Shown piece by piece: positions 1 through 64,000 of a DNA stretch of 64,000 nt (position 1 is its first letter; every line of letters begins with the position of its first letter). The notes beneath the pieces were generated by a model. It did no database searches. It saw nothing but the letters and a program-made list of their open reading frames with translations, and was not told the origin of the DNA. This stretch comes from Anaerolineales bacterium. Lineage in GTDB: Bacteria > Chloroflexota > Anaerolineae > Anaerolineales > RBG-16-64-43. Position numbers and translations under genes: made by a program. The stretch covers positions 1-64,000 of the forward strand of contig JAFGCU010000096.1 of NCBI GenBank assembly GCA_016932475.1. Direction: 5' to 3'.

Positions 1-120
1 GATCATAAAAAGCTCCACGCGAAGACGCCAGGACGCAAGAATTATTTCACTATACTTTGCGCCTTTGCGCCCCCGCGCCTTTGCGTTAGAATTATTAATG
101 AATTTCCAAAAGGGGGAAAC

Positions 121-525
121 ATGAATGAGAATGAGATCAGTAAAATCATCGTAGAGGCGGCGATTGAAGTTCACCGGACTCTCGGAGGGCCCGGTTTGCT
201 CGAATCCGTGTACGAGCACGCCCTGGAGATGGAACTACGCCAAAAAGACTTGGCTGTGGTGCGTCAAAAAGAACTCCCGGTTATCTATAAAGGGGTTCTT
301 CTCCCTATCCCTTTGCGCCTCGATTTATTGGTTGAAAAGCTGGTAATTATAGAATGCAAAGCCACACTGGATCATCACCCGGTTTTTGAATCGCAGCTGC
401 TCACGTACCTTCGAATTTCTGGTTTGCGGCTGGGGTTATTGATAAACTTCGGTTTCCCGATCGTAAAAAGGGGGATATCACGGGTTGTGAACGGGTTTCC
501 GGATGATCAGCGGATTAACCCATAA
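121..525 (+). CDS. GxxExxY family protein (PD-(D/E)XK-like)
   Basis: GPGLLESVYEHAL matches the GxxExxY signature; downstream RLDLLV...IIECKA and QLLTYLRISGLRLGLLINFG are typical of the family. Confidence 0.92.
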   Translation: MNENEISKIIVEAAIEVHRTLGGPGLLESVYEHALEMELRQKDLAVVRQKELPVIYKGVLLPIPLRLDLLVEKLVIIECKATLDHHPVFESQLLTYLRISGLRLGLLINFGFPIVKRGISRVVNGFPDDQRINP

Positions 526-660
526 AAGGCTTGTCGCAACGACTTTGGGAAGCAAAGATGCAAGGATAATACGGAAATGGTCGTTATTCTGCTTTGGAGT
601 CTTTGCGCCCCTGCGCCTTTGCGTTAGAATATTTTTGAATTTTACCGAGGAGCGGGATAT

Positions 661-1695
661 ATGCGAACGTACCGTCTTGCAATCATCGGCTTTGGCAATG
701 TCGGCCAGGGATTGGCGCAGATCCTTGGAGAACGCGGCGACGTGCTCCGGGAACAATATGACGTGGACGTGCGGATTACGGCCGTCAGCGATCTCAAGCT
801 GGGCAGTCTTTACAATCCCGCCGGTTTTGCCCCGCGCGCGCTGCTCGAAGCCGCAAGGAAGGAAAAGTCACTTCAGCGCGTCGACGCGCCCCAGCACGGA
901 TGGGATTCGATCCGCACGATCCGCAGCACGGATTCGAATGTCGTCATCGAGCTCAGCCCGACCGACCTGCAAACCGGCGAGCCGGCAATCAGCCATATCC
1001 GCGCTGCGCTGGAATCCGGAAAACATGCGATTACGACAAATAAAGGCTCCGTGGCGCTCCGGTATCAAGAGATGTCGGAGCTCGCCGCCCTGCACGGCGT
1101 GGAACTTGGCGTGGAAGGGACCGTGATGAGCGGCACGCCCGCCTTGCGGCTGGGGACGGAACTGCTTTCCGGAGCCGGAGTCGTCAAATTGCAGGGGATC
1201 ATCAACGGCACCACCAATTACATCCTGACACAGATGCAGGACGGAAAACCGTATGCCGATGCGCTTGCGGATGCGCAGGCCATGGGGTACGCCGAGGCGG
1301 ATCCGGCCGGGGATGTGGAGGGATACGATGCGGCGGGTAAACTCGTCATCCTGGCCAATGTGCTGATGCATGCCCCGATCGGTATGGCGGATGTCGACCG
1401 CGAAGGCATCACCCATCTACAGAAAACGGATATCCGCGAAGCGGAGGAGGCGGGCGACGTGTGGAAACTGATCGCGACGCTTGAGAAAAACGCGGCAGGC
1501 GTAGTGGCGCATGTTCGTCCGGAGCGGATTCCGCGTACCCATCCGCTGGCGTCCGTCCGCGGAGCAACCAATGCCATCACTTTCACCACCCGCCTGCTCG
1601 GCGATGTCACGCTGATCGGGCCAGGCGCCGGCCGACTGGAGACCGGGTACGCCATCCTGTGCGACCTGCTGGCGATCGACCGCCACCGGGCCTGA
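661..1695 (+). CDS. hom: Homoserine dehydrogenase
   Basis: N-terminal YRLAIIGFGNVGQGLAQIL Rossmann motif; GTxxYILTQM, GYAEADPAGDVEGYDAAGKLVILANV; C-terminal GPGAGRLETGYAILCDLLAI. Confidence 0.93.
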   Translation: MRTYRLAIIGFGNVGQGLAQILGERGDVLREQYDVDVRITAVSDLKLGSLYNPAGFAPRALLEAARKEKSLQRVDAPQHGWDSIRTIRSTDSNVVIELSPTDLQTGEPAISHIRAALESGKHAITTNKGSVALRYQEMSELAALHGVELGVEGTVMSGTPALRLGTELLSGAGVVKLQGIINGTTNYILTQMQDGKPYADALADAQAMGYAEADPAGDVEGYDAAGKLVILANVLMHAPIGMADVDREGITHLQKTDIREAEEAGDVWKLIATLEKNAAGVVAHVRPERIPRTHPLASVRGATNAITFTTRLLGDVTLIGPGAGRLETGYAILCDLLAIDRHRA

Positions 1696-1761
1696 GCCCC
1701 TGCGGAGCGCGCCATCCAACCACCCGTCTTCACCATCGGAAAATGTCCGGTTCGCGGCGAC

Positions 1762-2691
1762 TTGGTCCTCGCGCCGATGGACGGATTCACCGACTGGCCC
1801 TTCCGGGTGATATGCCGCGAACTCGGGTCGGCGATGTCGTACACCGAATTCGTCAACGTCGATGAAATCGTCCACTCCCGCCATGCGCAAGATGCGGTCC
1901 GGCTCAAACTGAAATTTTCGGAAATGGAACGTCCGGTGGCCTTTCAGATCTATGGGCACGTGGACGAACGCCTGGTGGAAACCGCTCGCACTCTGCAGGA
2001 TTGGGGTCCGGACATCATCGATATCAACCTCGGGTGCGCGATCCGGAAAATCGCCGAACGCGGCGCCGGGGCGGGGATGCTCAAAGATCCGGCGCGGCTG
2101 GGGAGGCTGTTTGCTGCCCTCTCGGGCGCTGTGCGCATCCCGGTGACCGCAAAAATCCGCCTGGGATGGGATGACCGCAGCCGGAATTACCTCGAAGTCG
2201 CCCGGGCGCTCGAAGAAAACGGATGCGCGCTGATCGCCGTGCATGCGCGCACCAAGGAACAGGCGCTCTCCGGTCCGGCGGACTGGTCCGCGATTGCGGA
2301 GATAAAATCCCGGGCGCGGATCCCCATCCTTGGAAACGGCGGCGTGCACACCGTCGCCGATATCGATGCGATCAAGCGGGAGACGCGGTGCGACGGGGTG
2401 ATGATCGGCCGCGGGGCGATCGGCCACCCATGGATATTTACCCGGCGCGAAAAGGAAAGCGTGTCGCTTTCGGAAAGCGTCGACATGGCTCGCCGCCATC
2501 TCGCGATGATGACGGAATTGTACGGGCCGCGATACGGCTGCCTCATCTTCCGTAAACATGCCGTGCGGTATGTGCATCACCTGGTAAGCGTGGGAAAGCT
2601 GCGCTCCCGCCTGGTGCTGTGTTCGAACGTCGCGGAATATGAGTCGTTGTTTGCGGAAGCGATCGCCATTGAAAAATCGGCGCGATCGTAG
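1762..2691 (+). CDS. dus: tRNA-dihydrouridine synthase (true start may be upstream, ATC at 1714)
   Basis: LAPMDGFTDWPFR, DINLGCAIRKIAERGAGAGML, VHARTKEQ, GNGGVHT, GVMIGRGAIGHPWIF. The conserved first strand FTIGKCPVRGDLVLAPM is encoded upstream of the TTG start. Confidence 0.92.
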   Translation: MVLAPMDGFTDWPFRVICRELGSAMSYTEFVNVDEIVHSRHAQDAVRLKLKFSEMERPVAFQIYGHVDERLVETARTLQDWGPDIIDINLGCAIRKIAERGAGAGMLKDPARLGRLFAALSGAVRIPVTAKIRLGWDDRSRNYLEVARALEENGCALIAVHARTKEQALSGPADWSAIAEIKSRARIPILGNGGVHTVADIDAIKRETRCDGVMIGRGAIGHPWIFTRREKESVSLSESVDMARRHLAMMTELYGPRYGCLIFRKHAVRYVHHLVSVGKLRSRLVLCSNVAEYESLFAEAIAIEKSARS

Positions 2692-2819
2692 AGAATAGAA
2701 AAAAACCAAAAAGGTCTATACCGCAAAATCGCAGAGTCGCAAAAGCGTAAAGTGGTGTAAAAAAACCTCGCGTCTTAGCGTGTAGATTCTCGGATTCCCC
2801 TCATGGAAAAATCCAATAC

Positions 2820-3287
2820 TCATCCGGAGGTGGAATCGAGCAGTTCAAGTATTACTCCCAATTCCTTCTCCGCTTCGCAATACACGTAGCTGCCGCCCTC
2901 AAAAACACCGCTTTGAACGGGCGGGATGCCGTGCGTGGATAGCGCATCCGCCGTTTCCTTGGTGGATTTCACCGTGAACGCGATGTGATGCACGCCGTCG
3001 CCGTGCTTGTCTAGGAACTCGCGCCACGTGCTGGGGCCGCCGACCGGTTCGATGATCTCCAGCGACACCTGCCCCAAATTAAAGAAATACAGTTTGGCGG
3101 TCGCCTGGGTGGGATTTCCACGGTACTCGGTGCGGGCTTTTTCGAAACCGTCGGTAATAACCGGCTCCGGGGCGGGCAGGCCGGTGATTTCCGCAAGTTT
3201 TTGCGCCACCCGGCCCGCATCCCGGGCGACGAATCCGATTTGGCAAAGCGTCGCATTCTGCAGAGGAGGAGATATTTTTTCGGACAT
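2820..3287 (-). CDS. VOC/glyoxalase-superfamily protein, methylmalonyl-CoA epimerase-like
   Basis: QIGFVARDAGRVAQKLAEITG, SLEIIEPVGGPSTWREFLDKHGDGVHHIAFTV, LELL. Confidence 0.8.
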   Translation of the reverse strand: MSEKISPPLQNATLCQIGFVARDAGRVAQKLAEITGLPAPEPVITDGFEKARTEYRGNPTQATAKLYFFNLGQVSLEIIEPVGGPSTWREFLDKHGDGVHHIAFTVKSTKETADALSTHGIPPVQSGVFEGGSYVYCEAEKELGVILELLDSTSG

Positions 3288-3312
3288 CGCAACTCCTGTA
3301 AAGAAGGTGGGG

Positions 3313-4425
3313 TCAAATGGCTTTCTGGTAGACCCGGTATCGGCGAAGGAACTTGGCGCCGAGATTATCCAATGCGTTGTTCATCGGATAGTTGTCTTCG
3401 AGAACGTAATTAATTTCAAGCCGCACGTCCCGGCGAGAAAGGATTTCGTAAAGTTTCCGGTACATAAGCGCATCCACCGCTTTCCCTTGATATTCGGGGA
3501 TCACGCCAAGCGCCCACATGCGGTATTCACGGATGCGGGGGAGTCCGTACAGGAGCTTAATCCATCCGAAGGGGAAGAGGCGCCCGTTCAATCCTTTTAA
3601 CAGCGTGTTGACATCCGGAAGCGCCATCGCAAAACCGATCGCTTTGCCATGCTCGTCTTCGGCGAAAAGCAGCAATTTCGGATCCACAATCGGTTTCAGG
3701 TCGCGTGCAATGGCTTTACCCTCTTCCTCGGTGGCCGGGTAAAATCCCCAATTATGGGAGATTGATTCATTGGCCAGGCGGACGAACGACGCGACTTCTT
3801 TTTCAAGGTTTCGCATATCCATGGATCGGACATTTATCTTCCATCGATCCTGGATGCGGGTGGTTAAGCGAATGTATTTTTCGGGGATAGTATAGCCTTC
3901 GCGAGTGTCCACATAATACACAAGCAGATCCTTCACCTTGGAAAACCCGAAGCGTGTCAGATAACCGTTGTACGCAGGCGGATTGTACGGCGCCATGATT
4001 ACGGGGGCGGGGGTAAATCCATCCGCAACCAATCCCCATTCCTGGGAAGCGAACGACCAGGGACCGCGCATCGCGTTCATCCCGCGCGCGACAAGCCACT
4101 GCTGCGCGGCGCTCAGCAGCATTTGCGCGGCGGAATCATCGGCGACGCATTCAAACGATCCGAACAGGCCGATCGGTTCCTTCCACCAGTCAACCGCCAA
4201 CCGGTCGATGAAAGCGGATACCCGGCCGACCACCTCGTCGCCGTCCTGCAAGAGGAACAGAGCATATTCGCAATGGCCAAGCATCGGGTTGCGCTTGGGG
4301 TCGAACTGATGCCATTGGTCGCTGCGAAGCGGGGGCACCCAAACGGGATCCCGGCGGTATAAGCGGTAAGGCAAATCGATGAAGCCGGCGAGTTCCTTTT
4401 TGGTGCGAACCGTTCGGATTTCCAA
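3313..4425 (-). CDS. GNAT-like acyltransferase-fold protein
   Basis: MEIRTVRTKKELAGFIDLPYRLYRRDPVWVPPLRSD start; C-terminal IPEYQGKAVDALMYRKLYEIL acetyl-CoA-loop-like segment. Confidence 0.7.
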   Translation of the reverse strand: MEIRTVRTKKELAGFIDLPYRLYRRDPVWVPPLRSDQWHQFDPKRNPMLGHCEYALFLLQDGDEVVGRVSAFIDRLAVDWWKEPIGLFGSFECVADDSAAQMLLSAAQQWLVARGMNAMRGPWSFASQEWGLVADGFTPAPVIMAPYNPPAYNGYLTRFGFSKVKDLLVYYVDTREGYTIPEKYIRLTTRIQDRWKINVRSMDMRNLEKEVASFVRLANESISHNWGFYPATEEEGKAIARDLKPIVDPKLLLFAEDEHGKAIGFAMALPDVNTLLKGLNGRLFPFGWIKLLYGLPRIREYRMWALGVIPEYQGKAVDALMYRKLYEILSRRDVRLEINYVLEDNYPMNNALDNLGAKFLRRYRVYQKAI

Positions 4426-4573
4426 GAGGCTCCTCCAAGTTCGTGGGGGTGCGCAGGAAATGGATGCGGGTATTATACGCGGATCGGTCCTCCATAGAGT
4501 AGAAGAATCGGAAGGACTGCGAAACCCGTAAAACGCGATTACTGCCCGGAAAATCGGCGAGCGGGAAAAATTT

Positions 4574-6175
4574 TTATGCCGCCTTGAGCATGCGCCGGAT
4601 GTTAAGCGCCAATTGCGCCGCCAGCCGCGTATCCGGGTTGTCCAGATCCAGCCGTGAAACCGCCGCCAGCCGCTCCATCCGGTACGTCAGCGTGTTACGG
4701 TGGATAAACAACGCCTCCGCAGTTTGCGACAGATTGCCGTGATGGGCGAAGAATTCCTCGAGCGTGGCGAGAAATTCATCCGCGTTCTCATGATTGAGGA
4801 TCGGGCCGAGGGTCTCCTGGACGAACGCTTTCAGGTCGGGATGATCTTCGAACTGCAGAAGCAGCCGGTATACGGAAAGGTCCATATAGTACAGCGGCTT
4901 CCGTTCTCCCAAACGGCGCGCCATATCCAGCGCCTGCCCGGCCTGCCGGAAGGAGAGCTGCCAAGTCCCGAGATCCACCGCCGGGGTTCCGATGCCGCAG
5001 CGCACGACGGCTTCGGGATATTCCTTGGCGGCCAGATCGATCACTGCTTGTGCCAGGGAGGTTGCGGCGGATGGCCGGCCCGCCTCACGCGGACCCTCGC
5101 AAAAAGCGATCACCTCGCCGCTCAACGACGATACGATCACCGGCGCTCCGGACCGGGCGATCTCGCCGTTGACGAGCGTCTCCAGACGGCGGAGAGTCGG
5201 CGAAGCGCCTTCCCACGCCAGCCGCACCGCCGTATGCTGCTGTTCCAGATCCAATCCCATGTTTTGCGCCCAGAGATGGGCGTCGCGCGCGGATAGATTC
5301 TGATGCAGCAGCGCGGATAGCAGATCGCCATGGAGGCGTTTTTCCGTCTCACGCACCGCTTTGGCGCGCGCCATTTCGATCGCGCACACCAGCGCACCCT
5401 GTTCGATGACCAGCCGGTCGGTTTGATCCAACTCCCCCAGCATCCCGACCGCCGTCAGGTAGCCGCGCGCCACGTCCCCGACGACGATCGGCGCGATGAT
5501 CCGTTCCAGCCCGCCGGGCATTGGTTCCGACGAGACGGCCGGAGCCTCGCCCGCCTGGCGGCGGTCACGCAGCGTCTCGGGCAGGGTGGACAGTTCCGAT
5601 AACTGCGTGACCAGATCGTTCCAAACCGAGCGCAGGTCCGTGCTCGGGCTGGAAGCCAGCGGGGTGAGGCGCTTATCCTGAACGAGAATACCGTGCTGGG
5701 TCATCTCCCGCATCGCCCCCGCCAAGCCGGACAATCCATCTCCGCGGGCGGCAATCTGGGTCAGGCGGGTTTGAATATTGGCGCCGCGCTCGAGGAGCAG
5801 GGATTTTTGCGCCATCAGCGCTCGCAGCAGGCGTTGATGGATTTCGCGGGTTTGATCTTCGGTATCCTGATCCGCGGACGGATCGGCAAAGAACCGGATA
5901 AGCGGTTTTCGGGCGGGGTTGTCACAGTCAATTTCGCCGCCGCCGATCACCCCGACTGCGGTTGCGGCTCCGTGCAACGCGGTTTCCAGTTTTGTGTTAT
6001 CCAATTCACTGCCGGCCAGAAGCAGCAGATCGCCGCTTTTGGACGATGCGGCGCTGCACGAAATCCAGGCGATGAGCGTCGATGGCTCGGTCTCGGCGCT
6101 GGAGATCCATTCGTATGTTTCCGGAGGGATCAGGTCAAGCAATGTGAGAAGCGGTATGGGTGAATTGAAAGGCAT
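4574..6175 (-). CDS. PucR/CdaR-type helix-turn-helix transcriptional regulator
   Basis: C-terminal FFAHHGNLSQTAEALFIHRNTLTYRMERLAAVSRLDLDNPDTRLAAQLAL is the PucR C-terminal HTH signature. Confidence 0.9.
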   Translation of the reverse strand: MPFNSPIPLLTLLDLIPPETYEWISSAETEPSTLIAWISCSAASSKSGDLLLLAGSELDNTKLETALHGAATAVGVIGGGEIDCDNPARKPLIRFFADPSADQDTEDQTREIHQRLLRALMAQKSLLLERGANIQTRLTQIAARGDGLSGLAGAMREMTQHGILVQDKRLTPLASSPSTDLRSVWNDLVTQLSELSTLPETLRDRRQAGEAPAVSSEPMPGGLERIIAPIVVGDVARGYLTAVGMLGELDQTDRLVIEQGALVCAIEMARAKAVRETEKRLHGDLLSALLHQNLSARDAHLWAQNMGLDLEQQHTAVRLAWEGASPTLRRLETLVNGEIARSGAPVIVSSLSGEVIAFCEGPREAGRPSAATSLAQAVIDLAAKEYPEAVVRCGIGTPAVDLGTWQLSFRQAGQALDMARRLGERKPLYYMDLSVYRLLLQFEDHPDLKAFVQETLGPILNHENADEFLATLEEFFAHHGNLSQTAEALFIHRNTLTYRMERLAAVSRLDLDNPDTRLAAQLALNIRRMLKAA

Positions 6176-6191
6176 GTTTTTACCAAAATAT

Positions 6192-6248
6192 GGACAAATA
6201 TTGTCCTAATAGGATCGTGATTTCGATCGACTTGTGCATATTGTACAA
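6192..6248. promoter_or_regulatory. Palindromic operator-like sites between the PucR-type gene and the ilv leader
   Basis: GGACAAATATTGTCC (6192-6206) is a perfect palindrome; TTGTACAA at 6241-6248 is another. Confidence 0.45.
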
Positions 6249-6280
6249 CAATATTGGGTAAAATTTATGAATCATGCAAA

Positions 6281-6309
6281 TAGACAGCTTTTTTATATTG
6301 AGTTAGAAT
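6281..6309 (+). promoter_or_regulatory. Candidate sigma70-like promoter of the ilv/leu operon
   Basis: TAGACA (6281-6286), 17-bp spacer, TAGAAT (6304-6309). Confidence 0.6.
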
Positions 6310-6333
6310 TATCGCTGGAAAGATAATTATTTC

Positions 6334-6432
6334 ATGGCTATTATTCTCCTGGTTGTCGTTATTGCGAACCTGGTTCTCGTCCTTGACGGGAACCATAATT
6401 ACGCATGGGCAGCCCTTGGAGAGGCATCGTAA
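6334..6432 (+). CDS. ilv operon leader peptide (attenuator peptide), 32 aa
   Basis: ATG..TAA encodes [32 protein letters not shown]; 13 of residues 3-17 are I/L/V; sits directly before a terminator and ilvD. Confidence 0.85.
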
Positions 6433-6497
6433 CAAAACAGGAAGCAAAAAGAGAAGAACGAAGCGAACCCGGGCTGCCAGAAAAGGCAGCCCTTTTT
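6372..6497 (+). promoter_or_regulatory. Transcription attenuator (pause hairpin, antiterminator, terminator)
   Basis: Hairpin GGTTCTCGTC-CTT-GACGGGAACC 6372-6394; GGCAGCCC 6408-6415 can pair with GGGCTGCC 6471-6478, which alternatively pairs with GGCAGCCC 6485-6492 followed by T5. Confidence 0.82.
6471..6497 (+). terminator. Intrinsic terminator within the ilv attenuator
   Basis: GGGCTGCC agaaaa GGCAGCCC TTTTT, 8-bp perfect GC-rich stem plus U-tract, upstream of the ilvD RBS. Confidence 0.85.
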
Positions 6498-6526
6498 GGT
6501 GGTTCCACAGAAAGGAAGGAGAAAAA

Positions 6527-8197
6527 ATGCGATCCGATCTCATCAAGAAGGGTTTTGAACGGGCGCCGCATCGATCTTTGCTGCGCGCCATGGGCGTGTC
6601 GGAGGAGGATTTCGGGAAGCCTTTTATCGCGGTGGCCAATTCCTACACCGACATCGTTCCCGGACACGTCCATTTGCAGTCGTTCGGGCGGCGTGTAAAG
6701 GCGGCCATTCGCGCCGCAGGGGGAGTGCCCTTCGAGTTCAACACGATCGCCGTGGGCGACGGTATCGCCATGGGCCATGCCGGGATGAAGTACAGTCTCG
6801 CCTCGCGCGAATTGATCGCCGATTGCGTGGAGACGATGATCGAGGCGCATGCCTTCGACGGGATGGTGTGCATACCCAACTGCGACAAGATCATTCCCGG
6901 GATGGTAATGGGCGCGCTGCGGGTGAATATTCCGACGATTTTCGTAACCGGCGGCCCGATGCGCGCCGGCAAGACGCCCGCCGGGGAAACCCTGGACCTG
7001 ATTTCGGTGTTCGAGGGTGTCGGTGCGTACAAGGCAGGCAAGATCAACGAAAAGCGGCTAAAGGTTCTCGAGCGCTTCGCCTGCCCATCGTGCGGCTCCT
7101 GCTCCGGCCTGTTCACCGCCAATTCGATGAACATCCTGCTGGAAGTACTCGGCCTGGCGCTCCCCTACAACGGAACCGCCGTGGCAAAAACCGCCGAGCG
7201 CAACGCCCTCGCCGATCGGGCCGGGTCTCTGATTCTGACGCTGGTTAAAAAGAATATCCTCCCGCGCGATCTGGTCACCATTGAAGCGGTGGACGACGCC
7301 TTCGCGCTGGATATGGCGATGGGCGGCAGCACCAACACCGTCCTGCATACGCTCGCCTTCTGCGACGAGGCGGGATTCGAGTATCCGCTGGCGCGCATCA
7401 ACCAATTGGCGGAGAAGATCCCGCACCTGACCAAGATCAGCCCCTCCGGTCCCTGGCACATCGAGGACCTGCACAAGGCGGGCGGCATCCCGGCGATGCT
7501 GAACGAAGTGGCGCGCAAGGAGGATTCGCTCCTGCACCTGGACCGGCCGACCGTGACGGGCAAAACGCTGCGCGAGAATATCCGCGGCGCCGCCGTCAAA
7601 AACCATGATGTGATCCGCCCGGTGGAGAATCCGCATTCGCAAACCGGCGGACTGTCGATCCTGTTCGGCAACCTGGCGCCGGACGGAGCCGTGATCAAGG
7701 CGGGCGGAGTGTCCGCGGCCATGCGCAAGCACAGCGGCCCGGCCCGCATTTATGAAAGCCAGGAGGAGGCGTTAACCGGCATTCTCGCCGGGGAGGTTCA
7801 GCCCGGCGAGGTGGTGGTTATCCGCTACGAAGGGCCGCGCGGCGGACCCGGGATGCAGGAGATGCTCTCGCCGACCTCGGCCATCATGGGCATGGGCCTG
7901 GGCGAAAGCGTCGCGCTCATCACCGACGGACGATTCTCCGGCGGAACCCGCGGCGCATGCATCGGGCATGTGTCCCCGGAGGCGGCCGCCCGCGGACCGA
8001 TTGCAGCACTCAGGCCCGGCGATGTGATCGAGATCGACCTGGAAAAACGGTCGATGACTGTACGCCTGCCGGACGAGGAAATCCGCTCGCGGATCGCCGC
8101 GTTACCGCCGTTTGAATCGCGCATTAAGAGCCGCTGGCTGAGGCGATACGCCAGGTTCGTCACCAGCGCCAACAAGGGCGCAGTACTCGAAAGTTAA
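6527..8197 (+). CDS. ilvD: Dihydroxy-acid dehydratase
   Basis: [76 protein letters not shown] at 6527 has an RBS (AAGGAAGGAG); the supplied ORF start 6353 would overlap the attenuator. Confidence 0.97.
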
Positions 8198-8268
8198 TTC
8201 CCCATCCAGACTTTCTCCGTTGAGGAAGACCATCGGCGGAAGGAAAGGAGGGGTCAAGGAGAGAAGAG

Positions 8269-9966
8269 ATGAAAAAGACAGGTGCGGAAGTACTCTGGGA
8301 ATCCCTCATCCAGGAGGGGGTGGATGTGATGTTCGGAATCCCGGGTGGGGCGGTTATCCCCGCTTTTGATGCCATGCTCAACTATCCGAAACTGCGGTTT
8401 ATCCTGACCCGCCACGAGCAAGGCGCGGCGATGATGGCCGACGGGTATGCGCGCGCGTCCGGGAAAGTCGGCGTGGCGATCGCCACCTCCGGCCCGGGCG
8501 CGACCAACCTGGTAACGGGAATCCAGGTGGCCTATATGGATTCTTCGCCAGTGGTGTTCATCACCGGCCAGGTGGCGAGCAACCTGCTCGGCACCGACGC
8601 CTTCCAGGAGATCGACATGACCGGCATCAGCCTGCCGATCACCAAACATAATTTCATGATTACCTCCCCGGATGAGGTCGCGCGCACGGTCGCCGAAGCG
8701 TTCTACATCGCCCGCAGCGGAAGGCCGGGACCGGTGCTGATCGACTTCTGCAAGGATGCTCAAGTGGCGAAGACCGAGAACGTCGATCTGCCGCAAATCA
8801 GCCTGCTGGGGTATAACCCGCCGTTGCATGCGCCGCAGCCGAAACTGGAACGGGCAGCGGAGCTTATCCGCGCCGCTAAAAAACCGGTGATCTTTGCCGG
8901 GCACGGCGTGGAGCTGTCCGGCGCGACTTTGGAAGTGCAGAAATTCGCGGAACGGAACAACATCCCGGTGGCCATGACGCTCCTCAGTCTGGGTTCCATC
9001 CCCTCCTCCCATCCGCTCTCACTGGGGATGATGGGCATGCACGGCGAGGCGTACTGCAACCTGGCCATCCAGAATTCCGACCTGATCATCGCGCTGGGGA
9101 TGCGTTTCGACGACCGGGTCACCGGCAACCTCAAGACCTACGCCCCCGGCGCAAGCAAGATCCATGTCGATATCGACCCGACCGAGATCAATAAAATCGT
9201 GATGGCGGACGTTTCGCTTGTCGGCGACATCAAAACCGTCCTGGCGGACATTGATCCGATGGTGCCCAATGCGCGCCACGACGATTGGCTGGGCCAGATA
9301 GCGGAATGGCGGAAGGAAACCGACAATCGCGACATTGTCGCCCAGCCGAACAACGGCAAGCTGCACGTGCCGCAGATCATCAGCGAAATATGGAAGGCCA
9401 CCAAGGGAGAAGCGCTGGTCGCCACCGACGTGGGCCAGCACCAGATGTGGGCGGCGCAATACTATCAGCCGGAGAGGCCCCGCAGCTTCATCACCTCCGG
9501 CGGAGCGGGCAGCATGGGCTTCGGTCTGCCGGCCGCGATCGGCGCCAAAGTCGCCATGCCGGACCGCGAGGTGTGGGCGATCGTCGGCGACGGCGGATTT
9601 CAAATGACACAGATGGACCTGATCACCGCCGTGCATCAGAAGGTCGAGATCAAGATCGCCTTGATGAACAACCACTTCCTGGGAATGGTGCGCCAGTGGC
9701 AGGAGTTCTTCTTTGAAAAGCGCTATTCGTCGGTGCAGCTGCGGAATCCGGATTTCGGCAAGATCGCGGAAGCGCATGGAGCGGGCTACCGGCGGATAGA
9801 CAAGGCGGGAGAAATCCAGGCCGCCATAGAATTCGCGCGCAAGACGCCTGGTCCGGTCCTCCTGGATTTCCAGGTGGAGCAGGAGGAGGCCGTCTACCCG
9901 ATGGTTCCGACCGGAGCGGATCTGCATCAGATGATCCGCCGTCCGACCCAAGCAAAAAAGGCATAG
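8269..9966 (+). CDS. ilvB: Acetolactate synthase large subunit
   Basis: TPP enzyme motifs: GIPGGAVIPAFDAM, RHEQGAAMMADGYARASG, GDGGFQMTQMDLITAV, NNHFLGMVRQWQEFFFEKRYS. Confidence 0.97.
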   Translation: MKKTGAEVLWESLIQEGVDVMFGIPGGAVIPAFDAMLNYPKLRFILTRHEQGAAMMADGYARASGKVGVAIATSGPGATNLVTGIQVAYMDSSPVVFITGQVASNLLGTDAFQEIDMTGISLPITKHNFMITSPDEVARTVAEAFYIARSGRPGPVLIDFCKDAQVAKTENVDLPQISLLGYNPPLHAPQPKLERAAELIRAAKKPVIFAGHGVELSGATLEVQKFAERNNIPVAMTLLSLGSIPSSHPLSLGMMGMHGEAYCNLAIQNSDLIIALGMRFDDRVTGNLKTYAPGASKIHVDIDPTEINKIVMADVSLVGDIKTVLADIDPMVPNARHDDWLGQIAEWRKETDNRDIVAQPNNGKLHVPQIISEIWKATKGEALVATDVGQHQMWAAQYYQPERPRSFITSGGAGSMGFGLPAAIGAKVAMPDREVWAIVGDGGFQMTQMDLITAVHQKVEIKIALMNNHFLGMVRQWQEFFFEKRYSSVQLRNPDFGKIAEAHGAGYRRIDKAGEIQAAIEFARKTPGPVLLDFQVEQEEAVYPMVPTGADLHQMIRRPTQAKKA

Positions 9967-9976
9967 GGAGGCACCG

Positions 9977-10498
9977 ATGCAACACACACTGATCGCTCTG
10001 GTGGAAAACCGCCCCGGCGTGTTAAACCGGGTGGCGTCTCTGTTCCGGCGTCGCAACTACAACATCGAAAGCCTGACCGTCGGGCGAACGGAAAATCCGG
10101 CCATCTCCCGCATGACGATCGTGATCGAGGGTGAACCGATCGAGACGGCTCGGATCGAGGCCAACCTGGTCAAGCTGGTCAATATCATCGATGTCCAGGA
10201 CGTCACCGGCCAGCCGGCCATCGCCCGCGATTTGGCGCTGATCAAGGTCAAAGCCAAGCCCAATCAGCGCGCGGAAATCACGGCTCTGGCGGAAATATTC
10301 CGCGCGCGGGTCGTCGACGTGGCGCCGGAGAGCCTGATCATCGAGATCACCGGGACCGAAGACAAGATCGAAAGCCTGAACGAACTGCTGCGCCCGTTCG
10401 GGATCGTCGAGATGGTGCGCGCCGGCCAGGTGGCCATGCTGCGCGGAGGCGCGTCCGGAATACGGCACACGCCCGGTTTGGAAGCCAAGGTCTTATAG
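9977..10498 (+). CDS. ilvN: Acetolactate synthase small subunit (ACT domain)
   Basis: MQHTLIALVENRPGVLNRVASLFRRRNYNIESLTVG; starts 10 nt after ilvB. Confidence 0.96.
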   Translation: MQHTLIALVENRPGVLNRVASLFRRRNYNIESLTVGRTENPAISRMTIVIEGEPIETARIEANLVKLVNIIDVQDVTGQPAIARDLALIKVKAKPNQRAEITALAEIFRARVVDVAPESLIIEITGTEDKIESLNELLRPFGIVEMVRAGQVAMLRGGASGIRHTPGLEAKVL

Positions 10499-10567
10499 CG
10501 GCGGTCAACCCGAAAATCCTTTCCCCGTTTAGGCGGGGATCACAATCACCGAAAAGGAGAGGTCATC

Positions 10568-11626
10568 ATGGCAAAAATCAATTTCGGCGGCGTCGTCGAA
10601 CAAGTGGTGATGCGCGACGAGTTCCCGCTCAGCAAGGCCAAGCAAGTGCTGCGGAACGAGACCGTCGCGGTCCTGGGGTACGGCGTGCAGGGGCCGGCCC
10701 AGGCGATGAACATGAAGGACAACGGGATCAATGTCATCATCGGCCAGGCCAAGGAAGACAAGTTCTATTGGGATAAGGCGGTCAAGGACGGCTGGGTCCC
10801 CGGTAAAACCCTCTTCCCGATCGAGGAAGCCGTCCAGCGCGGCACGGTCATCCAATACTTGGTCTCCGACGCCGCGCAGAAAATCCTCTGGCCGAAGGTC
10901 AAGGCGAACCTCAAGAAGGGCGATGCCCTCTATTTCTCGCACGGCTTTTCGATCGTCTACAAGGACCAGACCGGCGTCGTGCCGCCGGATTACGTCGATG
11001 TGATTCTGGTTGCGCCGAAGGGGTCGGGGGCAAGCGTGCGCACCAACTTCCTGGCCGGATCGGGGATCAACAGCTCGTTCGCGGTCTTCCAGGACGCGAC
11101 CGGGCGGGCGGAGGAACGGACCATCGCGCTGGGGATCGCGATCGGCTCGGGCTACCTGTTCCCGACCACCTTCGAGAAGGAAGTCCACTCCGACCTGACC
11201 GGCGAACGCGGGGTGCTGATGGGCGCGCTGGCGGGGATTATGGAGGCGCAATACAACCTGTTGCGCAAGCACGGGCATTCGCCCTCGGAAGCCTTCAACG
11301 AAACGGTCGAGGAACTGACCCAAAGCCTGATCCGTCTGGTCGACAAGAACGGCATGGACTGGATGTACGCGAACTGCTCGACCACAGCCCAGCGCGGAGC
11401 GCTCGACTGGCGCCACCAGTTCCGCAAGGCGGTCGAACCGGTCTTTGACTGGCTGTACGAAAGCGTGGTCTCGGGCGAACAGACCCGGATCGTAATCGAA
11501 GCCAACAGCGCCAAGGATTACCGCCAGAAGCTGGAGAAGGAACTTAAGGAGATGCGCGAATCCGAGATGTGGCGGGCGGGCGCGGCGGTGCGATCCCTGC
11601 GGCCAGATAACTGGAAGAAAAAGTAG
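10568..11626 (+). CDS. ilvC: Ketol-acid reductoisomerase
   Basis: ETVAVLGYGVQGPAQAMNMKDNG; VILVAPKGSGASVRTNFLAGSG; SDLTGERGVLMGALAGIMEAQ. Confidence 0.95.
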   Translation: MAKINFGGVVEQVVMRDEFPLSKAKQVLRNETVAVLGYGVQGPAQAMNMKDNGINVIIGQAKEDKFYWDKAVKDGWVPGKTLFPIEEAVQRGTVIQYLVSDAAQKILWPKVKANLKKGDALYFSHGFSIVYKDQTGVVPPDYVDVILVAPKGSGASVRTNFLAGSGINSSFAVFQDATGRAEERTIALGIAIGSGYLFPTTFEKEVHSDLTGERGVLMGALAGIMEAQYNLLRKHGHSPSEAFNETVEELTQSLIRLVDKNGMDWMYANCSTTAQRGALDWRHQFRKAVEPVFDWLYESVVSGEQTRIVIEANSAKDYRQKLEKELKEMRESEMWRAGAAVRSLRPDNWKKK

Positions 11627-11640
11627 AAAAACAATTTTCG

Positions 11641-11760
11641 CTCCCCCTCATCCGGCCTCCCGGCGCCCGACCCCGCGAAGTGCGCAGGTTCGGTCTGCAC
11701 TTTAGCCCTGCGCGTTTGCGAAACGGGGGAAAGCTGGGGGAAGGAAGGGATGAGGGGGAG
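11641..11760. repeat. Intergenic inverted-repeat element
   Basis: CTCCCCCTCATCC (11641-11653) and its exact reverse complement GGATGAGGGGGAG (11748-11760) bound the ilvC-leuA gap. Confidence 0.7.
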
Positions 11761-11814
11761 TGAGAATATCGCGGGTTTGATCCCTGAGCGGTTTCCCGGT
11801 TGAAGGAGAACACA

Positions 11815-13476
11815 ATGGATAACTATGTGCGGATTTTTGATACGACCCTGCGCGACGGCGAGCAATCGCCGGGCGCGAGCTTAACCTCCGGGGAAAAGGT
11901 GGAAATCGCCCGGGCGCTGGCCCGCATGGGGATCGACATCATCGAGGCGGGCTTCCCGGCGGCTTCGCCGGACGACCTGGAAGCGGTCCGCCGGATCGCA
12001 ATCGAAGTCGGCACCGGCCCGCAGGCGCGATCCGAGGATGCCGACACCGCGCAGAGCGTGACGCAGCGCCAACCGCCGATCATCTGCGGCCTGGCGCGCA
12101 CCACAAAATCCGACATCGATGCGGCCTGGGAGGCGGTGCGCCACGCGGCGCGGCCGCGGATTCACACGTTCATCGCCACATCGCCGATCCACATGCAGTA
12201 CAAACTGAAGATGTCGCCCGGGGAAGTCGTCCAGCGCGTCCGCGAGATGGTCGCCTATGCCCGCACATTATGCGCGGATGTGGAATTCTCGCCCGAGGAT
12301 GCCGGCCGGAGCGAGCCGGAGTTCCTGTATACAGTGCTTGCGCTGGCGATCGAATGCGGTGCCACCACCCTGAACATCCCCGATACGGTCGGGTATACCA
12401 CCCCGGAAGAATGGGGCCGGCTGATCGAGGGAATCATCCGGAACACCAAAGGGATCGAGAAAGCGGTCGTGTCGATGCACTGCCACAACGACCTGGGCAT
12501 GGCCACCGCAAACACGCTGGCCGGGTTAAGGGCCGGAGCGCGCCAAGTGGAAGGGACGATCAACGGAATCGGCGAACGGGCCGGAAACGCGTCGATCGAG
12601 GAAGTCGTTATGGCGCTGCACACCCGGCGCAACCTGTTCCACCTGACGACCGGGATCGACACCACCCAGATCTCCCGCGTCAGCCACATGGTTTCCACCT
12701 ATACCGGCATTCCGGTCCAGCCCAACAAGGCCATCGTCGGCGCGAATGCGTTCGCGCACGAGGCGGGGATCCATCAGGACGGGATGCTCAAGCATCACAC
12801 CACGTACGAGATCATGCAGCCGGAGATGATCGGCCTGACGCAATCCAGCCTGGTGCTCGGCAAACACTCCGGACGGCACGCGCTGCGCGTACGGCTGGGC
12901 GAATTGGGGCACGAGCTCACAACCGAGGAATTGGATCGGGCGTTTGAGCGCTTCAAGGAACTGGCCGACAAGAAAAAGAGCATCGCCGACGCCGACCTGG
13001 AGGCGCTGGTGGCGGACCAGATCTATCAACCGCGTGAGATATACGCCTTGGACGGGCTGCAGGTGGCGTGCGGCACGATGGGAATGCCCACCGCGACGGT
13101 CCGGCTGCGCTGCCCCGACGGCTCGCTGCAGGTCCAGGCCTCGACCGGGACCGGGCCGGTGGATGCGGCCTACAAGGCGATCGACGGGATTATCAACGCC
13201 CCGAACTCGCTTGAAGAATTTTCCATCCGCGCGATCACCGAGGGGATCGACGCGATCGGCGAAGTGACGGTACGGCTGGAATCCAAGGACGAAGCCTTGG
13301 CGCCGCGCGAAACGGCGCAGAACGGTCGAAAGCGAACGCGCTCCTTCGGCGGGCACGGGGCGGACACCGACATCATCGTTGCCAGCGCCAAGGCCTACCT
13401 GAGCGCGATCAACAAGCTGTTGGTGGCTTCCGGCCGCGCGCCGGCGGCCGCGCCGGTAAGCACGGCCAAACCTTGA
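11815..13476 (+). CDS. leuA: 2-isopropylmalate synthase
   Basis: [67 protein letters not shown] before ATG 11815. Confidence 0.94.
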
Positions 13477-14174
13477 TGAACATGCAGCGCGTGGAGGACC
13501 ACTTCAACCAGGATGCGTCGGATTACGACAGCCACATCGTCAAATTTGTGCCATATTACCGCGAGCAGAATGAGATGATGATGGAGCTGCTCCCCTTCGA
13601 GGGAACGGCCCGCCCGCGTGGGTTGGATCTCGGCGCGGGCACCGGCGTGCTGGCGGAGGGTATCCTGCGCCGCTACCCGCTGGCCGAGGTGACGGTCTTC
13701 GACCTGTCGGACAACATGCTTGCCGCCGCTCGGGAGCGTCTGAAAAAATTCGAAAACCGGACAACTTTCCTGAAGGGTGATTTTTCAAAGGATGATTTCG
13801 GGATCGGCTACGACCTGATCCTCTCCGGGCTTTCGATTCACCATCTGACAAATCCGAACAAGCAGAAGTTGTTCCGGCGGATCTACCTGGCCCTCAACCC
13901 GGGCGGCGTGTTCCTCAACCGCGACATCATCAAGGGGGCGACGGAAAGGCTGGACGGGATCTACATCCGCCTGTGGCGTGCGTACGTACGGTCGAATGGC
14001 CAGGACGACGCGGGTTTGATGGAGCGGTATTACGCGGAAGACGTCCCGGCTTGCGTGGAAGACCAGTTGGAATGGATGCGCCAGGCCGGATTCGTGGACG
14101 TGAGCTGCCATTGGCAGCGGACCAATTACGCGATCTACGGCGGTCATAAATACACTACGGATAACGAATCATGA
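13476..14174 (+). CDS. Class I SAM-dependent methyltransferase
   Basis: [15 protein letters not shown] (motif I), [24 protein letters not shown]-like [18 protein letters not shown]; overlaps leuA and leuC. Confidence 0.9.
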
Positions 14175-15589
14175 GCGAACCCACAACCCTGTTCGAAAAA
14201 ATCTGGCGGACTCATCTGGTACGGGAGGAATCCGGCCACCCGTCCGTGCTTTACATAGACTTGCAGCTGGTCCACGAGGTGACGTCACCGCAGGCTTTTT
14301 CGGATCTGCGCGCGCGCGGGTGGAAGGTGCACCGGCCGGACCGGACGATCGCGACGATGGATCATTCCATCCCGACCACAAGCCTTACCCTGGCGGGCGC
14401 CGATGATGCCGCCGTCAAGCAGCTGCGCCAACTCGAATCCAATTGCCGCGAGTTCGGCATCCGCTGCATGAAGATGGACGATCCGGGGCGGGGCATCGTC
14501 CACATCATCGGGCCGGAGATGGGAGCGACCCAGCCCGGCATGACGATTGTATGCGGAGACAGCCACACGGCGACCCATGGAGCGTTCGGGGCGCTGGCTT
14601 TCGGGATCGGAACGAGCGAGGTGGAGCAGGTCCTCGCGACCCAATGCCTGCTGCAGAACCGTCCGGAACGGACTCTTGTGAATTTCCGGGGAAAGCTCGC
14701 GCCGGGCGTCGGCGCCAAGGATATGATCCTTGGATTGATTGCGCAGATCGGGGTGGGGGGCGGGACCGGACAGGTTTTCGAATACGCCGGTCCGGCCGTA
14801 ACCGCGCTCGATATGGAAGGCCGCATGACGCTGTGCAACATGTCGATCGAAGGCGGCGCCCGCGCCGGATTGGTTGCTCCGGACGACACCACGTTTTCGT
14901 ATCTGGCCGGAAGGGAACTGGCGCCGCGGGGCGCCGCCTGGGATGCGGCGATCGCGCGATGGCGGGCGTTGGCCTCGGATCCGGGGGCGACGTTCGACAG
15001 AACGCTCGACGTCGACGCCTCGGCGCTCCAGCCGATGATCACCTTCGGCACGAATCCCGCGATGGGAATTCCGGTCACCGGAAGGATTCCGGACCCCGCC
15101 GCCGAGGCGGATCCGCTTAAGCGTTCGGCACTCGAAAAGGCGCTTGGGTATATGCAATTCTCACCCGGTGAACCGGTGATCGGCAGGAAGGTGGACGTGG
15201 TGTTCATCGGCTCGTGCACCAACGGCCGGATTTCGGACCTGCGGGCGGCGGCGGGGATCTTGCGCGGCCGTAAGGTAGCCGCGGGCGTGCGTGCGCTCGT
15301 GGTTCCGGGATCCGAGAAAGTGCGCCGGGATGCGGAAGCGGAAGGTCTCGATAGAATTTTCCGCGATGCCGGAGCCGAATGGCGGTATTCCGGATGCAGC
15401 ATGTGCATTGCGATGAACGGCGATCAGCTGGCACCCGGCCAGTACGCGGTCTCGACCAGCAACCGAAATTTCGAAGGCCGCCAGGGAAAAGGCGGACGGA
15501 CCATGCTCGCCAGCCCCGTCACGGCGGCGGCGGCGGCCCTCTCGGGCAAAGTTGCCGATCCGCGCCCGCTGCTTGAGGAAGGTGCTTAG
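14171..15589 (+). CDS. leuC: 3-isopropylmalate/(R)-2-methylmalate dehydratase large subunit
   Basis: [88 protein letters not shown]. Confidence 0.97.
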
Positions 15590-16209
15590 TGGAACCGATA
15601 CGGAAGATCACCTCAACGATCATCCCGCTTCTGGTCAACGATGTGGATACCGACCAGATCATCCCTGCCCGCTACCTCAAGGTGACGGACAAGGCCGGCC
15701 TGGCCGAGGGATTGTTCTCCAACTGGCGTTACCTTCCGGACGGGAGACCCAACCCCGAATTTGCGATGAACAAACCGGAATACCGCGGGGCGAGCATCCT
15801 CCTGGCGGGGGATAATTTCGGCTGCGGATCCTCGCGCGAGCACGCCCCCTGGGCGCTGCAGTCGGGCGGCATCCGCGCCGTTATCAGCACCTCGTTCGCG
15901 GATATCTTCCGCAGCAACGCGCTCAAGAACGGAATCCTGCCGGTGGTCGTGAATGAATCGATTCATAGAAGCCTGGTCGACCTGGTCGAGGAAGCACCGG
16001 CGGCGCAGGTGACGATCGATCTGGAGAATCAGAAAGTCCTTTTGCCGGGCGGGATGGAAGCGTCGTTTACGGTGGATACGTTTTCGAAAACCTGCCTGTT
16101 AAAAGGCAAGGATGTCCTGGAATATCTGGCGGAATATTTGCCTCAGATCCGGGCATACGAAGTGCGCCATGACATGGAGTTCGCGGCGGCCGGAAAGGCG
16201 GGGGCATGA
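15589..16209 (+). CDS. leuD: 3-isopropylmalate/(R)-2-methylmalate dehydratase small subunit
   Basis: NDVDTDQIIPARYLK; GDNFGCGSSREHAPWAL; ISTSFADIFRSNALKNGILPV; GTG start overlaps the leuC stop. Confidence 0.96.
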   Translation: MEPIRKITSTIIPLLVNDVDTDQIIPARYLKVTDKAGLAEGLFSNWRYLPDGRPNPEFAMNKPEYRGASILLAGDNFGCGSSREHAPWALQSGGIRAVISTSFADIFRSNALKNGILPVVVNESIHRSLVDLVEEAPAAQVTIDLENQKVLLPGGMEASFTVDTFSKTCLLKGKDVLEYLAEYLPQIRAYEVRHDMEFAAAGKAGA

Positions 16210-17756
16210 TGGTTGAAGTCTACGATACCACTCTGCGCGACGGCTCCCAGCGGGAGGGGATTTCCCTCACCTGCGACGACAAAATCAAGATCGCCCGCAA
16301 GCTCGACGAGCTTGGCGTGGCGTATATTGAGGGAGGCTGGCCAGGGTCCAACGCCAAGGACCTCGAGTTTTTCCAAAAAGCCAAAGCCATCCACTGGCGC
16401 ACCGCAAAAATCGCCGCGTTCGGTTCGACCTGCCGGGCGGGCAGCCGCCCGGAAAACGACGAGAATATTCAGGCTTTGCTCAAGGCGGGGACGCCCGTAT
16501 GCACCGTGGTCGGAAAATCATCGGTCCTGCATGTGTCGGAAGTTCTGCGGACCTCGAAAGAAAACAATCTGCGGATCATCGAAGAGAGCATCGCCTATTT
16601 GATATCCAGGGGCCGCGAGGTGCTTTTCGACGCCGAGCACTTTTTTGACGGCTTCAAGGCGGATTCCGATTACGCGCTCGAGACGCTGCGGGCTGCCCGG
16701 CGCGGCGGCGCGCAGATCCTTGTGCTGTGCGAGACCAACGGCGGCGTGATGCCGTGGGAGGTGGAAGCCGTTTTCCGCGCCGCGCGCGGCGCGGTCGACG
16801 CCCGGCTGGGGATCCACGCCCACAACGACAGCGAATGCGGCGTCGCCAATTCGTTGATTGCGGTCCGCGAGGGCGCGGTCCAGGTCCAGGGGACGGTGAA
16901 CGGGTATGGAGAGCGCTGCGGCAACGCCAATCTTTGCTCGATCATTCCGAACATCGAACTCAAGATGAACAAGCGTTGCCTGCCCAGAGGGAGGCTCAAG
17001 CATCTGTTTGAAGCGGCGCATTATGTGGCGGAAATCGCCAACCTTTCCCCCGACGAGCACATGCCGTTTGTCGGAAAATCCGCATTTGCGCACAAGGGTG
17101 GAATTCACGTCGCGGCGATGCGTCGCAGCGCGGTTTCCTACCAGCACATCGATCCGGCGCTGGTGGGCAATGAAATGCGCGTGGTGATCAGCGAACTCTC
17201 GGGCAAGGGAAACCTGCTCCACAAGGTCGAACAATTCAGCCTGCAGGCGGATGAAAAAGCGGTCGGGAAAGTGCTGGCCGAGATCAAGGAATTGGAGGCG
17301 CGGGGGTTTTCCTTCGAGACCGCCGAAGCGTCGGTGGCGCTGATGCTCAAACGCCACCATCCGCGCTACAAGCCGCCGTTCGAACTGATCGACTTTTTCT
17401 GCGTGGTGGAGCACCGCCGGGGAAGGGGGCTGCTTTCGGAGGCGAACGTCAAGATCCGGGTCGGCGACGAGATCATGCATACCGCCGCCGAGGGAGACGG
17501 CCCGGTGAATGCTCTGGACATCGCGCTGCGCAAAGCGCTGCAGCCGCGCTACCCGCAGATCAAGCTCTTCGAGCTGGTCGATTACAAGGTGCGCATCCTG
17601 GATTCCAACAGCGGGACGGGAGCCATCGTGCGGGTGTTGATCGACACCCAGTGCGACGGCCGGCGGTGGAGCACGGTCGGCGCCAGCGAGAACATCATCG
17701 AAGCTTCCTGGCGCGCGCTGACGGATGCGATCGAGTACGGCTTGTTGATGAAATAA
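16206..17756 (+). CDS. cimA: (R)-citramalate synthase
   Basis: VEVYDTTLRDGSQREGISLTCDDKIKIARKLDELGVAYIEGGWPGSNAKD; HAHNDSECGVANSLIAVREGAVQVQGTVNGYGERCGNANL. Confidence 0.93.
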   Translation: MMVEVYDTTLRDGSQREGISLTCDDKIKIARKLDELGVAYIEGGWPGSNAKDLEFFQKAKAIHWRTAKIAAFGSTCRAGSRPENDENIQALLKAGTPVCTVVGKSSVLHVSEVLRTSKENNLRIIEESIAYLISRGREVLFDAEHFFDGFKADSDYALETLRAARRGGAQILVLCETNGGVMPWEVEAVFRAARGAVDARLGIHAHNDSECGVANSLIAVREGAVQVQGTVNGYGERCGNANLCSIIPNIELKMNKRCLPRGRLKHLFEAAHYVAEIANLSPDEHMPFVGKSAFAHKGGIHVAAMRRSAVSYQHIDPALVGNEMRVVISELSGKGNLLHKVEQFSLQADEKAVGKVLAEIKELEARGFSFETAEASVALMLKRHHPRYKPPFELIDFFCVVEHRRGRGLLSEANVKIRVGDEIMHTAAEGDGPVNALDIALRKALQPRYPQIKLFELVDYKVRILDSNSGTGAIVRVLIDTQCDGRRWSTVGASENIIEASWRALTDAIEYGLLMK

Positions 17757-17762
17757 AAACGG

Positions 17763-17872
17763 CCCCTCCTCCTACCCCCCAGCCCCTTCCCCCTCCCCGT
17801 AATGGGGAGGGGGAAGGGGAGTCTAAACAACGAGTGAAACGAGGCGTTTGGACGGGGTTGGGGGAGGGGTAA
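17763..17872. repeat. Nested C/G-tract inverted repeat element
   Basis: CCCCTTCCCCCTCCCC (17783-17798) gtaat GGGGAGGGGGAAGGGG (17804-17819), perfect 16-bp stem; outer arms CCCCTCCTCC... / ...GGGGTTGGGGGAGGGG. Confidence 0.8.
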
Positions 17873-17893
17873 AAAAAACCAAGGAGACTCTAT

Positions 17894-18958
17894 ATGGCAG
17901 GCAAAACGTATCGCATTGGCGTGATCGGCGGAGACGGCACGGGACCGGAGGTCATCCGCGAGGGCCGCAAGGTTCTCGAGGCGGCCTCGAAAAAATTCGG
18001 TTTCGGGATCGACTGGGCCGATTACGACCTGGGCGGAGAACGCTACAAGCGCACCGGGGAGATCCTGCCCGACAGCGTCACCGCCGAACTTCGCAAACTG
18101 GACGCGATCTACCTGGGCGCGATCGGGCATCCGGAAGTCAAACCCGGGATATTGGAGAAGGGATTGCTCCTGCGCCTGCGTTTCGAACTGGACCAGTACA
18201 TCAATCTGCGGCCCGTGAAACTCTACCCGAACGTGGATACCCCGCTCAAGGATAAAACCCCGGACGACATCGACTTTCTGGTCATCCGCGAAAACACGGA
18301 AGGATTGTATACCGGGGCGGGCGGCGTGCTGCGCAAGGGGACTCCCCACGAAGTGGCGGTTCAGGAATCGATCAACACACGGATGGGCGTTGAGCGATGC
18401 ATCCGTTACGCCTTCGAAGCCTGCCGGAAGCGCGCCAAGCGCAACAAGCTGACGCTGTGCGGAAAAACCAACGTCCTGACCTTCGCCTTCGACCTTTGGG
18501 AACGGACCTTCTACGAAGTCGCCAAGGAATATCCCGGGATCCAGACCGATTACGCGCATGTGGACGCCACGACGATGTGGATGGTTAAAAACCCGGATTG
18601 GTTCGACGTGATCGTGACCGACAACATGTTCGGCGACATCATCACCGACCTGGGCGCAATGATCCAGGGCGGGATGGGCATCGCCGCCGGCGGCAACATC
18701 AATCCGGAGGGCGTCTCGATGTTCGAACCGATCGGCGGTTCGGCGCCCAAGTACACCGGCAAGAACGTGATCAACCCGATGGCGGCGATCTGCGCCGGCG
18801 GCATGCTGCTGGATACGATCGGGGAAAGCGCCGCCGCCAACGCGGTCGAACAGGCGGTGATCAAGGCGCTTTCCGGCGGAAAGATCAAGAGCCTGGCCGC
18901 AGGCAAGATGGGGCTTTCCACAACCGAGACCGGCGACCTGATCGCCGGATTGGTGTAG
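17894..18958 (+). CDS. Isopropylmalate/isocitrate dehydrogenase-family beta-decarboxylating dehydrogenase (paralogue of leuB)
   Basis: YRIGVIGGDGTGPEV; FLVIRENTEGLYTGAGG; NVLTFAFDLWERTF; VTDNMFGDIITDLGAMIQGGMGIAAGGNINPEGVSMFEPIGGSAPKYTGKN. Confidence 0.9.
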   Translation: MAGKTYRIGVIGGDGTGPEVIREGRKVLEAASKKFGFGIDWADYDLGGERYKRTGEILPDSVTAELRKLDAIYLGAIGHPEVKPGILEKGLLLRLRFELDQYINLRPVKLYPNVDTPLKDKTPDDIDFLVIRENTEGLYTGAGGVLRKGTPHEVAVQESINTRMGVERCIRYAFEACRKRAKRNKLTLCGKTNVLTFAFDLWERTFYEVAKEYPGIQTDYAHVDATTMWMVKNPDWFDVIVTDNMFGDIITDLGAMIQGGMGIAAGGNINPEGVSMFEPIGGSAPKYTGKNVINPMAAICAGGMLLDTIGESAAANAVEQAVIKALSGGKIKSLAAGKMGLSTTETGDLIAGLV

Positions 18959-18962
18959 GCGG

Positions 18963-20039
18963 ATGAGCCACGCGGACATCATTCTCCTGCCCGGAGATGG
19001 AATCGGCCCCGAGGTGCTCGCGCAAAGCGTGCGGGTTCTTGAGAAGGCCGCGGCCCGCGGCGGGCATACGCTCGGTTTTCAGGAACGGTTGATGGGCGGT
19101 TGTTCCATCGACCGGCAAGGGGTTGCTCTATCGGACGAGGTCCTTGCGGATTGCCGGGCGGCGGACGCGGTTCTGATGGGTGCGGTGGGCGGACCGAAAT
19201 GGGACGATCCGCGCGCAAAGGCCCGTCCGGAGCAGGGGATGCTCGCGCTGCGCAAGGGGTTGGAAGTGTTCGCCAACCTGCGGCCGGTTAAAGTCCGCGC
19301 GGCGCTTCAGGATGTTTCCCCGATCAAGCCGGACCGGATCGCGGGCGTGGATTTTTTGGTCGTGCGGGAGCTGACCGGCGGTTTGTACTTCGGGCAACCC
19401 AAGGAACGCGGAAAAACCGCAGACGGCCATGAACGCGCCGTGGATACGCTGGAATACTCCGACTACGAAATCCGGCGGGTGGTGGAATTCGCTTTCCGTT
19501 TGGCGGCCTGCCGGCATCGCAAAGTCACTTCGGTGGATAAGGCGAATGTCCTCGAATCATCACGCCTGTGGCGCCAGGTGACGGTCGAGGTGGGCGCGCA
19601 GCATCCCGAGATCGCGCTGGATCATCTCCTGGTCGATACCGCCTCGATGCGCATCATACAATCGCCGCGGGATTTCGACGTAATCGTCACCGACAATATG
19701 TTTGGCGACATCCTCACCGACGAGGCCTCCGTATTGGCGGGGTCGATGGGAATGCTGCCGTCGGCTTCCCTGGGTGACGGCGGGCCGGGTCTGTATGAGC
19801 CGATTCACGGATCGGCGCCGGATATCACCGGCAAGGGGATCGCCAACCCGGTAGCGGCGATCCTGAGCGGCGCGATGCTGTTCCGTTATTCGCTTGGTTG
19901 GGAGCGGGAAGCGGAGGCGATCGAACGCGCGGTGGACTATGCCCTGGATGCCGGCAACCGGACCGCGGATCTTCAACCGGCAGGCAAACCGCTTACCACC
20001 AAAGAGATGACGGATTGCGTACTGGGAGGGCTGGAATAG
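18963..20039 (+). CDS. leuB: 3-isopropylmalate dehydrogenase
   Basis: DIILLPGDGIGPEV; FLVVRELTGGLYFGQPKERG; VDKANVLESSRLWRQV; VTDNMFGDILTDEASVLAGSMGMLPSASLG; YEPIHGSAPDITGKGIANPVAAILSGAMLFRYSLG. Confidence 0.96.
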   Translation: MSHADIILLPGDGIGPEVLAQSVRVLEKAAARGGHTLGFQERLMGGCSIDRQGVALSDEVLADCRAADAVLMGAVGGPKWDDPRAKARPEQGMLALRKGLEVFANLRPVKVRAALQDVSPIKPDRIAGVDFLVVRELTGGLYFGQPKERGKTADGHERAVDTLEYSDYEIRRVVEFAFRLAACRHRKVTSVDKANVLESSRLWRQVTVEVGAQHPEIALDHLLVDTASMRIIQSPRDFDVIVTDNMFGDILTDEASVLAGSMGMLPSASLGDGGPGLYEPIHGSAPDITGKGIANPVAAILSGAMLFRYSLGWEREAEAIERAVDYALDAGNRTADLQPAGKPLTTKEMTDCVLGGLE

Positions 20040-20040
20040 G

Positions 20041-20405
20041 TTCGTCATGCCGGCGTGTCCTTGGCCGGCATCCATTTACACCGTCAAGAAAATGGGATAG
20101 GTTCGTCATGCTGGCGTGTCCTTGGCCGGCATCCATGCTCTTGACTTTCGTGGACCCTGGCCTAAAGCACGCCGGGGTGACGAAGTAATCCGAGCACGCC
20201 GGGGTGACGAACTTGTGATCGTCATGCCGGCGTGTCCTTGGCCGGTATCCATGCTCTTGAATTTCGTGGACCCCGGTCTAAATCACGCCGGGGTGACGAA
20301 GTAATCCGAGCACGCCGGGGTGACGAACTAATCCGCACGCCGGGGTGACGAACTTGTGATCGTCATGCCGGCGTGTCCTTGGCCGGCATCCATTTACACC
20401 GTCAA
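20041..20405. repeat. Cluster of REP/MITE-like palindromic repeats
   Basis: Four copies of GTCATGCCGGCGTGTCCTTGGCCGGCATCCAT (minor variants) and five of CACGCCGGGGTGACGAA; internal hairpin ATGCCGGC/GCCGGCAT. Confidence 0.92.
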
Positions 20406-20543
20406 TAAAAAAGCATCCCGTCCAAAATCCCGCCGGGATACCGATCTCGAAATTCACCGTAAATATTCGAAAAGCGCAAAAACAATTTTGATTACGAGCC
20501 TTTGCGGCCTTCGCGGCTTTGCGGTGAAAAGGTTTGCTTCTTC

Positions 20544-21638
20544 TCAGGACGGATTCTGGCAGTCGTGCACGATCTGATTGATCCGGTCCGGATTCCCGAG
20601 CACCCCGACGACGTCGCCGGCCAGGATCGTATCAAAACCGGATGGATGCCATTCCATCCCGCCTCGGCGTTTTAGCAGCACCACGCTGATATGGTAGAGC
20701 TGTTCCAGATCGTGCAGGGTTTTCCCCTTGGCGTCCGCGCAATCCAGAAATTCAACCGTCCCAAAGCACAGGGGATTACCCTCGACCATGATCAGCGGCG
20801 TGATATTGGCGCCTGCCGCGGCCGCGGCGAACACCGGCGAGGCCATCCCGGTGGCGCTGATCGCGGTAAACCCGAATTGCTTCTGCAGCGCGGCGGCAAA
20901 ATCATCGTCGAAGATGCGGATGACGACATGGATCGATGGATGGATGCCGCGGGCCTTAACCGCCATCTGCAGGTTCAGGCTGTCGTTCTGCGTGCAGAGA
21001 ATGATCGCCCGCGCGCGGCGGATGCCGGCCGCCTCGAGCAGATCTTCTCTGGTCCCGTCGCCGGGCAGAACGGGAATATCCAGCCGCCGGGTGCTGGCGA
21101 CCAAATCGGCGGTCTGGCTGAGTTCGATCGCCACGACGTCCTGTTCCATCTGATGAAGCTGGTTGGCGACGCGGAAGCCCAGGTGTCCCAATCCGACCAG
21201 AATGATATGGTTGTCAAATGTGGATGCGACGGCCATCTCCCACTCCTTCGCCCGCGCGCAGCGGTTGAAAAACAACGTTCCAAAATCGGCCAACCCGTGA
21301 GCCAGTGTTCCCACACCGATCACGGGCATGATGAAGTGGAACATCTGCAGCACGGGCGCGTGCGGAAAATCCCCCAGGGTTTCGAGAAAGGTCGCGGCCA
21401 GAACGAGAAACACGGCCTCGACCGGGTTGGAGAGCGGTTCGCCGTACCGGGCCGCCAAGGCGTAATACAACAGGCCGCTGCCGACGATCGCCGAAAGAAA
21501 CAACAGCAACGGATCCCTGAACTCCCGCAGGAGCAGGAACGAATCGCGCCAGCTTGCACGCCAGCTTCTGGAAAATAATCCCGATTGTTTTTTCCGCATG
21601 CTCATCCGCGATGGAAGGATCCGAAAGGCTGCCGCCAA
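20544..21638 (-). CDS. Potassium channel/TrkA-N (RCK)-like protein with atypical pore region
   Basis: Two N-terminal hydrophobic segments then NHIILVGLGHLGFRVANQLHQMEQDVVAIE Rossmann RCK domain and TrkA-C-like tail. True start may be one of the internal Met codons (MSMRKKQ). Confidence 0.8.
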   Translation of the reverse strand: MAAAFRILPSRMSMRKKQSGLFSRSWRASWRDSFLLLREFRDPLLLFLSAIVGSGLLYYALAARYGEPLSNPVEAVFLVLAATFLETLGDFPHAPVLQMFHFIMPVIGVGTLAHGLADFGTLFFNRCARAKEWEMAVASTFDNHIILVGLGHLGFRVANQLHQMEQDVVAIELSQTADLVASTRRLDIPVLPGDGTREDLLEAAGIRRARAIILCTQNDSLNLQMAVKARGIHPSIHVVIRIFDDDFAAALQKQFGFTAISATGMASPVFAAAAAGANITPLIMVEGNPLCFGTVEFLDCADAKGKTLHDLEQLYHISVVLLKRRGGMEWHPSGFDTILAGDVVGVLGNPDRINQIVHDCQNPS

Positions 21639-21776
21639 TTACCATCGGGCCGTCTCTTCACCGCCCGCGTGGCATCCGATGCCCTCACCGGCGGGTATTA
21701 TACATAAATCCCGGGCCGGTTCCGCCGAAGCACGCGGGGCGGAAAATCACCCCGCGGCGATCCAGTATGAAAATTA

Positions 21777-21805
21777 TTGCCGTGGTCATGGGAAAATGCT
21801 ACAAT
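21777..21805 (+). promoter_or_regulatory. Candidate promoter
   Basis: TTGCCG (21777-21782), 17-bp spacer, TACAAT (21800-21805), upstream of ATG 21840. Confidence 0.5.
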
Positions 21806-21839
21806 TCCCGGAAGGAATCGAGCAAGGAGAGCTTCGGCG

Positions 21840-24230
21840 ATGGCAAGGGACTTCAGCCAGGTACTGCAACAGGCGATGGAATTCTATGTCGCCGGCCAGT
21901 TTGTGGAAGCGAGGGCGCTGCTTCTGGATATCGTCCGCGCCGATCCAACGCTGGAAGCCGGGTGGATGTTCCTTTCCTATGTGCTGGATGAGCCGGTCCA
22001 GAAGGCGGATTGTCTCCGCAAAGTACTGGCGATCAATCCGGAGAACGCCGAAGCGAAAACCGCGCTGGCGCAGATGCTGGGTGCTTCTCCTTCCGAACCG
22101 CCTGCGGCAGCGGCCAAAGCCACCGCGCCGGTAATGCCGCCTCCAGCACTGGCAGCCGTTCCCGCTCCGAAAAAACCGCCGGCGACGGAACAGGTCTCCG
22201 CCGCGCCGGCGGTGACGTCATCCAAACCGCCGTCGGAAACTGCACCGGCCGCACAGACTGCCGCCGCACCCGCAATATCCGCTGCGCCGACGCTGGTTCA
22301 CGCCTCTCCATTCACCGTCGATATCGATTATGCCAATGACGAATCCGCCGTCATTTCCGAACCGGTGTTGCCCGCGCCCGGCGCGCAGGAAGAGCGGCCG
22401 GCCCAGCCCCCCATAAAACCATTTCCCCCTCAATCGGTGTCTCGTGTTCAAAAAACGGGAACCTCGCCGTTGCCGGGCCAAAGACCGGCTCCCTCCGCGG
22501 GGGCGGGCGCTCAAATACCCGCACCGGAACGAAAAACCGGCCAACTCGCCCAGCCGGCGGGAGAACCTCCGGTAAAAAGGACAGGTCAACTTGCCCAACC
22601 GGCCGGGCAGCCCCCGGTTCGAAAAACCGGCCAACTTGCCCAACCGGCCGGGCAGCCCCCGGTTCGAAAAACCGGCCAACTGGCTCAACCGGAAGGAAAG
22701 TCTCCGGCGAGAAAGACCGGCCAACTTGCCCCGGCAGCCGTGAAGGAATCACCCCCGCCGAAAAAACGGAGCGCGGGCTGCACATGCCTTGTAGTGATCA
22801 TGATCCTCGCGTTGATTGCAGCCGGGATCGGCGTGGGATTGTATCTGACGGGGAATCTGCCGGATGTGTTGATCGGCGGGAACAATTCCGCGGTTACGGG
22901 ACCAGCGGTCGCCGCGGATACCCCCACGCCGTTCAACCTGCCGCCGCGGGCGACGGATACGCCGACACCGACCCTCACCCGAACAGCGACCATCTCACCG
23001 ACGCCTACTCAGACCCTCACACCGACTTTGGCGCATCCGGATGCGACAACTCAGGCGGACATGAACCGGTTAATGGAAGAAGTGGAAGACATCCGCGGCT
23101 TGACGATGCAAAGCACCGTCCCCGCGTATATTGTCGACCGGTCCCAGGCTGAATCCATACTGCAGAACGAATACGACCGGATCGGATACCGCGAAATTAT
23201 CCAAAACGAAGCCAAAGCGATGGCGGCGCTCGGATTCATCAAACCGACATACGATATGGCCAAATACGCGCTGACCCGGTTGGCGGACGGCGTGATGGGG
23301 TTTTATATGCCCGCGAATCCGGCGATCTACATTATCGGCAACCGATTCGCGGGAATGGAACGTTGGACCTTCACCCACGAATTCGATCATGCGCTTGTGC
23401 ACAGCCATTTTTCGGCGGTCGGCATCATGGAAGACGATCCGATCTGCGCCAACGATTCACAGCGCTGTGAGGCGATCCGCGCCTTGGTCGAAGGGGATGC
23501 CATGCTGGTGATGGCGTTCTGGCGGGAGCAATATGCCAGCGCCTACGACGAGCGGGATATCGCGCTGTATCCCTATCCATTCCTGCTGCCCCTGGAGCAG
23601 AACACCCCGCCGTACATAACCCCGATGATCGAATTCTCATATTATGGGGGATTGATCTTCGTGTACTCGCTTTGGGAAAAGGGGAATTGGGCGGAGGTTA
23701 ACAAGGCTTATGAGGAACTCCCGGTCAGCACGGAACAGATCCTTCATCCGCAGAAATATCTGGACGGGGAAAAACCGGCAACGATGAGGATCCCGGATCT
23801 GGGGCCTGTGCTCGGGCCGGATTGGTCGCTGGTCAAATCGGACAGCCTGGGAGAATTCATGAGTTATCTTCTCCTGACCTACAACGCGGATGTTACCTCG
23901 CAAATCTCATCCGATACGGCCGAAACAGCCACATCCGGCTGGGGCGGAGATCATTATCTGGTCCTTTCCTCGTCCGATGGGGAAAAACTGGTTCTTGCGT
24001 CCGAATGGAACTGGGATACGGATGCGGATGCCGCGCAGTTCTATGCCGCCATCCAGGAATACGTGGATAAGCGTTTCCGTGGAGAAACAACCCCGTCTTC
24101 TTCCGGATTCTGCTGGGCTGTAAATAAGGAAACGACCTGTCTGTTCCGTTCGGGGAGGAATATACTTTGGGTTCTGGCGCCCGATCTGGATGTCGTCACA
24201 CGCATCCGATCGGCATACCGGATTTACTGA
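21840..24230 (+). CDS. Membrane-anchored protein: N-terminal TPR-like region, repetitive linker, TM segment, extracytoplasmic putative zinc metallopeptidase domain
   Basis: MARDFSQVLQQAMEFYVAGQFVEARALLLDIVRADPTLEAGW TPR-like; TM CTCLVVIMILALIAAGIGVGLYL; FTHEFDHALVHSHF (HExxH) and ALVEGDAMLVMAFW. Confidence 0.7.
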   Translation: MARDFSQVLQQAMEFYVAGQFVEARALLLDIVRADPTLEAGWMFLSYVLDEPVQKADCLRKVLAINPENAEAKTALAQMLGASPSEPPAAAAKATAPVMPPPALAAVPAPKKPPATEQVSAAPAVTSSKPPSETAPAAQTAAAPAISAAPTLVHASPFTVDIDYANDESAVISEPVLPAPGAQEERPAQPPIKPFPPQSVSRVQKTGTSPLPGQRPAPSAGAGAQIPAPERKTGQLAQPAGEPPVKRTGQLAQPAGQPPVRKTGQLAQPAGQPPVRKTGQLAQPEGKSPARKTGQLAPAAVKESPPPKKRSAGCTCLVVIMILALIAAGIGVGLYLTGNLPDVLIGGNNSAVTGPAVAADTPTPFNLPPRATDTPTPTLTRTATISPTPTQTLTPTLAHPDATTQADMNRLMEEVEDIRGLTMQSTVPAYIVDRSQAESILQNEYDRIGYREIIQNEAKAMAALGFIKPTYDMAKYALTRLADGVMGFYMPANPAIYIIGNRFAGMERWTFTHEFDHALVHSHFSAVGIMEDDPICANDSQRCEAIRALVEGDAMLVMAFWREQYASAYDERDIALYPYPFLLPLEQNTPPYITPMIEFSYYGGLIFVYSLWEKGNWAEVNKAYEELPVSTEQILHPQKYLDGEKPATMRIPDLGPVLGPDWSLVKSDSLGEFMSYLLLTYNADVTSQISSDTAETATSGWGGDHYLVLSSSDGEKLVLASEWNWDTDADAAQFYAAIQEYVDKRFRGETTPSSSGFCWAVNKETTCLFRSGRNILWVLAPDLDVVTRIRSAYRIY
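22530..22754 (+). repeat. 45-bp in-frame tandem repeat (five units)
   Basis: Encodes (RKTGQLAQPAGQPPV)n; two central units share a near-identical nucleotide sequence. Confidence 0.93.
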
Positions 24231-24274
24231 TCCGCAGGAACGAAATTCGGACGGTTAAAAATCCCCCGCGAACG

Positions 24275-24305
24275 AAAAAACGCCCGGCGCTCGCCGGGCG
24301 TTTTT
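24275..24305. terminator. Bidirectional intrinsic terminator
   Basis: AAAAAA CGCCCGGCG ct CGCCGGGCG TTTTT between convergent genes. Confidence 0.92.
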
Positions 24306-24329
24306 CATGATCTCCTCACCGGTATATTT

Positions 24330-26942
24330 TCAACACTCGCTGAATCCGCAGGAATAGCACTTGCGGCAGCCTTCTTCATTGACTACGGCGGCTTCGCCGC
24401 ACTGCGGGCAAAGATCTCCGATTTTCATTTTTATTTGGGCGGAGGAAAGCGTGTCGACATCCAAAGGAGGCAGCTTTCCGTTTTTCTCGGTTTCCCCCTC
24501 GGGAAGCGGGCCTTCCAGATAATCCGCCAGCACGTGTGCGACGCCGTCCGGAAGCGAGAGCACGCGGTTCGGGCCGAACCCGAGCGGACGGCCTCCGCCG
24601 ATTCCCGCCAGCTGGCGCACCACTTCGAGCAGCCGGTCCTTGGGCGGAACGGGGGAACCCAGCCGGAGGATGTACGAGATCAGCCTGCCGAGGGCTTCGG
24701 AAACGGCGGCGGTTTCCGAGCCGGCCTTGGCGGTGGCGATGAACACTTCGAACGGCTGGAAACCGTCGTTTTCATTTACGGTGACAAAGGCCTTGCCAAG
24801 CGGAGTGTCCACCTGGAAGGTTGCTCCGGGAAGCCGGCGCGGACGCGGTCTTTTGGTTTCATACCACAACGGGATCGGCTGATCGCTGGATGGGATCACG
24901 GTCGGGATCATGGTGACGGGGTGGGGGACGTCCTCCGCCGCCATGGATAGGATCGAGACGTCCTGGCCCTTGTTCTTCGCCGTTTCCGCCGTCTCCAGGA
25001 CGACCTGCTTGCGGGAACCGGTGATAAAGACCGTCAACCCCTTGCAGCCCGATTCCCAGGCCAGTTGATAGGCGCGCGAGACGTCCGCCTCGGTGGCATC
25101 CGGGGGAAAGTTGATCGTTTTCGAGAGGCTGTTGTCGACGAACGCCTGCAGGGAGGCCTGCATGCGGACATGCTCTTCGGCGGTGATATCCTGCGAGACG
25201 ACAAACCGTCTGCGGATGGTCTCGGGAATCTCGGCAATATCCTGGCAGGATCCCTGCTGGATCACTTTCTCCACGGTCTGCTGATAGACCGCCTCATCCA
25301 GTTTCAGGTCCTTCAGGGCCTGGTCGAACATGGGGGATACGTACGGCAGCTGCAGATCCTTGCCGTTGTCGTTTACGTGGCGGATGTAGGCCAGGGCAAA
25401 CACCGGTTCGCAACCGTACCCTTCGCAGCCGGCGACCGTCGCGATCGTCCCCGTCGGGGCGATGGTGCACTGAGCTGCATTTCGCAAACCGTGCGATTTG
25501 ATCCCGCGCGCAATTTCCGCCCAATCCACCTCCGGACGGTGAAAATCCCGGGTGTGGGGGAGGATCGGTTTGGGAGGTTCCCATTTCAAATCCGCCGGAT
25601 CGTATACACTGCCGCCGATGACCGGGAAGGCACCGCGGTCCTTGGCGAGCGCCACGCTGGTCTTCATCGAGTGGAAGCGGATGAATTCCATGACCTGGGA
25701 TGCGAATTCCTGGCCTTCCTCGGACCCGTAGCGGATCCCGGCGTGGTACATCAGGTCCGCGAGGCCCATCAACCCCAACCCGATCCGCCGCGCGCGCGAC
25801 GCCGCTTCCTTGAGTTGCGGGACGGCCGGGACATACGCATTCATCGTCACAACATCATCGAGGAACCGGGTGGCGAGGGCGGTGTCCTTGCGCATTTTTT
25901 CCCAGTCCACCTTGCCGCCGCGGCCAAAATGGCGGGAGAGGTTGAGGGATCCCAGGCAGCAGTTCTCGTACGGGCCGAGCCATTGTTCGCCGCACGGATT
26001 GGTTGCTTCCAAGTCGTACAGGTGGGAGACGGGATTGTAGCGGTTGGCGGTGTCCAGGAAGAGCATGCCGGGTTCGCCGTTGTGGTGCGCCTGATGGACG
26101 ATCTTTTCGTACAGGTCGCGGGCCCGGACCGTGCGGTAGGTGCGGATCGGGACTCCGGCGCGCTCGGCCTGTTCCAAAGTCCCGTGGAATTTCCGGTATC
26201 CCGGCGCGTACACATCCGGGAATCGCAGGTTCCATTCCCTGTCGTCGCGGACCGCCTCCATGAAGGAATCCAGAATCCCGACCGAAATGTTGAAATTGGT
26301 GATCGCGTTTTCCTGGGTCTTGCAGGTGATGAATTCCTCGATATCCGGATGGTCGATCCGGAGCACGGCCATATTGGCGCCGCGGCGGGTTCCGCCCTGG
26401 GCGATTTCACCGAACGCCTTGTCGTATACCCGCAGGAAACCGACCGGTCCGGTGGCCTGGCCGGCGGAGGAGTTCACCAGCGCGCCTTTGGGGCGGATGC
26501 GCGAAAAGGAGAAACCGTTGCCGCCGCCGGTTTGCTGGATTAACGCCGCGTTGCGCAAAGTCTGGAAGATGCCGGATTCCTCCCGGCCCATATCGTCGGA
26601 GATGGGGAGTACGAAGCAGGCGGCCAGCTGTCCCAGCGGGGTTCCGGCGCCGGTGAAAGTCGGCGAGTTGGGGAAGAAACGCAGGCCGGCAAGAAATTCG
26701 TAAAACGCCTTGGCCGTTTCGGTGACGTCGCCGCCGTATTCGGATTCCGCTTGCGCGACATGAACCGCAACGCGCCAGAACATTTCCTCCACCGTCTCGG
26801 CGGGCTTCCCGTCCGGTCCGCGCCGGAGGTAGCGTTTTTCAAGAATGATCCGGGCGTTGGGCGACAGGATGACCGGCTCCAGGGAAGGACGGCCATTCCC
26901 TTTAATTTTCGATTTCTCCGAAACGGGTGCGGAATGGGTCAT
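24330..26942 (-). CDS. nrdJ: Adenosylcobalamin-dependent (class II) ribonucleotide reductase
   Basis: [84 protein letters not shown]-terminal Cys cluster [26 protein letters not shown]. Confidence 0.95.
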
Positions 26943-26985
26943 GCCATCCTCCTGAAAAAATGCAGGGTCTTTCGCCGGGGCCGGA

Positions 26986-27441
26986 TCAGCCGCCTTCGCG
27001 CAGCAGGGCGTTGATTTCGTCGCGAATGGAACGCAGGTCGTCGAACCGAAGATAGACGATCGCAAACCGGATATACGCGATATGGTCCAGTTCCTTCAGC
27101 GACGAGATCACCATATCCCCGATAACCCGGCTTGAGATTTCCGGTTTGTTCATTTGCTGCAAAGCGGCTTCCACCTCGCCGACGATGCGGTCGATCTCCG
27201 ATGCCGGAACCGGACGTTTGGCGCAGGAGATCCGGATTCCGGCCGCAAGCTTTTCGCGGTCGAATTCCTCACGGGTTCCGTCATGCTTGACAACCAGCGG
27301 GGTGGATACGATCGGCCGTTCATAAGTGGTGAAGCGCTGATGGCAATCCAGGCATTCCCTGCGGCGTCGGATCCCTCCCCGCACATCATGGGTCGTATCT
27401 ATGACCTTTGCGTCGTCCTTGCCGCAGAAGACACAGCGCAT
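26986..27441 (-). CDS. nrdR: Transcriptional repressor NrdR
   Basis: [43 protein letters not shown] zinc ribbon and ATP-cone. Confidence 0.97.
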
Positions 27442-27543
27442 TAGAACATTTATTCTACGCCAAAAATGGCGATTCGCCTGTTTCCTTCCCGATATTTTCG
27501 GTAGGACTGCATTTTATCATCCCGATTGGCCGGAATCAATGAG

Positions 27544-27582
27544 TTAGTTATCCACAAACCTTAAAAAATTGTGGATAACTAA
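27544..27582. promoter_or_regulatory. Perfect inverted pair of DnaA boxes upstream of nrdR-nrdJ
   Basis: TTAGTTATCCACAA (27544-27557), 11-nt A/T-rich spacer, TTGTGGATAACTAA (27569-27582); each arm contains consensus DnaA box TTATCCACA. Confidence 0.75.
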
Positions 27583-27880
27583 ACCGATCTATATTCGAAT
27601 GGGCGATGAACCTGCTATTGACGGAATACATTATGAAAAAAATCACAAAAAATCAATAAGAATAGGAGGATCGTACCGGCGGGTTGATTATCCAAGTTCT
27701 TTCGGATTCTGAACATAAACTTCAGCTGTTTTACGAACGGTTACACCGGAAAAGTTATTCCGGCGACGGGTTTCCCATGATGCATGACCGGTGAGCAGCG
27801 CTCCAATCTTTCGGTGGGTTTCAAAGGCGGGAAAAATCCCTTCATTACGCGTGTTACGCTTTTGGTCCCGTGCTTGTATT

Positions 27881-27938
27881 AAAAAAAACCGGCCATGGAA
27901 TGCGGCAAAACATTGAGCCGCATTGCCATGGCCGGCGG
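27881..27938 (-). terminator. Intrinsic terminator downstream of rplY
   Basis: On the minus strand: CCGGCCATGG(C)AATGCGGC loop GCCGCATTCCATGGCCGG followed by T-run (complement of A8 at 27881-27888). Confidence 0.9.
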
Positions 27939-27956
27939 TTTTCCAACAAATCAAAT

Positions 27957-28661
27957 CTATTTCTTGGCTTCCTTCGACTCCTTGGCATCCTTGGCAGGGG
28001 CGGGAGCGCCCTCTTCCTCTTCGCCCTCTTCCAGTTTCTTCCCCTTTTCGATGACTTCCACTTCTCCGGGAACCGCGGCAGCCACGGGAGCTACCACTTC
28101 CTCTTCCGCCATCTGGGCGGTAACAGTGACGATCGTATCATCGGCGTCCATCAGAGCGCGGATGCCGGGCGGGAGAGTGATATCCTTGATGGTGATCGAA
28201 TCGCCGATCTTCTCCAGCGGGGCGAGGTCGACGGTAATGCCGCTGACGAGATCCTTCGGGAGACATTCCACCTCAAGATCGCTCAGGACCGGAACCAGAA
28301 TTCCGCTGAAATCGCGAACCGCGGCGGAGATGCCGGCCAAGTGCAGCGGAACCCGGACGCGGATCACGCGATCGGTCGGGACCGCATAGAAATCCGCATG
28401 CAAAATCGTGCGCCGGATGGAATCGCGCTGGATATCGCGCAAAAGCACCGAGTAGGTTTTCTGGTCGACCGACAGCTTAACCAGAGTCGATCCGGTCAGT
28501 CTGTTCAACGTCTGAACGGTGGTCTTCGCTTCCAACTCGATCGGGAGCGCATCCAGGCCGGGGCCGTACACGACGGCCGGGATTTTTCCCGAAGTCCGCA
28601 GCGCAAACAATCCTTTCCCGACTGCGGAGCGCACCTTCCCTTTCAACTCAATGTCACTCAT
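27957..28661 (-). CDS. rplY: Ribosomal protein bL25 (Ctc-type, with acidic/Ala-rich tail)
   Basis: SDIELKGKVRSAVGKG..LRTSGKIPAVVYG; RTILHADFYAV; VRVPLHLAG; IKDITLPPGI. Confidence 0.93.
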   Translation of the reverse strand: MSDIELKGKVRSAVGKGLFALRTSGKIPAVVYGPGLDALPIELEAKTTVQTLNRLTGSTLVKLSVDQKTYSVLLRDIQRDSIRRTILHADFYAVPTDRVIRVRVPLHLAGISAAVRDFSGILVPVLSDLEVECLPKDLVSGITVDLAPLEKIGDSITIKDITLPPGIRALMDADDTIVTVTAQMAEEEVVAPVAAAVPGEVEVIEKGKKLEEGEEEEGAPAPAKDAKESKEAKK

Positions 28662-28674
28662 AACAACCTTCCTG

Positions 28675-28711
28675 GGAGCGCCTCTAGCCGTGCAACGGCT
28701 ACCTTCGCTCC
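28675..28711 (-). promoter_or_regulatory. 5'UTR hairpin of rplY
   Basis: GGAGCG cctc TAGCCGT gca ACGGCTA cctt CGCTCC, directly upstream of the rplY RBS. Confidence 0.55.
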
Positions 28712-28992
28712 ATTTGAATTTTTCCCAAATTTCTCTTGGGAAAGCCGCGCGATTCTACCGGCTAACGGGGACTACGTCAAGAAAGCGGTGAAATCGCTCG
28801 CCGGCGGGTTGACCGATCCGGTTAATCACAACGTACGTGATCGCTGATTAAAAAAATCGCAGAGGATGGATGATTAACTCCCCGCCATAATTCGGACTAT
28901 AACAGTCCCAATACTTGATTTCTCTTTATTTATGTGCTATTCTCGCGCATATCCCGATCAAGGAACACACATCGGTTTGGAGGCTTGGCATA

Positions 28993-29862
28993 ATGTTAAG
29001 GGAGCGAATCGCCGAAGACGTCTCTTTTTTCTCCAGCGACCTGTATGCCCAGGTTTGCGCCGGGGTGATTGGGACGCCCGACGGAGCCATCCTGATCGAT
29101 ACCCTGGCTTTGCCGGTCGAAACCCGTGAAATCCGGGATTATATCGAGCAGAGGATGAACACGCCGGTTCGGTTTGTGATCAACACCCACCATCATGCCG
29201 ATCACAGCGGCGGTAATTACATGTTTCCGGATGCGCAAATCATCTCGCAGGAGACCTGCCGCTCCCTGATGGAGACAAAAGGCCGTAGGGCGCTGGAAGC
29301 GGCCAAGCAGGAAAACAAGGACCTGGGCGATGCGCAGGTCGTCCTGCCCAATGTGACATTCCGGGACGGCTCCCTGTACTTCCTGGTCGGCAAGCGGACG
29401 ATCCGGATATTCCCGCTGCCCGGACATACCCCCGACGGAATCGGAGTCCTGCTGGAAGAAGAGCGGATCCTGTTTGCGGGCGATGCCATGATGCCGCTGC
29501 CGTACTTCAGGGACGGGGACCTCGATACCCTGACCGCCACGCTGAAAACGATCAACGGGATGGGCTTGGAGAACATCGTCCAGGGGCATGGGGATGTCAT
29601 TCTGCGCGGGGAGATCGACGAGATGATCTCCTCCCACCTGGTTTACCTGGACCGCATCCGCAAGGAAGCGTTGAATGCGGTCCGCTGGAACTGGTCGATC
29701 GAGGATTTGCGCCAGATTCCCATAGAAAAGTGCGGAAAAAGCCGAATCCTACTGAACGGGCTGGCGCCGGACCTCCATTTTCAGAACCTGTCGGCGGTGT
29801 TTCAAAAGATCCGCAAGGAGGAGGGGGCTGCGCCGGAGAAACGGAAGCCCGCCGGACGATGA
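28993..29862 (+). CDS. Metallo-beta-lactamase-fold hydrolase
   Basis: VINTHHHADHSGGNYMF (HxHxDH) and PLPGHTPDGIGVLLEEERILFAGDAMM. Confidence 0.92.
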   Translation: MLRERIAEDVSFFSSDLYAQVCAGVIGTPDGAILIDTLALPVETREIRDYIEQRMNTPVRFVINTHHHADHSGGNYMFPDAQIISQETCRSLMETKGRRALEAAKQENKDLGDAQVVLPNVTFRDGSLYFLVGKRTIRIFPLPGHTPDGIGVLLEEERILFAGDAMMPLPYFRDGDLDTLTATLKTINGMGLENIVQGHGDVILRGEIDEMISSHLVYLDRIRKEALNAVRWNWSIEDLRQIPIEKCGKSRILLNGLAPDLHFQNLSAVFQKIRKEEGAAPEKRKPAGR

Positions 29863-29893
29863 AACGCGAAACGGAAGAAAGCCGTACGTGTTA

Positions 29894-30472
29894 ATGATGA
29901 AGGAGCGTAGGCCTGCAACCCCGGATGGAGGGCAGGGCAAGGACGAAGCGAAGCTGATCGCCAGGGCAAAATACGACCGCGAGGCGTTCGGCGAGTTGTA
30001 CGAAAGGCACCTTCAGAAGATATACACCTACCTCTACTACCGGACGGGCAATCACGCAGACGCGGAGGACCTGACCTCGAGGGTGTTTCAGAAAGCCTAC
30101 GTTCATCTATCCGGGTACGAGCATCTCGGGCTACCGTTTTCGGCATGGCTGTACCGGATCGCCCACAACATTGTGGCCAACTGGTACCGTGATCAGAGCC
30201 GCCGGAAAGTGGTGGGGCTGGATGAAGCGGTCAGGCATTCCTCGGAAGAAGACCCGGGATCGTCCGCGGAAAAGTCGGATGAGCAGGAACGGCTGCTGCA
30301 ACTTATCCGCAAGCTTCCGGAAGAGAAGCAGCAGGTGATCATCCTGAAATTTACCGGGGGATATTCGAACGCGGAGATCGGCGAGATCCTTGGACGCTCA
30401 GAAGGCGCAATCAAGAGTCTCTACCATCGTACTCTACTCACCCTGAGGGAAAAATGGGTACAATGGGAATAG
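29894..30472 (+). CDS. ECF-type RNA polymerase sigma factor
   Basis: AFGELYERHLQKIYTYLYYRTGNHADAEDLTSRVFQKAY; FSAWLYRIAHNIVANWYRDQ; GGYSNAEIGEILGRSEGAIKSLYHRTLLTLRE. Confidence 0.94.
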   Translation: MMKERRPATPDGGQGKDEAKLIARAKYDREAFGELYERHLQKIYTYLYYRTGNHADAEDLTSRVFQKAYVHLSGYEHLGLPFSAWLYRIAHNIVANWYRDQSRRKVVGLDEAVRHSSEEDPGSSAEKSDEQERLLQLIRKLPEEKQQVIILKFTGGYSNAEIGEILGRSEGAIKSLYHRTLLTLREKWVQWE

Positions 30473-30491
30473 AGAGAAAGGAAAACGGAAG

Positions 30492-30800
30492 ATGAATACG
30501 GAACGGGCCTTGGAGGCCAAACTGCGCAGCGTGCTGGTACCCGTCTCTCCCCGCAAGGGATACGCGAGCATGCTGAAAAATAAAATCCTCGCGAATTCGC
30601 GGATGCCGGTGGAGCTGGAAAAGGCTGGCCGGGCAGGCGAGATTGCCACGTGGACGACGCTCGGATTGGGGGCCGTGGCGACGATCGCCGCGGTCGCTAC
30701 GATCGGGGGCATGGTCGCCGGTCTGTTCGGATCCGGTGTACTGCTCCTCGGGGCGGCCAAACACGGGATCGGCCACAAGGAAGTCAAGGCGCATTGTTAA
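30492..30800 (+). CDS. Small membrane protein downstream of the sigma factor
   Basis: 102 aa; basic/amphipathic N-terminus then one long Gly/Ala-rich hydrophobic stretch; starts 20 nt after the sigma gene. Confidence 0.65.
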   Translation: MNTERALEAKLRSVLVPVSPRKGYASMLKNKILANSRMPVELEKAGRAGEIATWTTLGLGAVATIAAVATIGGMVAGLFGSGVLLLGAAKHGIGHKEVKAHC

Positions 30801-30825
30801 GGCCGGTTTTTCGTCCAACACCCTT

Positions 30826-30850
30826 GGCCTCGGCAATCGGGGCCTTTTTT
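30826..30850 (+). terminator. Terminator of the sigma-factor operon
   Basis: GGCCTCGGCAATCGGGGCC followed by TTTTTT. Confidence 0.6.
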
Positions 30851-30910
30851 GTTGTGTAACTTGACCATGGAATACGGGTGAAAGCTATCGTCCATGGTCC
30901 AGGGACAAAC

Positions 30911-30957
30911 AAAAAAAAAAGAGCCCTCGAGCGGGATGCTCGAGGGCTCTTTTTTTT
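30911..30957. terminator. Strong bidirectional terminator (serA side)
   Basis: A-tract, GAGCCCTCGAGC gggat GCTCGAGGGCTC, T-tract; 12-bp perfect stem extended by A:T pairs. Confidence 0.95.
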
Positions 30958-30959
30958 GT

Positions 30960-31919
30960 TTACGCAACCCGCCAACGCGGCGCTTCTCCGCGCAGAACGG
31001 TGAGGATCTCTTCGGCAATATCCCGGGCGGCCCGTACCTGCGCCTCGCCGGTTTGGGCGGCTACGTGCGGCGTGCAAACGGTCTTCGGGTGCTTGACCAG
31101 CGGCGAATCGACGACCGGCTCGACGGCGAAGACATCCAGCGCCGCACCGGCGATCTGGCCGGAATCCAGCGCGGCAAGCAGGGCGGCTTCGTCGATCACG
31201 TTGCCGCGCGCCGTGCAGACGATATAGACGCCCTTCTTCATCTTCGCGATCCGCTCGGCGTTGATCAGCCCGCGGGTCTCGGGTGTGAGCGGGACGTGCA
31301 GGGTGAGGATGTCGGCCTGTTGAAGAAGGGCATCCAAATCCGCCGGCTTGGCGCCGCGTTTGGCAACCTCGTCCGCAGAGATCAGCGGATCGTATCCCAC
31401 GCAGGTCATCCCGAATCCGGCCGCCCGGGTGACGACGTGCGCGCCGATCCGTCCCATGCCGATCACCCCCAGGGTTTTCCCGGAGAGTTCGAATCCTTCC
31501 AGCTTCTTCTTCAGCCACTCCCCGCGGCGCAGGCCGGCATCGGCCAGCGGAACCTGGCGGGCCAGCGAGAGCAGCAGGGCGAAGGTGTGTTCCGCGACGG
31601 CGACGCTCGTGGATTGCGGCGCATTTACCACGATCACGTTCCTGTCCTTGGCCGCCTTGAGGTCGATGTTGTCGACTCCCACTCCCGCGCGTCCGACAAC
31701 CTTGAGCTTGGAAGCCGCGGCAAATACATCGGCGGTGACTTTCGTCCGGCCGCGCACGATCAGCGCGTCGACGTCCGGAATTGCCTTGATCAGATCGTCG
31801 GCCGAGATGTCTGGTTTGTTCTGGATTGCGGCGGTTTTTTCCATAATGGCGATGGCGGAAGCATGCAATCCATCGGTGATCATTATGGTCCAGGAAGCGG
31901 GGCTGGCTTTGTTGGACAT
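30960..31919 (-). CDS. serA: D-3-phosphoglycerate dehydrogenase-like (short form, no ACT domain visible)
   Basis: VVGRAGVGVDNIDLKAAKDRNVIVVNAPQ; GKTLGVIGMGRIGAHV; VPLTPETRGLINAERIAKMKKGVYIV; RGNVIDEAALLAAL; PHVAAQTGEAQ. Confidence 0.9.
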   Translation of the reverse strand: MSNKASPASWTIMITDGLHASAIAIMEKTAAIQNKPDISADDLIKAIPDVDALIVRGRTKVTADVFAAASKLKVVGRAGVGVDNIDLKAAKDRNVIVVNAPQSTSVAVAEHTFALLLSLARQVPLADAGLRRGEWLKKKLEGFELSGKTLGVIGMGRIGAHVVTRAAGFGMTCVGYDPLISADEVAKRGAKPADLDALLQQADILTLHVPLTPETRGLINAERIAKMKKGVYIVCTARGNVIDEAALLAALDSGQIAGAALDVFAVEPVVDSPLVKHPKTVCTPHVAAQTGEAQVRAARDIAEEILTVLRGEAPRWRVA

Positions 31920-32088
31920 TGGAACCTCCGGGAGGGGACCGGCGGATTGCCGGAAGGATGGCCGGGAGTAGGACCGGTGCCCTAGATCCCGGATGGCGCG
32001 ATTTTTACACGCCACAGTAGATTGTAATAATAATCACAATCAATTGGTTTGTCGAGGGTAAACCGAAACCGGCCATACAACCCATGGG

Positions 32089-32298
32089 TCAGCTTTTTCG
32101 CTTTGCGCCGGATTCGGGTTTGTCCAGCAGAGCTTCCATGGCCTTGGCGGCGCGCCGGATAACATTCACCAATTCCAGCTGACTGGGTGTCAGCGGGGTT
32201 GTGGGAGGACGGGAGATCATCTGCAGAGCCATAAGGATGACGCCAAGATGCATCCGTAAATCGTGGTCGCGGGTCGGCGTACGGCGCCGCAGGGTCAC
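32089..32298 (-). CDS. 69-aa orphan HisKA/DHp-like mini-protein, translationally coupled to lysS
   Basis: GTG start overlaps the lysS TGA (GTGA). Sequence VTLRRRTPTRDHDLRMHLGVILMALQMISRPPTTPLTPSQLELVNVIRRAAKAMEALLDKPESGAKRKS has an H-box-like HDLRMHLGVI. Confidence 0.55.
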   Translation of the reverse strand: MTLRRRTPTRDHDLRMHLGVILMALQMISRPPTTPLTPSQLELVNVIRRAAKAMEALLDKPESGAKRKS

Positions 32299-33812
32299 TT
32301 CTCGTCCTCGCGCTGGCGCAGGTGCGGGTACAGGATGACCTCGCGGATGGTGGGCTGGTTGGTCAGGAGCATCGCCAGGCGGTCGATCCCCATGCCAAAC
32401 CCGCCGTTGGGCGGCATCCCGTAGCGCATGGCATTCAGATAATCCTCGTCCATCGGGTGGCGGTCTTCCTCTTCCTCGGAATACGCCCGGCCCATCTCCA
32501 GGAAACGCTGTTCCTGGTCCAGCGGATCGTTCAGCTCCGAGAAGGCGTTGCACAATTCCATTCCGGCGACGAATCCTTCGAAGCGCTCGACCGTCTGCGG
32601 CTGGCCGGGTTTGCCCTTGGCGAGCGGGGAAATGTCGCGCGGGTAATCGAACAGGAACGTCGGCTGGACGATGCCGGGTTCGACGAAGTGGGAGAGCAGC
32701 CCCTCGATCAGCTTGCCGCGGTTGGTTTCCGCCTTGGGGGAAAGCCCCTTGACGCGCATCGCGGAAGAAAGGCTCTCGGCCGTGGGGTGAGCGTCGATGT
32801 CTATGCCACCCAGCTCCAGGATGGAATCGCGCAGCGAGATGCGGGTCCAGGGCGGGGTCAGGTCGATGGTGTGCCCGCGGAAGTCGATTTTGGTTGTCCC
32901 GGTGACCTCCCGGGCGACGGTCGAGATCATCTCTTCGGTGAGGGCCATGATCTGCCGGTAATCGGCGTAGGCCATGTAGAATTCCAGCTGGGTGAATTCT
33001 GGGTTGTGCTTGAAGGAAACGCCTTCATTTCGGAAATCCCGGCCAATCTCATACACCCGCTCGAACCCGCCGACCAACAGCCGTTTGAGGTAGAGCTCGA
33101 ATGAAATCCGAAGATAAAGATCCTGGTGCAGCTGATGATGACGGGTCACAAACGGTTTTGCCGCCGCGCCGCCGTAGACCGCCTGGAGCACCGGCGTTTC
33201 CACTTCGAGGAAACCGCGCGAGTCGAGGAACCGGCGCAGCGCGGAGATCATCCGCGCGCGGACCCGGAATATCTCGCGCACCTCCGGGTTGACGGCCAGG
33301 TCGGCGTAGCGCTGGCGGTAGCGCGCTTCCGGATTGTCGAACGCGGAATGGACCACCCGCTCGCCGCTTTCCGCCACCGTCTCCTTGGAGGCCGGCAGCG
33401 GCGTGATCGCCTTGGAAAGCATGGCCACGTGCTCCACCTGGAGCGTGATCTCGCCGGTGCGGGTCCGGAACAGTGATCCGCGCGCCTGGAGGATATCTCC
33501 CAGGTCGAACAGGTTGCGGAATGCATCCAGGAATTCCTTGCCGAGGATGTCCGCTTTGAGGAGCAGCTGGATCTGTCCTTCGCCGTCTTCGATATGGGCG
33601 AAAACCGCCTTGCCCATGGCACGGATCGACCGCAGGCGGCCGGTGAGCGTCGCGGCGACCGTTGCGCCTTCCGCAGCCTGTTCGAAGGCCTGGCGCGCCT
33701 GGACGCTCGTGTGCGTACGCTCGGCGTGCGCCGGGTATGGATCCATTCCAGCGGCGAGCAGGAGTGAAACCTTCTGTTGGCGGTTCTTTTCGAGGTCGGT
33801 TAATTCACGCAT
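32295..33812 (-). CDS. lysS: Lysyl-tRNA synthetase (class II)
   Basis: YRQRYADLAVNPEVREIFRVRARM; FLEVETPVLQAVYGGAAAKPF; FERVYEIGRDFRNEGVSFKHNPEFTQLEFYMAY; GMGIDRLAMLLTNQPTIREVILYP. Confidence 0.97.
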   Translation of the reverse strand: MRELTDLEKNRQQKVSLLLAAGMDPYPAHAERTHTSVQARQAFEQAAEGATVAATLTGRLRSIRAMGKAVFAHIEDGEGQIQLLLKADILGKEFLDAFRNLFDLGDILQARGSLFRTRTGEITLQVEHVAMLSKAITPLPASKETVAESGERVVHSAFDNPEARYRQRYADLAVNPEVREIFRVRARMISALRRFLDSRGFLEVETPVLQAVYGGAAAKPFVTRHHQLHQDLYLRISFELYLKRLLVGGFERVYEIGRDFRNEGVSFKHNPEFTQLEFYMAYADYRQIMALTEEMISTVAREVTGTTKIDFRGHTIDLTPPWTRISLRDSILELGGIDIDAHPTAESLSSAMRVKGLSPKAETNRGKLIEGLLSHFVEPGIVQPTFLFDYPRDISPLAKGKPGQPQTVERFEGFVAGMELCNAFSELNDPLDQEQRFLEMGRAYSEEEEDRHPMDEDYLNAMRYGMPPNGGFGMGIDRLAMLLTNQPTIREVILYPHLRQREDEK

Positions 33813-33871
33813 GGATGGAGTATCCCGGAGCGGAGGAAGATCCGCGCCCGCTTCCGCCGCGGGATGGGGTT

Positions 33872-34339
33872 TTATTTCACCGACAGCACCCGGAATGTGA
33901 GTATCCCGGCCGGAGCCGTCACCCGGACCTCGTCCCCGGACTTGCGGCCGAGCAGCGCCTGCCCCAGCGGGGACTGGTTGGAGATGCGGCCTTCCTTGGG
34001 ATTGGCTTCGGCCGCCCCGACAATAACGTAATTTTCCGGGGGATTGTTGCCTTCCTGAAGGGCCACTTTGCTCCCGACCCGGACGACGTCCTGCGGACCG
34101 CCCTCCTCGATGATGATGGCGTTGGAGAGCATCGTCTCCAGGGTAAGGATGCGTCCTTCAACAAACGCCTGTTCGTTCTTGGCGCTTTCGTATTCGGCGT
34201 TTTCAATCAACTCGCCGCCTTCCATCGCATCGTGCAGGCGTTCCGCGACTTCCGCGCGGCGTTTGGTGCGGAGGAGTTCTAGCTCCTCCTCCAATTTTTT
34301 ATAGCCTTCCTTGGTGAGGAAAACAGGTTGGTCGCTCAT
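33872..34339 (-). CDS. greA: Transcription elongation factor GreA
   Basis: FLTKEGYKKLEEELELLRTKRRAEVAERLHDAMEGGELIENAEYESAKNEQAFVEGRI; QSPLGQALLGRKSGDEVRV. Confidence 0.95.
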   Translation of the reverse strand: MSDQPVFLTKEGYKKLEEELELLRTKRRAEVAERLHDAMEGGELIENAEYESAKNEQAFVEGRILTLETMLSNAIIIEEGGPQDVVRVGSKVALQEGNNPPENYVIVGAAEANPKEGRISNQSPLGQALLGRKSGDEVRVTAPAGILTFRVLSVK

Positions 34340-34608
34340 GCGTCATTCCTTCTCCGACCGACAAATATAGGATGGGACAATCCCGCTTGGCCCACCCGGC
34401 GAATTTCTTTTCCTGACGATTGGGTCGGTCGAACGGCAATCGGACGTCCCGGCGATATGCAGGAACACGATCATGGGCACCCTGCCGCTCGACGCAAAAA
34501 ATCATAGCATATTCCCCCGGGGTTGACAAGAAAGGGTACCGCGGCGCGGCGTTTTTTTCGCCGTCGATTCTCTATGGGCGGATTATCCTCTAGGGTATAC
34601 TTGGCGCC

Positions 34609-37398
34609 ATGAAAAAGAAACAGATTCTTCTGAGCGCGATTTTCCTTGTGATCGGGCTGCCGTCGCTGGCGTTCGGCCGCCCGTATCAGGAAGGCGTCTC
34701 GGAAGATGTCCTGAGAATATTCAATCGCCTGACCGTCGAAGAAAAAATCGGCCAGTTGTTCATGGTCACATTCCAGGGCAAGGATCTCACACCCGCGTCC
34801 GACATCCACCAATTGATATCCGACAGCCATATCGGCGGAATCCTGTTGAAGCGGGAAAACGCCAATTGGCGGAGCGGGGAGGGGGAAGCCGCCGCGGTGC
34901 TGGCGCTGAGCAACGGATTGCAGCAGATCGAAGCCGACGGCGCGATCGCGGAAGAATCCGCCGAAGGCGGGGAATATATCCCGCTGTTCCTGGCCATCCC
35001 CGGAGGCGGGGACGGGTACCCGGATACGCAATTGGCGGCCGAACTGACGCATATCGCGTCGGAAATGAGTATCGGGGCTACCTGGCAGCCCTCTTTTGCG
35101 CGGGCGACCGGCCATATCCTTGGTCAGGAACTCGCCTTGCTGGGGATCAATATGTACCTCGGTCCGTCTCTGGATGTGCTCGAATCCCCCAATCCCGGAA
35201 CAACCGGCGATCTGGGCGCGCGGACATTCGGCGGGGACCCATTCTGGGTCGGGAAAATGGGGCAGGCCTACGTGCTTGGGATCCAGGAAGGCAGCGACCG
35301 CCAAGTGGCGGTGATCGCCACGCACTTCCCCGGAATTGGCGCTTCCGATCGCAGTCCCGAGGAGGAAGTCGCCACCATCCGAAAAGCCTTCGGAGATCTC
35401 CAACTGATCGACCTGGCCCCGTTTGCCAAGGTGGCGGCGTCGGCCCCCGGATTGTTGGGAATAGCCGACGGATTCATGGTTTCCCACATCCGATACCAGG
35501 GGTTACAGGGGAACATCCGGACCAGCACGCGTCCGGTCAGCCTGGATCCGCAAGCGTTGAGTCTGGTCATGGCGCTTCCGGAGTTCACCGCTTGGCGGGA
35601 AGGCGGCGGGATCACCGTAAGCAGTTCCCTCGGCGCGCAGTCCATGAGGAAGTTCTACGAGGCGACCGGCCAAACCTTTTCCAACAAGGGCGTCGCGCTC
35701 AATGCTTTCCAGGCGGGGAACGATATTCTGCAAATATCCAATTTGGCCAGCCTGGAAGGGCAAACCGAGCTGCAGGCGGCGATCGAAACGATAAAATATT
35801 TTCAGCAATCATACGAGACCAATAGTGAATTCGCGGGGAAGGTCGACCAGGCGGTGCTCCGGATCCTTGCCCTGAAAAAGCGGCTGTACCCGGATTTCTC
35901 GATTGCTTCGGTCCTTAAACCGGATACCGGCCTTGCAAACTTAAAATCCGATACCGTCACATCGGCCGATATCTGCCGGGCGGGGGCTACGCTGATCAGC
36001 CCGGATCCGGCATCGACGGGCGGAATGGGGATCGAACCGCCCACTTCGGCGGACCGGATCGTGGTCCTTACAGATTCACGCGCGGTCGCGCCTTGTCCGT
36101 CGTGCGCGACCGAATTGGATATCGCGCCAACGGCGTTCGCGGATACGATTCTCAGGTTGTACGGACCTGGGGCGTCCGGATTGATCGCGCCGACTCGCGT
36201 GCAATCCTATTCGTTCAGGGATTTATTCGGTTATCTGCAGGGGGTGGACCTGCCGGATTTGGAGATCGCGCTCGCCAATTCGACGGTGATCGTGGCCCTG
36301 ATACGGACACCCTCACCCAATCTGCCGGAATCGTACGCCTTCCAGACGCTGCTGTCGGACCGCGCGGCTTTGATCCGGAATAAGAATATTTACGTATTCG
36401 CCCTCGGAGCGCCGTATTACCTGGATTCCACCGATATCAGCAAGGTTTACGCGTATTACGCGCTGTATTCCAAACACCCAAGCTGCCTCGAAGTCGGCGC
36501 GCGGATTTTACTCGGGGATATTTCGCCCGTCGGCGCATCCCCGGTCAACATCGAAGGGACAGGCTACGATCTCCTGACCGTGCTTGCTCCCGACCCGAAC
36601 CAGCTTATCCAAATATCGGCCGAACCGTACGGCGCTCCGGCTTCGACGGCGACGCCGACCGGCCTCATGATGCAGACCCAAACCGTTTCTCCGACGCCGA
36701 TCGGCTTTATGCTCGGCGACCATATCACTTTTACCGCCGGTCCGGTTGTGGATCACAACCAGCACATCGTCCCGGACGGAACCGGTTTGAGTTTCCAGAT
36801 CGATTTCCCCGAAGGCGACATTCCGCCGCTGCTGCTCGTCGCCGAGACCGTCGACGGAATGGCGCGGGTGGATTATGTGCTCAACCGGGAGGGGGTGATG
36901 CAGGTATCCGCATTCAGCGAGCCGGCGAAAAATTCGACGGTCATCCGGCTGGCGGTGGGTGAGGAACCGGGATTCGTCACCGAGCTTGCCCCCACTGAAA
37001 ATCTCGAGCCGACTCCCTCGCCGGAAATCACGCCGACCGCAACGAACTCGGGAACTCTCAGCGGGAATGGAGGCAAGGTGCGCGCAGGCTGGGATACGCT
37101 TTTGTTGATGATCCTGATCCTGGGAGCCGTTTCCGCCGCCATTCTGTATCTCGCCGGCCGGTTCGGATATACGGCATGCCGTTGGCGGATTCTGTTGAGC
37201 AGCCTGGTCGGCGGCCTGGCGGGATACGATTTGATCGCGATAGCCTATTCCGGAGCGAACAGCATGGCGGTGTGGGGCGGACGCTGGCTGAGCGTGCTGG
37301 CGGGGACGGCCGGCGCCGTTTTGGGAGCCGCATTGGCCTGGGCTTCGATCAAATGGAGGACCGAAATCGAGGCGGGGCTGAGGCGTCTTTTCCAATAA
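34609..37398 (+). CDS. Secreted/membrane-anchored glycoside hydrolase family 3-like protein
   Basis: Signal-peptide-like N-terminus; LTVEEKIGQLFMVTFQG, HIGGILLKREN, LGPSLDVLESPNPGTTGDLGARTFGGDP, VIATHFPGIGASDRSPE; C-terminal TM segments. Confidence 0.85.
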   Translation: MKKKQILLSAIFLVIGLPSLAFGRPYQEGVSEDVLRIFNRLTVEEKIGQLFMVTFQGKDLTPASDIHQLISDSHIGGILLKRENANWRSGEGEAAAVLALSNGLQQIEADGAIAEESAEGGEYIPLFLAIPGGGDGYPDTQLAAELTHIASEMSIGATWQPSFARATGHILGQELALLGINMYLGPSLDVLESPNPGTTGDLGARTFGGDPFWVGKMGQAYVLGIQEGSDRQVAVIATHFPGIGASDRSPEEEVATIRKAFGDLQLIDLAPFAKVAASAPGLLGIADGFMVSHIRYQGLQGNIRTSTRPVSLDPQALSLVMALPEFTAWREGGGITVSSSLGAQSMRKFYEATGQTFSNKGVALNAFQAGNDILQISNLASLEGQTELQAAIETIKYFQQSYETNSEFAGKVDQAVLRILALKKRLYPDFSIASVLKPDTGLANLKSDTVTSADICRAGATLISPDPASTGGMGIEPPTSADRIVVLTDSRAVAPCPSCATELDIAPTAFADTILRLYGPGASGLIAPTRVQSYSFRDLFGYLQGVDLPDLEIALANSTVIVALIRTPSPNLPESYAFQTLLSDRAALIRNKNIYVFALGAPYYLDSTDISKVYAYYALYSKHPSCLEVGARILLGDISPVGASPVNIEGTGYDLLTVLAPDPNQLIQISAEPYGAPASTATPTGLMMQTQTVSPTPIGFMLGDHITFTAGPVVDHNQHIVPDGTGLSFQIDFPEGDIPPLLLVAETVDGMARVDYVLNREGVMQVSAFSEPAKNSTVIRLAVGEEPGFVTELAPTENLEPTPSPEITPTATNSGTLSGNGGKVRAGWDTLLLMILILGAVSAAILYLAGRFGYTACRWRILLSSLVGGLAGYDLIAIAYSGANSMAVWGGRWLSVLAGTAGAVLGAALAWASIKWRTEIEAGLRRLFQ

Positions 37399-37498
37399 TT
37401 TTTCCCACGAAGAGCTCGAAGCCCGTCCTGGACCGCACAGACAGGCCAGGGAAAAACCCAACGTGTGTTTCAGATCTTCTTCGATTTATTTCGTGGAG

Positions 37499-38497
37499 TT
37501 AGGGGACGATGCTGGCCAGCACCGCAATGATGAAGAGGGAAGCCCCGATCACGGCCAGGACACGGTCCGGCTGCGACAGCGGAAGGATCGGTTTGGGAAG
37601 TGACCGGACATAGCGCGCTGCGGGAGCGGTCGGAGTGGGGGGCGCATTGTCCCCGAACAGCGCTTTGCGGAAATCCCCGACCGTCGCGGGACGGTCATCC
37701 GGATGCAGCGCCATCGCCCACAACACCGTCCGCTCGATTTCCGCCGTCACCATCGGGTTCTGATGACGGAGTGGGATGAGCGAATCCGGATTGAGGAAAC
37801 GCTGCTTGGCTTCGGGGGGCGCCTGTCCTGTAAACAGGTGGTATAACGTGCAGCCCAGGGCGTAGATGTCGCTGCGGATGTCCGTGTGCCCCGTATCCCC
37901 GCCGTATTGTTCCAGCGGCGTGTACAAAGCCGTTCCGCGGCCCTGCATCACCGTGATCGTCATTTCATCCGGAATCAGGACCTTCACCAGGCCGAAGTCC
38001 ACAAGTTTCACCAGGCTGTTGGGAGTTACGCGGATGTTGCCGGGTTTGATGTCCCGGTGCAAAATGGCGGGCGATTGATTGTGCAGATATTCGAGCGCAT
38101 CGCACAACTGGGCGGACCAGCCGAGGATGTCGCCCGCGTCAAGGAATTTTCCGAGTTGACGGGCGTCTTCCACCATGCTGCGCAGATCCTGTCCCGGGAT
38201 GAAATCCATGACCAGGTAATCGCGGTTGCCGGAAGAGAAAAAATCTGATACTTTTGGCAGGTTGGGATGGTCCAGGCGGGCAAGAATGCTGGCTTCCCGG
38301 TAAAATTGTTCCCGGGCTTCCTGCTGGAGTTTTTCCGGCAAACCGGGATCTTGCTCCACTTCCTTGACCGCGCAGTTCCGCCCGGTGAGCCGCTCGTCGG
38401 ATGACAGGTAGATGGCACCCATTCCGCCGTGGCCGATGACGGACAGCACGCGGTAGCGGTTCTTAAGCAGGTGATTTACGCTTAGCAGTTTGGGCAT
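37499..38497 (-). CDS. Ser/Thr protein kinase with C-terminal TM segment
   Basis: YRVLSVIGHGGMGAIYLSSDE, CAVKEVE, ILHRDIKPGNIRV, LVDFGLVKV, TALYTPLEQYGG, DIRSDIYALGCTLYHLFTG; C-terminal VLAVIGASLFIIAVLASIV. Confidence 0.94.
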   Translation of the reverse strand: MPKLLSVNHLLKNRYRVLSVIGHGGMGAIYLSSDERLTGRNCAVKEVEQDPGLPEKLQQEAREQFYREASILARLDHPNLPKVSDFFSSGNRDYLVMDFIPGQDLRSMVEDARQLGKFLDAGDILGWSAQLCDALEYLHNQSPAILHRDIKPGNIRVTPNSLVKLVDFGLVKVLIPDEMTITVMQGRGTALYTPLEQYGGDTGHTDIRSDIYALGCTLYHLFTGQAPPEAKQRFLNPDSLIPLRHQNPMVTAEIERTVLWAMALHPDDRPATVGDFRKALFGDNAPPTPTAPAARYVRSLPKPILPLSQPDRVLAVIGASLFIIAVLASIVP

Positions 38498-38636
38498 AAG
38501 GTTGCCGGATTTTCCATTCCTCCGGCGAACGATCATTCCGCGGAAGGGAGGAAATCGAAATCCTCTTGGATTTTCGCCGCATGGGAGCTTGATGGCATGC
38601 CCCGGCGTTATGCGGACGATAAAAATATTATAACCC

Positions 38637-39293
38637 ATGGACTCTACCGCAGAATCCCCCGTTCTGATTGGGCAATCCGGCCCGGTTCAGGGAAGCCGAT
38701 GGATCATCCCCCCGGCGGGCATCACCCTCGGCCGGGATAACGGCTGCGAGGTCGTCATCGACGACCGGCAGGTATCGCGCCGGCATGCCAAAGTGGACCG
38801 GCGCGCCGGAAAAACCTACATCACCGACCTCGCCAGCAAGAACGGCACCTGCGTCAACGGAGTCCCGATCAAGGACGAAGTCGAACTGAAGGACGGCGAC
38901 CTGGTCCAGATCGCGCTGGCCGCCGGATTCGTATATGTCGCATCGGATTCGACCGTGCCGCTGGAGTACGACGGCGCGGCGCCGCGCCAGGGACGCATCC
39001 GGCTGAACCCGGTCGAGCATTCGGTCACGGTCAACGACGCGCTGCTGGATCCTCCGCTTTCGATCCACCAGTACCGGTTCCTCGAAATGCTCGTGCTGCG
39101 GAGCGGGGGGCTGGTGACGCGCGAGGACGTGATCGGGACGGTCTGGCCGGGCGAGGATACGGAGGGGATCACCGACCAGGCGATCGATGCGCTGGTCCGG
39201 CGGCTGCGGGACCGGTTGAAGGAGGCGGATCCGGAACGGGAATACATCCTCACCATCCGCGGACACGGCTTCCGGCTGGATGTAAACGCGTAA
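38637..39293 (+). CDS. FHA domain plus OmpR-type winged-helix DNA-binding protein
   Basis: GITLGRDNGCEVVIDDRQVSRRHAKVDRR..DLASKNGTCVNG (FHA); SIHQYRFLEMLVLRSGGLVTREDVIGTVWPGED..IDALVRRLRDRLKE..YILTIRGHGFRL (Trans_reg_C). Confidence 0.93.
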   Translation: MDSTAESPVLIGQSGPVQGSRWIIPPAGITLGRDNGCEVVIDDRQVSRRHAKVDRRAGKTYITDLASKNGTCVNGVPIKDEVELKDGDLVQIALAAGFVYVASDSTVPLEYDGAAPRQGRIRLNPVEHSVTVNDALLDPPLSIHQYRFLEMLVLRSGGLVTREDVIGTVWPGEDTEGITDQAIDALVRRLRDRLKEADPEREYILTIRGHGFRLDVNA

Positions 39294-39311
39294 ATCCTGA
39301 CAATCGATAAT

Positions 39312-39370
39312 AGACCATCGACCATCGAAACCACCGCAGTTTTTCTTCAATGGTCGACCTTCGATGGTCT
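39312..39370. repeat. GACCATCGACCATCG / inverted CGATGGTC repeat element
   Basis: AGACCATCGACCATCGAA ... TTCAATGGTCGACCTTCGATGGTCT; related copy at 60842-61004. Confidence 0.75.
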
Positions 39371-39450
39371 GCCCGTTAGGAATCCATAATCTTTTTTGCG
39401 ATACGTTTGCTCTGTTCAAAGCCACCAAGGCCGGATATAATGTCTGCTTC

Positions 39451-39527
<77 letters not shown>

Positions 39528-39530
39528 AGA

Positions 39531-39557
39531 AGCGACCAAAGGATCGGTCGCTTTTTT
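39531..39557 (+). terminator. Terminator after tRNA-Pro
   Basis: AGCGACC aaaggatc GGTCGCT TTTTT. Confidence 0.88.
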
Positions 39558-39706
39558 CGTGCACCGACCGGAAAGCGCAAAGCCGGTTCAAGGCCGCGCT
39601 CCCCAAACGCGGCGCGAACCTGTTTTATAATCGGGTCAGCGTCCATTCAGAAAAGTGATCCGCCGGGAAAACGGACTCCCAAGGTCCGGCGCCCGGACCG
39701 TCGGAG

Positions 39707-40993
39707 ATGACGATGAAGAAACCAACCCCGGTAAAAGGCACGCGGGATTACTACCCGGCGGACATGGCTTTCCGCAACTGGCTGTACGGCCGCGCGCGGG
39801 AAGCATCCCGGAAATTCGGGTACCAGGAATTCGAGGCGCCGTTCCTCGAAACGCTCGACCTCTACGCGGCCAAATCCGGCGAAGAACTGGTGAAGGAACA
39901 GGCGTTTGTATTCCAGGACCGCGGCGGGGATGAGATCACGCTGCGGCCGGAGCTGACGCCCTCGCTGGCGCGGATGGTTTCGGCGAGGATCGGCCAGCTG
40001 ACGTTTCCGGTCCGCTGGTGGTCGTTCGGGCCGTTCTGGCGCTACGAGCGGCCGCAGAAGGGGCGGACGCGCGAGTTTTTTCAATGGAACCTCGACCTGA
40101 TCGGGGTGGACAATCCCCAGGCGGATGCCGAGATCGCGGCCGTCGTCTGCGAGTTCTTCCGCTCGGTCGGGCTGGCGCCGCAGGATGTGAAGCTGCAGGT
40201 GAACAACCGGCGGTTGATGGAAGAGGCGCTTGCGACTCTTGGCATCCGCGAGGAAGCCCGCGCCACCGCCTTCCGGTTGATCGATAAAAAAGAAAAAATG
40301 GAAACGGCGGCGTGGGAGGCGTATGCGCTGGAATCCGGTCTATCCGCGGACCAGGTCCGCGGCCTGCAGGGCCTTCTGGCTGACCTGGAATTATGGAAGC
40401 AGTCGGGCGAGTTGCAGGAATTCTTCGCCGCGATGGAGGCGCTGGGCGTGCGCGATTATGTGGAATACAACCCCTCCGTCATCCGCGGCCTGGATTACTA
40501 CACCGGAACCGTCTTCGAGGCGCGCGATGCCGCGGGCGAGTTCCGCGCGATCCTGGGCGGCGGCCGGTACGATAACCTGGTGGCGGATGTCGGCGGCGGG
40601 AAGCTTCCCGGCGTCGGCTTCGCGATGGGGGATTTGATCATCGGATTGGTCCTGAAGAAATCGGGAAAAGAGCCCTCCCTGCGGGTCGTGCCTGCCGATG
40701 TGCTCGTTACGACATTTTCCGCGCAGGAACGGGACGCCGCGATGAGGACCGCGCAGGAGCTGCGGAAAGCCGGGATCGCCGCGGAATGGTACCCCTCGGT
40801 GGAACGCCTGCCCAAGCAACTGAAATATGCGGACGCATTGGGAATACCCCTGGCGGTGATCGCCGGGCCGGACGAGATTCGCGATGGCAAAGTGACGTTG
40901 AAGGATCTGACGGCGCGGGATCAGGCAACGGTCCGCGCGGAGGATCTCGCGCAAGAAATCCGCAAAAGGCTTGCCGGAAGACAAACCGGATGA
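39707..40993 (+). CDS. hisS: Histidyl-tRNA synthetase
   Basis: PVKGTRDYYPADMAFRNWLYGRAREASRKFGYQEFEAPFLE; ITLRPELTPSLARMV; WSFGPFWRYERPQKGRTREFFQWNLDLIG; GGGRYDNLVADVGGGKLPGVGFAMG. Confidence 0.96.
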   Translation: MTMKKPTPVKGTRDYYPADMAFRNWLYGRAREASRKFGYQEFEAPFLETLDLYAAKSGEELVKEQAFVFQDRGGDEITLRPELTPSLARMVSARIGQLTFPVRWWSFGPFWRYERPQKGRTREFFQWNLDLIGVDNPQADAEIAAVVCEFFRSVGLAPQDVKLQVNNRRLMEEALATLGIREEARATAFRLIDKKEKMETAAWEAYALESGLSADQVRGLQGLLADLELWKQSGELQEFFAAMEALGVRDYVEYNPSVIRGLDYYTGTVFEARDAAGEFRAILGGGRYDNLVADVGGGKLPGVGFAMGDLIIGLVLKKSGKEPSLRVVPADVLVTTFSAQERDAAMRTAQELRKAGIAAEWYPSVERLPKQLKYADALGIPLAVIAGPDEIRDGKVTLKDLTARDQATVRAEDLAQEIRKRLAGRQTG

Positions 40994-41021
40994 TAGAATT
41001 TTGCGCTTCATGACGGCATGG

Positions 41022-41093
41022 TGGCTGTAGCTCAATCGGCAGAGCGCTGGACTGTGGATCCAGCTGTTGCGGGTTCAACCCCCGTCAGCCACC
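41022..41093 (+). tRNA. tRNA-His(GTG)
   Basis: GTGGCTG/CAGCCAC acceptor with encoded G-1 opposite C73; CTGGA-CTGTGGA-TCCAG anticodon arm; GGGTTCAACCCC T-arm. Confidence 0.96.
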
Positions 41094-41206
41094 CCTAAAA
41101 CCCAATATCACCGCAAAGCCGCGAAGGACGCAGAGGGTATATTTAAAAAAACAATGCGAGCTTGGCGGTGAGTTTTTAATATTGCGTGTAGAGTGAAAGT
41201 CGGTTT

Positions 41207-42268
41207 TCAGGAATTCTCTCCCTCGTTGTTTGGGATTTGTTTTGGTTTCCTCTGGATCAGCCGTTCGGTTTCCGTGATCCTGGAGAGGTTGGGTTCGGGC
41301 GCGTAGATCTGTTTGGTGATGACCGGGGTGGCGTGCCCGAGCACGGATTGGACGTCTTCCAGTTGCGCGCCGGCGCGGATGAGCGACTGGGCGTGCCAAT
41401 GACGAAACGCATGCGGGGAGATGAACTGGGTCGTTTTATACCCGTAAGCCTGGCGCCCGATCCCGCGGATGATTTCCCAGGCGGTTTTGGTGGAGATTTT
41501 CGAGCCATAGCCCTTGATGGAAGCCCGAAAAAACTGGCTGGTGCCGGTACGCGGTTTTCCCGTCCGACCGTGCTGTATGAACACCCAGGGCGAGGCATCG
41601 GCGCGCGCTTTGAGATAGCGTTCGATGGCGGCGATGGCGGGTTCCCCGATCAGGCAGTGGGCCAGCGAGCCGGTCTTTTGCATCGGAAGCGTGAAATACC
41701 CGTCGCGGGCTTTTGCATTCTGAAAATCACCGCGGGTGAAGCGGCAGGCATCACCGATCCGCAGCCCGGTGGCGCGCAGGAAATGGACCAGTGCGATCGA
41801 GCGCAGGACCGTCAGGAGGGCAAGACGGTTTTTTGTGGGTGGCAGCGGCTGCGAATCCGCGGTGGCCGCCATCTTATCCCCAAAATCCTCCGGTACTCGT
41901 CCAACCCTGACAGAACCGGCAGAACGCTTCTTTTTGGACTGTATGCGCATAGCCGATCTGGCTTCTTTTTCTTCATCGTTGGAGAAGTCGATCCAGCCCT
42001 TAATCCTCCAAAAATTGACGGCTCTTCGCAGCGCGGTCTCGTAAATATTCTGGGTATCTTCGGTCAAGCCTTTGCCGGTCAGCCATACGCCAAAACGAGT
42101 AACAATCGAAGAATCCAAACTTGAGACTTCCTTCATTAATATGTGGACATCATCCGCGTATTGAAGGAACTTATTCAATGCGGATTGATACGTACGTCTG
42201 GTGTTCCTGGATTCTCTGGGGAAATGAAATTCACCGAAAAAAACTTCAACGGCCTGTTGTATTTTCAT
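41207..42268 (-). CDS. Tyrosine recombinase/phage-type integrase
   Basis: N-terminal SAM-like core-binding region; ALVHFLRATGLRIGDACRFTRGDF, FISPHAFRHWHAQSLIRAGAQLEDVQSVLGHATPVITKQIYA (HxxR..GH..Y). Confidence 0.93.
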   Translation of the reverse strand: MKIQQAVEVFFGEFHFPRESRNTRRTYQSALNKFLQYADDVHILMKEVSSLDSSIVTRFGVWLTGKGLTEDTQNIYETALRRAVNFWRIKGWIDFSNDEEKEARSAMRIQSKKKRSAGSVRVGRVPEDFGDKMAATADSQPLPPTKNRLALLTVLRSIALVHFLRATGLRIGDACRFTRGDFQNAKARDGYFTLPMQKTGSLAHCLIGEPAIAAIERYLKARADASPWVFIQHGRTGKPRTGTSQFFRASIKGYGSKISTKTAWEIIRGIGRQAYGYKTTQFISPHAFRHWHAQSLIRAGAQLEDVQSVLGHATPVITKQIYAPEPNLSRITETERLIQRKPKQIPNNEGENS

Positions 42269-42287
42269 ATCCCTTTTTTAGCTCCTC

Positions 42288-42321
42288 ATTATGTAATATA
42301 ATAACCATTAGCTTACATAAT
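42288..42321. repeat. AT-rich inverted repeat upstream of the integrase
   Basis: ATTATGTAA (42288-42296), 16-nt spacer, TTACATAAT (42313-42321). Confidence 0.7.
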
Positions 42322-42459
42322 AATATCACGGAATTACCAAATTTCAAGGGGATGTTTTCTGGATAATTCCCGCCCCACCCGCCGCGGGGATTTTTTTTTT
42401 GGTTGAGAGAGGGAAAAAGCTGCCGGCTGGGAACCGGATGGTTTTACCCGGTGAAGCGA

Positions 42460-43059
42460 TTATTTTATTTTCCCGCTGTGCAAACGCTCCCCCACCCCGA
42501 GTGCAAGCCGCCGCCAGCTGGAGGCCATTGGAAAACCCACCTCGACCGGTTCAATCCCGCTGCCGATAAGATGGACCAGATGCGTGTCCGACATCTCCAC
42601 CAGCGCGTAATAGCGCATTTCCTTGCGGAGATAGATGCATTCCAGGATCTTGAAACTGGCTTCCGTTCCGAATGTATTGGTGACAAGAGAAGTCACGGCT
42701 TCCCGGCGCTCGGGGATGGAAGGCACGCCGAGCAGCCCGGTCGCGGATGTGGAAAGGTCGATCGGTTCGCGGGCGGCGAGCCAGCTTGCGCCGGTAAATT
42801 GCAGTGCCAGATCCGCGAGAGTCATCCCGGCGACCGGGTAACAATGAGGGGATCCGATATTGATGACGAAATAGGGCTCCTCCAGTTCGAACCGGAATAC
42901 GTCCGGATCACCCGGACCCGTTGCGATCCGGCCGACCGGCATCAGCACAAACGGCCACGAATCCTTGGCCGGGCGCGTGCCGCCGTCGCTGTCGATCCCG
43001 AATTCCGAGATAAGGAATTGGTTCAGCTTCTGCTGGATTGCGCTAATTCCCTCGCCCAT
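42460..43059 (-). CDS. Hypothetical protein
   Basis: MGEGISAIQQKLNQFLISEFGIDSDGG...; coherent ORF; start chosen near the divergent promoter region. Confidence 0.6.
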   Translation of the reverse strand: MGEGISAIQQKLNQFLISEFGIDSDGGTRPAKDSWPFVLMPVGRIATGPGDPDVFRFELEEPYFVINIGSPHCYPVAGMTLADLALQFTGASWLAAREPIDLSTSATGLLGVPSIPERREAVTSLVTNTFGTEASFKILECIYLRKEMRYYALVEMSDTHLVHLIGSGIEPVEVGFPMASSWRRLALGVGERLHSGKIK

Positions 43060-43196
43060 ATTTCTCCCGCGGCCGTTTCCGCGCCGGATGAATCTCAGGC
43101 CGTTCGCATTTTCCACTCTAATTATACCCACCGCCGGTCCCGGCGGCGAATGCCGCCGCATGCCGCCATGGCGCCGTTTTTCCGATCCGAATTCCC

Positions 43197-43225
43197 TTGG
43201 AGAAAACCGGATCACGCTGTACAAT
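43197..43225 (+). promoter_or_regulatory. Candidate promoter of the pfk gene
   Basis: TTGGAG, 17-bp spacer, TACAAT. Confidence 0.55.
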
Positions 43226-43281
43226 GACACCGGTTTAAGGCTGTTTTTCAGCACATACTTTCCCCCAGGAGGAGTTCGGAT

Positions 43282-44451
43282 ATGGCACCGAAGTTTAAAA
43301 TCGGCATTCTGACCGGCGGCGGAGACGTGCCCGGGCTGAATGTGGCGATCAAAGCGGTTGTGACGCGCGCTCAGGAAAATAACATCGAAGTCATCGGTTT
43401 GCGGCGCGGCTGGATGAGCGTGTTGCGGATCAATCCGGATGATCCGGAATCAATCAGCAAGTACTCTTTCCCCCTGACGCCCGAAACCGTCCGCAAGATC
43501 GATCGCACCGGCGGCACATTCCTGCACACCTCGCGCACGAATCCTTCCAACGTCAAACCGGCGGATGTTCCGGAACACGTCCGGACCGAGGACCGGGTCA
43601 ACAACGCCAAGGGGACGGTCGACTGCACCAAGCACGCCATCCGCGTCCTGGAGGCACTCGGGCTCGAGGCGATCATTCCGATCGGCGGCGACGACACGCT
43701 CTCCTTCGCCAGCCGGCTGCACCAGGAGGGTTTCCGCGCCGTCGCGATCCCCAAGACGATGGACAACGACGTCTTCGGCACCGATTACTGCATCGGCTTT
43801 TCCACCGCCGTCACCCGGTCGGTGGATGCGATCACCAACTTCCGCACCTCCGTCGGCTCGCACGAGCGGCTTGGCGTGGTGGAGCTGTTCGGCCGCAACT
43901 CCGGGGAAACTTCCCTGTTCGCAGCCTATCTTTCCCATGTCGACCGGGCGATCATCTCCGAAGTCCCGTTTGACATGGACAAGCTCTGCAAACTGCTCGT
44001 CGCCGACCGCAATGCCTCCCCCTCGCATTACGCGATCATGACCATCTCCGAGGGCGCCACGGAATCCGGCGGAGGCATCATCCAGCGCGGGGAAGAAGAC
44101 GCGTACGGCCACCAGAAACTCGGCGGCATAGGCCATTACACATCCGAGGAAGTCAAACGCCGGACCGGCGTCAACATCATGTACCAGCAGCTGGGGTATA
44201 TCATGCGCTCCGGCGCGCCCGACGCGCTCGATCGAATGGTAGCCAGTTCCTTCGGCAACCTTGCCTTGGACCAAGTGGCACTTGGCCATACCGGCCGCAT
44301 GGTGGCGCTCCAGCAGGGCATTTACACCACCGTGCCGCTGGATATGATCATCCAGGGAAAGAAACGGGTGGACGTCTCTGCCCTCTACGACAAGGACAAC
44401 TACCGGCCCCGGGTCAGCGACATGCTCGGCAAACCGATGTTCCTGTATTAA
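43282..44451 (+). CDS. Phosphofructokinase (GGDD-type, likely PPi-dependent)
   Basis: [74 protein letters not shown]. Confidence 0.9.
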
Positions 44452-44517
44452 CCCGGAGACCGGCACCCCCGCCCCCGGCGGCTGTCCGCCAGCGGATTTC
44501 CGCGAGGAGAGTGGATC

Positions 44518-45435
44518 ATGAACCGAATGGACGAGATTCTCAGCTGGTATTCCTCCGAGAATCCCGGAGTGCGGACCAACCTGTACCGCATCCTGAGCCA
44601 TGGCAAGCTGGCCGGCACGGGGCGGATGCTGATGCTGCCGGCCGACCAGGGAGTCGAACACGGTCCCGGACGCTCCTTCAGCAACAATCCGGCCGCCTAC
44701 GACCCGCGCTACCACATCGAACTGGCGATCGAAGCCGGCTGCAATGCCTATGTAGCGCCGCTGGGGTTCCTGGAGGCCGTGGCAGCCGATTACGCCGGCC
44801 AAATACCGTTCGTCCTGAAACTGAACGGCCGCGATCTGTTGCACAATGATCCGGACCCGATGCTGGCCCAATTTGCAACCGTGGAAGACGCGTTGCGGCT
44901 GGGCTGCACCGCGGTGGGTTTCGGCATCTATCCCGGGACCAACAACCGGCGCATCCTTTATGAGCAGTTCCGCGAGGTGGTGCGCCAGGCCAAAAGCGTG
45001 GGTTTGCCGGTGATCTGCTGGTCGTATCCGCGCGGCGCCAACATCCCCAAGGAAGCGGAGACGGCCGCCGATATCACCACCTACGCCGCCCACCTGGCCG
45101 CCCAGATGGGCGCCCACATCATCTACCTCAAACTGCCGACCGAACGGATAGAACATGCGGACACGCGCATCCTGTACGAAAAGCATGGGGTGAAGCTGGG
45201 GACCCTAGAGGACCGCATCCGGCATGTGTTACAGGGCGCCTTCCAAAGCCGGCGAATCGTGCTGTTTTCGGGCGGCCCGCGCGGCGACGCCGACATTATC
45301 CTGCAGGAGGCGATCGCGATCCGCAACGCCGGCGCCGCCGGCCAAATGATCGGCCGAAACGCGTTCCAGCGTACGCGGGAAGCCGCGCTGGATCTCTTCG
45401 AAAAATTGATTCGCGTTTACCAGGGCGCGGACTAA
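44518..45435 (+). CDS. Class I (DhnA/FbaB-type) fructose-bisphosphate aldolase
   Basis: MLMLPADQGVEHGPGRSF; NAYVAPLGFLEAVA; FVLKLNGRD; IYLKLPTERIEH; RIVLFSGGPRGDADIILQEA..GAAGQMIGRNAFQR. Confidence 0.88.
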   Translation: MNRMDEILSWYSSENPGVRTNLYRILSHGKLAGTGRMLMLPADQGVEHGPGRSFSNNPAAYDPRYHIELAIEAGCNAYVAPLGFLEAVAADYAGQIPFVLKLNGRDLLHNDPDPMLAQFATVEDALRLGCTAVGFGIYPGTNNRRILYEQFREVVRQAKSVGLPVICWSYPRGANIPKEAETAADITTYAAHLAAQMGAHIIYLKLPTERIEHADTRILYEKHGVKLGTLEDRIRHVLQGAFQSRRIVLFSGGPRGDADIILQEAIAIRNAGAAGQMIGRNAFQRTREAALDLFEKLIRVYQGAD

Positions 45436-45461
45436 TCTGATTACGATGTGAACTTACCGAA

Positions 45462-45494
45462 ATAGGCTCGGCTTCTATCCGATGCCGAGCCTAT
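45462..45494 (+). terminator. Hairpin after the aldolase gene, probable terminator
   Basis: ATAGGCTCGGC ttctatccgat GCCGAGCCTAT; the following sequence is only moderately T-rich. Confidence 0.5.
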
Positions 45495-45608
45495 CGCTTT
45501 GTTTGGCGGCCTTTTTTTCGGCCTGAATTCTATGGAAAACCGCTGCTATGCGAATAAGCCGCCCGGAAGGGGTTTTCAAGGCGTATTCTTGCTTTGGCCG
45601 CGTAAGCA

Positions 45609-45636
45609 TTGACACGCCCTCCCGCGGTCGTATAAT
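45609..45636 (+). promoter_or_regulatory. Perfect-consensus sigma70-type promoter
   Basis: TTGACA (45609-45614), 16-bp spacer, TATAAT (45631-45636). Confidence 0.8.
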
Positions 45637-45824
45637 CCGGCTTCGTGCCAGTTACCGGTTGGAAAGGATCGCATCCGGATGCCGATTTTCCGCGATCCCG
45701 ACATATATTCTGAAGGCATGGGGATATAAAATTCTGTTACCGCAATCGCGGATCACGGCCGGCATAAACCCAAGGGCTCGGCGCGATCACCGATCGCGCC
45801 GCACAAGAAAATGGCAGGGCACAA

Positions 45825-46934
45825 ATGGCGGAACAACATTATTCCTCTCTGATCGATAAAACGACGGAATTCCTTCATAGGGAATATACCGTCCAACAGC
45901 AGTTATTCGACGCTCAGCCGCCCATGTTGCAGCGCTACTTTGAGGCGCAGGCGCGATCGGTGGCGGAAACGCTTCTGCAAAAACCCTCCCAGATCCGATT
46001 CTCTCTGCCCGACAAAGTGGTGGTTGACCCGAAAACCGGCAGGACGGAAACGGTTCCGGCGGAGGAGCGTGAGCAGATGGCCGGCGGCCTGGTCGACCGG
46101 CTTACCCGCACCGACCTGACGGTTGTCCTGCGGGCCCGCTTCAAAGAACTGGAACAGCATCCCAAGCCGGGCACCGCCGTCGCGGCCGGAGTCTTGCGCT
46201 ACGCCTCGTGCCGGCACATGATCAGCAATATGCTTCCCGGCGGCCGAACCGTAAAATATGTCGCGCTCGACGAAGAAGAGATTCCCTCCGAGCCGGACCC
46301 CGCGGCGCCCGATGTCGGCTCCGCCATCACGGAATCGACCGATGCCATTGTCGAAGAGGGCGGCGCGGAACAGAACCGCGGCGCCCTGCAGGTTCCCTTT
46401 GTGCCGTATGCCAGGCGGTTTTTCCTGCCGCAGTGGATCGCCTTCGACAAAGACGGCAAGCTGCTGGTGGGCGGCGTGGCCGAAGCCGAAGCCGACATCG
46501 CTTCCATGCAGCATTTCCTGCAGGTTCTGCACACGTCGGTTGGGCTGGCGGCGTACTTCGTGGCCGACAAGGAGTATCAACGCAAGCGGTATGGAATTCT
46601 CGGCCAGCTGGTCAACCAGGGCCGGGCGCTTGCCATCTATCAGACCCGCGAGATCATCCAGACCATAAAACGGCGCGCCGCTTCCGGGGATTTAAACCGG
46701 GGCCTATCCATCTCCCTCCCCTATTTCGACGATCAGAGCCTGAAGATGAAGGAATATCCGTTCGAAGTCATCCCGGCCGGAAGGATCATGTTCGTCCCGG
46801 CCTTCGTCGTCCGGGCCGCGCAGGAGGAAGCGGTCAAAATCGCCCAGGACACCCGCCTGAGCGCCTCGACCCGCAATCACATCCTGGCCGAATTGTGCAC
46901 GCTGGAAGACGCATTTCACTCCGCGCGGAAGTAG
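45825..46934 (+). CDS. Hypothetical protein
   Basis: 369-aa coherent ORF after a strong promoter; no family recognised. Confidence 0.75.
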   Translation: MAEQHYSSLIDKTTEFLHREYTVQQQLFDAQPPMLQRYFEAQARSVAETLLQKPSQIRFSLPDKVVVDPKTGRTETVPAEEREQMAGGLVDRLTRTDLTVVLRARFKELEQHPKPGTAVAAGVLRYASCRHMISNMLPGGRTVKYVALDEEEIPSEPDPAAPDVGSAITESTDAIVEEGGAEQNRGALQVPFVPYARRFFLPQWIAFDKDGKLLVGGVAEAEADIASMQHFLQVLHTSVGLAAYFVADKEYQRKRYGILGQLVNQGRALAIYQTREIIQTIKRRAASGDLNRGLSISLPYFDDQSLKMKEYPFEVIPAGRIMFVPAFVVRAAQEEAVKIAQDTRLSASTRNHILAELCTLEDAFHSARK

Positions 46935-46982
46935 GCCGCGGCTTCAAAGAGACTTCTCAAAAAAAGAAGAAAAGCCCACCCA

Positions 46983-48806
46983 ATGATACCCATTCTGATG
47001 TTGATCGTTTTTCTGTTTATCGCATACCGCCTATCGCCCCGCGAGCGGCAGGAGGATGCGCATGTTCATGGCGCCGGGCAGATCGGATTGCTGGCGGCGG
47101 TGGCGCTGTTCGGCGTGGATTATTTCACTTCGTATTACTACGCCACGGGCGAAATGATGGGCGCGCTGCATCCCTACGGCCTGCAACAGTACGGGTACAT
47201 CGCGGTGATTTTCATCGCTTCGGCCAATTTCGTATTTGGCGCGCTGTATATGTTTTCCCTCGGCGTTTTCAACGAGGGCGGCGGATCGTTCACCGCCGCC
47301 ATGCGCTATCTGGGCCCGTCCCTCAGCCTGATCGTCGCCGTCGTCCTGATTCAGGATTACATTTTCACAATTGTCGTTTCTTCCTTGTCGGGAGTCGATC
47401 AGTTGCTTTCCCTTCGCGATGCCACGGGCATCCCATGGATCTGGCATGTGCTGATCGGTATCGCCGTTGTCGGCATCACCTGGTACCTCACGATCCGCGG
47501 ACGGGGAGAATCGGCTCAAGTCGTTTTCATCATGCTGGCGCTGTTTGCCATGCTGACGTTGGTGATGGCGATCGGTCTGTTCGTCGCCCATTCGGCCGGC
47601 CAGGCGGCGGTGCCGGACCTGGCGGCCCCCAAACCGGTTTCCCTCCTCGAGGCGATGTATCACATGCTGACCGCATCGATGAAGGGGCTGGTGGCTCTGT
47701 CCGGATTGGAAGCGATGTCGAATGGAATTCAATTCGTCATTGACGACGATGCCGGTTTTGTACGATGGGGGAAGAAGTATTTGCCGAAGTTAAAAGCACT
47801 CTGGAAATTTTACAGCGGCAAATCCGGCATCGGCCGTTTTGTGCAGACTTCCTTCCTGTTCTACGGAGGATTGACCACCCTGCTGCTGGCCACCTTTTCC
47901 ATCCGGTTTAATGTTTTTGACGGCACGAATGGGAGGAGCCTGGTCGGCAATCTCGCCCTAATCGGCTTTGGATTTGTTCCCGACGGTACGGTTTTATTCT
48001 GGGCGTATCAGATCCTAGCCGTGATTCTTCTGGCGGCGGCTTCGATGACCGCGTATCAGGATCTGCAGGCGATGGCCTGGCGGAATGTCGCGATCGGTGA
48101 GATCCCGGAAATTGTGGTTTATCGGAATCCCAAGGGAACGTTTACGCGGCCGGTTACCGCAGCAGCTATTGTGGTCATCCTTATTCTGTTTTTGGTGCAA
48201 GGCCGGGTCAGCTTGGCTGTTCCGTATTACGGCGTTGGAGTCTTTTTGCCCATCATGGCCATGGGTTTGGCCATCCGGAAGCACATCCTCGCCCATTTCA
48301 CGGGACGGCGCAGGAAATGGGGAAGTCTGGCGGCCGGGTGCGCGGCGGCATTATCCGCCCTGATTTTCGTCGGCCAGATTGTCGGGAAGTGGACCGAAGG
48401 CGGCTGGGTCGTCCTGATCTCTTTGGGCGTTTTGGTTCTTATCGCCCATGCGATTCTCATATCGCCGGTCGGCTACCGGGATCCGGAACAAATTCACCGG
48501 ATCATCCGGGAAAAATCCCGCGTTCAGGGACCGATGGGCAACATCGTCGAGTGGCAATCGCTGCGGGCCCAGGAATACCGGTACAATCTGCTTGTGCTTA
48601 TCAGCCGGTTTGCGGAACTCTTCGGCGTGCGCCGGCCAGCCCGATTTGAGAAACCGATCATCGCCGGAGAATTCGAGGAAGCCCTTCATGGAGATACCGG
48701 GTCGGGATCCTCGTTTCTCGATCAATATCTGGAAAGCAAACCCATGGCCGAACCGCGTGTCGGAGGCAAGCCCAAGGAAACTGCGGGGTCCGACGACGAT
48801 GCCTAG
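46983..48806 (+). CDS. APC-superfamily permease, KimA/KUP-like
   Basis: ~12 hydrophobic segments; GVDYFTSYYYATGEMMGALHPYG; NEGGGSFTAAMRYLGPSLSLIVAVVLIQDYIFTIVVSSLSGVDQLLSL; long cytosolic C-terminus. Confidence 0.8.
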   Translation: MIPILMLIVFLFIAYRLSPRERQEDAHVHGAGQIGLLAAVALFGVDYFTSYYYATGEMMGALHPYGLQQYGYIAVIFIASANFVFGALYMFSLGVFNEGGGSFTAAMRYLGPSLSLIVAVVLIQDYIFTIVVSSLSGVDQLLSLRDATGIPWIWHVLIGIAVVGITWYLTIRGRGESAQVVFIMLALFAMLTLVMAIGLFVAHSAGQAAVPDLAAPKPVSLLEAMYHMLTASMKGLVALSGLEAMSNGIQFVIDDDAGFVRWGKKYLPKLKALWKFYSGKSGIGRFVQTSFLFYGGLTTLLLATFSIRFNVFDGTNGRSLVGNLALIGFGFVPDGTVLFWAYQILAVILLAAASMTAYQDLQAMAWRNVAIGEIPEIVVYRNPKGTFTRPVTAAAIVVILILFLVQGRVSLAVPYYGVGVFLPIMAMGLAIRKHILAHFTGRRRKWGSLAAGCAAALSALIFVGQIVGKWTEGGWVVLISLGVLVLIAHAILISPVGYRDPEQIHRIIREKSRVQGPMGNIVEWQSLRAQEYRYNLLVLISRFAELFGVRRPARFEKPIIAGEFEEALHGDTGSGSSFLDQYLESKPMAEPRVGGKPKETAGSDDDA

Positions 48807-48866
48807 CGTCCTCCACCGCGGATACCCATTTCCGCGACTGCCGCGACCTCCTTCGTAACGGTTGTT

Positions 48867-51695
48867 ATGCCTTCGGCGCCCATCTACTCGCTCCGCCCGA
48901 CTGATGTCTATACCGCTTTGGAAACCGGTCCGGAAGGCTTATCCGCAGCGGAAGCCGCCTCCCGGCTCTCCCTCTATGGAACCAACCGCCTGCATGTCAT
49001 AAAACCCGCCGCGCTCGATTACCGGCGTCTCTTCTCCCTAATTTCACATCCCATGGGACTTTTGTTGCTGGCGGCAGGCTTGATCGCCTCCGTCAGCGGC
49101 CGCCCGCTCCTGGGAGGCGTGATCTGGGTCGTGGTCGTGGTCAACGCCGTTTTCTCCTTCTGGCAGGAATACCGCGCGGAACAGGCGATCTCTTCACTCG
49201 AAAAATTACTGCCCGATTATGCGCGGGTGCTGCGCGAGGGCCTGGAATCCAGCCTGGCGGTAACGGAGATCGTCCCGGGCGATATTCTGGTTCTGGCCGA
49301 AGGAGACAACATCCCCGCCGACGCGCGCGTGGTTGAGGAATTCGGTCTGCGGGTGAACAACGCGGCGCTGACCGGCGAGGCGCTGCCGGTCCGCAAATCC
49401 GCAGAGGCCTCTCCCCGTCCGGACCTTACCGAAGTGGAACGGCCGAACCTGGTCTTTGCCGGAACGTCTGTCGCATCCGGGACCGCCCGGGCGGTGGTCT
49501 ATTCCACCGGATCGCTGACCCAATTCGGCCGGATTGCCCGGTGGACACAGGAGACTCCGGCGCAGGATAGCCGGCTGCAGAAGGAGATGCGCCGGATTAC
49601 GCGGACCTTCACGCTCGCAGCCCTCGGCATCGGCGTGCTGGCCTTCGCCTGGGGCGTTTGGCAGGAAGGGATACCCTGGCTCAGCGCCTTCCTGCTTTCG
49701 ATCGGAATCATCGTCGCCGTCATTCCGGAAGGCCTCGTTCCCACGCTGACCCTCTCGCTCGCCATTGCCGTTCAGCGCCTGGCGCGGCATGGCGTCCTGG
49801 TGAAGAGCCTGGCGATGATGGAGACTATCGGGACCACGTCCGTCATCTGCACGGATAAAAGCGGAACCCTTACCCAGAATCAGATGACGGTCCGCGAGGT
49901 GTGGGCGGGCGACCGCCGCTACCGGATCACCGGCTCAGGCTATAAACCCAAGGGGGAATGCATTCCCGCGCCCGCCGGCCCGGCCAAGGATGACCTCCGC
50001 CTGCTCTTCACCGCCGCCACGCTGTGCAACAACTCCCGGCTCCTGCCCCCCGCTCCGGAACGGACAAAATGGTCCTACCTCGGCGATCAAACGGAGGCGG
50101 CGCTGCGTGTCCTGGCGCTTAAGGCAGGCATTGACGAGGCCGATGCCGGGGCGGCGTTTCCGCGCATCCATGAAATCCCGTTCGATGCCCGCCGGAAACG
50201 GATGAGCACGATACACCGGCGCGGCGACAACCAAGAAGTGGCTTTCGTTAAGGGCGCCCCGCGCGAGGTTCTGCATCTTTGCACGCATATCCGCATCAAC
50301 GGGGAAGACCGAACGCTGGATCAGGATTTGCGGACGCGGATCCTGGCGGCCAACGACGGGTACGCCCGCAACGCGTTGCGGGTGCTTGCGTTCGCGAGCC
50401 GCAACCTGCCTGCCCGGACGGGCGCGGGATCGGATTATTCCTCCGAATCCGTCGAAGGCAACCTGGTGTTCTTGGGGCTGGCGGCGATGATGGATCCGCC
50501 CCGCCCGGAAGTGGCCGAGGCCGTCGAACGCTGCAAAAAAGGCGGCATCCGCCTGGTGATGATCACCGGGGATTACGGGTTGACGGCAGACTCGCTGGCG
50601 CGCCGGATCGGCATGTTGACAACCGACAATCCGCGTATTCTCACCGGCGCGGAACTGGACCAGCTCAGCGACGCCCAGCTGCAGGTTCTGCTGCGCGAGG
50701 AAGTGATTTTTGCGCGGATGGCGCCTGAGCACAAGCTGCGCCTGGTGTCGGCTTTTCAGGAACGGGGGGACGTGGTGGCGGTGATCGGCGACGGCGTAAA
50801 CGACGCCCCCGCCCTGCGCAAGGCGGATATCGGCGTGGCGATGGGGATCAGCGGGACGGACGTCGCCCGCGAGGCCGCGGATCTCATCCTAACCGACGAC
50901 AATTTCGGCGATGTGGCCCGGGCGGTCGAGGAGGGGCGCGCGGTATTCGACAATCTGCGAAAGTTCTCCACCTACATCTTTGCCAGCAACATCCCGGAAA
51001 TGGTCCCGCTCATCCTGGCCGCGCTGTTCGATATTCCCATGGCGCTGACCGTCGCCCAGATTCTGGCCATCGATCTGGGAACCGATTTGCTCCCGGCGCT
51101 CGCCCTCGGCAGCGAACGGCCGGAACCGGATGTGATGGAGCGCCCGCCGCGGAAACGGAACCAGCCCATGCTGGACCGGGATGTGCTCGGACGGAGCCTC
51201 TGGCTCGGATTTCTTGAGACCGCGCTGTGTTACGGGGGATTCTTTTTCGTGTATTATTGGATGGATCCGGCCGCTTGGCAGGATCTGGTAAACCCCCTCT
51301 GGCTTCCGTACGGGGAACTCGTCCGCACGGCGCCCGGCCGGACGTACATCCTGGCGACAACCGTGTTCCTCGCCGGGGTGGTTTCCTGCCAGATCGGAAA
51401 TGCGTTCGCCTGCCGGACGAGCCGCGAGCGCGTGAGCGAACTGGGATACTGGAGCAACCGGTGGCTCCTGGTCAGTGTTGTCCTTGAGATCATATTGATC
51501 CTGATTCTGGTGTATGTTCCATTTTTCAACAACCTGTTCGAGCTGCTGCCGATTCCGCCCGCCTTCTGGGGGTGGATCGCGCTTTTCGGTCCGACGGTGT
51601 ACATCCTGGAAAAAATCCGGAAATCCGCGGTTCGCCGCGGTTTATTCTCGCGGAGCCGGGAGATGCTTTCCCCTTCGCGGTCGGCAGGCGAATAG
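48867..51695 (+). CDS. P-type (P2-like) cation-transporting ATPase
   Basis: Cation_ATPase_N-like start; PEGLVPTLTLSLAIAVQRLARHGVLVKSLAMMETIGTTSVICTDKSGTLTQNQMTV; VIGDGVNDAPALRKADIGVAMGISGTDVAREAADLIL. Confidence 0.94.
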   Translation: MPSAPIYSLRPTDVYTALETGPEGLSAAEAASRLSLYGTNRLHVIKPAALDYRRLFSLISHPMGLLLLAAGLIASVSGRPLLGGVIWVVVVVNAVFSFWQEYRAEQAISSLEKLLPDYARVLREGLESSLAVTEIVPGDILVLAEGDNIPADARVVEEFGLRVNNAALTGEALPVRKSAEASPRPDLTEVERPNLVFAGTSVASGTARAVVYSTGSLTQFGRIARWTQETPAQDSRLQKEMRRITRTFTLAALGIGVLAFAWGVWQEGIPWLSAFLLSIGIIVAVIPEGLVPTLTLSLAIAVQRLARHGVLVKSLAMMETIGTTSVICTDKSGTLTQNQMTVREVWAGDRRYRITGSGYKPKGECIPAPAGPAKDDLRLLFTAATLCNNSRLLPPAPERTKWSYLGDQTEAALRVLALKAGIDEADAGAAFPRIHEIPFDARRKRMSTIHRRGDNQEVAFVKGAPREVLHLCTHIRINGEDRTLDQDLRTRILAANDGYARNALRVLAFASRNLPARTGAGSDYSSESVEGNLVFLGLAAMMDPPRPEVAEAVERCKKGGIRLVMITGDYGLTADSLARRIGMLTTDNPRILTGAELDQLSDAQLQVLLREEVIFARMAPEHKLRLVSAFQERGDVVAVIGDGVNDAPALRKADIGVAMGISGTDVAREAADLILTDDNFGDVARAVEEGRAVFDNLRKFSTYIFASNIPEMVPLILAALFDIPMALTVAQILAIDLGTDLLPALALGSERPEPDVMERPPRKRNQPMLDRDVLGRSLWLGFLETALCYGGFFFVYYWMDPAAWQDLVNPLWLPYGELVRTAPGRTYILATTVFLAGVVSCQIGNAFACRTSRERVSELGYWSNRWLLVSVVLEIILILILVYVPFFNNLFELLPIPPAFWGWIALFGPTVYILEKIRKSAVRRGLFSRSREMLSPSRSAGE

Positions 51696-51729
51696 ACAAT
51701 CGCCGCAAGGCATTGGAAAGGACGGCCTG

Positions 51730-52395
51730 ATGAAAACCATCATCATGGGATGCGGAAGAGTAGGCGCGCAAGTCAGCCGGTTGATGTCGCAGGATGGGCA
51801 TGATGTCACCGTCATCGATTGCGACGAAAATATCGGCGAAAAGCTGGGCCCGGAATTCCGCGGGAACATTGTCATCGGCGTGGGATTCTACCGGGACGTG
51901 CTGATCCGCGCGGGGATCGAACAGGCGGATGCGTTCGCCGCCACCAGCGATTCCGACAATGCCAACATCGTGGCGGCGCGGATTGCGAGGAACATTTTCC
52001 ACGTGCCGCGGGTCGTTGCCCGGCTGTTTGATCCGCAACGCGCGGAAATATACCGGCGGCTCGGGCTATCCACCATCTCCTCCACAGCCTGGGGCGCGGA
52101 AAGGATCCGGGAAGTGCTCACCCATTCCGAGTTGGACGCCCGCCTGGCCTTCGGAAGCGGAGAAGTCGCATTGCATACCCTCGAAGCCACGCCGGCGATG
52201 ATCGGCCGGACCGTCAATGCCATGGTGGCCCCGGGTGAGATTTGCGTCGCCGCCATCACCCGCAAAGACAAAGCGTTCATCCCCGTCCTGGGGACGGAAA
52301 TTCGCGCGGGCGACATGCTGCACTTCGCCGTTTTGGCCGCGGCCATGGACCGGTTCGAGCAGCTTCTTGGGATCGGAGAGGGAGGTCAGCGATGA
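51730..52395 (+). CDS. TrkA/KtrA-type RCK K+ regulatory protein (1)
   Basis: MKTIIMGCGRVGAQVSRLMSQDGHDVTVIDCDE TrkA-N; TrkA-C-like ITRKDKAFIPVLGTEIRAGDMLHFAV. Confidence 0.9.
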   Translation: MKTIIMGCGRVGAQVSRLMSQDGHDVTVIDCDENIGEKLGPEFRGNIVIGVGFYRDVLIRAGIEQADAFAATSDSDNANIVAARIARNIFHVPRVVARLFDPQRAEIYRRLGLSTISSTAWGAERIREVLTHSELDARLAFGSGEVALHTLEATPAMIGRTVNAMVAPGEICVAAITRKDKAFIPVLGTEIRAGDMLHFAVLAAAMDRFEQLLGIGEGGQR

Positions 52396-53063
52396 ACGTC
52401 ATCATCGTCGGCGGCGGAAAGGTCGGGTCGCATCTGGCGGATTTCCTGTTGCAGGGCGGCCATACTGTGCGGGTGGTGGACGACCGGCCGGAGGTTCTCG
52501 AACGGCTGAAAAAGGAACTGCCCGAAGGAACGGTTGTCTTCGGCGAGATGAGCTCTCCCGCCACGCTCGAACAGGCGGGAATCGCAAAAGCCGGGGTCTT
52601 GGCGGCGGTGACCGACAAGGATGAAGCCAATCTGGTGATCACCACCCTGGCCAAATTCGAGTTCCATGTGCCGCGGGTGATCTCGCGCGTGAACAACCCC
52701 AAGAACGGATGGCTGTTCACGCCGGAAATGGGCGTGGACGTGGCCATCAGCCAGGCGGACATGATGGCGCGCCTGATCGCGGAGGAAATGTCGCTGGGCG
52801 ACATGATGACGCTGATCAAGCTGCGCAAAGGCGCATTCTCGCTCGTGGAAGAGAAAATCCATCCGGAATCCGAAGCGAATGGGAAGGCGATCCGGGATCT
52901 CGGCCTTCCCACCGAGTGCGTTCTGGTGGCCATCATTCGCAAAGGCGACCTGATCCTTCCGCACGGATCCACCGTTTTGCAGGAATCCGACGAGGTGCTG
53001 GCGGTCGCCCACCAGTCGACGCTCGACACCCTGGCGTCCAAACTGGGGAAAAAGAAAAAATAA
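52392..53063 (+). CDS. TrkA/KtrA-type RCK K+ regulatory protein (2)
   Basis: MNVIIVGGGKVGSHLADFLLQGGHTVRVVDDRPE; ATGA overlap with upstream paralogue; TrkA-C IIRKGDLILPHGSTVLQESDEVLAV. Confidence 0.92.
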   Translation: MNVIIVGGGKVGSHLADFLLQGGHTVRVVDDRPEVLERLKKELPEGTVVFGEMSSPATLEQAGIAKAGVLAAVTDKDEANLVITTLAKFEFHVPRVISRVNNPKNGWLFTPEMGVDVAISQADMMARLIAEEMSLGDMMTLIKLRKGAFSLVEEKIHPESEANGKAIRDLGLPTECVLVAIIRKGDLILPHGSTVLQESDEVLAVAHQSTLDTLASKLGKKKK

Positions 53064-53147
53064 TCCTTCCACGAAGGCACACGAAGAAGATCTGAAGGGT
53101 TACGAAGAAGAAAACTAATATTTTTGGCAACTGCTCCGCCAGCGATC

Positions 53148-53345
53148 GTCATGCCGGCGCCTGCCCTCCGAGAGATGAGCGCCGGCGGTTTCCCGGTGCG
53201 AAGTTCTCGCGAGCGGGGGACGCATCCCGGCTTGCTTCTGGTTCATGAGCCGGGATGAATGCAAAGCGGGGGTGGACTTAGCCGACATACATTAATTCGC
53301 AGAAACACACTGGATCCCGGCTTCGAGGACGCCGGGATGAGGGAC
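53148..53345. repeat. Diverged REP/MITE-like intergenic element
   Basis: CGTCATGCCGGCGCC start and GGATCCCGGCTTCGAGGACGCCGGGATGA; related to the 20.0-20.4 kb cluster. Confidence 0.5.
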
Positions 53346-53497
53346 AACACCAAGAACGCCTGTGACGCTACGTTGAAAATAATCCGTGAAAATAACGGCC
53401 CAAGCTGTTACTAATTTCTTGCTGCAGCGTGTACTTCAGGTTTTCCCCCAGCCCGCCGCGTTCCGGGACGGGCTTTGTGTTCTTCGTGAAAGTATTT

Positions 53498-55105
53498 TTA
53501 ACTTTCGGAATCGCCCAGAATCTGCATGAACGTACGGACCACCTCCGGGTCGAACTGCCGTCCCGAGGCTTGCTGCAGATACTTCGTCGTATCCGCGGCG
53601 TTCCACGGAGCGCGGAACGGCCGCCGGGCCTGAAGCGAATCCCATACGTCGACCACCGAAAAGATGCGCGCGGGGAGCGGAATATCGCTCCCCGCCAGCC
53701 CATAGGGGTATCCGCCGCCGTCCCACCGTTCATGATGGAATTTCGGGATGTCCATCGCCGAGCGCAGGAATTCGATCGGCGCGAGAACCTGCTCGCCAAG
53801 TTTCGGATGCTGGCGCATCAGCTCCCATTCTTCCTCGGTGAGGGCCTCGGGCTTCCAAAGAATACGGTCGGGGATTCCGATCTTGCCGATGTCGTGCAGG
53901 AGCGCTCCCCGGCGAAGCGCCGGAATCTGATCCTGGGATACTCCCATCTTCTCCGCGGTGCGGATCGAGAGTTCGGACACCCGCAGGCTGTGGCCTTCCG
54001 CTTCCCGGGCGCGCAGATCGACGGCACGCGAAAAGCCCTCGATCATCGAATCGCACGCCATCGACAGCTCCGATTGAGTCCGCTGCAGGTTATGATAAGA
54101 ATCAGCGCAATCGATCGCGATCGCCGCCTGCTGGGCAAGCGAATCCAGGAGATCCATCCGGGCGGAAGCCGGTTCGGCGGCGGTCCGGTGAAAGACCTCG
54201 AGTATGCCGCGCACCCGCCCGTGCGCGATCAGCGGCGTTGCGGAGTACGAGGCAAACCCCTCTTCCTTCATCAGCGGCTGGTTGTCGAGCGCCGGATCGC
54301 CGGGCTTCTCCGCCTCCACCGAAACCGTTTTCCGCTCCAACCCGGCCTGGGTGGCAAGGGTGTGATCCGGGCGAAATTTGGAGTGCGGGCGGCGATCTCT
54401 TCGGAATCCCCTGGAAGCCGCCACCGCCATCTCGCGGCCGTGCGCTTCCATCAGAAGGACGGAAGCAGCGTCCGCGTGCAGCTGCCGCAGGACATGGTCC
54501 AGGAATACATTCAGAGTTATGGAAAGGTCCATGCTGCTGGTAATCGCGCGTTCCACCGAGCGCATGGCCTGAAGTTGGGAATTCAGATTTTCGGATTGCC
54601 GGATCAGGCGCCAATGAAATAATTCGCATCCGAGGATATCGGCGATCATTCCGGCGATCCGGCGTTCCTGCGGGGAATAATCCCGCGACAAAGCTGATCT
54701 GCGCCCCAGCCACACCGAACCGAGGCTCCGGTCGCGGACTCGCAGGGGCGCGGTCCACATCCGGAGCGGGTTGTTCCCCGCCTTTCCGAGCGCATCGTCC
54801 AGGGGCAACCCGCGCATCCGGCCGACCGGGTCCGGACGGTTCGGTTGCGGCTCAAGTTTGATCGCGTCCCTGGAAAGGGATTTCCACACGCCGCGGGCAT
54901 GCAGGATCTCGACCGTTTGTCTCTCCGCGGGATACCCAAGCACGAGCAGTGAATCGGACGGCACCAACCGGCCAAGCAGGTCCACGGCGAGTTCGACGAT
55001 TTGTTCCTGTGTGGAAGAGGTCCGGCATTCGGCGAGGAGAATCGAAATCCGATCCAACACGTCTGAGGGAAGGGAGGCTTTGGTGCGGCGACGAATCAGG
55101 CGCAT
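53498..55105 (-). CDS. GAF-HD-GYP domain protein (putative c-di-GMP phosphodiesterase)
   Basis: ALLHDIGKIGIPDRILWKPEALTEEEWELMRQHPKLGEQVL; FHHERWDGGGYPYGLAGSDIPLPARIFSVVDVWDSL. Confidence 0.93.
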   Translation of the reverse strand: MRLIRRRTKASLPSDVLDRISILLAECRTSSTQEQIVELAVDLLGRLVPSDSLLVLGYPAERQTVEILHARGVWKSLSRDAIKLEPQPNRPDPVGRMRGLPLDDALGKAGNNPLRMWTAPLRVRDRSLGSVWLGRRSALSRDYSPQERRIAGMIADILGCELFHWRLIRQSENLNSQLQAMRSVERAITSSMDLSITLNVFLDHVLRQLHADAASVLLMEAHGREMAVAASRGFRRDRRPHSKFRPDHTLATQAGLERKTVSVEAEKPGDPALDNQPLMKEEGFASYSATPLIAHGRVRGILEVFHRTAAEPASARMDLLDSLAQQAAIAIDCADSYHNLQRTQSELSMACDSMIEGFSRAVDLRAREAEGHSLRVSELSIRTAEKMGVSQDQIPALRRGALLHDIGKIGIPDRILWKPEALTEEEWELMRQHPKLGEQVLAPIEFLRSAMDIPKFHHERWDGGGYPYGLAGSDIPLPARIFSVVDVWDSLQARRPFRAPWNAADTTKYLQQASGRQFDPEVVRTFMQILGDSES

Positions 55106-55318
55106 GGGTGGTCAGGCTCCCAAGAAAGGATTCCCCCTGACCCCTACGACTTGCGATGATTTGTACGTGACGGGCGGGATTTCGCAGTTCCCGCATTTCC
55201 ATGGCAAGGCGCTGACCCGGTTGCGCGGGATGCGTAATACTCCGCAGGTGACGGGTTGCAGATTCCGCTGATCGAAAAGCGGCGGCCAATGGCCAACCGG
55301 TTTCCCCGCGGCGGGAAT

Positions 55319-56245
55319 TTACTTTCCCGCCGCAAGCAGAGCGCGCGCCTCCTGGACCTTGGGCAGGATGTGCCGGTCCACATCCGCGTCATTGGACGGG
55401 ACGGGAACCGAATCGAAGAGGAACCAATCCTCCCAGTGATCCACCGACTGGCCGGGATCCAGCCGGACCATCGGTCCGAGGGTTTCGACCTCAAGGATCT
55501 CCCCATTGGTAAAGAGCTCCGCGGCGGAACCCTGATCCGGGTATTCGGCGCCCGGTTGATATGAATATGTTTTGAGGAAAAAATGGTTGGCGCGGCAGTA
55601 CCCGGTCCAACCCTCGCTGCCGAGGATCCCGAGTTTCTGGGGATGCGCAAGCTTGGGATCCTGGCGCAGGAGGATATATTTCTCCCCCCAAATCCAGCGC
55701 GGATCGGTCATATCGGTGTAGGACCAGACCGCCAGGCGGCTGGTCGGCAGGAGGCTTTCGGCATGCGGACGGCGGGGCGGGAACGGGAGTATCCCGACGC
55801 CGCCGGGTGCCATGACGCTGATGGCCCACGGCGCGAGCGGCACCGGCCATAGCCCCGAATTGGTCAGGCGGTGACGGATCCGGACATGCGGCTGCGACGG
55901 GAACAGCCGGACGAGCCATTCTTTCCGGATCCCGGTCGCTGCTTCCGCTTTCGGAAGCAGTCGCACGCCCTGCGGCGTATCCTCCACCTCGACGGGGTCG
56001 TTATCCGGCGAATACGTCCGCGGAATCGATTCGGGCGCATGCCAAAGACGGTGGCCGCCGTATGAGTGGAATTCGTCATCGCCGGATTTGCCGACCCATG
56101 CTTCATCTTCCGAAAATTCGTTTTCCCCTCCGGGCAAGCCGAACCGGATGGCCCGCGGGCCGACGTCGGCGGTCAGGATCAACTCGATGGATTTATTGGC
56201 GAGCCGGATGGCGTTCGTCCAACCTTTGTAATTTGTTTTTTCCAT
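55319..56245 (-). CDS. DUF4380/galactose-mutarotase-fold-like protein
   Basis: MEKTNYKGWTNAIRLANKSIELILTADVGPRAIRFGLPGGENEFSE; GGHRLWHAPE. Confidence 0.65.
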   Translation of the reverse strand: MEKTNYKGWTNAIRLANKSIELILTADVGPRAIRFGLPGGENEFSEDEAWVGKSGDDEFHSYGGHRLWHAPESIPRTYSPDNDPVEVEDTPQGVRLLPKAEAATGIRKEWLVRLFPSQPHVRIRHRLTNSGLWPVPLAPWAISVMAPGGVGILPFPPRRPHAESLLPTSRLAVWSYTDMTDPRWIWGEKYILLRQDPKLAHPQKLGILGSEGWTGYCRANHFFLKTYSYQPGAEYPDQGSAAELFTNGEILEVETLGPMVRLDPGQSVDHWEDWFLFDSVPVPSNDADVDRHILPKVQEARALLAAGK

Positions 56246-56299
56246 GGATTCTCCCAAGGTGGAAGGATACAGGCCGTCCCGCGGGTAATAGCCGGACGA

Positions 56300-57244
56300 T
56301 CAAGGGGCGCCCCGATTTAAGGCAATTATATCCCGGGTGGAACGGATTTGGGGATAGGAAAACCAAAGCGAAGTAACTTCCAGCGCGCCCGTTTTCCCCC
56401 CGCCCGGATCAATGGCGAAGGGCAGGATGGCAACCGAATGGACACCGCTCCGATCGACGTTCGCCCAAACGAGGGTTCCGCGCCGTGCCGGGGCCGGTTC
56501 CTGTTGATCGAAGACGGTATTTCCCAGACTGTACAAAACAAGCGCTCCGTCTATCCACGAGATCTCCTGAAGAACGTGCGGGTGATGGCCCCAAAGGATG
56601 TCTGCCCCCGCTTCCACGAGCCGGTCGGCAATCTGTTCCTGCAGCAAGTCGTGCCCGGATTGATATTCCAGCCCCCAATGCAGGGAAACCACAACAAGAT
56701 CTCCGGCCTTATGCGCCCGCCGGATACTCCGCTCAAGATCGTCGGCTGCTTCCGGCGGCGAGTCCCCGACCAAATCCAGCGCCAAAAAGGAAATCCGCAA
56801 GCCGTGTATGTTCTTCCCGACCGGAGTGGAAAAGGAATTTAGCGCGGCGATTCCGAGCCTGGAAAGCGTTTCGATCGTGCATCGGCGCCCTTCGGGGCCG
56901 GCGTCCAGCGCGTGGTTGTTCGCGGTGGAAAGCACATCCAATCCGGAGGAGTCGAGCGCCGCGGCGGCTGCGGGCGGCGCCGCAAGCGAGCGCGGATCGG
57001 ATCGCAGGAGGCTGTCGTCGCACCCGATCGGGGATTCCAAATTCGCCAGCGCCAGATCGGCGGCGCGGATTGCGGGTTGCAGGGAATGCAGAACCGCCGC
57101 CCAATCTCCCCCGGCGTGCGCTTCCGCCACTCCCCTGCCCAGCATGATGTCTCCCAGCAGGACGATGCTTGCCGACGGTTGAAATTCTCCGGCGGAGAGG
57201 AAGGCCGCCGCGCTGATCGAAAAGAACAGGCAGCGCACCGCCAT
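56300..57244 (-). CDS. CapA/PgsA-like metallophosphatase-fold protein
   Basis: IVLLGDIMLGRGV, LALANLESPIG, LSTANNHALDAGPEG, VVSLHWGLEYQSGHDLLQEQIADRLVEAGADILWGHHPHVLQ. Confidence 0.88.
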   Translation of the reverse strand: MAVRCLFFSISAAAFLSAGEFQPSASIVLLGDIMLGRGVAEAHAGGDWAAVLHSLQPAIRAADLALANLESPIGCDDSLLRSDPRSLAAPPAAAAALDSSGLDVLSTANNHALDAGPEGRRCTIETLSRLGIAALNSFSTPVGKNIHGLRISFLALDLVGDSPPEAADDLERSIRRAHKAGDLVVVSLHWGLEYQSGHDLLQEQIADRLVEAGADILWGHHPHVLQEISWIDGALVLYSLGNTVFDQQEPAPARRGTLVWANVDRSGVHSVAILPFAIDPGGGKTGALEVTSLWFSYPQIRSTRDIIALNRGAP

Positions 57245-57265
57245 GGCGGTGCGCTGCCTGTTCTT
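57222..57265. repeat. 44-bp perfect palindrome (22-bp arms, no spacer)
   Basis: AAGAACAGGCAGCGCACCGCCA|TGGCGGTGCGCTGCCTGTTCTT, centred on the capA-like start codon. Confidence 0.97.
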
Positions 57266-57331
57266 GGAAGAGGCGTTTATCGCGGAGGGCTGCATGCGGG
57301 ATGTATTTACCTTCCGCAACCCCGTGGGGTT

Positions 57332-59530
57332 TTACGGGATGATGAACAACGAGGTCCATTCCGGTGCGGGAGGCGCGCTGCCGCCTTCCACCATCGCCTG
57401 CCAGGTCTCATCGGTCATGCGCTCGGACGGCGGTACCGTGAACTCGTAATAGGTGAACACGGCGCCGAAACCGATGCGCCACGGCGAATCCGGGAAGATG
57501 ACGATGACCGGCGTGGGTTGGCCGACTCCCTCTTCGAGGACGACCAAATTGCCGTTTGCATCCAGCCCGGTGGCGACGTCCGCGACCAGCGCGGCCTTCT
57601 GGTCGGAAAGATCGCGATAGTCTCCACCGCCTTCACGGTCGGAGGCCGCAAGGGTGAACGCTTCCAGCGTGCCCCCGTAGAACTGGATGCGCAAGTACTC
57701 ATCCCGGGTGAGTTCCTGCCCGGCAAGCTCCCGTTCTGCGGCGGATTGCAGGAACTCCAGCAGATCGATCAGGTTTTCCAGGTTGCCGCGGGTGGTTTCC
57801 GAGAGCAGATTGCGGGCTTGCAGCCCGGAGCGGGTCATCATCGCCAGCGCCCGCAGGCGGGCATAGGCTTCCGGATTGGGTTCGACGTACCCATGCGGGG
57901 GTTCCGGCGGCCCGCCGCCGCCCATCTCGGCCATGACCTGTTTGGCGTAAAGGATCGTATCGTGCTTGAGTTCGGTCCAGGAAGCGAGCGCGGTATGCAG
58001 GTCCTTGCGAGTCCACGCCTGCGTTTGCATGAAGGCGGGGAAGCGCGCGTCTTTGGCCGCGATCAGCGGCTCGAAGGAATACAGCCAGGCGTAATACAGG
58101 TTCTGGGTCCAGGTATCCGCCTGCAGCGCGGCCACCTCCCCCTGCACCTTCGTCATCTGCTTGTCGAAGTTTTCATACTGGTCCTCGCCCATCCCGCGCA
58201 GAAGCGAGAGCGCTTCCCCGGAACCGAGCGCCGCGAAGAAATCCAGCGCTTTGGGAAGGCCGCGCGGTTTTTCAAGCGTCCCGACGTTGCGCCAGATCAT
58301 TTGACCGAAGACGTATTCGTCAAGCGTGAAGCGCTGGCCCATCAGCCGGAACCCCTTGGTGGCATCGGTCTTGTCCTCCCAGATCCAGACCCACATCGAG
58401 TTGATCTGCGGCGGCGGGAGGGCCTTGGCGGCCTCCATGAACTCGGCGATCCCGTCTGCATCCGCATAGGCGGATATCGGCGCCCCGGCGCCGAACACCG
58501 AATCCGAAAGCGCGCCGTATTCGGTGAAGGAAAGATCGTCCGCCTTGCCGACGATGAAGACGGTCGGTTCGTAGATGTTTTTCCACAGAGACTCGGCCGA
58601 TGCGCCGTCCGGAGCGGTGCTTGTGCGCAGAGCCTGGGTGGCCAGCAGCGCGCGCTGGGTCTCGAACGAATCCCGCAGGCGGAAGGTCAGCCGGCCGTAC
58701 CACATCATCGCTTTAAAATACTGCTTCAGTTCCTCGCTCCTGGTGTAGTGGCCGCGCGGGATGTACTGACTGTAATCCTCGATAAGTTTCTTATCCTGCG
58801 CGAGGTCCGCGCGGTCCCAGACGGGCGAGATCTCCGGCCCGGCGGCGGCGTGGATCAGCGCCAACTCGGCGGAGACCAGATCGGCGGCTTCGGCGGGAAT
58901 GGCATCCGGCATGCCGAGGAGCACGCCGGCGATGGCGAAGAAAGCGACGTTGCGGCGGGCCGGCTCTTCGAGCGCGGTCCCCTGCGATTGCACAAACTGG
59001 TCGTGCGAGGCGGAGAGGAGCGTGGCGGTGAGCGTTTTGAGTGCGGAGATGAAATACTCGCGCTCCAGGTCGCGGAGCATTTTATCGAATATCAGATGGT
59101 AGACGTGATAAACGGAATCGGTCGTCACAAAGACCGGCTGCTCGTCGTAGCGGAGGGACTCATACAACTGATAGAACTCCTGGAACCGGCCGGGTTCCGG
59201 CGGGGTGACGACAAATCCGTTTGACGCCAGCGCGCTTTTTTGGGCCGCGCTCAGGGTGTGCGAATCCACACCCTGAACCTGGGCGAGATCGACCGGGAGC
59301 GAGTACCCGCCGGTAAAGGCGTCCGGGAGCGCGACCGTGATCGCGGGGTACTCGGCGAAGGCGGCCGGATGCGCATTGGCGGGAGGGGTCATGGCAGGCA
59401 CAGGCGCGGTGCCGGTGGCGGCGGTCGCCGCCTCGAGCGTGGAAGAAACGGGCACAAGGTTGCAGGCCATGGCTGTGGCAGCGACGAGGACGAAATAGCC
59501 GGCGATGGAGGGGATACGTTTTTGGTTCAC
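57332..59530 (-). CDS. DUF3160-like secreted lipoprotein
   Basis: N-terminal ATAMACNLVPVSS lipobox-like; LRYDEQPVFVTTDSVYHVYHLIFDKMLRDLE; YVEPNPEAYARLRALAMMTRSGL. Confidence 0.85.
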   Translation of the reverse strand: MNQKRIPSIAGYFVLVAATAMACNLVPVSSTLEAATAATGTAPVPAMTPPANAHPAAFAEYPAITVALPDAFTGGYSLPVDLAQVQGVDSHTLSAAQKSALASNGFVVTPPEPGRFQEFYQLYESLRYDEQPVFVTTDSVYHVYHLIFDKMLRDLEREYFISALKTLTATLLSASHDQFVQSQGTALEEPARRNVAFFAIAGVLLGMPDAIPAEAADLVSAELALIHAAAGPEISPVWDRADLAQDKKLIEDYSQYIPRGHYTRSEELKQYFKAMMWYGRLTFRLRDSFETQRALLATQALRTSTAPDGASAESLWKNIYEPTVFIVGKADDLSFTEYGALSDSVFGAGAPISAYADADGIAEFMEAAKALPPPQINSMWVWIWEDKTDATKGFRLMGQRFTLDEYVFGQMIWRNVGTLEKPRGLPKALDFFAALGSGEALSLLRGMGEDQYENFDKQMTKVQGEVAALQADTWTQNLYYAWLYSFEPLIAAKDARFPAFMQTQAWTRKDLHTALASWTELKHDTILYAKQVMAEMGGGGPPEPPHGYVEPNPEAYARLRALAMMTRSGLQARNLLSETTRGNLENLIDLLEFLQSAAERELAGQELTRDEYLRIQFYGGTLEAFTLAASDREGGGDYRDLSDQKAALVADVATGLDANGNLVVLEEGVGQPTPVIVIFPDSPWRIGFGAVFTYYEFTVPPSERMTDETWQAMVEGGSAPPAPEWTSLFIIP

Positions 59531-59531
59531 A

Positions 59532-60254
59532 TTATCTCCTTGTATCGAATTGCCCGCTCATAGTATCCAGCAGCACGGCTGGCAAACCGTTCTCATCCAG
59601 CAGCAGGACGAACCGGCCGGGGCCGGTGTTCCGGCGGTCCACGAGCGAGAAACCGAACCCGTTCCATTCCCACAGGGCAAGCGCCCTGCCCAGCGCGGGA
59701 GTATCGTACGTGCTTTCCACCGTCATCAGCTCGTCGCGTCCGTCGCCATCCCAATCGGCGGCGAAAAACGCCAGAACGGGTTCCGCCATCGCGGACCCAG
59801 CCCATAACTCACGGAAACGCGTTTCCCCCCAACCCCAGAGGATTATATGACAAGAACGATTTTGCGAATCCTGAAACCCGGCGATCCGTCCGCCGTGAGG
59901 CTGCCAGGCATCGACCGGCCAGGGTTGGAAGGGCCGCCATACGGCCATGACCACTTCCGGACGGCCATCCCGATTCACATCCGCCATTTGCGCCGCGGAA
60001 ACATCCCACTCCGGCGGACTGATCCACAGCGGATCGGCGCCGCGCAAGACGCTGATCCGGCCGGCGGAAATCGTGATCCGTTCGATCCGGCCGTCCGCGT
60101 CCAAATCCGATTCGCGCGTTGGAATGGCCGGTCGGGAGGGACGGGGGGATGCCGCAACCCATCCCCCCCGCTCCCAATGCACGAGGTCCGGGGGGGAGCG
60201 GAATGTTGCCAGCTGTGCCAGAAATGCCAGGATGAGGAGCGCTTTCCGATTCAT
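59532..60254 (-). CDS. FG-GAP/VCBS-like repeat protein
   Basis: Signal-peptide-like N-terminus; SDLDADGRIERITI, ADVNRDGRPEVVMAVW, ADWDGDGRDELMTVES. Confidence 0.8.
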   Translation of the reverse strand: MNRKALLILAFLAQLATFRSPPDLVHWERGGWVAASPRPSRPAIPTRESDLDADGRIERITISAGRISVLRGADPLWISPPEWDVSAAQMADVNRDGRPEVVMAVWRPFQPWPVDAWQPHGGRIAGFQDSQNRSCHIILWGWGETRFRELWAGSAMAEPVLAFFAADWDGDGRDELMTVESTYDTPALGRALALWEWNGFGFSLVDRRNTGPGRFVLLLDENGLPAVLLDTMSGQFDTRR

Positions 60255-60334
60255 CAGGGACCGCGGGTATTGTACAATTGAGATCCGGGAAGAGCAAAAC
60301 GGGCGGCCGGCCGATCCGGCACAAGGAGGAACCG

Positions 60335-60838
60335 ATGAAGAAAATCACCAATTCCAATTTGCAGAATGCCTTTGCCGGTGAAAGCCAGGCCCATATCCGC
60401 TATGCCAATTTCGCGGAACGCGCCCAAAAAGACGGATTGCCCAACATTGCCCGGCTGTTTGAAGCGGCTTCGGCCTCCGAGAAGATCCACGCCGGCAATC
60501 ACCTGAAGGCGCTGGACGGCGTTCAGGATTCTCCGTCCAATCTGACGTCCGCGGCCGGCGGCGAGGATTTTGAAATCGAGGAAATGTATCCCGCCTATAT
60601 CGCGATCGCCGAACAGCAGGCGGAGAAAAAGGCTCAGCGGACGATGAACAACGCACTGCAGGCGGAGAAGATCCACCTCGCGCTGTACCGCCGCGCCGCC
60701 GCCGATCTCTCAGCGGGCAAGGATATCGGGACGGTGGATTATTACGTCTGCCCGGTGTGCGGGTATACGATGGAAGGCGATCCGCCGGACGTCTGCCCGG
60801 TCTGTGGCGCGAAGCACGAGACTTTCAGGAAGTATTGA
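60335..60838 (+). CDS. Rubrerythrin
   Basis: FAGESQAHIRYANFAERAQKDG..NIARLFEAASASEKIHAGNHL; C-terminal rubredoxin-like YVCPVCGYTMEGDPPDVCPVCGAKHETFRKY. Confidence 0.96.
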   Translation: MKKITNSNLQNAFAGESQAHIRYANFAERAQKDGLPNIARLFEAASASEKIHAGNHLKALDGVQDSPSNLTSAAGGEDFEIEEMYPAYIAIAEQQAEKKAQRTMNNALQAEKIHLALYRRAAADLSAGKDIGTVDYYVCPVCGYTMEGDPPDVCPVCGAKHETFRKY

Positions 60839-60841
60839 TAA

Positions 60842-61004
60842 CGACCATCGACCATCGACCATCGACCATTGACCATCGCAATTACTCGTTTGGGAATCGA
60901 TTGTGCGCGGCCGATATTCACCATCTTATGGGGATTGTTCAAAACAATAGACGCGAGCAAACGGTCCTCGCACGATTTTCGGCGATGGTCGATGGTCTAT
61001 GGTC
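60842..61004. repeat. GACCATCG tandem array with distal inverted copy
   Basis: GACCATCGACCATCGACCATCGACCATTGACCATCG ... GGCGATGGTCGATGGTCTATGGTCGG. Confidence 0.8.
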
Positions 61005-61018
61005 GGTTTTCCCGCGAC

Positions 61019-61579
61019 TCACTCCTCGAAACTCTCCACATGATAAATCGATACCTCCAGCTTTTCCCTTCGCCACAGGTCGTAGTCAAAGCCCATTTTC
61101 TCGCACAGCATATCCAGGAACGAATACGGATCGGGGATCTGATCCCATACCTGCGGTAGGAAGGTGGCGCGGCGCATGCCGCGCGCGAGGATGATGCCAT
61201 CCTGACCCGGATGAAGAAGCGCGGGTAGCGCCTCCGGGTGGGAATAGGGCAGCGGGACCGGGGCGCTCAGGACGGATATTTCGATGTGCAGGTCGTCCAG
61301 TTCGGATTGCGTAAGGGGCGGAAAGCGGAAATCGCGGAAGGCCGCGTCGCCGGCGTGTTCGTGGACGTCCGCGGCGAGCGGCTGGCGTGCTTCCAGACTC
61401 CCGATGCAGCCACGCAGGTTACCATCGCGGGTCAGGGTCACAAAACTCGCCCCCGGAACCTGAAGCTCCGGGGGAAGCGATTCGAGATCGAGGCGGGGTT
61501 CGATTTTGTCGTTAAGCTGCACGGCGATGGAATCCCGGGCGATAGCCAGCAATTTGCGTTTGCATTCTTCCGACAGCAT
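61019..61579 (-). CDS. AMMECR1-domain protein (AmmeMemoRadiSam system protein A-like)
   Basis: GASFVTLTRDGNLRGCIGSLEARQPLAADVHEHAGDAAFRDFRFPPLTQSELDDLHIEISVLSAP; PQVWDQIPDPYSFLDMLCEKMG. Confidence 0.92.
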   Translation of the reverse strand: MLSEECKRKLLAIARDSIAVQLNDKIEPRLDLESLPPELQVPGASFVTLTRDGNLRGCIGSLEARQPLAADVHEHAGDAAFRDFRFPPLTQSELDDLHIEISVLSAPVPLPYSHPEALPALLHPGQDGIILARGMRRATFLPQVWDQIPDPYSFLDMLCEKMGFDYDLWRREKLEVSIYHVESFEE

Positions 61580-61951
61580 CGGGGATCCCCTTTCGTTTCC
61601 GTCCGCGGTATGGCGGGCGGTTACCCTTTTCCCGCGGCCACCGCCGCGCCGCACGCCGGGGTTTCCGCCACCCCGTCCATGACTTCGAGGACATCGCAGC
61701 GGACGCCGTTACGTGACTTCTCGCCCATGGCCCGGGCGCTTCCCGGCATCCATTGGAAGGCTTCCTGCCGGGCCTATCCGCTGAAGATCGCGGTATGGCC
61801 GCCGCAAAGCGCTTGGAGCCCGCCGGCGAAATTCCTCAATATGCCGCGGGACCGGACGGCAGTGCCGCACGCCCCGTGATTGCGGACGATGCGGCATCCC
61901 TCGATGGGGAACGCGTTGTGCTTCTCATGGACGAGACCATTGGTATCGCAA

Positions 61952-62887
61952 TTAATCGGTTTTCCCGGACCATTCGCCTGGAAAAGCCTGCAGCGCGCGC
62001 TCGGCGGCATTGGCGATGTTCTGATCCTTGTCGTACCGGCGCATGCGGAGGACGTCCTGGGCTTCCTTTGTCCGGAATTCCACCAGGGCGATAAGCGCCA
62101 GCAGCCGAGCGGGCCCGTTCGACCCTTCTTGAAGATTCCCGTCGACAACCAGGTACCCCTGACGCGGATTTTTAAGGATCTCGATCAGCACCGGGATGAC
62201 GACCGGGTCCTTGATTTTCACCAGCCTCTGAACCGCGGCCTGGCCGCTATCCAGCTCGGCGGCGCGCACGGCCCGGAACCGCAGGATCTGGACCAGGGTG
62301 CGGATGGCGACATCCGAGACCACCGGATCTTCATCCTGCATCGCGACTTCAAGCTCGGTGAGAATCGCATCGTCCTGCGCCATCCCCGTGCGGTTGGAAA
62401 ATTCCACCGCCGCTTCCTGACGGACCCTGGACCCGCCGCTGCGGAGATCATAAGCGCTCTTCGCGCGCTGCACGAGCCTTCCCACCGGGGTGTTGGAGGT
62501 GGCGGCGGCAGCCCTGTTGAACAACGCCGCTTTCTCTTCCGGGCTCATCGCCATGATCTTTTTTGCGCGGTTTACGGCTTCCACCACTTCCGCATCCCCG
62601 CAGCCGAGCAACTCCTCCAGCGTGTTCAGCATCGTTTTCTCGCCCGTGGGATTTTCGATCGCGCGCAGGCGGTCGCGCCAGACATTCACCTGCTCCGCCA
62701 TGACCAGTTGTTTTTCCTTCAGGGTTTCCTGCTCCTGGATGATCCGCGGGCGCTCGGTTTCTTCCTCTTCCACCCATTTCCGGCGCAAGACGGCCAGTTG
62801 ATCCGCGAGCAAGGTGAATTCGCGCTGAATGGCGGTCACCTTCCGTTCGAGCACCATGGCAAGATCTTTTAATTCAAGGATGACCAA
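61952..62887 (-). CDS. Coiled-coil plus HEAT-like repeat protein
   Basis: N-terminal coiled coil; VRQEAAVEFSNRTG.., DPVVSDVAIRTLVQIL, DPVVIPVLIEILKN repeats. Confidence 0.65.
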   Translation of the reverse strand: MVILELKDLAMVLERKVTAIQREFTLLADQLAVLRRKWVEEEETERPRIIQEQETLKEKQLVMAEQVNVWRDRLRAIENPTGEKTMLNTLEELLGCGDAEVVEAVNRAKKIMAMSPEEKAALFNRAAAATSNTPVGRLVQRAKSAYDLRSGGSRVRQEAAVEFSNRTGMAQDDAILTELEVAMQDEDPVVSDVAIRTLVQILRFRAVRAAELDSGQAAVQRLVKIKDPVVIPVLIEILKNPRQGYLVVDGNLQEGSNGPARLLALIALVEFRTKEAQDVLRMRRYDKDQNIANAAERALQAFPGEWSGKTD

Positions 62888-63023
62888 GTCTGACTCTCCG
62901 CTGGGGCCTTTGCGGCGGGTTTGCCCGGAGTATTGGCAGTCCTTGAATCATAGCACTGGCATAAAGCGCGTCAAGTGGATCGGGGAAGCGGGGTGATACA
63001 ATTTTCCATGAGGGAGGAAGCGT

Positions 63024-63284
63024 ATGGGTGTTCCCCCGGTGGATCTCCGCAATCATTCCCGGCAGACCAAACGGCGCCTCATGGCCGGAGGGCTGGCGCT
63101 GTTTTTCGTGGTCGGAACCGTTTTCATCGCCGCTACCTATGGAACGCCGGCGGCGGGATGCGGGCTGGCGTTCTTCCTTGCGGCATTGATGCCTATCGGC
63201 CTGATCGGCCTGGTTCTGGCCGGGTTGCAGTGGGTCTTGGAACGAGCCGGGCGGGACGATACCGAAAGCGGAAAAAAGGAATGA
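63024..63284 (+). CDS. Small two-TM membrane protein
   Basis: LALFFVVGTVFIAATYG and CGLAFFLAALMPIGLIGLVLAGL; ATGA overlap with the next gene. Confidence 0.65.
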   Translation: MGVPPVDLRNHSRQTKRRLMAGGLALFFVVGTVFIAATYGTPAAGCGLAFFLAALMPIGLIGLVLAGLQWVLERAGRDDTESGKKE

Positions 63285-64000
63285 ACCCGCGAAAGATCGT
63301 GCTTCGCGTTGTTTCCGTCCTGGCAGGAGCGGCGCTCGTCGTAACCCTGGGAATCGGCGCGGCGTCGGTTTTTGCGCCCCACACCGTTCCTTCCCAAACG
63401 GCGCCGCAGACACCCCGATCCGGATCGTCCACCGACCCGGCCCTGCCGGCTGAGATCATTCCGCTGCAGGCTGCTCCGGTTCCTTCCGGACGGGAAGCCC
63501 TCTCTCTCTCCAACCTGGACGCGCTGAAGGAACTCGGTCATTTTGGACGCGGCTGGCCGGCCGCCGCCGATTATTCGCCGGACGGAGTACAACTGGCGAT
63601 GGGGACCTCGCGCGGTGTGGAGATACTCGCCACAGCCGATTGGACGTCCACCGCCTCCTATTCCTACTCTTCGCCGGTTCTGGCGGTCCGGTACTCTCCC
63701 GATGGGAAATGGCTGGCGGCCGGTATGCAGGACGGAACGGTTGTAATCCTCGAAGCGGCGTCGGGAAAAACGGAGCACAGGTTTCTCTGGCATGCGCGTC
63801 CGGTTCGCGGCCTGGCTTTCTCCGGTTGGCAACAAACGAGCAGGCCCTCGGCGTTTCTCGCGTCGGGCGCCGAGGATGGATCCGTCGCCGTTTGGGATCT
63901 GAATTCCGGACTGGCCCGCCAGCGGTTCACCAACCCGCTGCTCGGGTACTGGGGATACGGCATCCGCAGCCTGGCTTTTTCCCCGGATGACACGGTTCTG
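63281..64000 (+). CDS. Secreted WD40-repeat protein, truncated by the window end
   Basis: Open from ATG 63281 to the window end (absent from the ORF track): MNPRKIVLRVVSVLAGAALVV signal, then YSPDGVQLAMGTSRGVEIL, YSPDGKWLAAGMQDGTVVILEAASG, FLASGAEDGSVAVWDLNSG. Confidence 0.85.
   Translation, partial: MNPRKIVLRVVSVLAGAALVVTLGIGAASVFAPHTVPSQTAPQTPRSGSSTDPALPAEIIPLQAAPVPSGREALSLSNLDALKELGHFGRGWPAAADYSPDGVQLAMGTSRGVEILATADWTSTASYSYSSPVLAVRYSPDGKWLAAGMQDGTVVILEAASGKTEHRFLWHARPVRGLAFSGWQQTSRPSAFLASGAEDGSVAVWDLNSGLARQRFTNPLLGYWGYGIRSLAFSPDDTVL

Follow-up and report, generated by a model that had tools for sequence, protein, structure and literature searches.

The leader upstream of ilvD in the window (the whole stretch of 64,000 nucleotides that was analysed) is very probably a ribosome-dependent transcription attenuator, which would sense charged Ile, Leu and Val tRNAs and control the branched-chain amino acid (BCAA) operon. 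This reading is built on the open reading frame (ORF), the pairing arms, their mutual exclusion, their conservation and covariation and the gene context, as found in the sequence and by comparison with relatives; from these we infer that charged tRNAs are sensed, that the polymerase pauses and that transcripts end here in the living cell.

Leader Peptide and Alternative Hairpins

The elements of the leader region (6281-6527) are listed below with the evidence for each in brackets; pairings between arms are written as 1:2, 2:3 and 3:4.

6281..6309, + strand: promoter-like TAGACA-17-TAGAAT (sequence; TAGACA-17-TARAAT is found likewise in the related loci L082 and L083)
6334..6432, + strand: leader peptide ORF, 32 aa (sequence, relatives)
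6340..6384, + strand: regulatory codons 3-17, 13 of 15 for Ile, Leu or Val (sequence)
6351..6357, + strand: arm 1 (GGUUGUC), in Leu-Val-Val codons, pairs with 6408-6414; anti-antiterminator (minimum-energy structure, fold probability, swap test)
6371..6395, + strand: inner hairpin, 11 bp, UGGUUCUCGUC-CUU-GACGGGAACCA, within the regulatory codons (fold, recoding test, compensatory changes)
6408..6415, + strand: arm 2 (GGCAGCCC), within 6406-6417 (codons Trp-Ala-Ala-Leu), pairs with arm 1 or with arm 3 (sequence, folds, comparison)
6471..6478, + strand: arm 3 (GGGCUGCC), pairs with arm 2 (antiterminator) or arm 4 (terminator) (sequence, folds, comparison)
6485..6497, + strand: arm 4 (GGCAGCCC) and U5 tract, intrinsic terminator (sequence, folds, comparison)
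6513..6521, + strand: ribosome binding site AGGAAGGAG of ilvD (sequence)

A preliminary description of this DNA had placed the promoter at 6281-6309 and a 32-aa ORF with 13 Ile, Leu or Val (I/L/V) among residues 3-17 at 6334-6432, and the sequence agrees with both. The leader start is preceded by a weak Shine-Dalgarno-like GGAAAG. Taking a background I/L/V fraction of 0.223, the binomial probability of 13 such residues in 15 is 2.3e-7, and among the 98,260 six-frame 15-mers of the window there was only one other place, at about 51,465, where 13 were reached. The fold of the 212-nt leader had a z of -3.4, with none of 200 shuffles as good. The same description had ilvD as tracked (6353) overlapping the ORF, and this was not borne out: TTG 6353 results from mechanical extension of the reading frame, and the true ilvD start is ATG 6527, preceded by AGGAAGGAG, with which the leader ORF does not overlap. 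Nearly the whole of the protein read from ATG 6527 is matched by dihydroxy-acid dehydratase models. The correction matters since automatic callers would put the ilvD start inside the leader.

The hairpin that had been described at 6372-6394, with one G.U pair, is present and has 11 bp when 6371/6395 is counted; it is a probable RNA polymerase pause hairpin. The competing segments were also located where they had been reported, with GGCAGCCC at 6408-6415, GGGCTGCC at 6471-6478 and GGCAGCCC again at 6485-6492. The terminator hairpin thus covers 6471-6492 and is followed by TTTTT, a short U tract, and the antiterminator formed by 6408-6415 with 6471-6478 excludes it. As regards the enterobacterial attenuator geometry that had been proposed, the ORF and the 2:3 and 3:4 pairings were upheld, but arm 1 had been overlooked. 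In the minimum-energy fold of the growing transcript, GGUUGUC at 6351-6357 pairs with GGCAGCC at 6408-6414 and encloses the inner hairpin, which gives a 1:2 helix of 7 bp around a 50-nt interior. Arm 1 is the anti-antiterminator of the classic model, yielding three exclusive states; with the full set of 1:2, 2:3 and 3:4, an untranslated leader should therefore mostly terminate.

Modelled Switch

The proposed mechanism can be stated as follows. RNA polymerase would start at about 6316, the predicted transcription start, and the inner hairpin would probably hold it until a ribosome has come up behind it on the leader ORF. A shortage of Ile-, Leu- or Val-tRNA would stall the ribosome at codons 3-17, where it would prevent arm 1 from pairing; arm 2 would then pair with arm 3, and arm 4 would be left without a partner, so that transcription would go on into ilvD and through to leuB. 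When the supply is good, the ribosome would reach the stop codon and cover arm 2, the 3:4 hairpin would form and the polymerase would stop at the U5 tract. In an untranslated leader, 1:2 would pair and the terminator would mostly form.

The effect of the ribosome was modelled by setting a 30-nt footprint at each codon and folding the transcript as far as the last base of the terminator loop, just before arm 4, all folds being equilibrium folds and not cotranscriptional ones. The 2:3 helix had a probability of 0.87-1.00 for every stall at an I/L/V codon among codons 3-17, and of 0.00 for all ribosome positions between codon 23 and the stop, both included; without ribosome the probabilities were 0.75 for 1:2 and 0.25 for 2:3. 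The I/L/V run therefore sits in the zone where stalling gives antitermination, with Leu-28 alone beyond it. In this model, the scan agrees with the direction predicted in the preliminary description, in which a stall at the I/L/V codons would free 6408-6415 and a ribosome at the stop codon would cover it.

A cruder measure, the pairing of arm 3 with anything upstream, gave 0.80 for the stalled ribosome and 0.67 for the ribosome at the stop in the window, and 40 of 200 recodings switched as strongly; across leaders the medians were 0.65 and 0.44, the direction being right in 65 of 80. This measure lacks specificity, as arm 3 picks up weak partners once arm 2 is no longer accessible, and the clean switch thus depends on naming the 2:3 helix.

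Conservation in Relatives

In loci of the same order, most of those with enough sequence upstream of ilvD carry there an ORF for an I/L/V-rich peptide of about 30-40 aa, with the inner hairpin within the ORF codons, arm 2 near the 3′ end of the ORF and the terminator 18-40 nt past the stop. It was also possible to see the arm sequences change together, as in the pairs GGGCAGCC/GGCTGCCC, GAGGCGGC/GCCGCCTC, TTGGGCGGT/ACCGCCCAA and GGGAAGGGG/CCCCTTCCC. In many relatives arm 3 reaches into the terminator loop, where AACC is explained by its pairing with GGTT before arm 2. The 2:3 helix is bulged in L090, L092 and their kin, which automatic terminator detection misses; this detection also ran some stems through the T run and chose the wrong hairpin in the window and in L003, and the arms of the window were set by hand.

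A covariance model, R1, was built from 18 leaders of relatives. Of the 396 genomes in the class, 203 had a match at E<=0.01, and 150, in 39 families, at E<=1e-4. The window element scored 103.7 bits and was the sole match in a search of its own whole genome (3.65 Mb in 129 contigs), while L025, from a relative in the same order, on contig JACPYX010000001.1 of a metagenome-assembled genome (MAG) deposited as Chloroflexi bacterium, scored 127.8 bits. Near relatives of IlvD come from genomes deposited as Chloroflexi or Anaerolineae, and the nearest named one (76%) was deposited as Ignavibacteriae. On these relatives the genome of the window belongs in Chloroflexota, the class being probably Anaerolineae. 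Outside the class about 20 genomes matched, mostly weakly and near the noise of Bacteroidota, with a few exceptions at 38-50 bits (G458, G470, G676 and G721 among them). As negative control, the model was run on 148 genomes from the phylum to which a Bacteroidetes MAG belongs, and no score there exceeded 31 bits.

Among the 130 matches that were fetched, 122 precede BCAA genes: ilvB in 64, ilvD in 49, ilvE in 3, leuC in 2, cimA in 2 and a branched-chain amino acid (liv-type) ABC transporter in 2, the other 8 being of other kinds or cut off. Promoter-like hexamers (at least 9 of 12 positions) were found upstream of 72 of 124 leaders, in comparison with 5.3% of shuffled sequences. Thus the conserved I/L/V-rich mini-ORF, which the preliminary description had proposed to look for upstream of ilvD in related genomes, does occur there upstream of BCAA operons, and the competing stems, whose lack of conservation would have spoken against the attenuator, covary in relatives.

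Tests of the Pairings

Two tests were applied to 80 leaders. In the swap test, on leaders below 70% identity, the arms of each leader were compared with permuted arms. The 2:3 pairing had -18.0 kcal/mol with its own arms and -13.4 kcal/mol with permuted ones (z=-14.8); z was -9.8 for 1:2, -12.8 for the inner hairpin and -0.4 for a control pairing. In the recoding test, the leaders were compared with synonymous recodings in which the peptide and the leader codon usage were held; ATT, CTT and GTT are far commoner in the leaders than in the genes of the operons. The mark of 95% of the recodings beaten was reached by 39 of 80 leaders for 2:3, 25 for 1:2 and 45 for the inner hairpin, and by 4 for the control, as chance predicts. 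For the window alone, the recodings as good as the natural leader were 0.1% for the inner hairpin and 4% for 2:3.

For 1:2 in the window alone, 12% of the recodings were as good, which is not significant. Together with the small size of that helix, this value favours the scheme of the preliminary description, where the ribosome acts by occlusion only: there would be no functional 1:2, the ribosome would cover arm 2, and an untranslated leader RNA would read through. Against it, 1:2 is part of the minimum-energy fold, is the predominant pairing when no ribosome is present and, by both tests above, was selected over the family, so that we consider occlusion alone unlikely. The attenuator with all three pairings remains our preferred reading.

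The comparative alignment points the same way for the other helices. In an alignment that was not fitted to structure, compensatory changes on both sides were seen in 5 of the 9 pairs of 2:3, and the covariation of this helix was 0.373, against 0.207 when shuffled and at most 0.107 when slid. The terminator was paired in 98% of the cells of the relatives' alignment, and the inner hairpin is conserved in the relatives with compensatory changes. It might be argued that a hydrophobic ORF lies by chance beside an ordinary promoter-proximal terminator, considering that short I/L/V-rich ORFs do arise by chance in scans, where several unrelated ones were met; the conservation throughout the class, the covariation and the swap and recoding tests refute this, and we give it practically no weight.

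Variants of the Family

Several departures from the common plan were observed. In L231 and L238 (genomes G403 and G239) the leader before cimA is nearly Ile-only (VSFSISISIISIIIASIIIVPQAI...), which fits cimA because it is a gene of the isoleucine pathway. In L143 and L174 (genomes G029 and G418) the attenuator frame is followed by an ABC transporter for branched-chain (hydrophobic) amino acids; the leader, MTTSFGYMVIIIIMWVLYYFYYGKAPVFGW..., is Ile-rich and also has Tyr, Phe and Trp codons. Tandem double leaders stand ahead of one operon in L086, L091, L008, L199, L203, L150, L189, L142 and L220, each leader with an I/L/V-rich ORF and, in several loci, with a terminator in both copies.

Farther away, in MAGs of Ignavibacteriae, CSSED10-310 and Bacteroidetes (L002, L010 and L017), I/L/V-rich short ORFs precede ilvD and are followed by a long-range inverted repeat that lacks a T tract, the hairpin lying close to the start codon; these leaders possibly use a different output mechanism. 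Such start-codon hairpins are what would be expected if the I/L/V peptide senses and the conserved hairpins serve mostly to control translation, Rho-dependent termination or the stability of the RNA, intrinsic termination playing no part. In the window and in the Chloroflexota family, however, there is a GC-rich terminator with a T run, and in the window about 30 nt separate its end from the ilvD start, so that the ribosome binding site of this gene stays uncovered. An output of that kind is therefore quite improbable here, and intrinsic termination is the output that we retain for the attenuator.

Operon and Upstream Region

The genes that follow the leader were identified by their family matches, and the site upstream of the promoter by comparison.

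6232..6248, no strand assigned: conserved site TTGTGCATATTGTACAA, 32 nt upstream of the -35 hexamer (identical in L082 and L083)
6527..8197, + strand: ilvD, dihydroxy-acid dehydratase, true start ATG 6527 (NCBIfam TIGR00110)
8269..9966, + strand: ilvB (TIGR00118)
9977..10498, + strand: ilvN (TIGR00119)
10568..11626, + strand: ilvC (TIGR00465)
11800..13476, + strand: leuA, start codon uncertain (TIGR00973)
13473..14174, + strand: class I methyltransferase (PF13649)
14171..15589, + strand: leuC (TIGR00170)
15589..16209, + strand: leuD (TIGR00171)
16206..17756, + strand: cimA, citramalate synthase (TIGR00977)
17894..18958, + strand: leuB paralogue 1 (NF002898)
18963..20039, + strand: leuB paralogue 2 (TIGR00169)

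The count of 11 genes given for this BCAA operon was right, two leuB paralogues and one methyltransferase being included. A pattern scan from ilvD to leuB gave no convincing internal promoter or terminator, and we take these genes as a putative single transcription unit with the attenuator ahead. The class I methyltransferase gene overlaps both its neighbours, leuA at the end of that gene and leuC at its start. The two leuB-type dehydrogenases that adjoin at the end of the operon are different, and one of them may serve the citramalate (isoleucine) branch.

The TTGTGCATATTGTACAA site is the sole copy with fewer than 3 mismatches in its own genome. It is adjoined by a divergent gene for a PucR-like regulator (4574-6175, - strand), and the genes upstream of L082 and L083 are divergent homologues of this regulator (60-69% aligned identity). 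From its position and conservation the site is a candidate operator, possibly of the divergent PucR-like regulator and as an extra layer outside the attenuator; on these grounds the promoter region is likely to be under a second control as well, exerted by a protein.

Comparison with Known Systems

BCAA genes in Firmicutes are often under T-boxes. When the window leader and 16 related loci were searched against Rfam (T-box, amino-acid leaders and all other families), no match reached the gathering score, and a T-box or known riboswitch was ruled out as a candidate. The conserved parts are, besides, the I/L/V codon run, which becomes Ile-rich before cimA, and the arms embedded in codons. That a T-box or other aptamer riboswitch lies here with the short ORF incidental to it is thus very improbable, more so than an output without intrinsic termination, and a leader read by the ribosome is preferred.

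Attenuation by leader peptides belongs to textbook knowledge and has been described for the most part in Proteobacteria and Actinobacteria. In its proposed working the window element resembles the ilv, leu and trp attenuators of E. coli and the ilvBNC attenuator of Corynebacterium. The leaders of ilvXGMEDA (ilvL) and ilvBN (ivbL) of E. coli resemble the window leader in having an I/L/V-rich peptide and an intrinsic terminator before a BCAA operon, and they form mutually exclusive hairpins; the ilvL peptide has 32 aa, equal to that of the window. Unlike in the E. coli ilv leaders, arm 2 of the window forms part of the last codons of the ORF and the inner hairpin falls within the regulatory ones, while the operon combines genes of both the ilv and the leu pathway with cimA. 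The leader of leuABCD (leuL) is likewise a leader peptide attenuator, of the leucine operon, but its run is Leu-specific, whereas that of the window is mixed. The E. coli ilv and leu leaders were rejected as homologues, since R1 gave 13.2 bits to ilvL and 11 bits to leuL in comparison with 103.7 for the window, the ilvL score being lower than that of chance matches in Bacteroidota genomes (31 bits); there was no match at ivbL among the matches listed.

The ilvBNC attenuator of Corynebacterium glutamicum (leader peptide IlvL, MTIIRLVVVTARRLP) is translation-dependent, as tested by mutation, and also has a terminator, an antiterminator and an anti-antiterminator (PMC11857589). It differs from the window in its near-leaderless peptide of 15 aa, its actinobacterial host, ilvB as first gene and the overlap of terminator and antiterminator. 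The candidate ilvB leaders of Actinobacteria (PMC1262725) and the ilvB1 attenuator of Mycobacterium tuberculosis (PMC13236596) are alike in having a short ORF with an I/L/V run and a terminator before ilvB, but belong to another phylum. In Streptomyces coelicolor the replacement of regulatory codons was without effect, and the exact mode was left open (PMC1262725).

Naville and Gautheret in 2010 knew leader-peptide systems only in Proteobacteria and Actinobacteria, and added one in Firmicutes (PMC2965389). In the literature covered we found no attenuator or leader peptide for Chloroflexi or Chloroflexota; the survey of Lopatovskaya et al. 2010 lies outside this coverage and may hold an earlier prediction. 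The kind of mechanism is already known, and it is the lineage-wide family that appears to be new to the resources searched. Taking these comparisons together, we lean towards a so far undescribed family of BCAA attenuators that spans this class of Chloroflexota, has no counterpart in Rfam and no detectable homology to proteobacterial leaders, and whose RNA frame has been re-targeted (leaders of cimA, ilvE, leuC and the transporter, and recurrent tandems). If this is true, amino acids are sensed by ribosome-polymerase coupling in another deep phylum, in a class mostly known from uncultured genomes. R1 provides a ready covariance model for annotation, and the Ile-only, transporter and tandem versions are natural experiments on how codon runs set the amino acid that is sensed.
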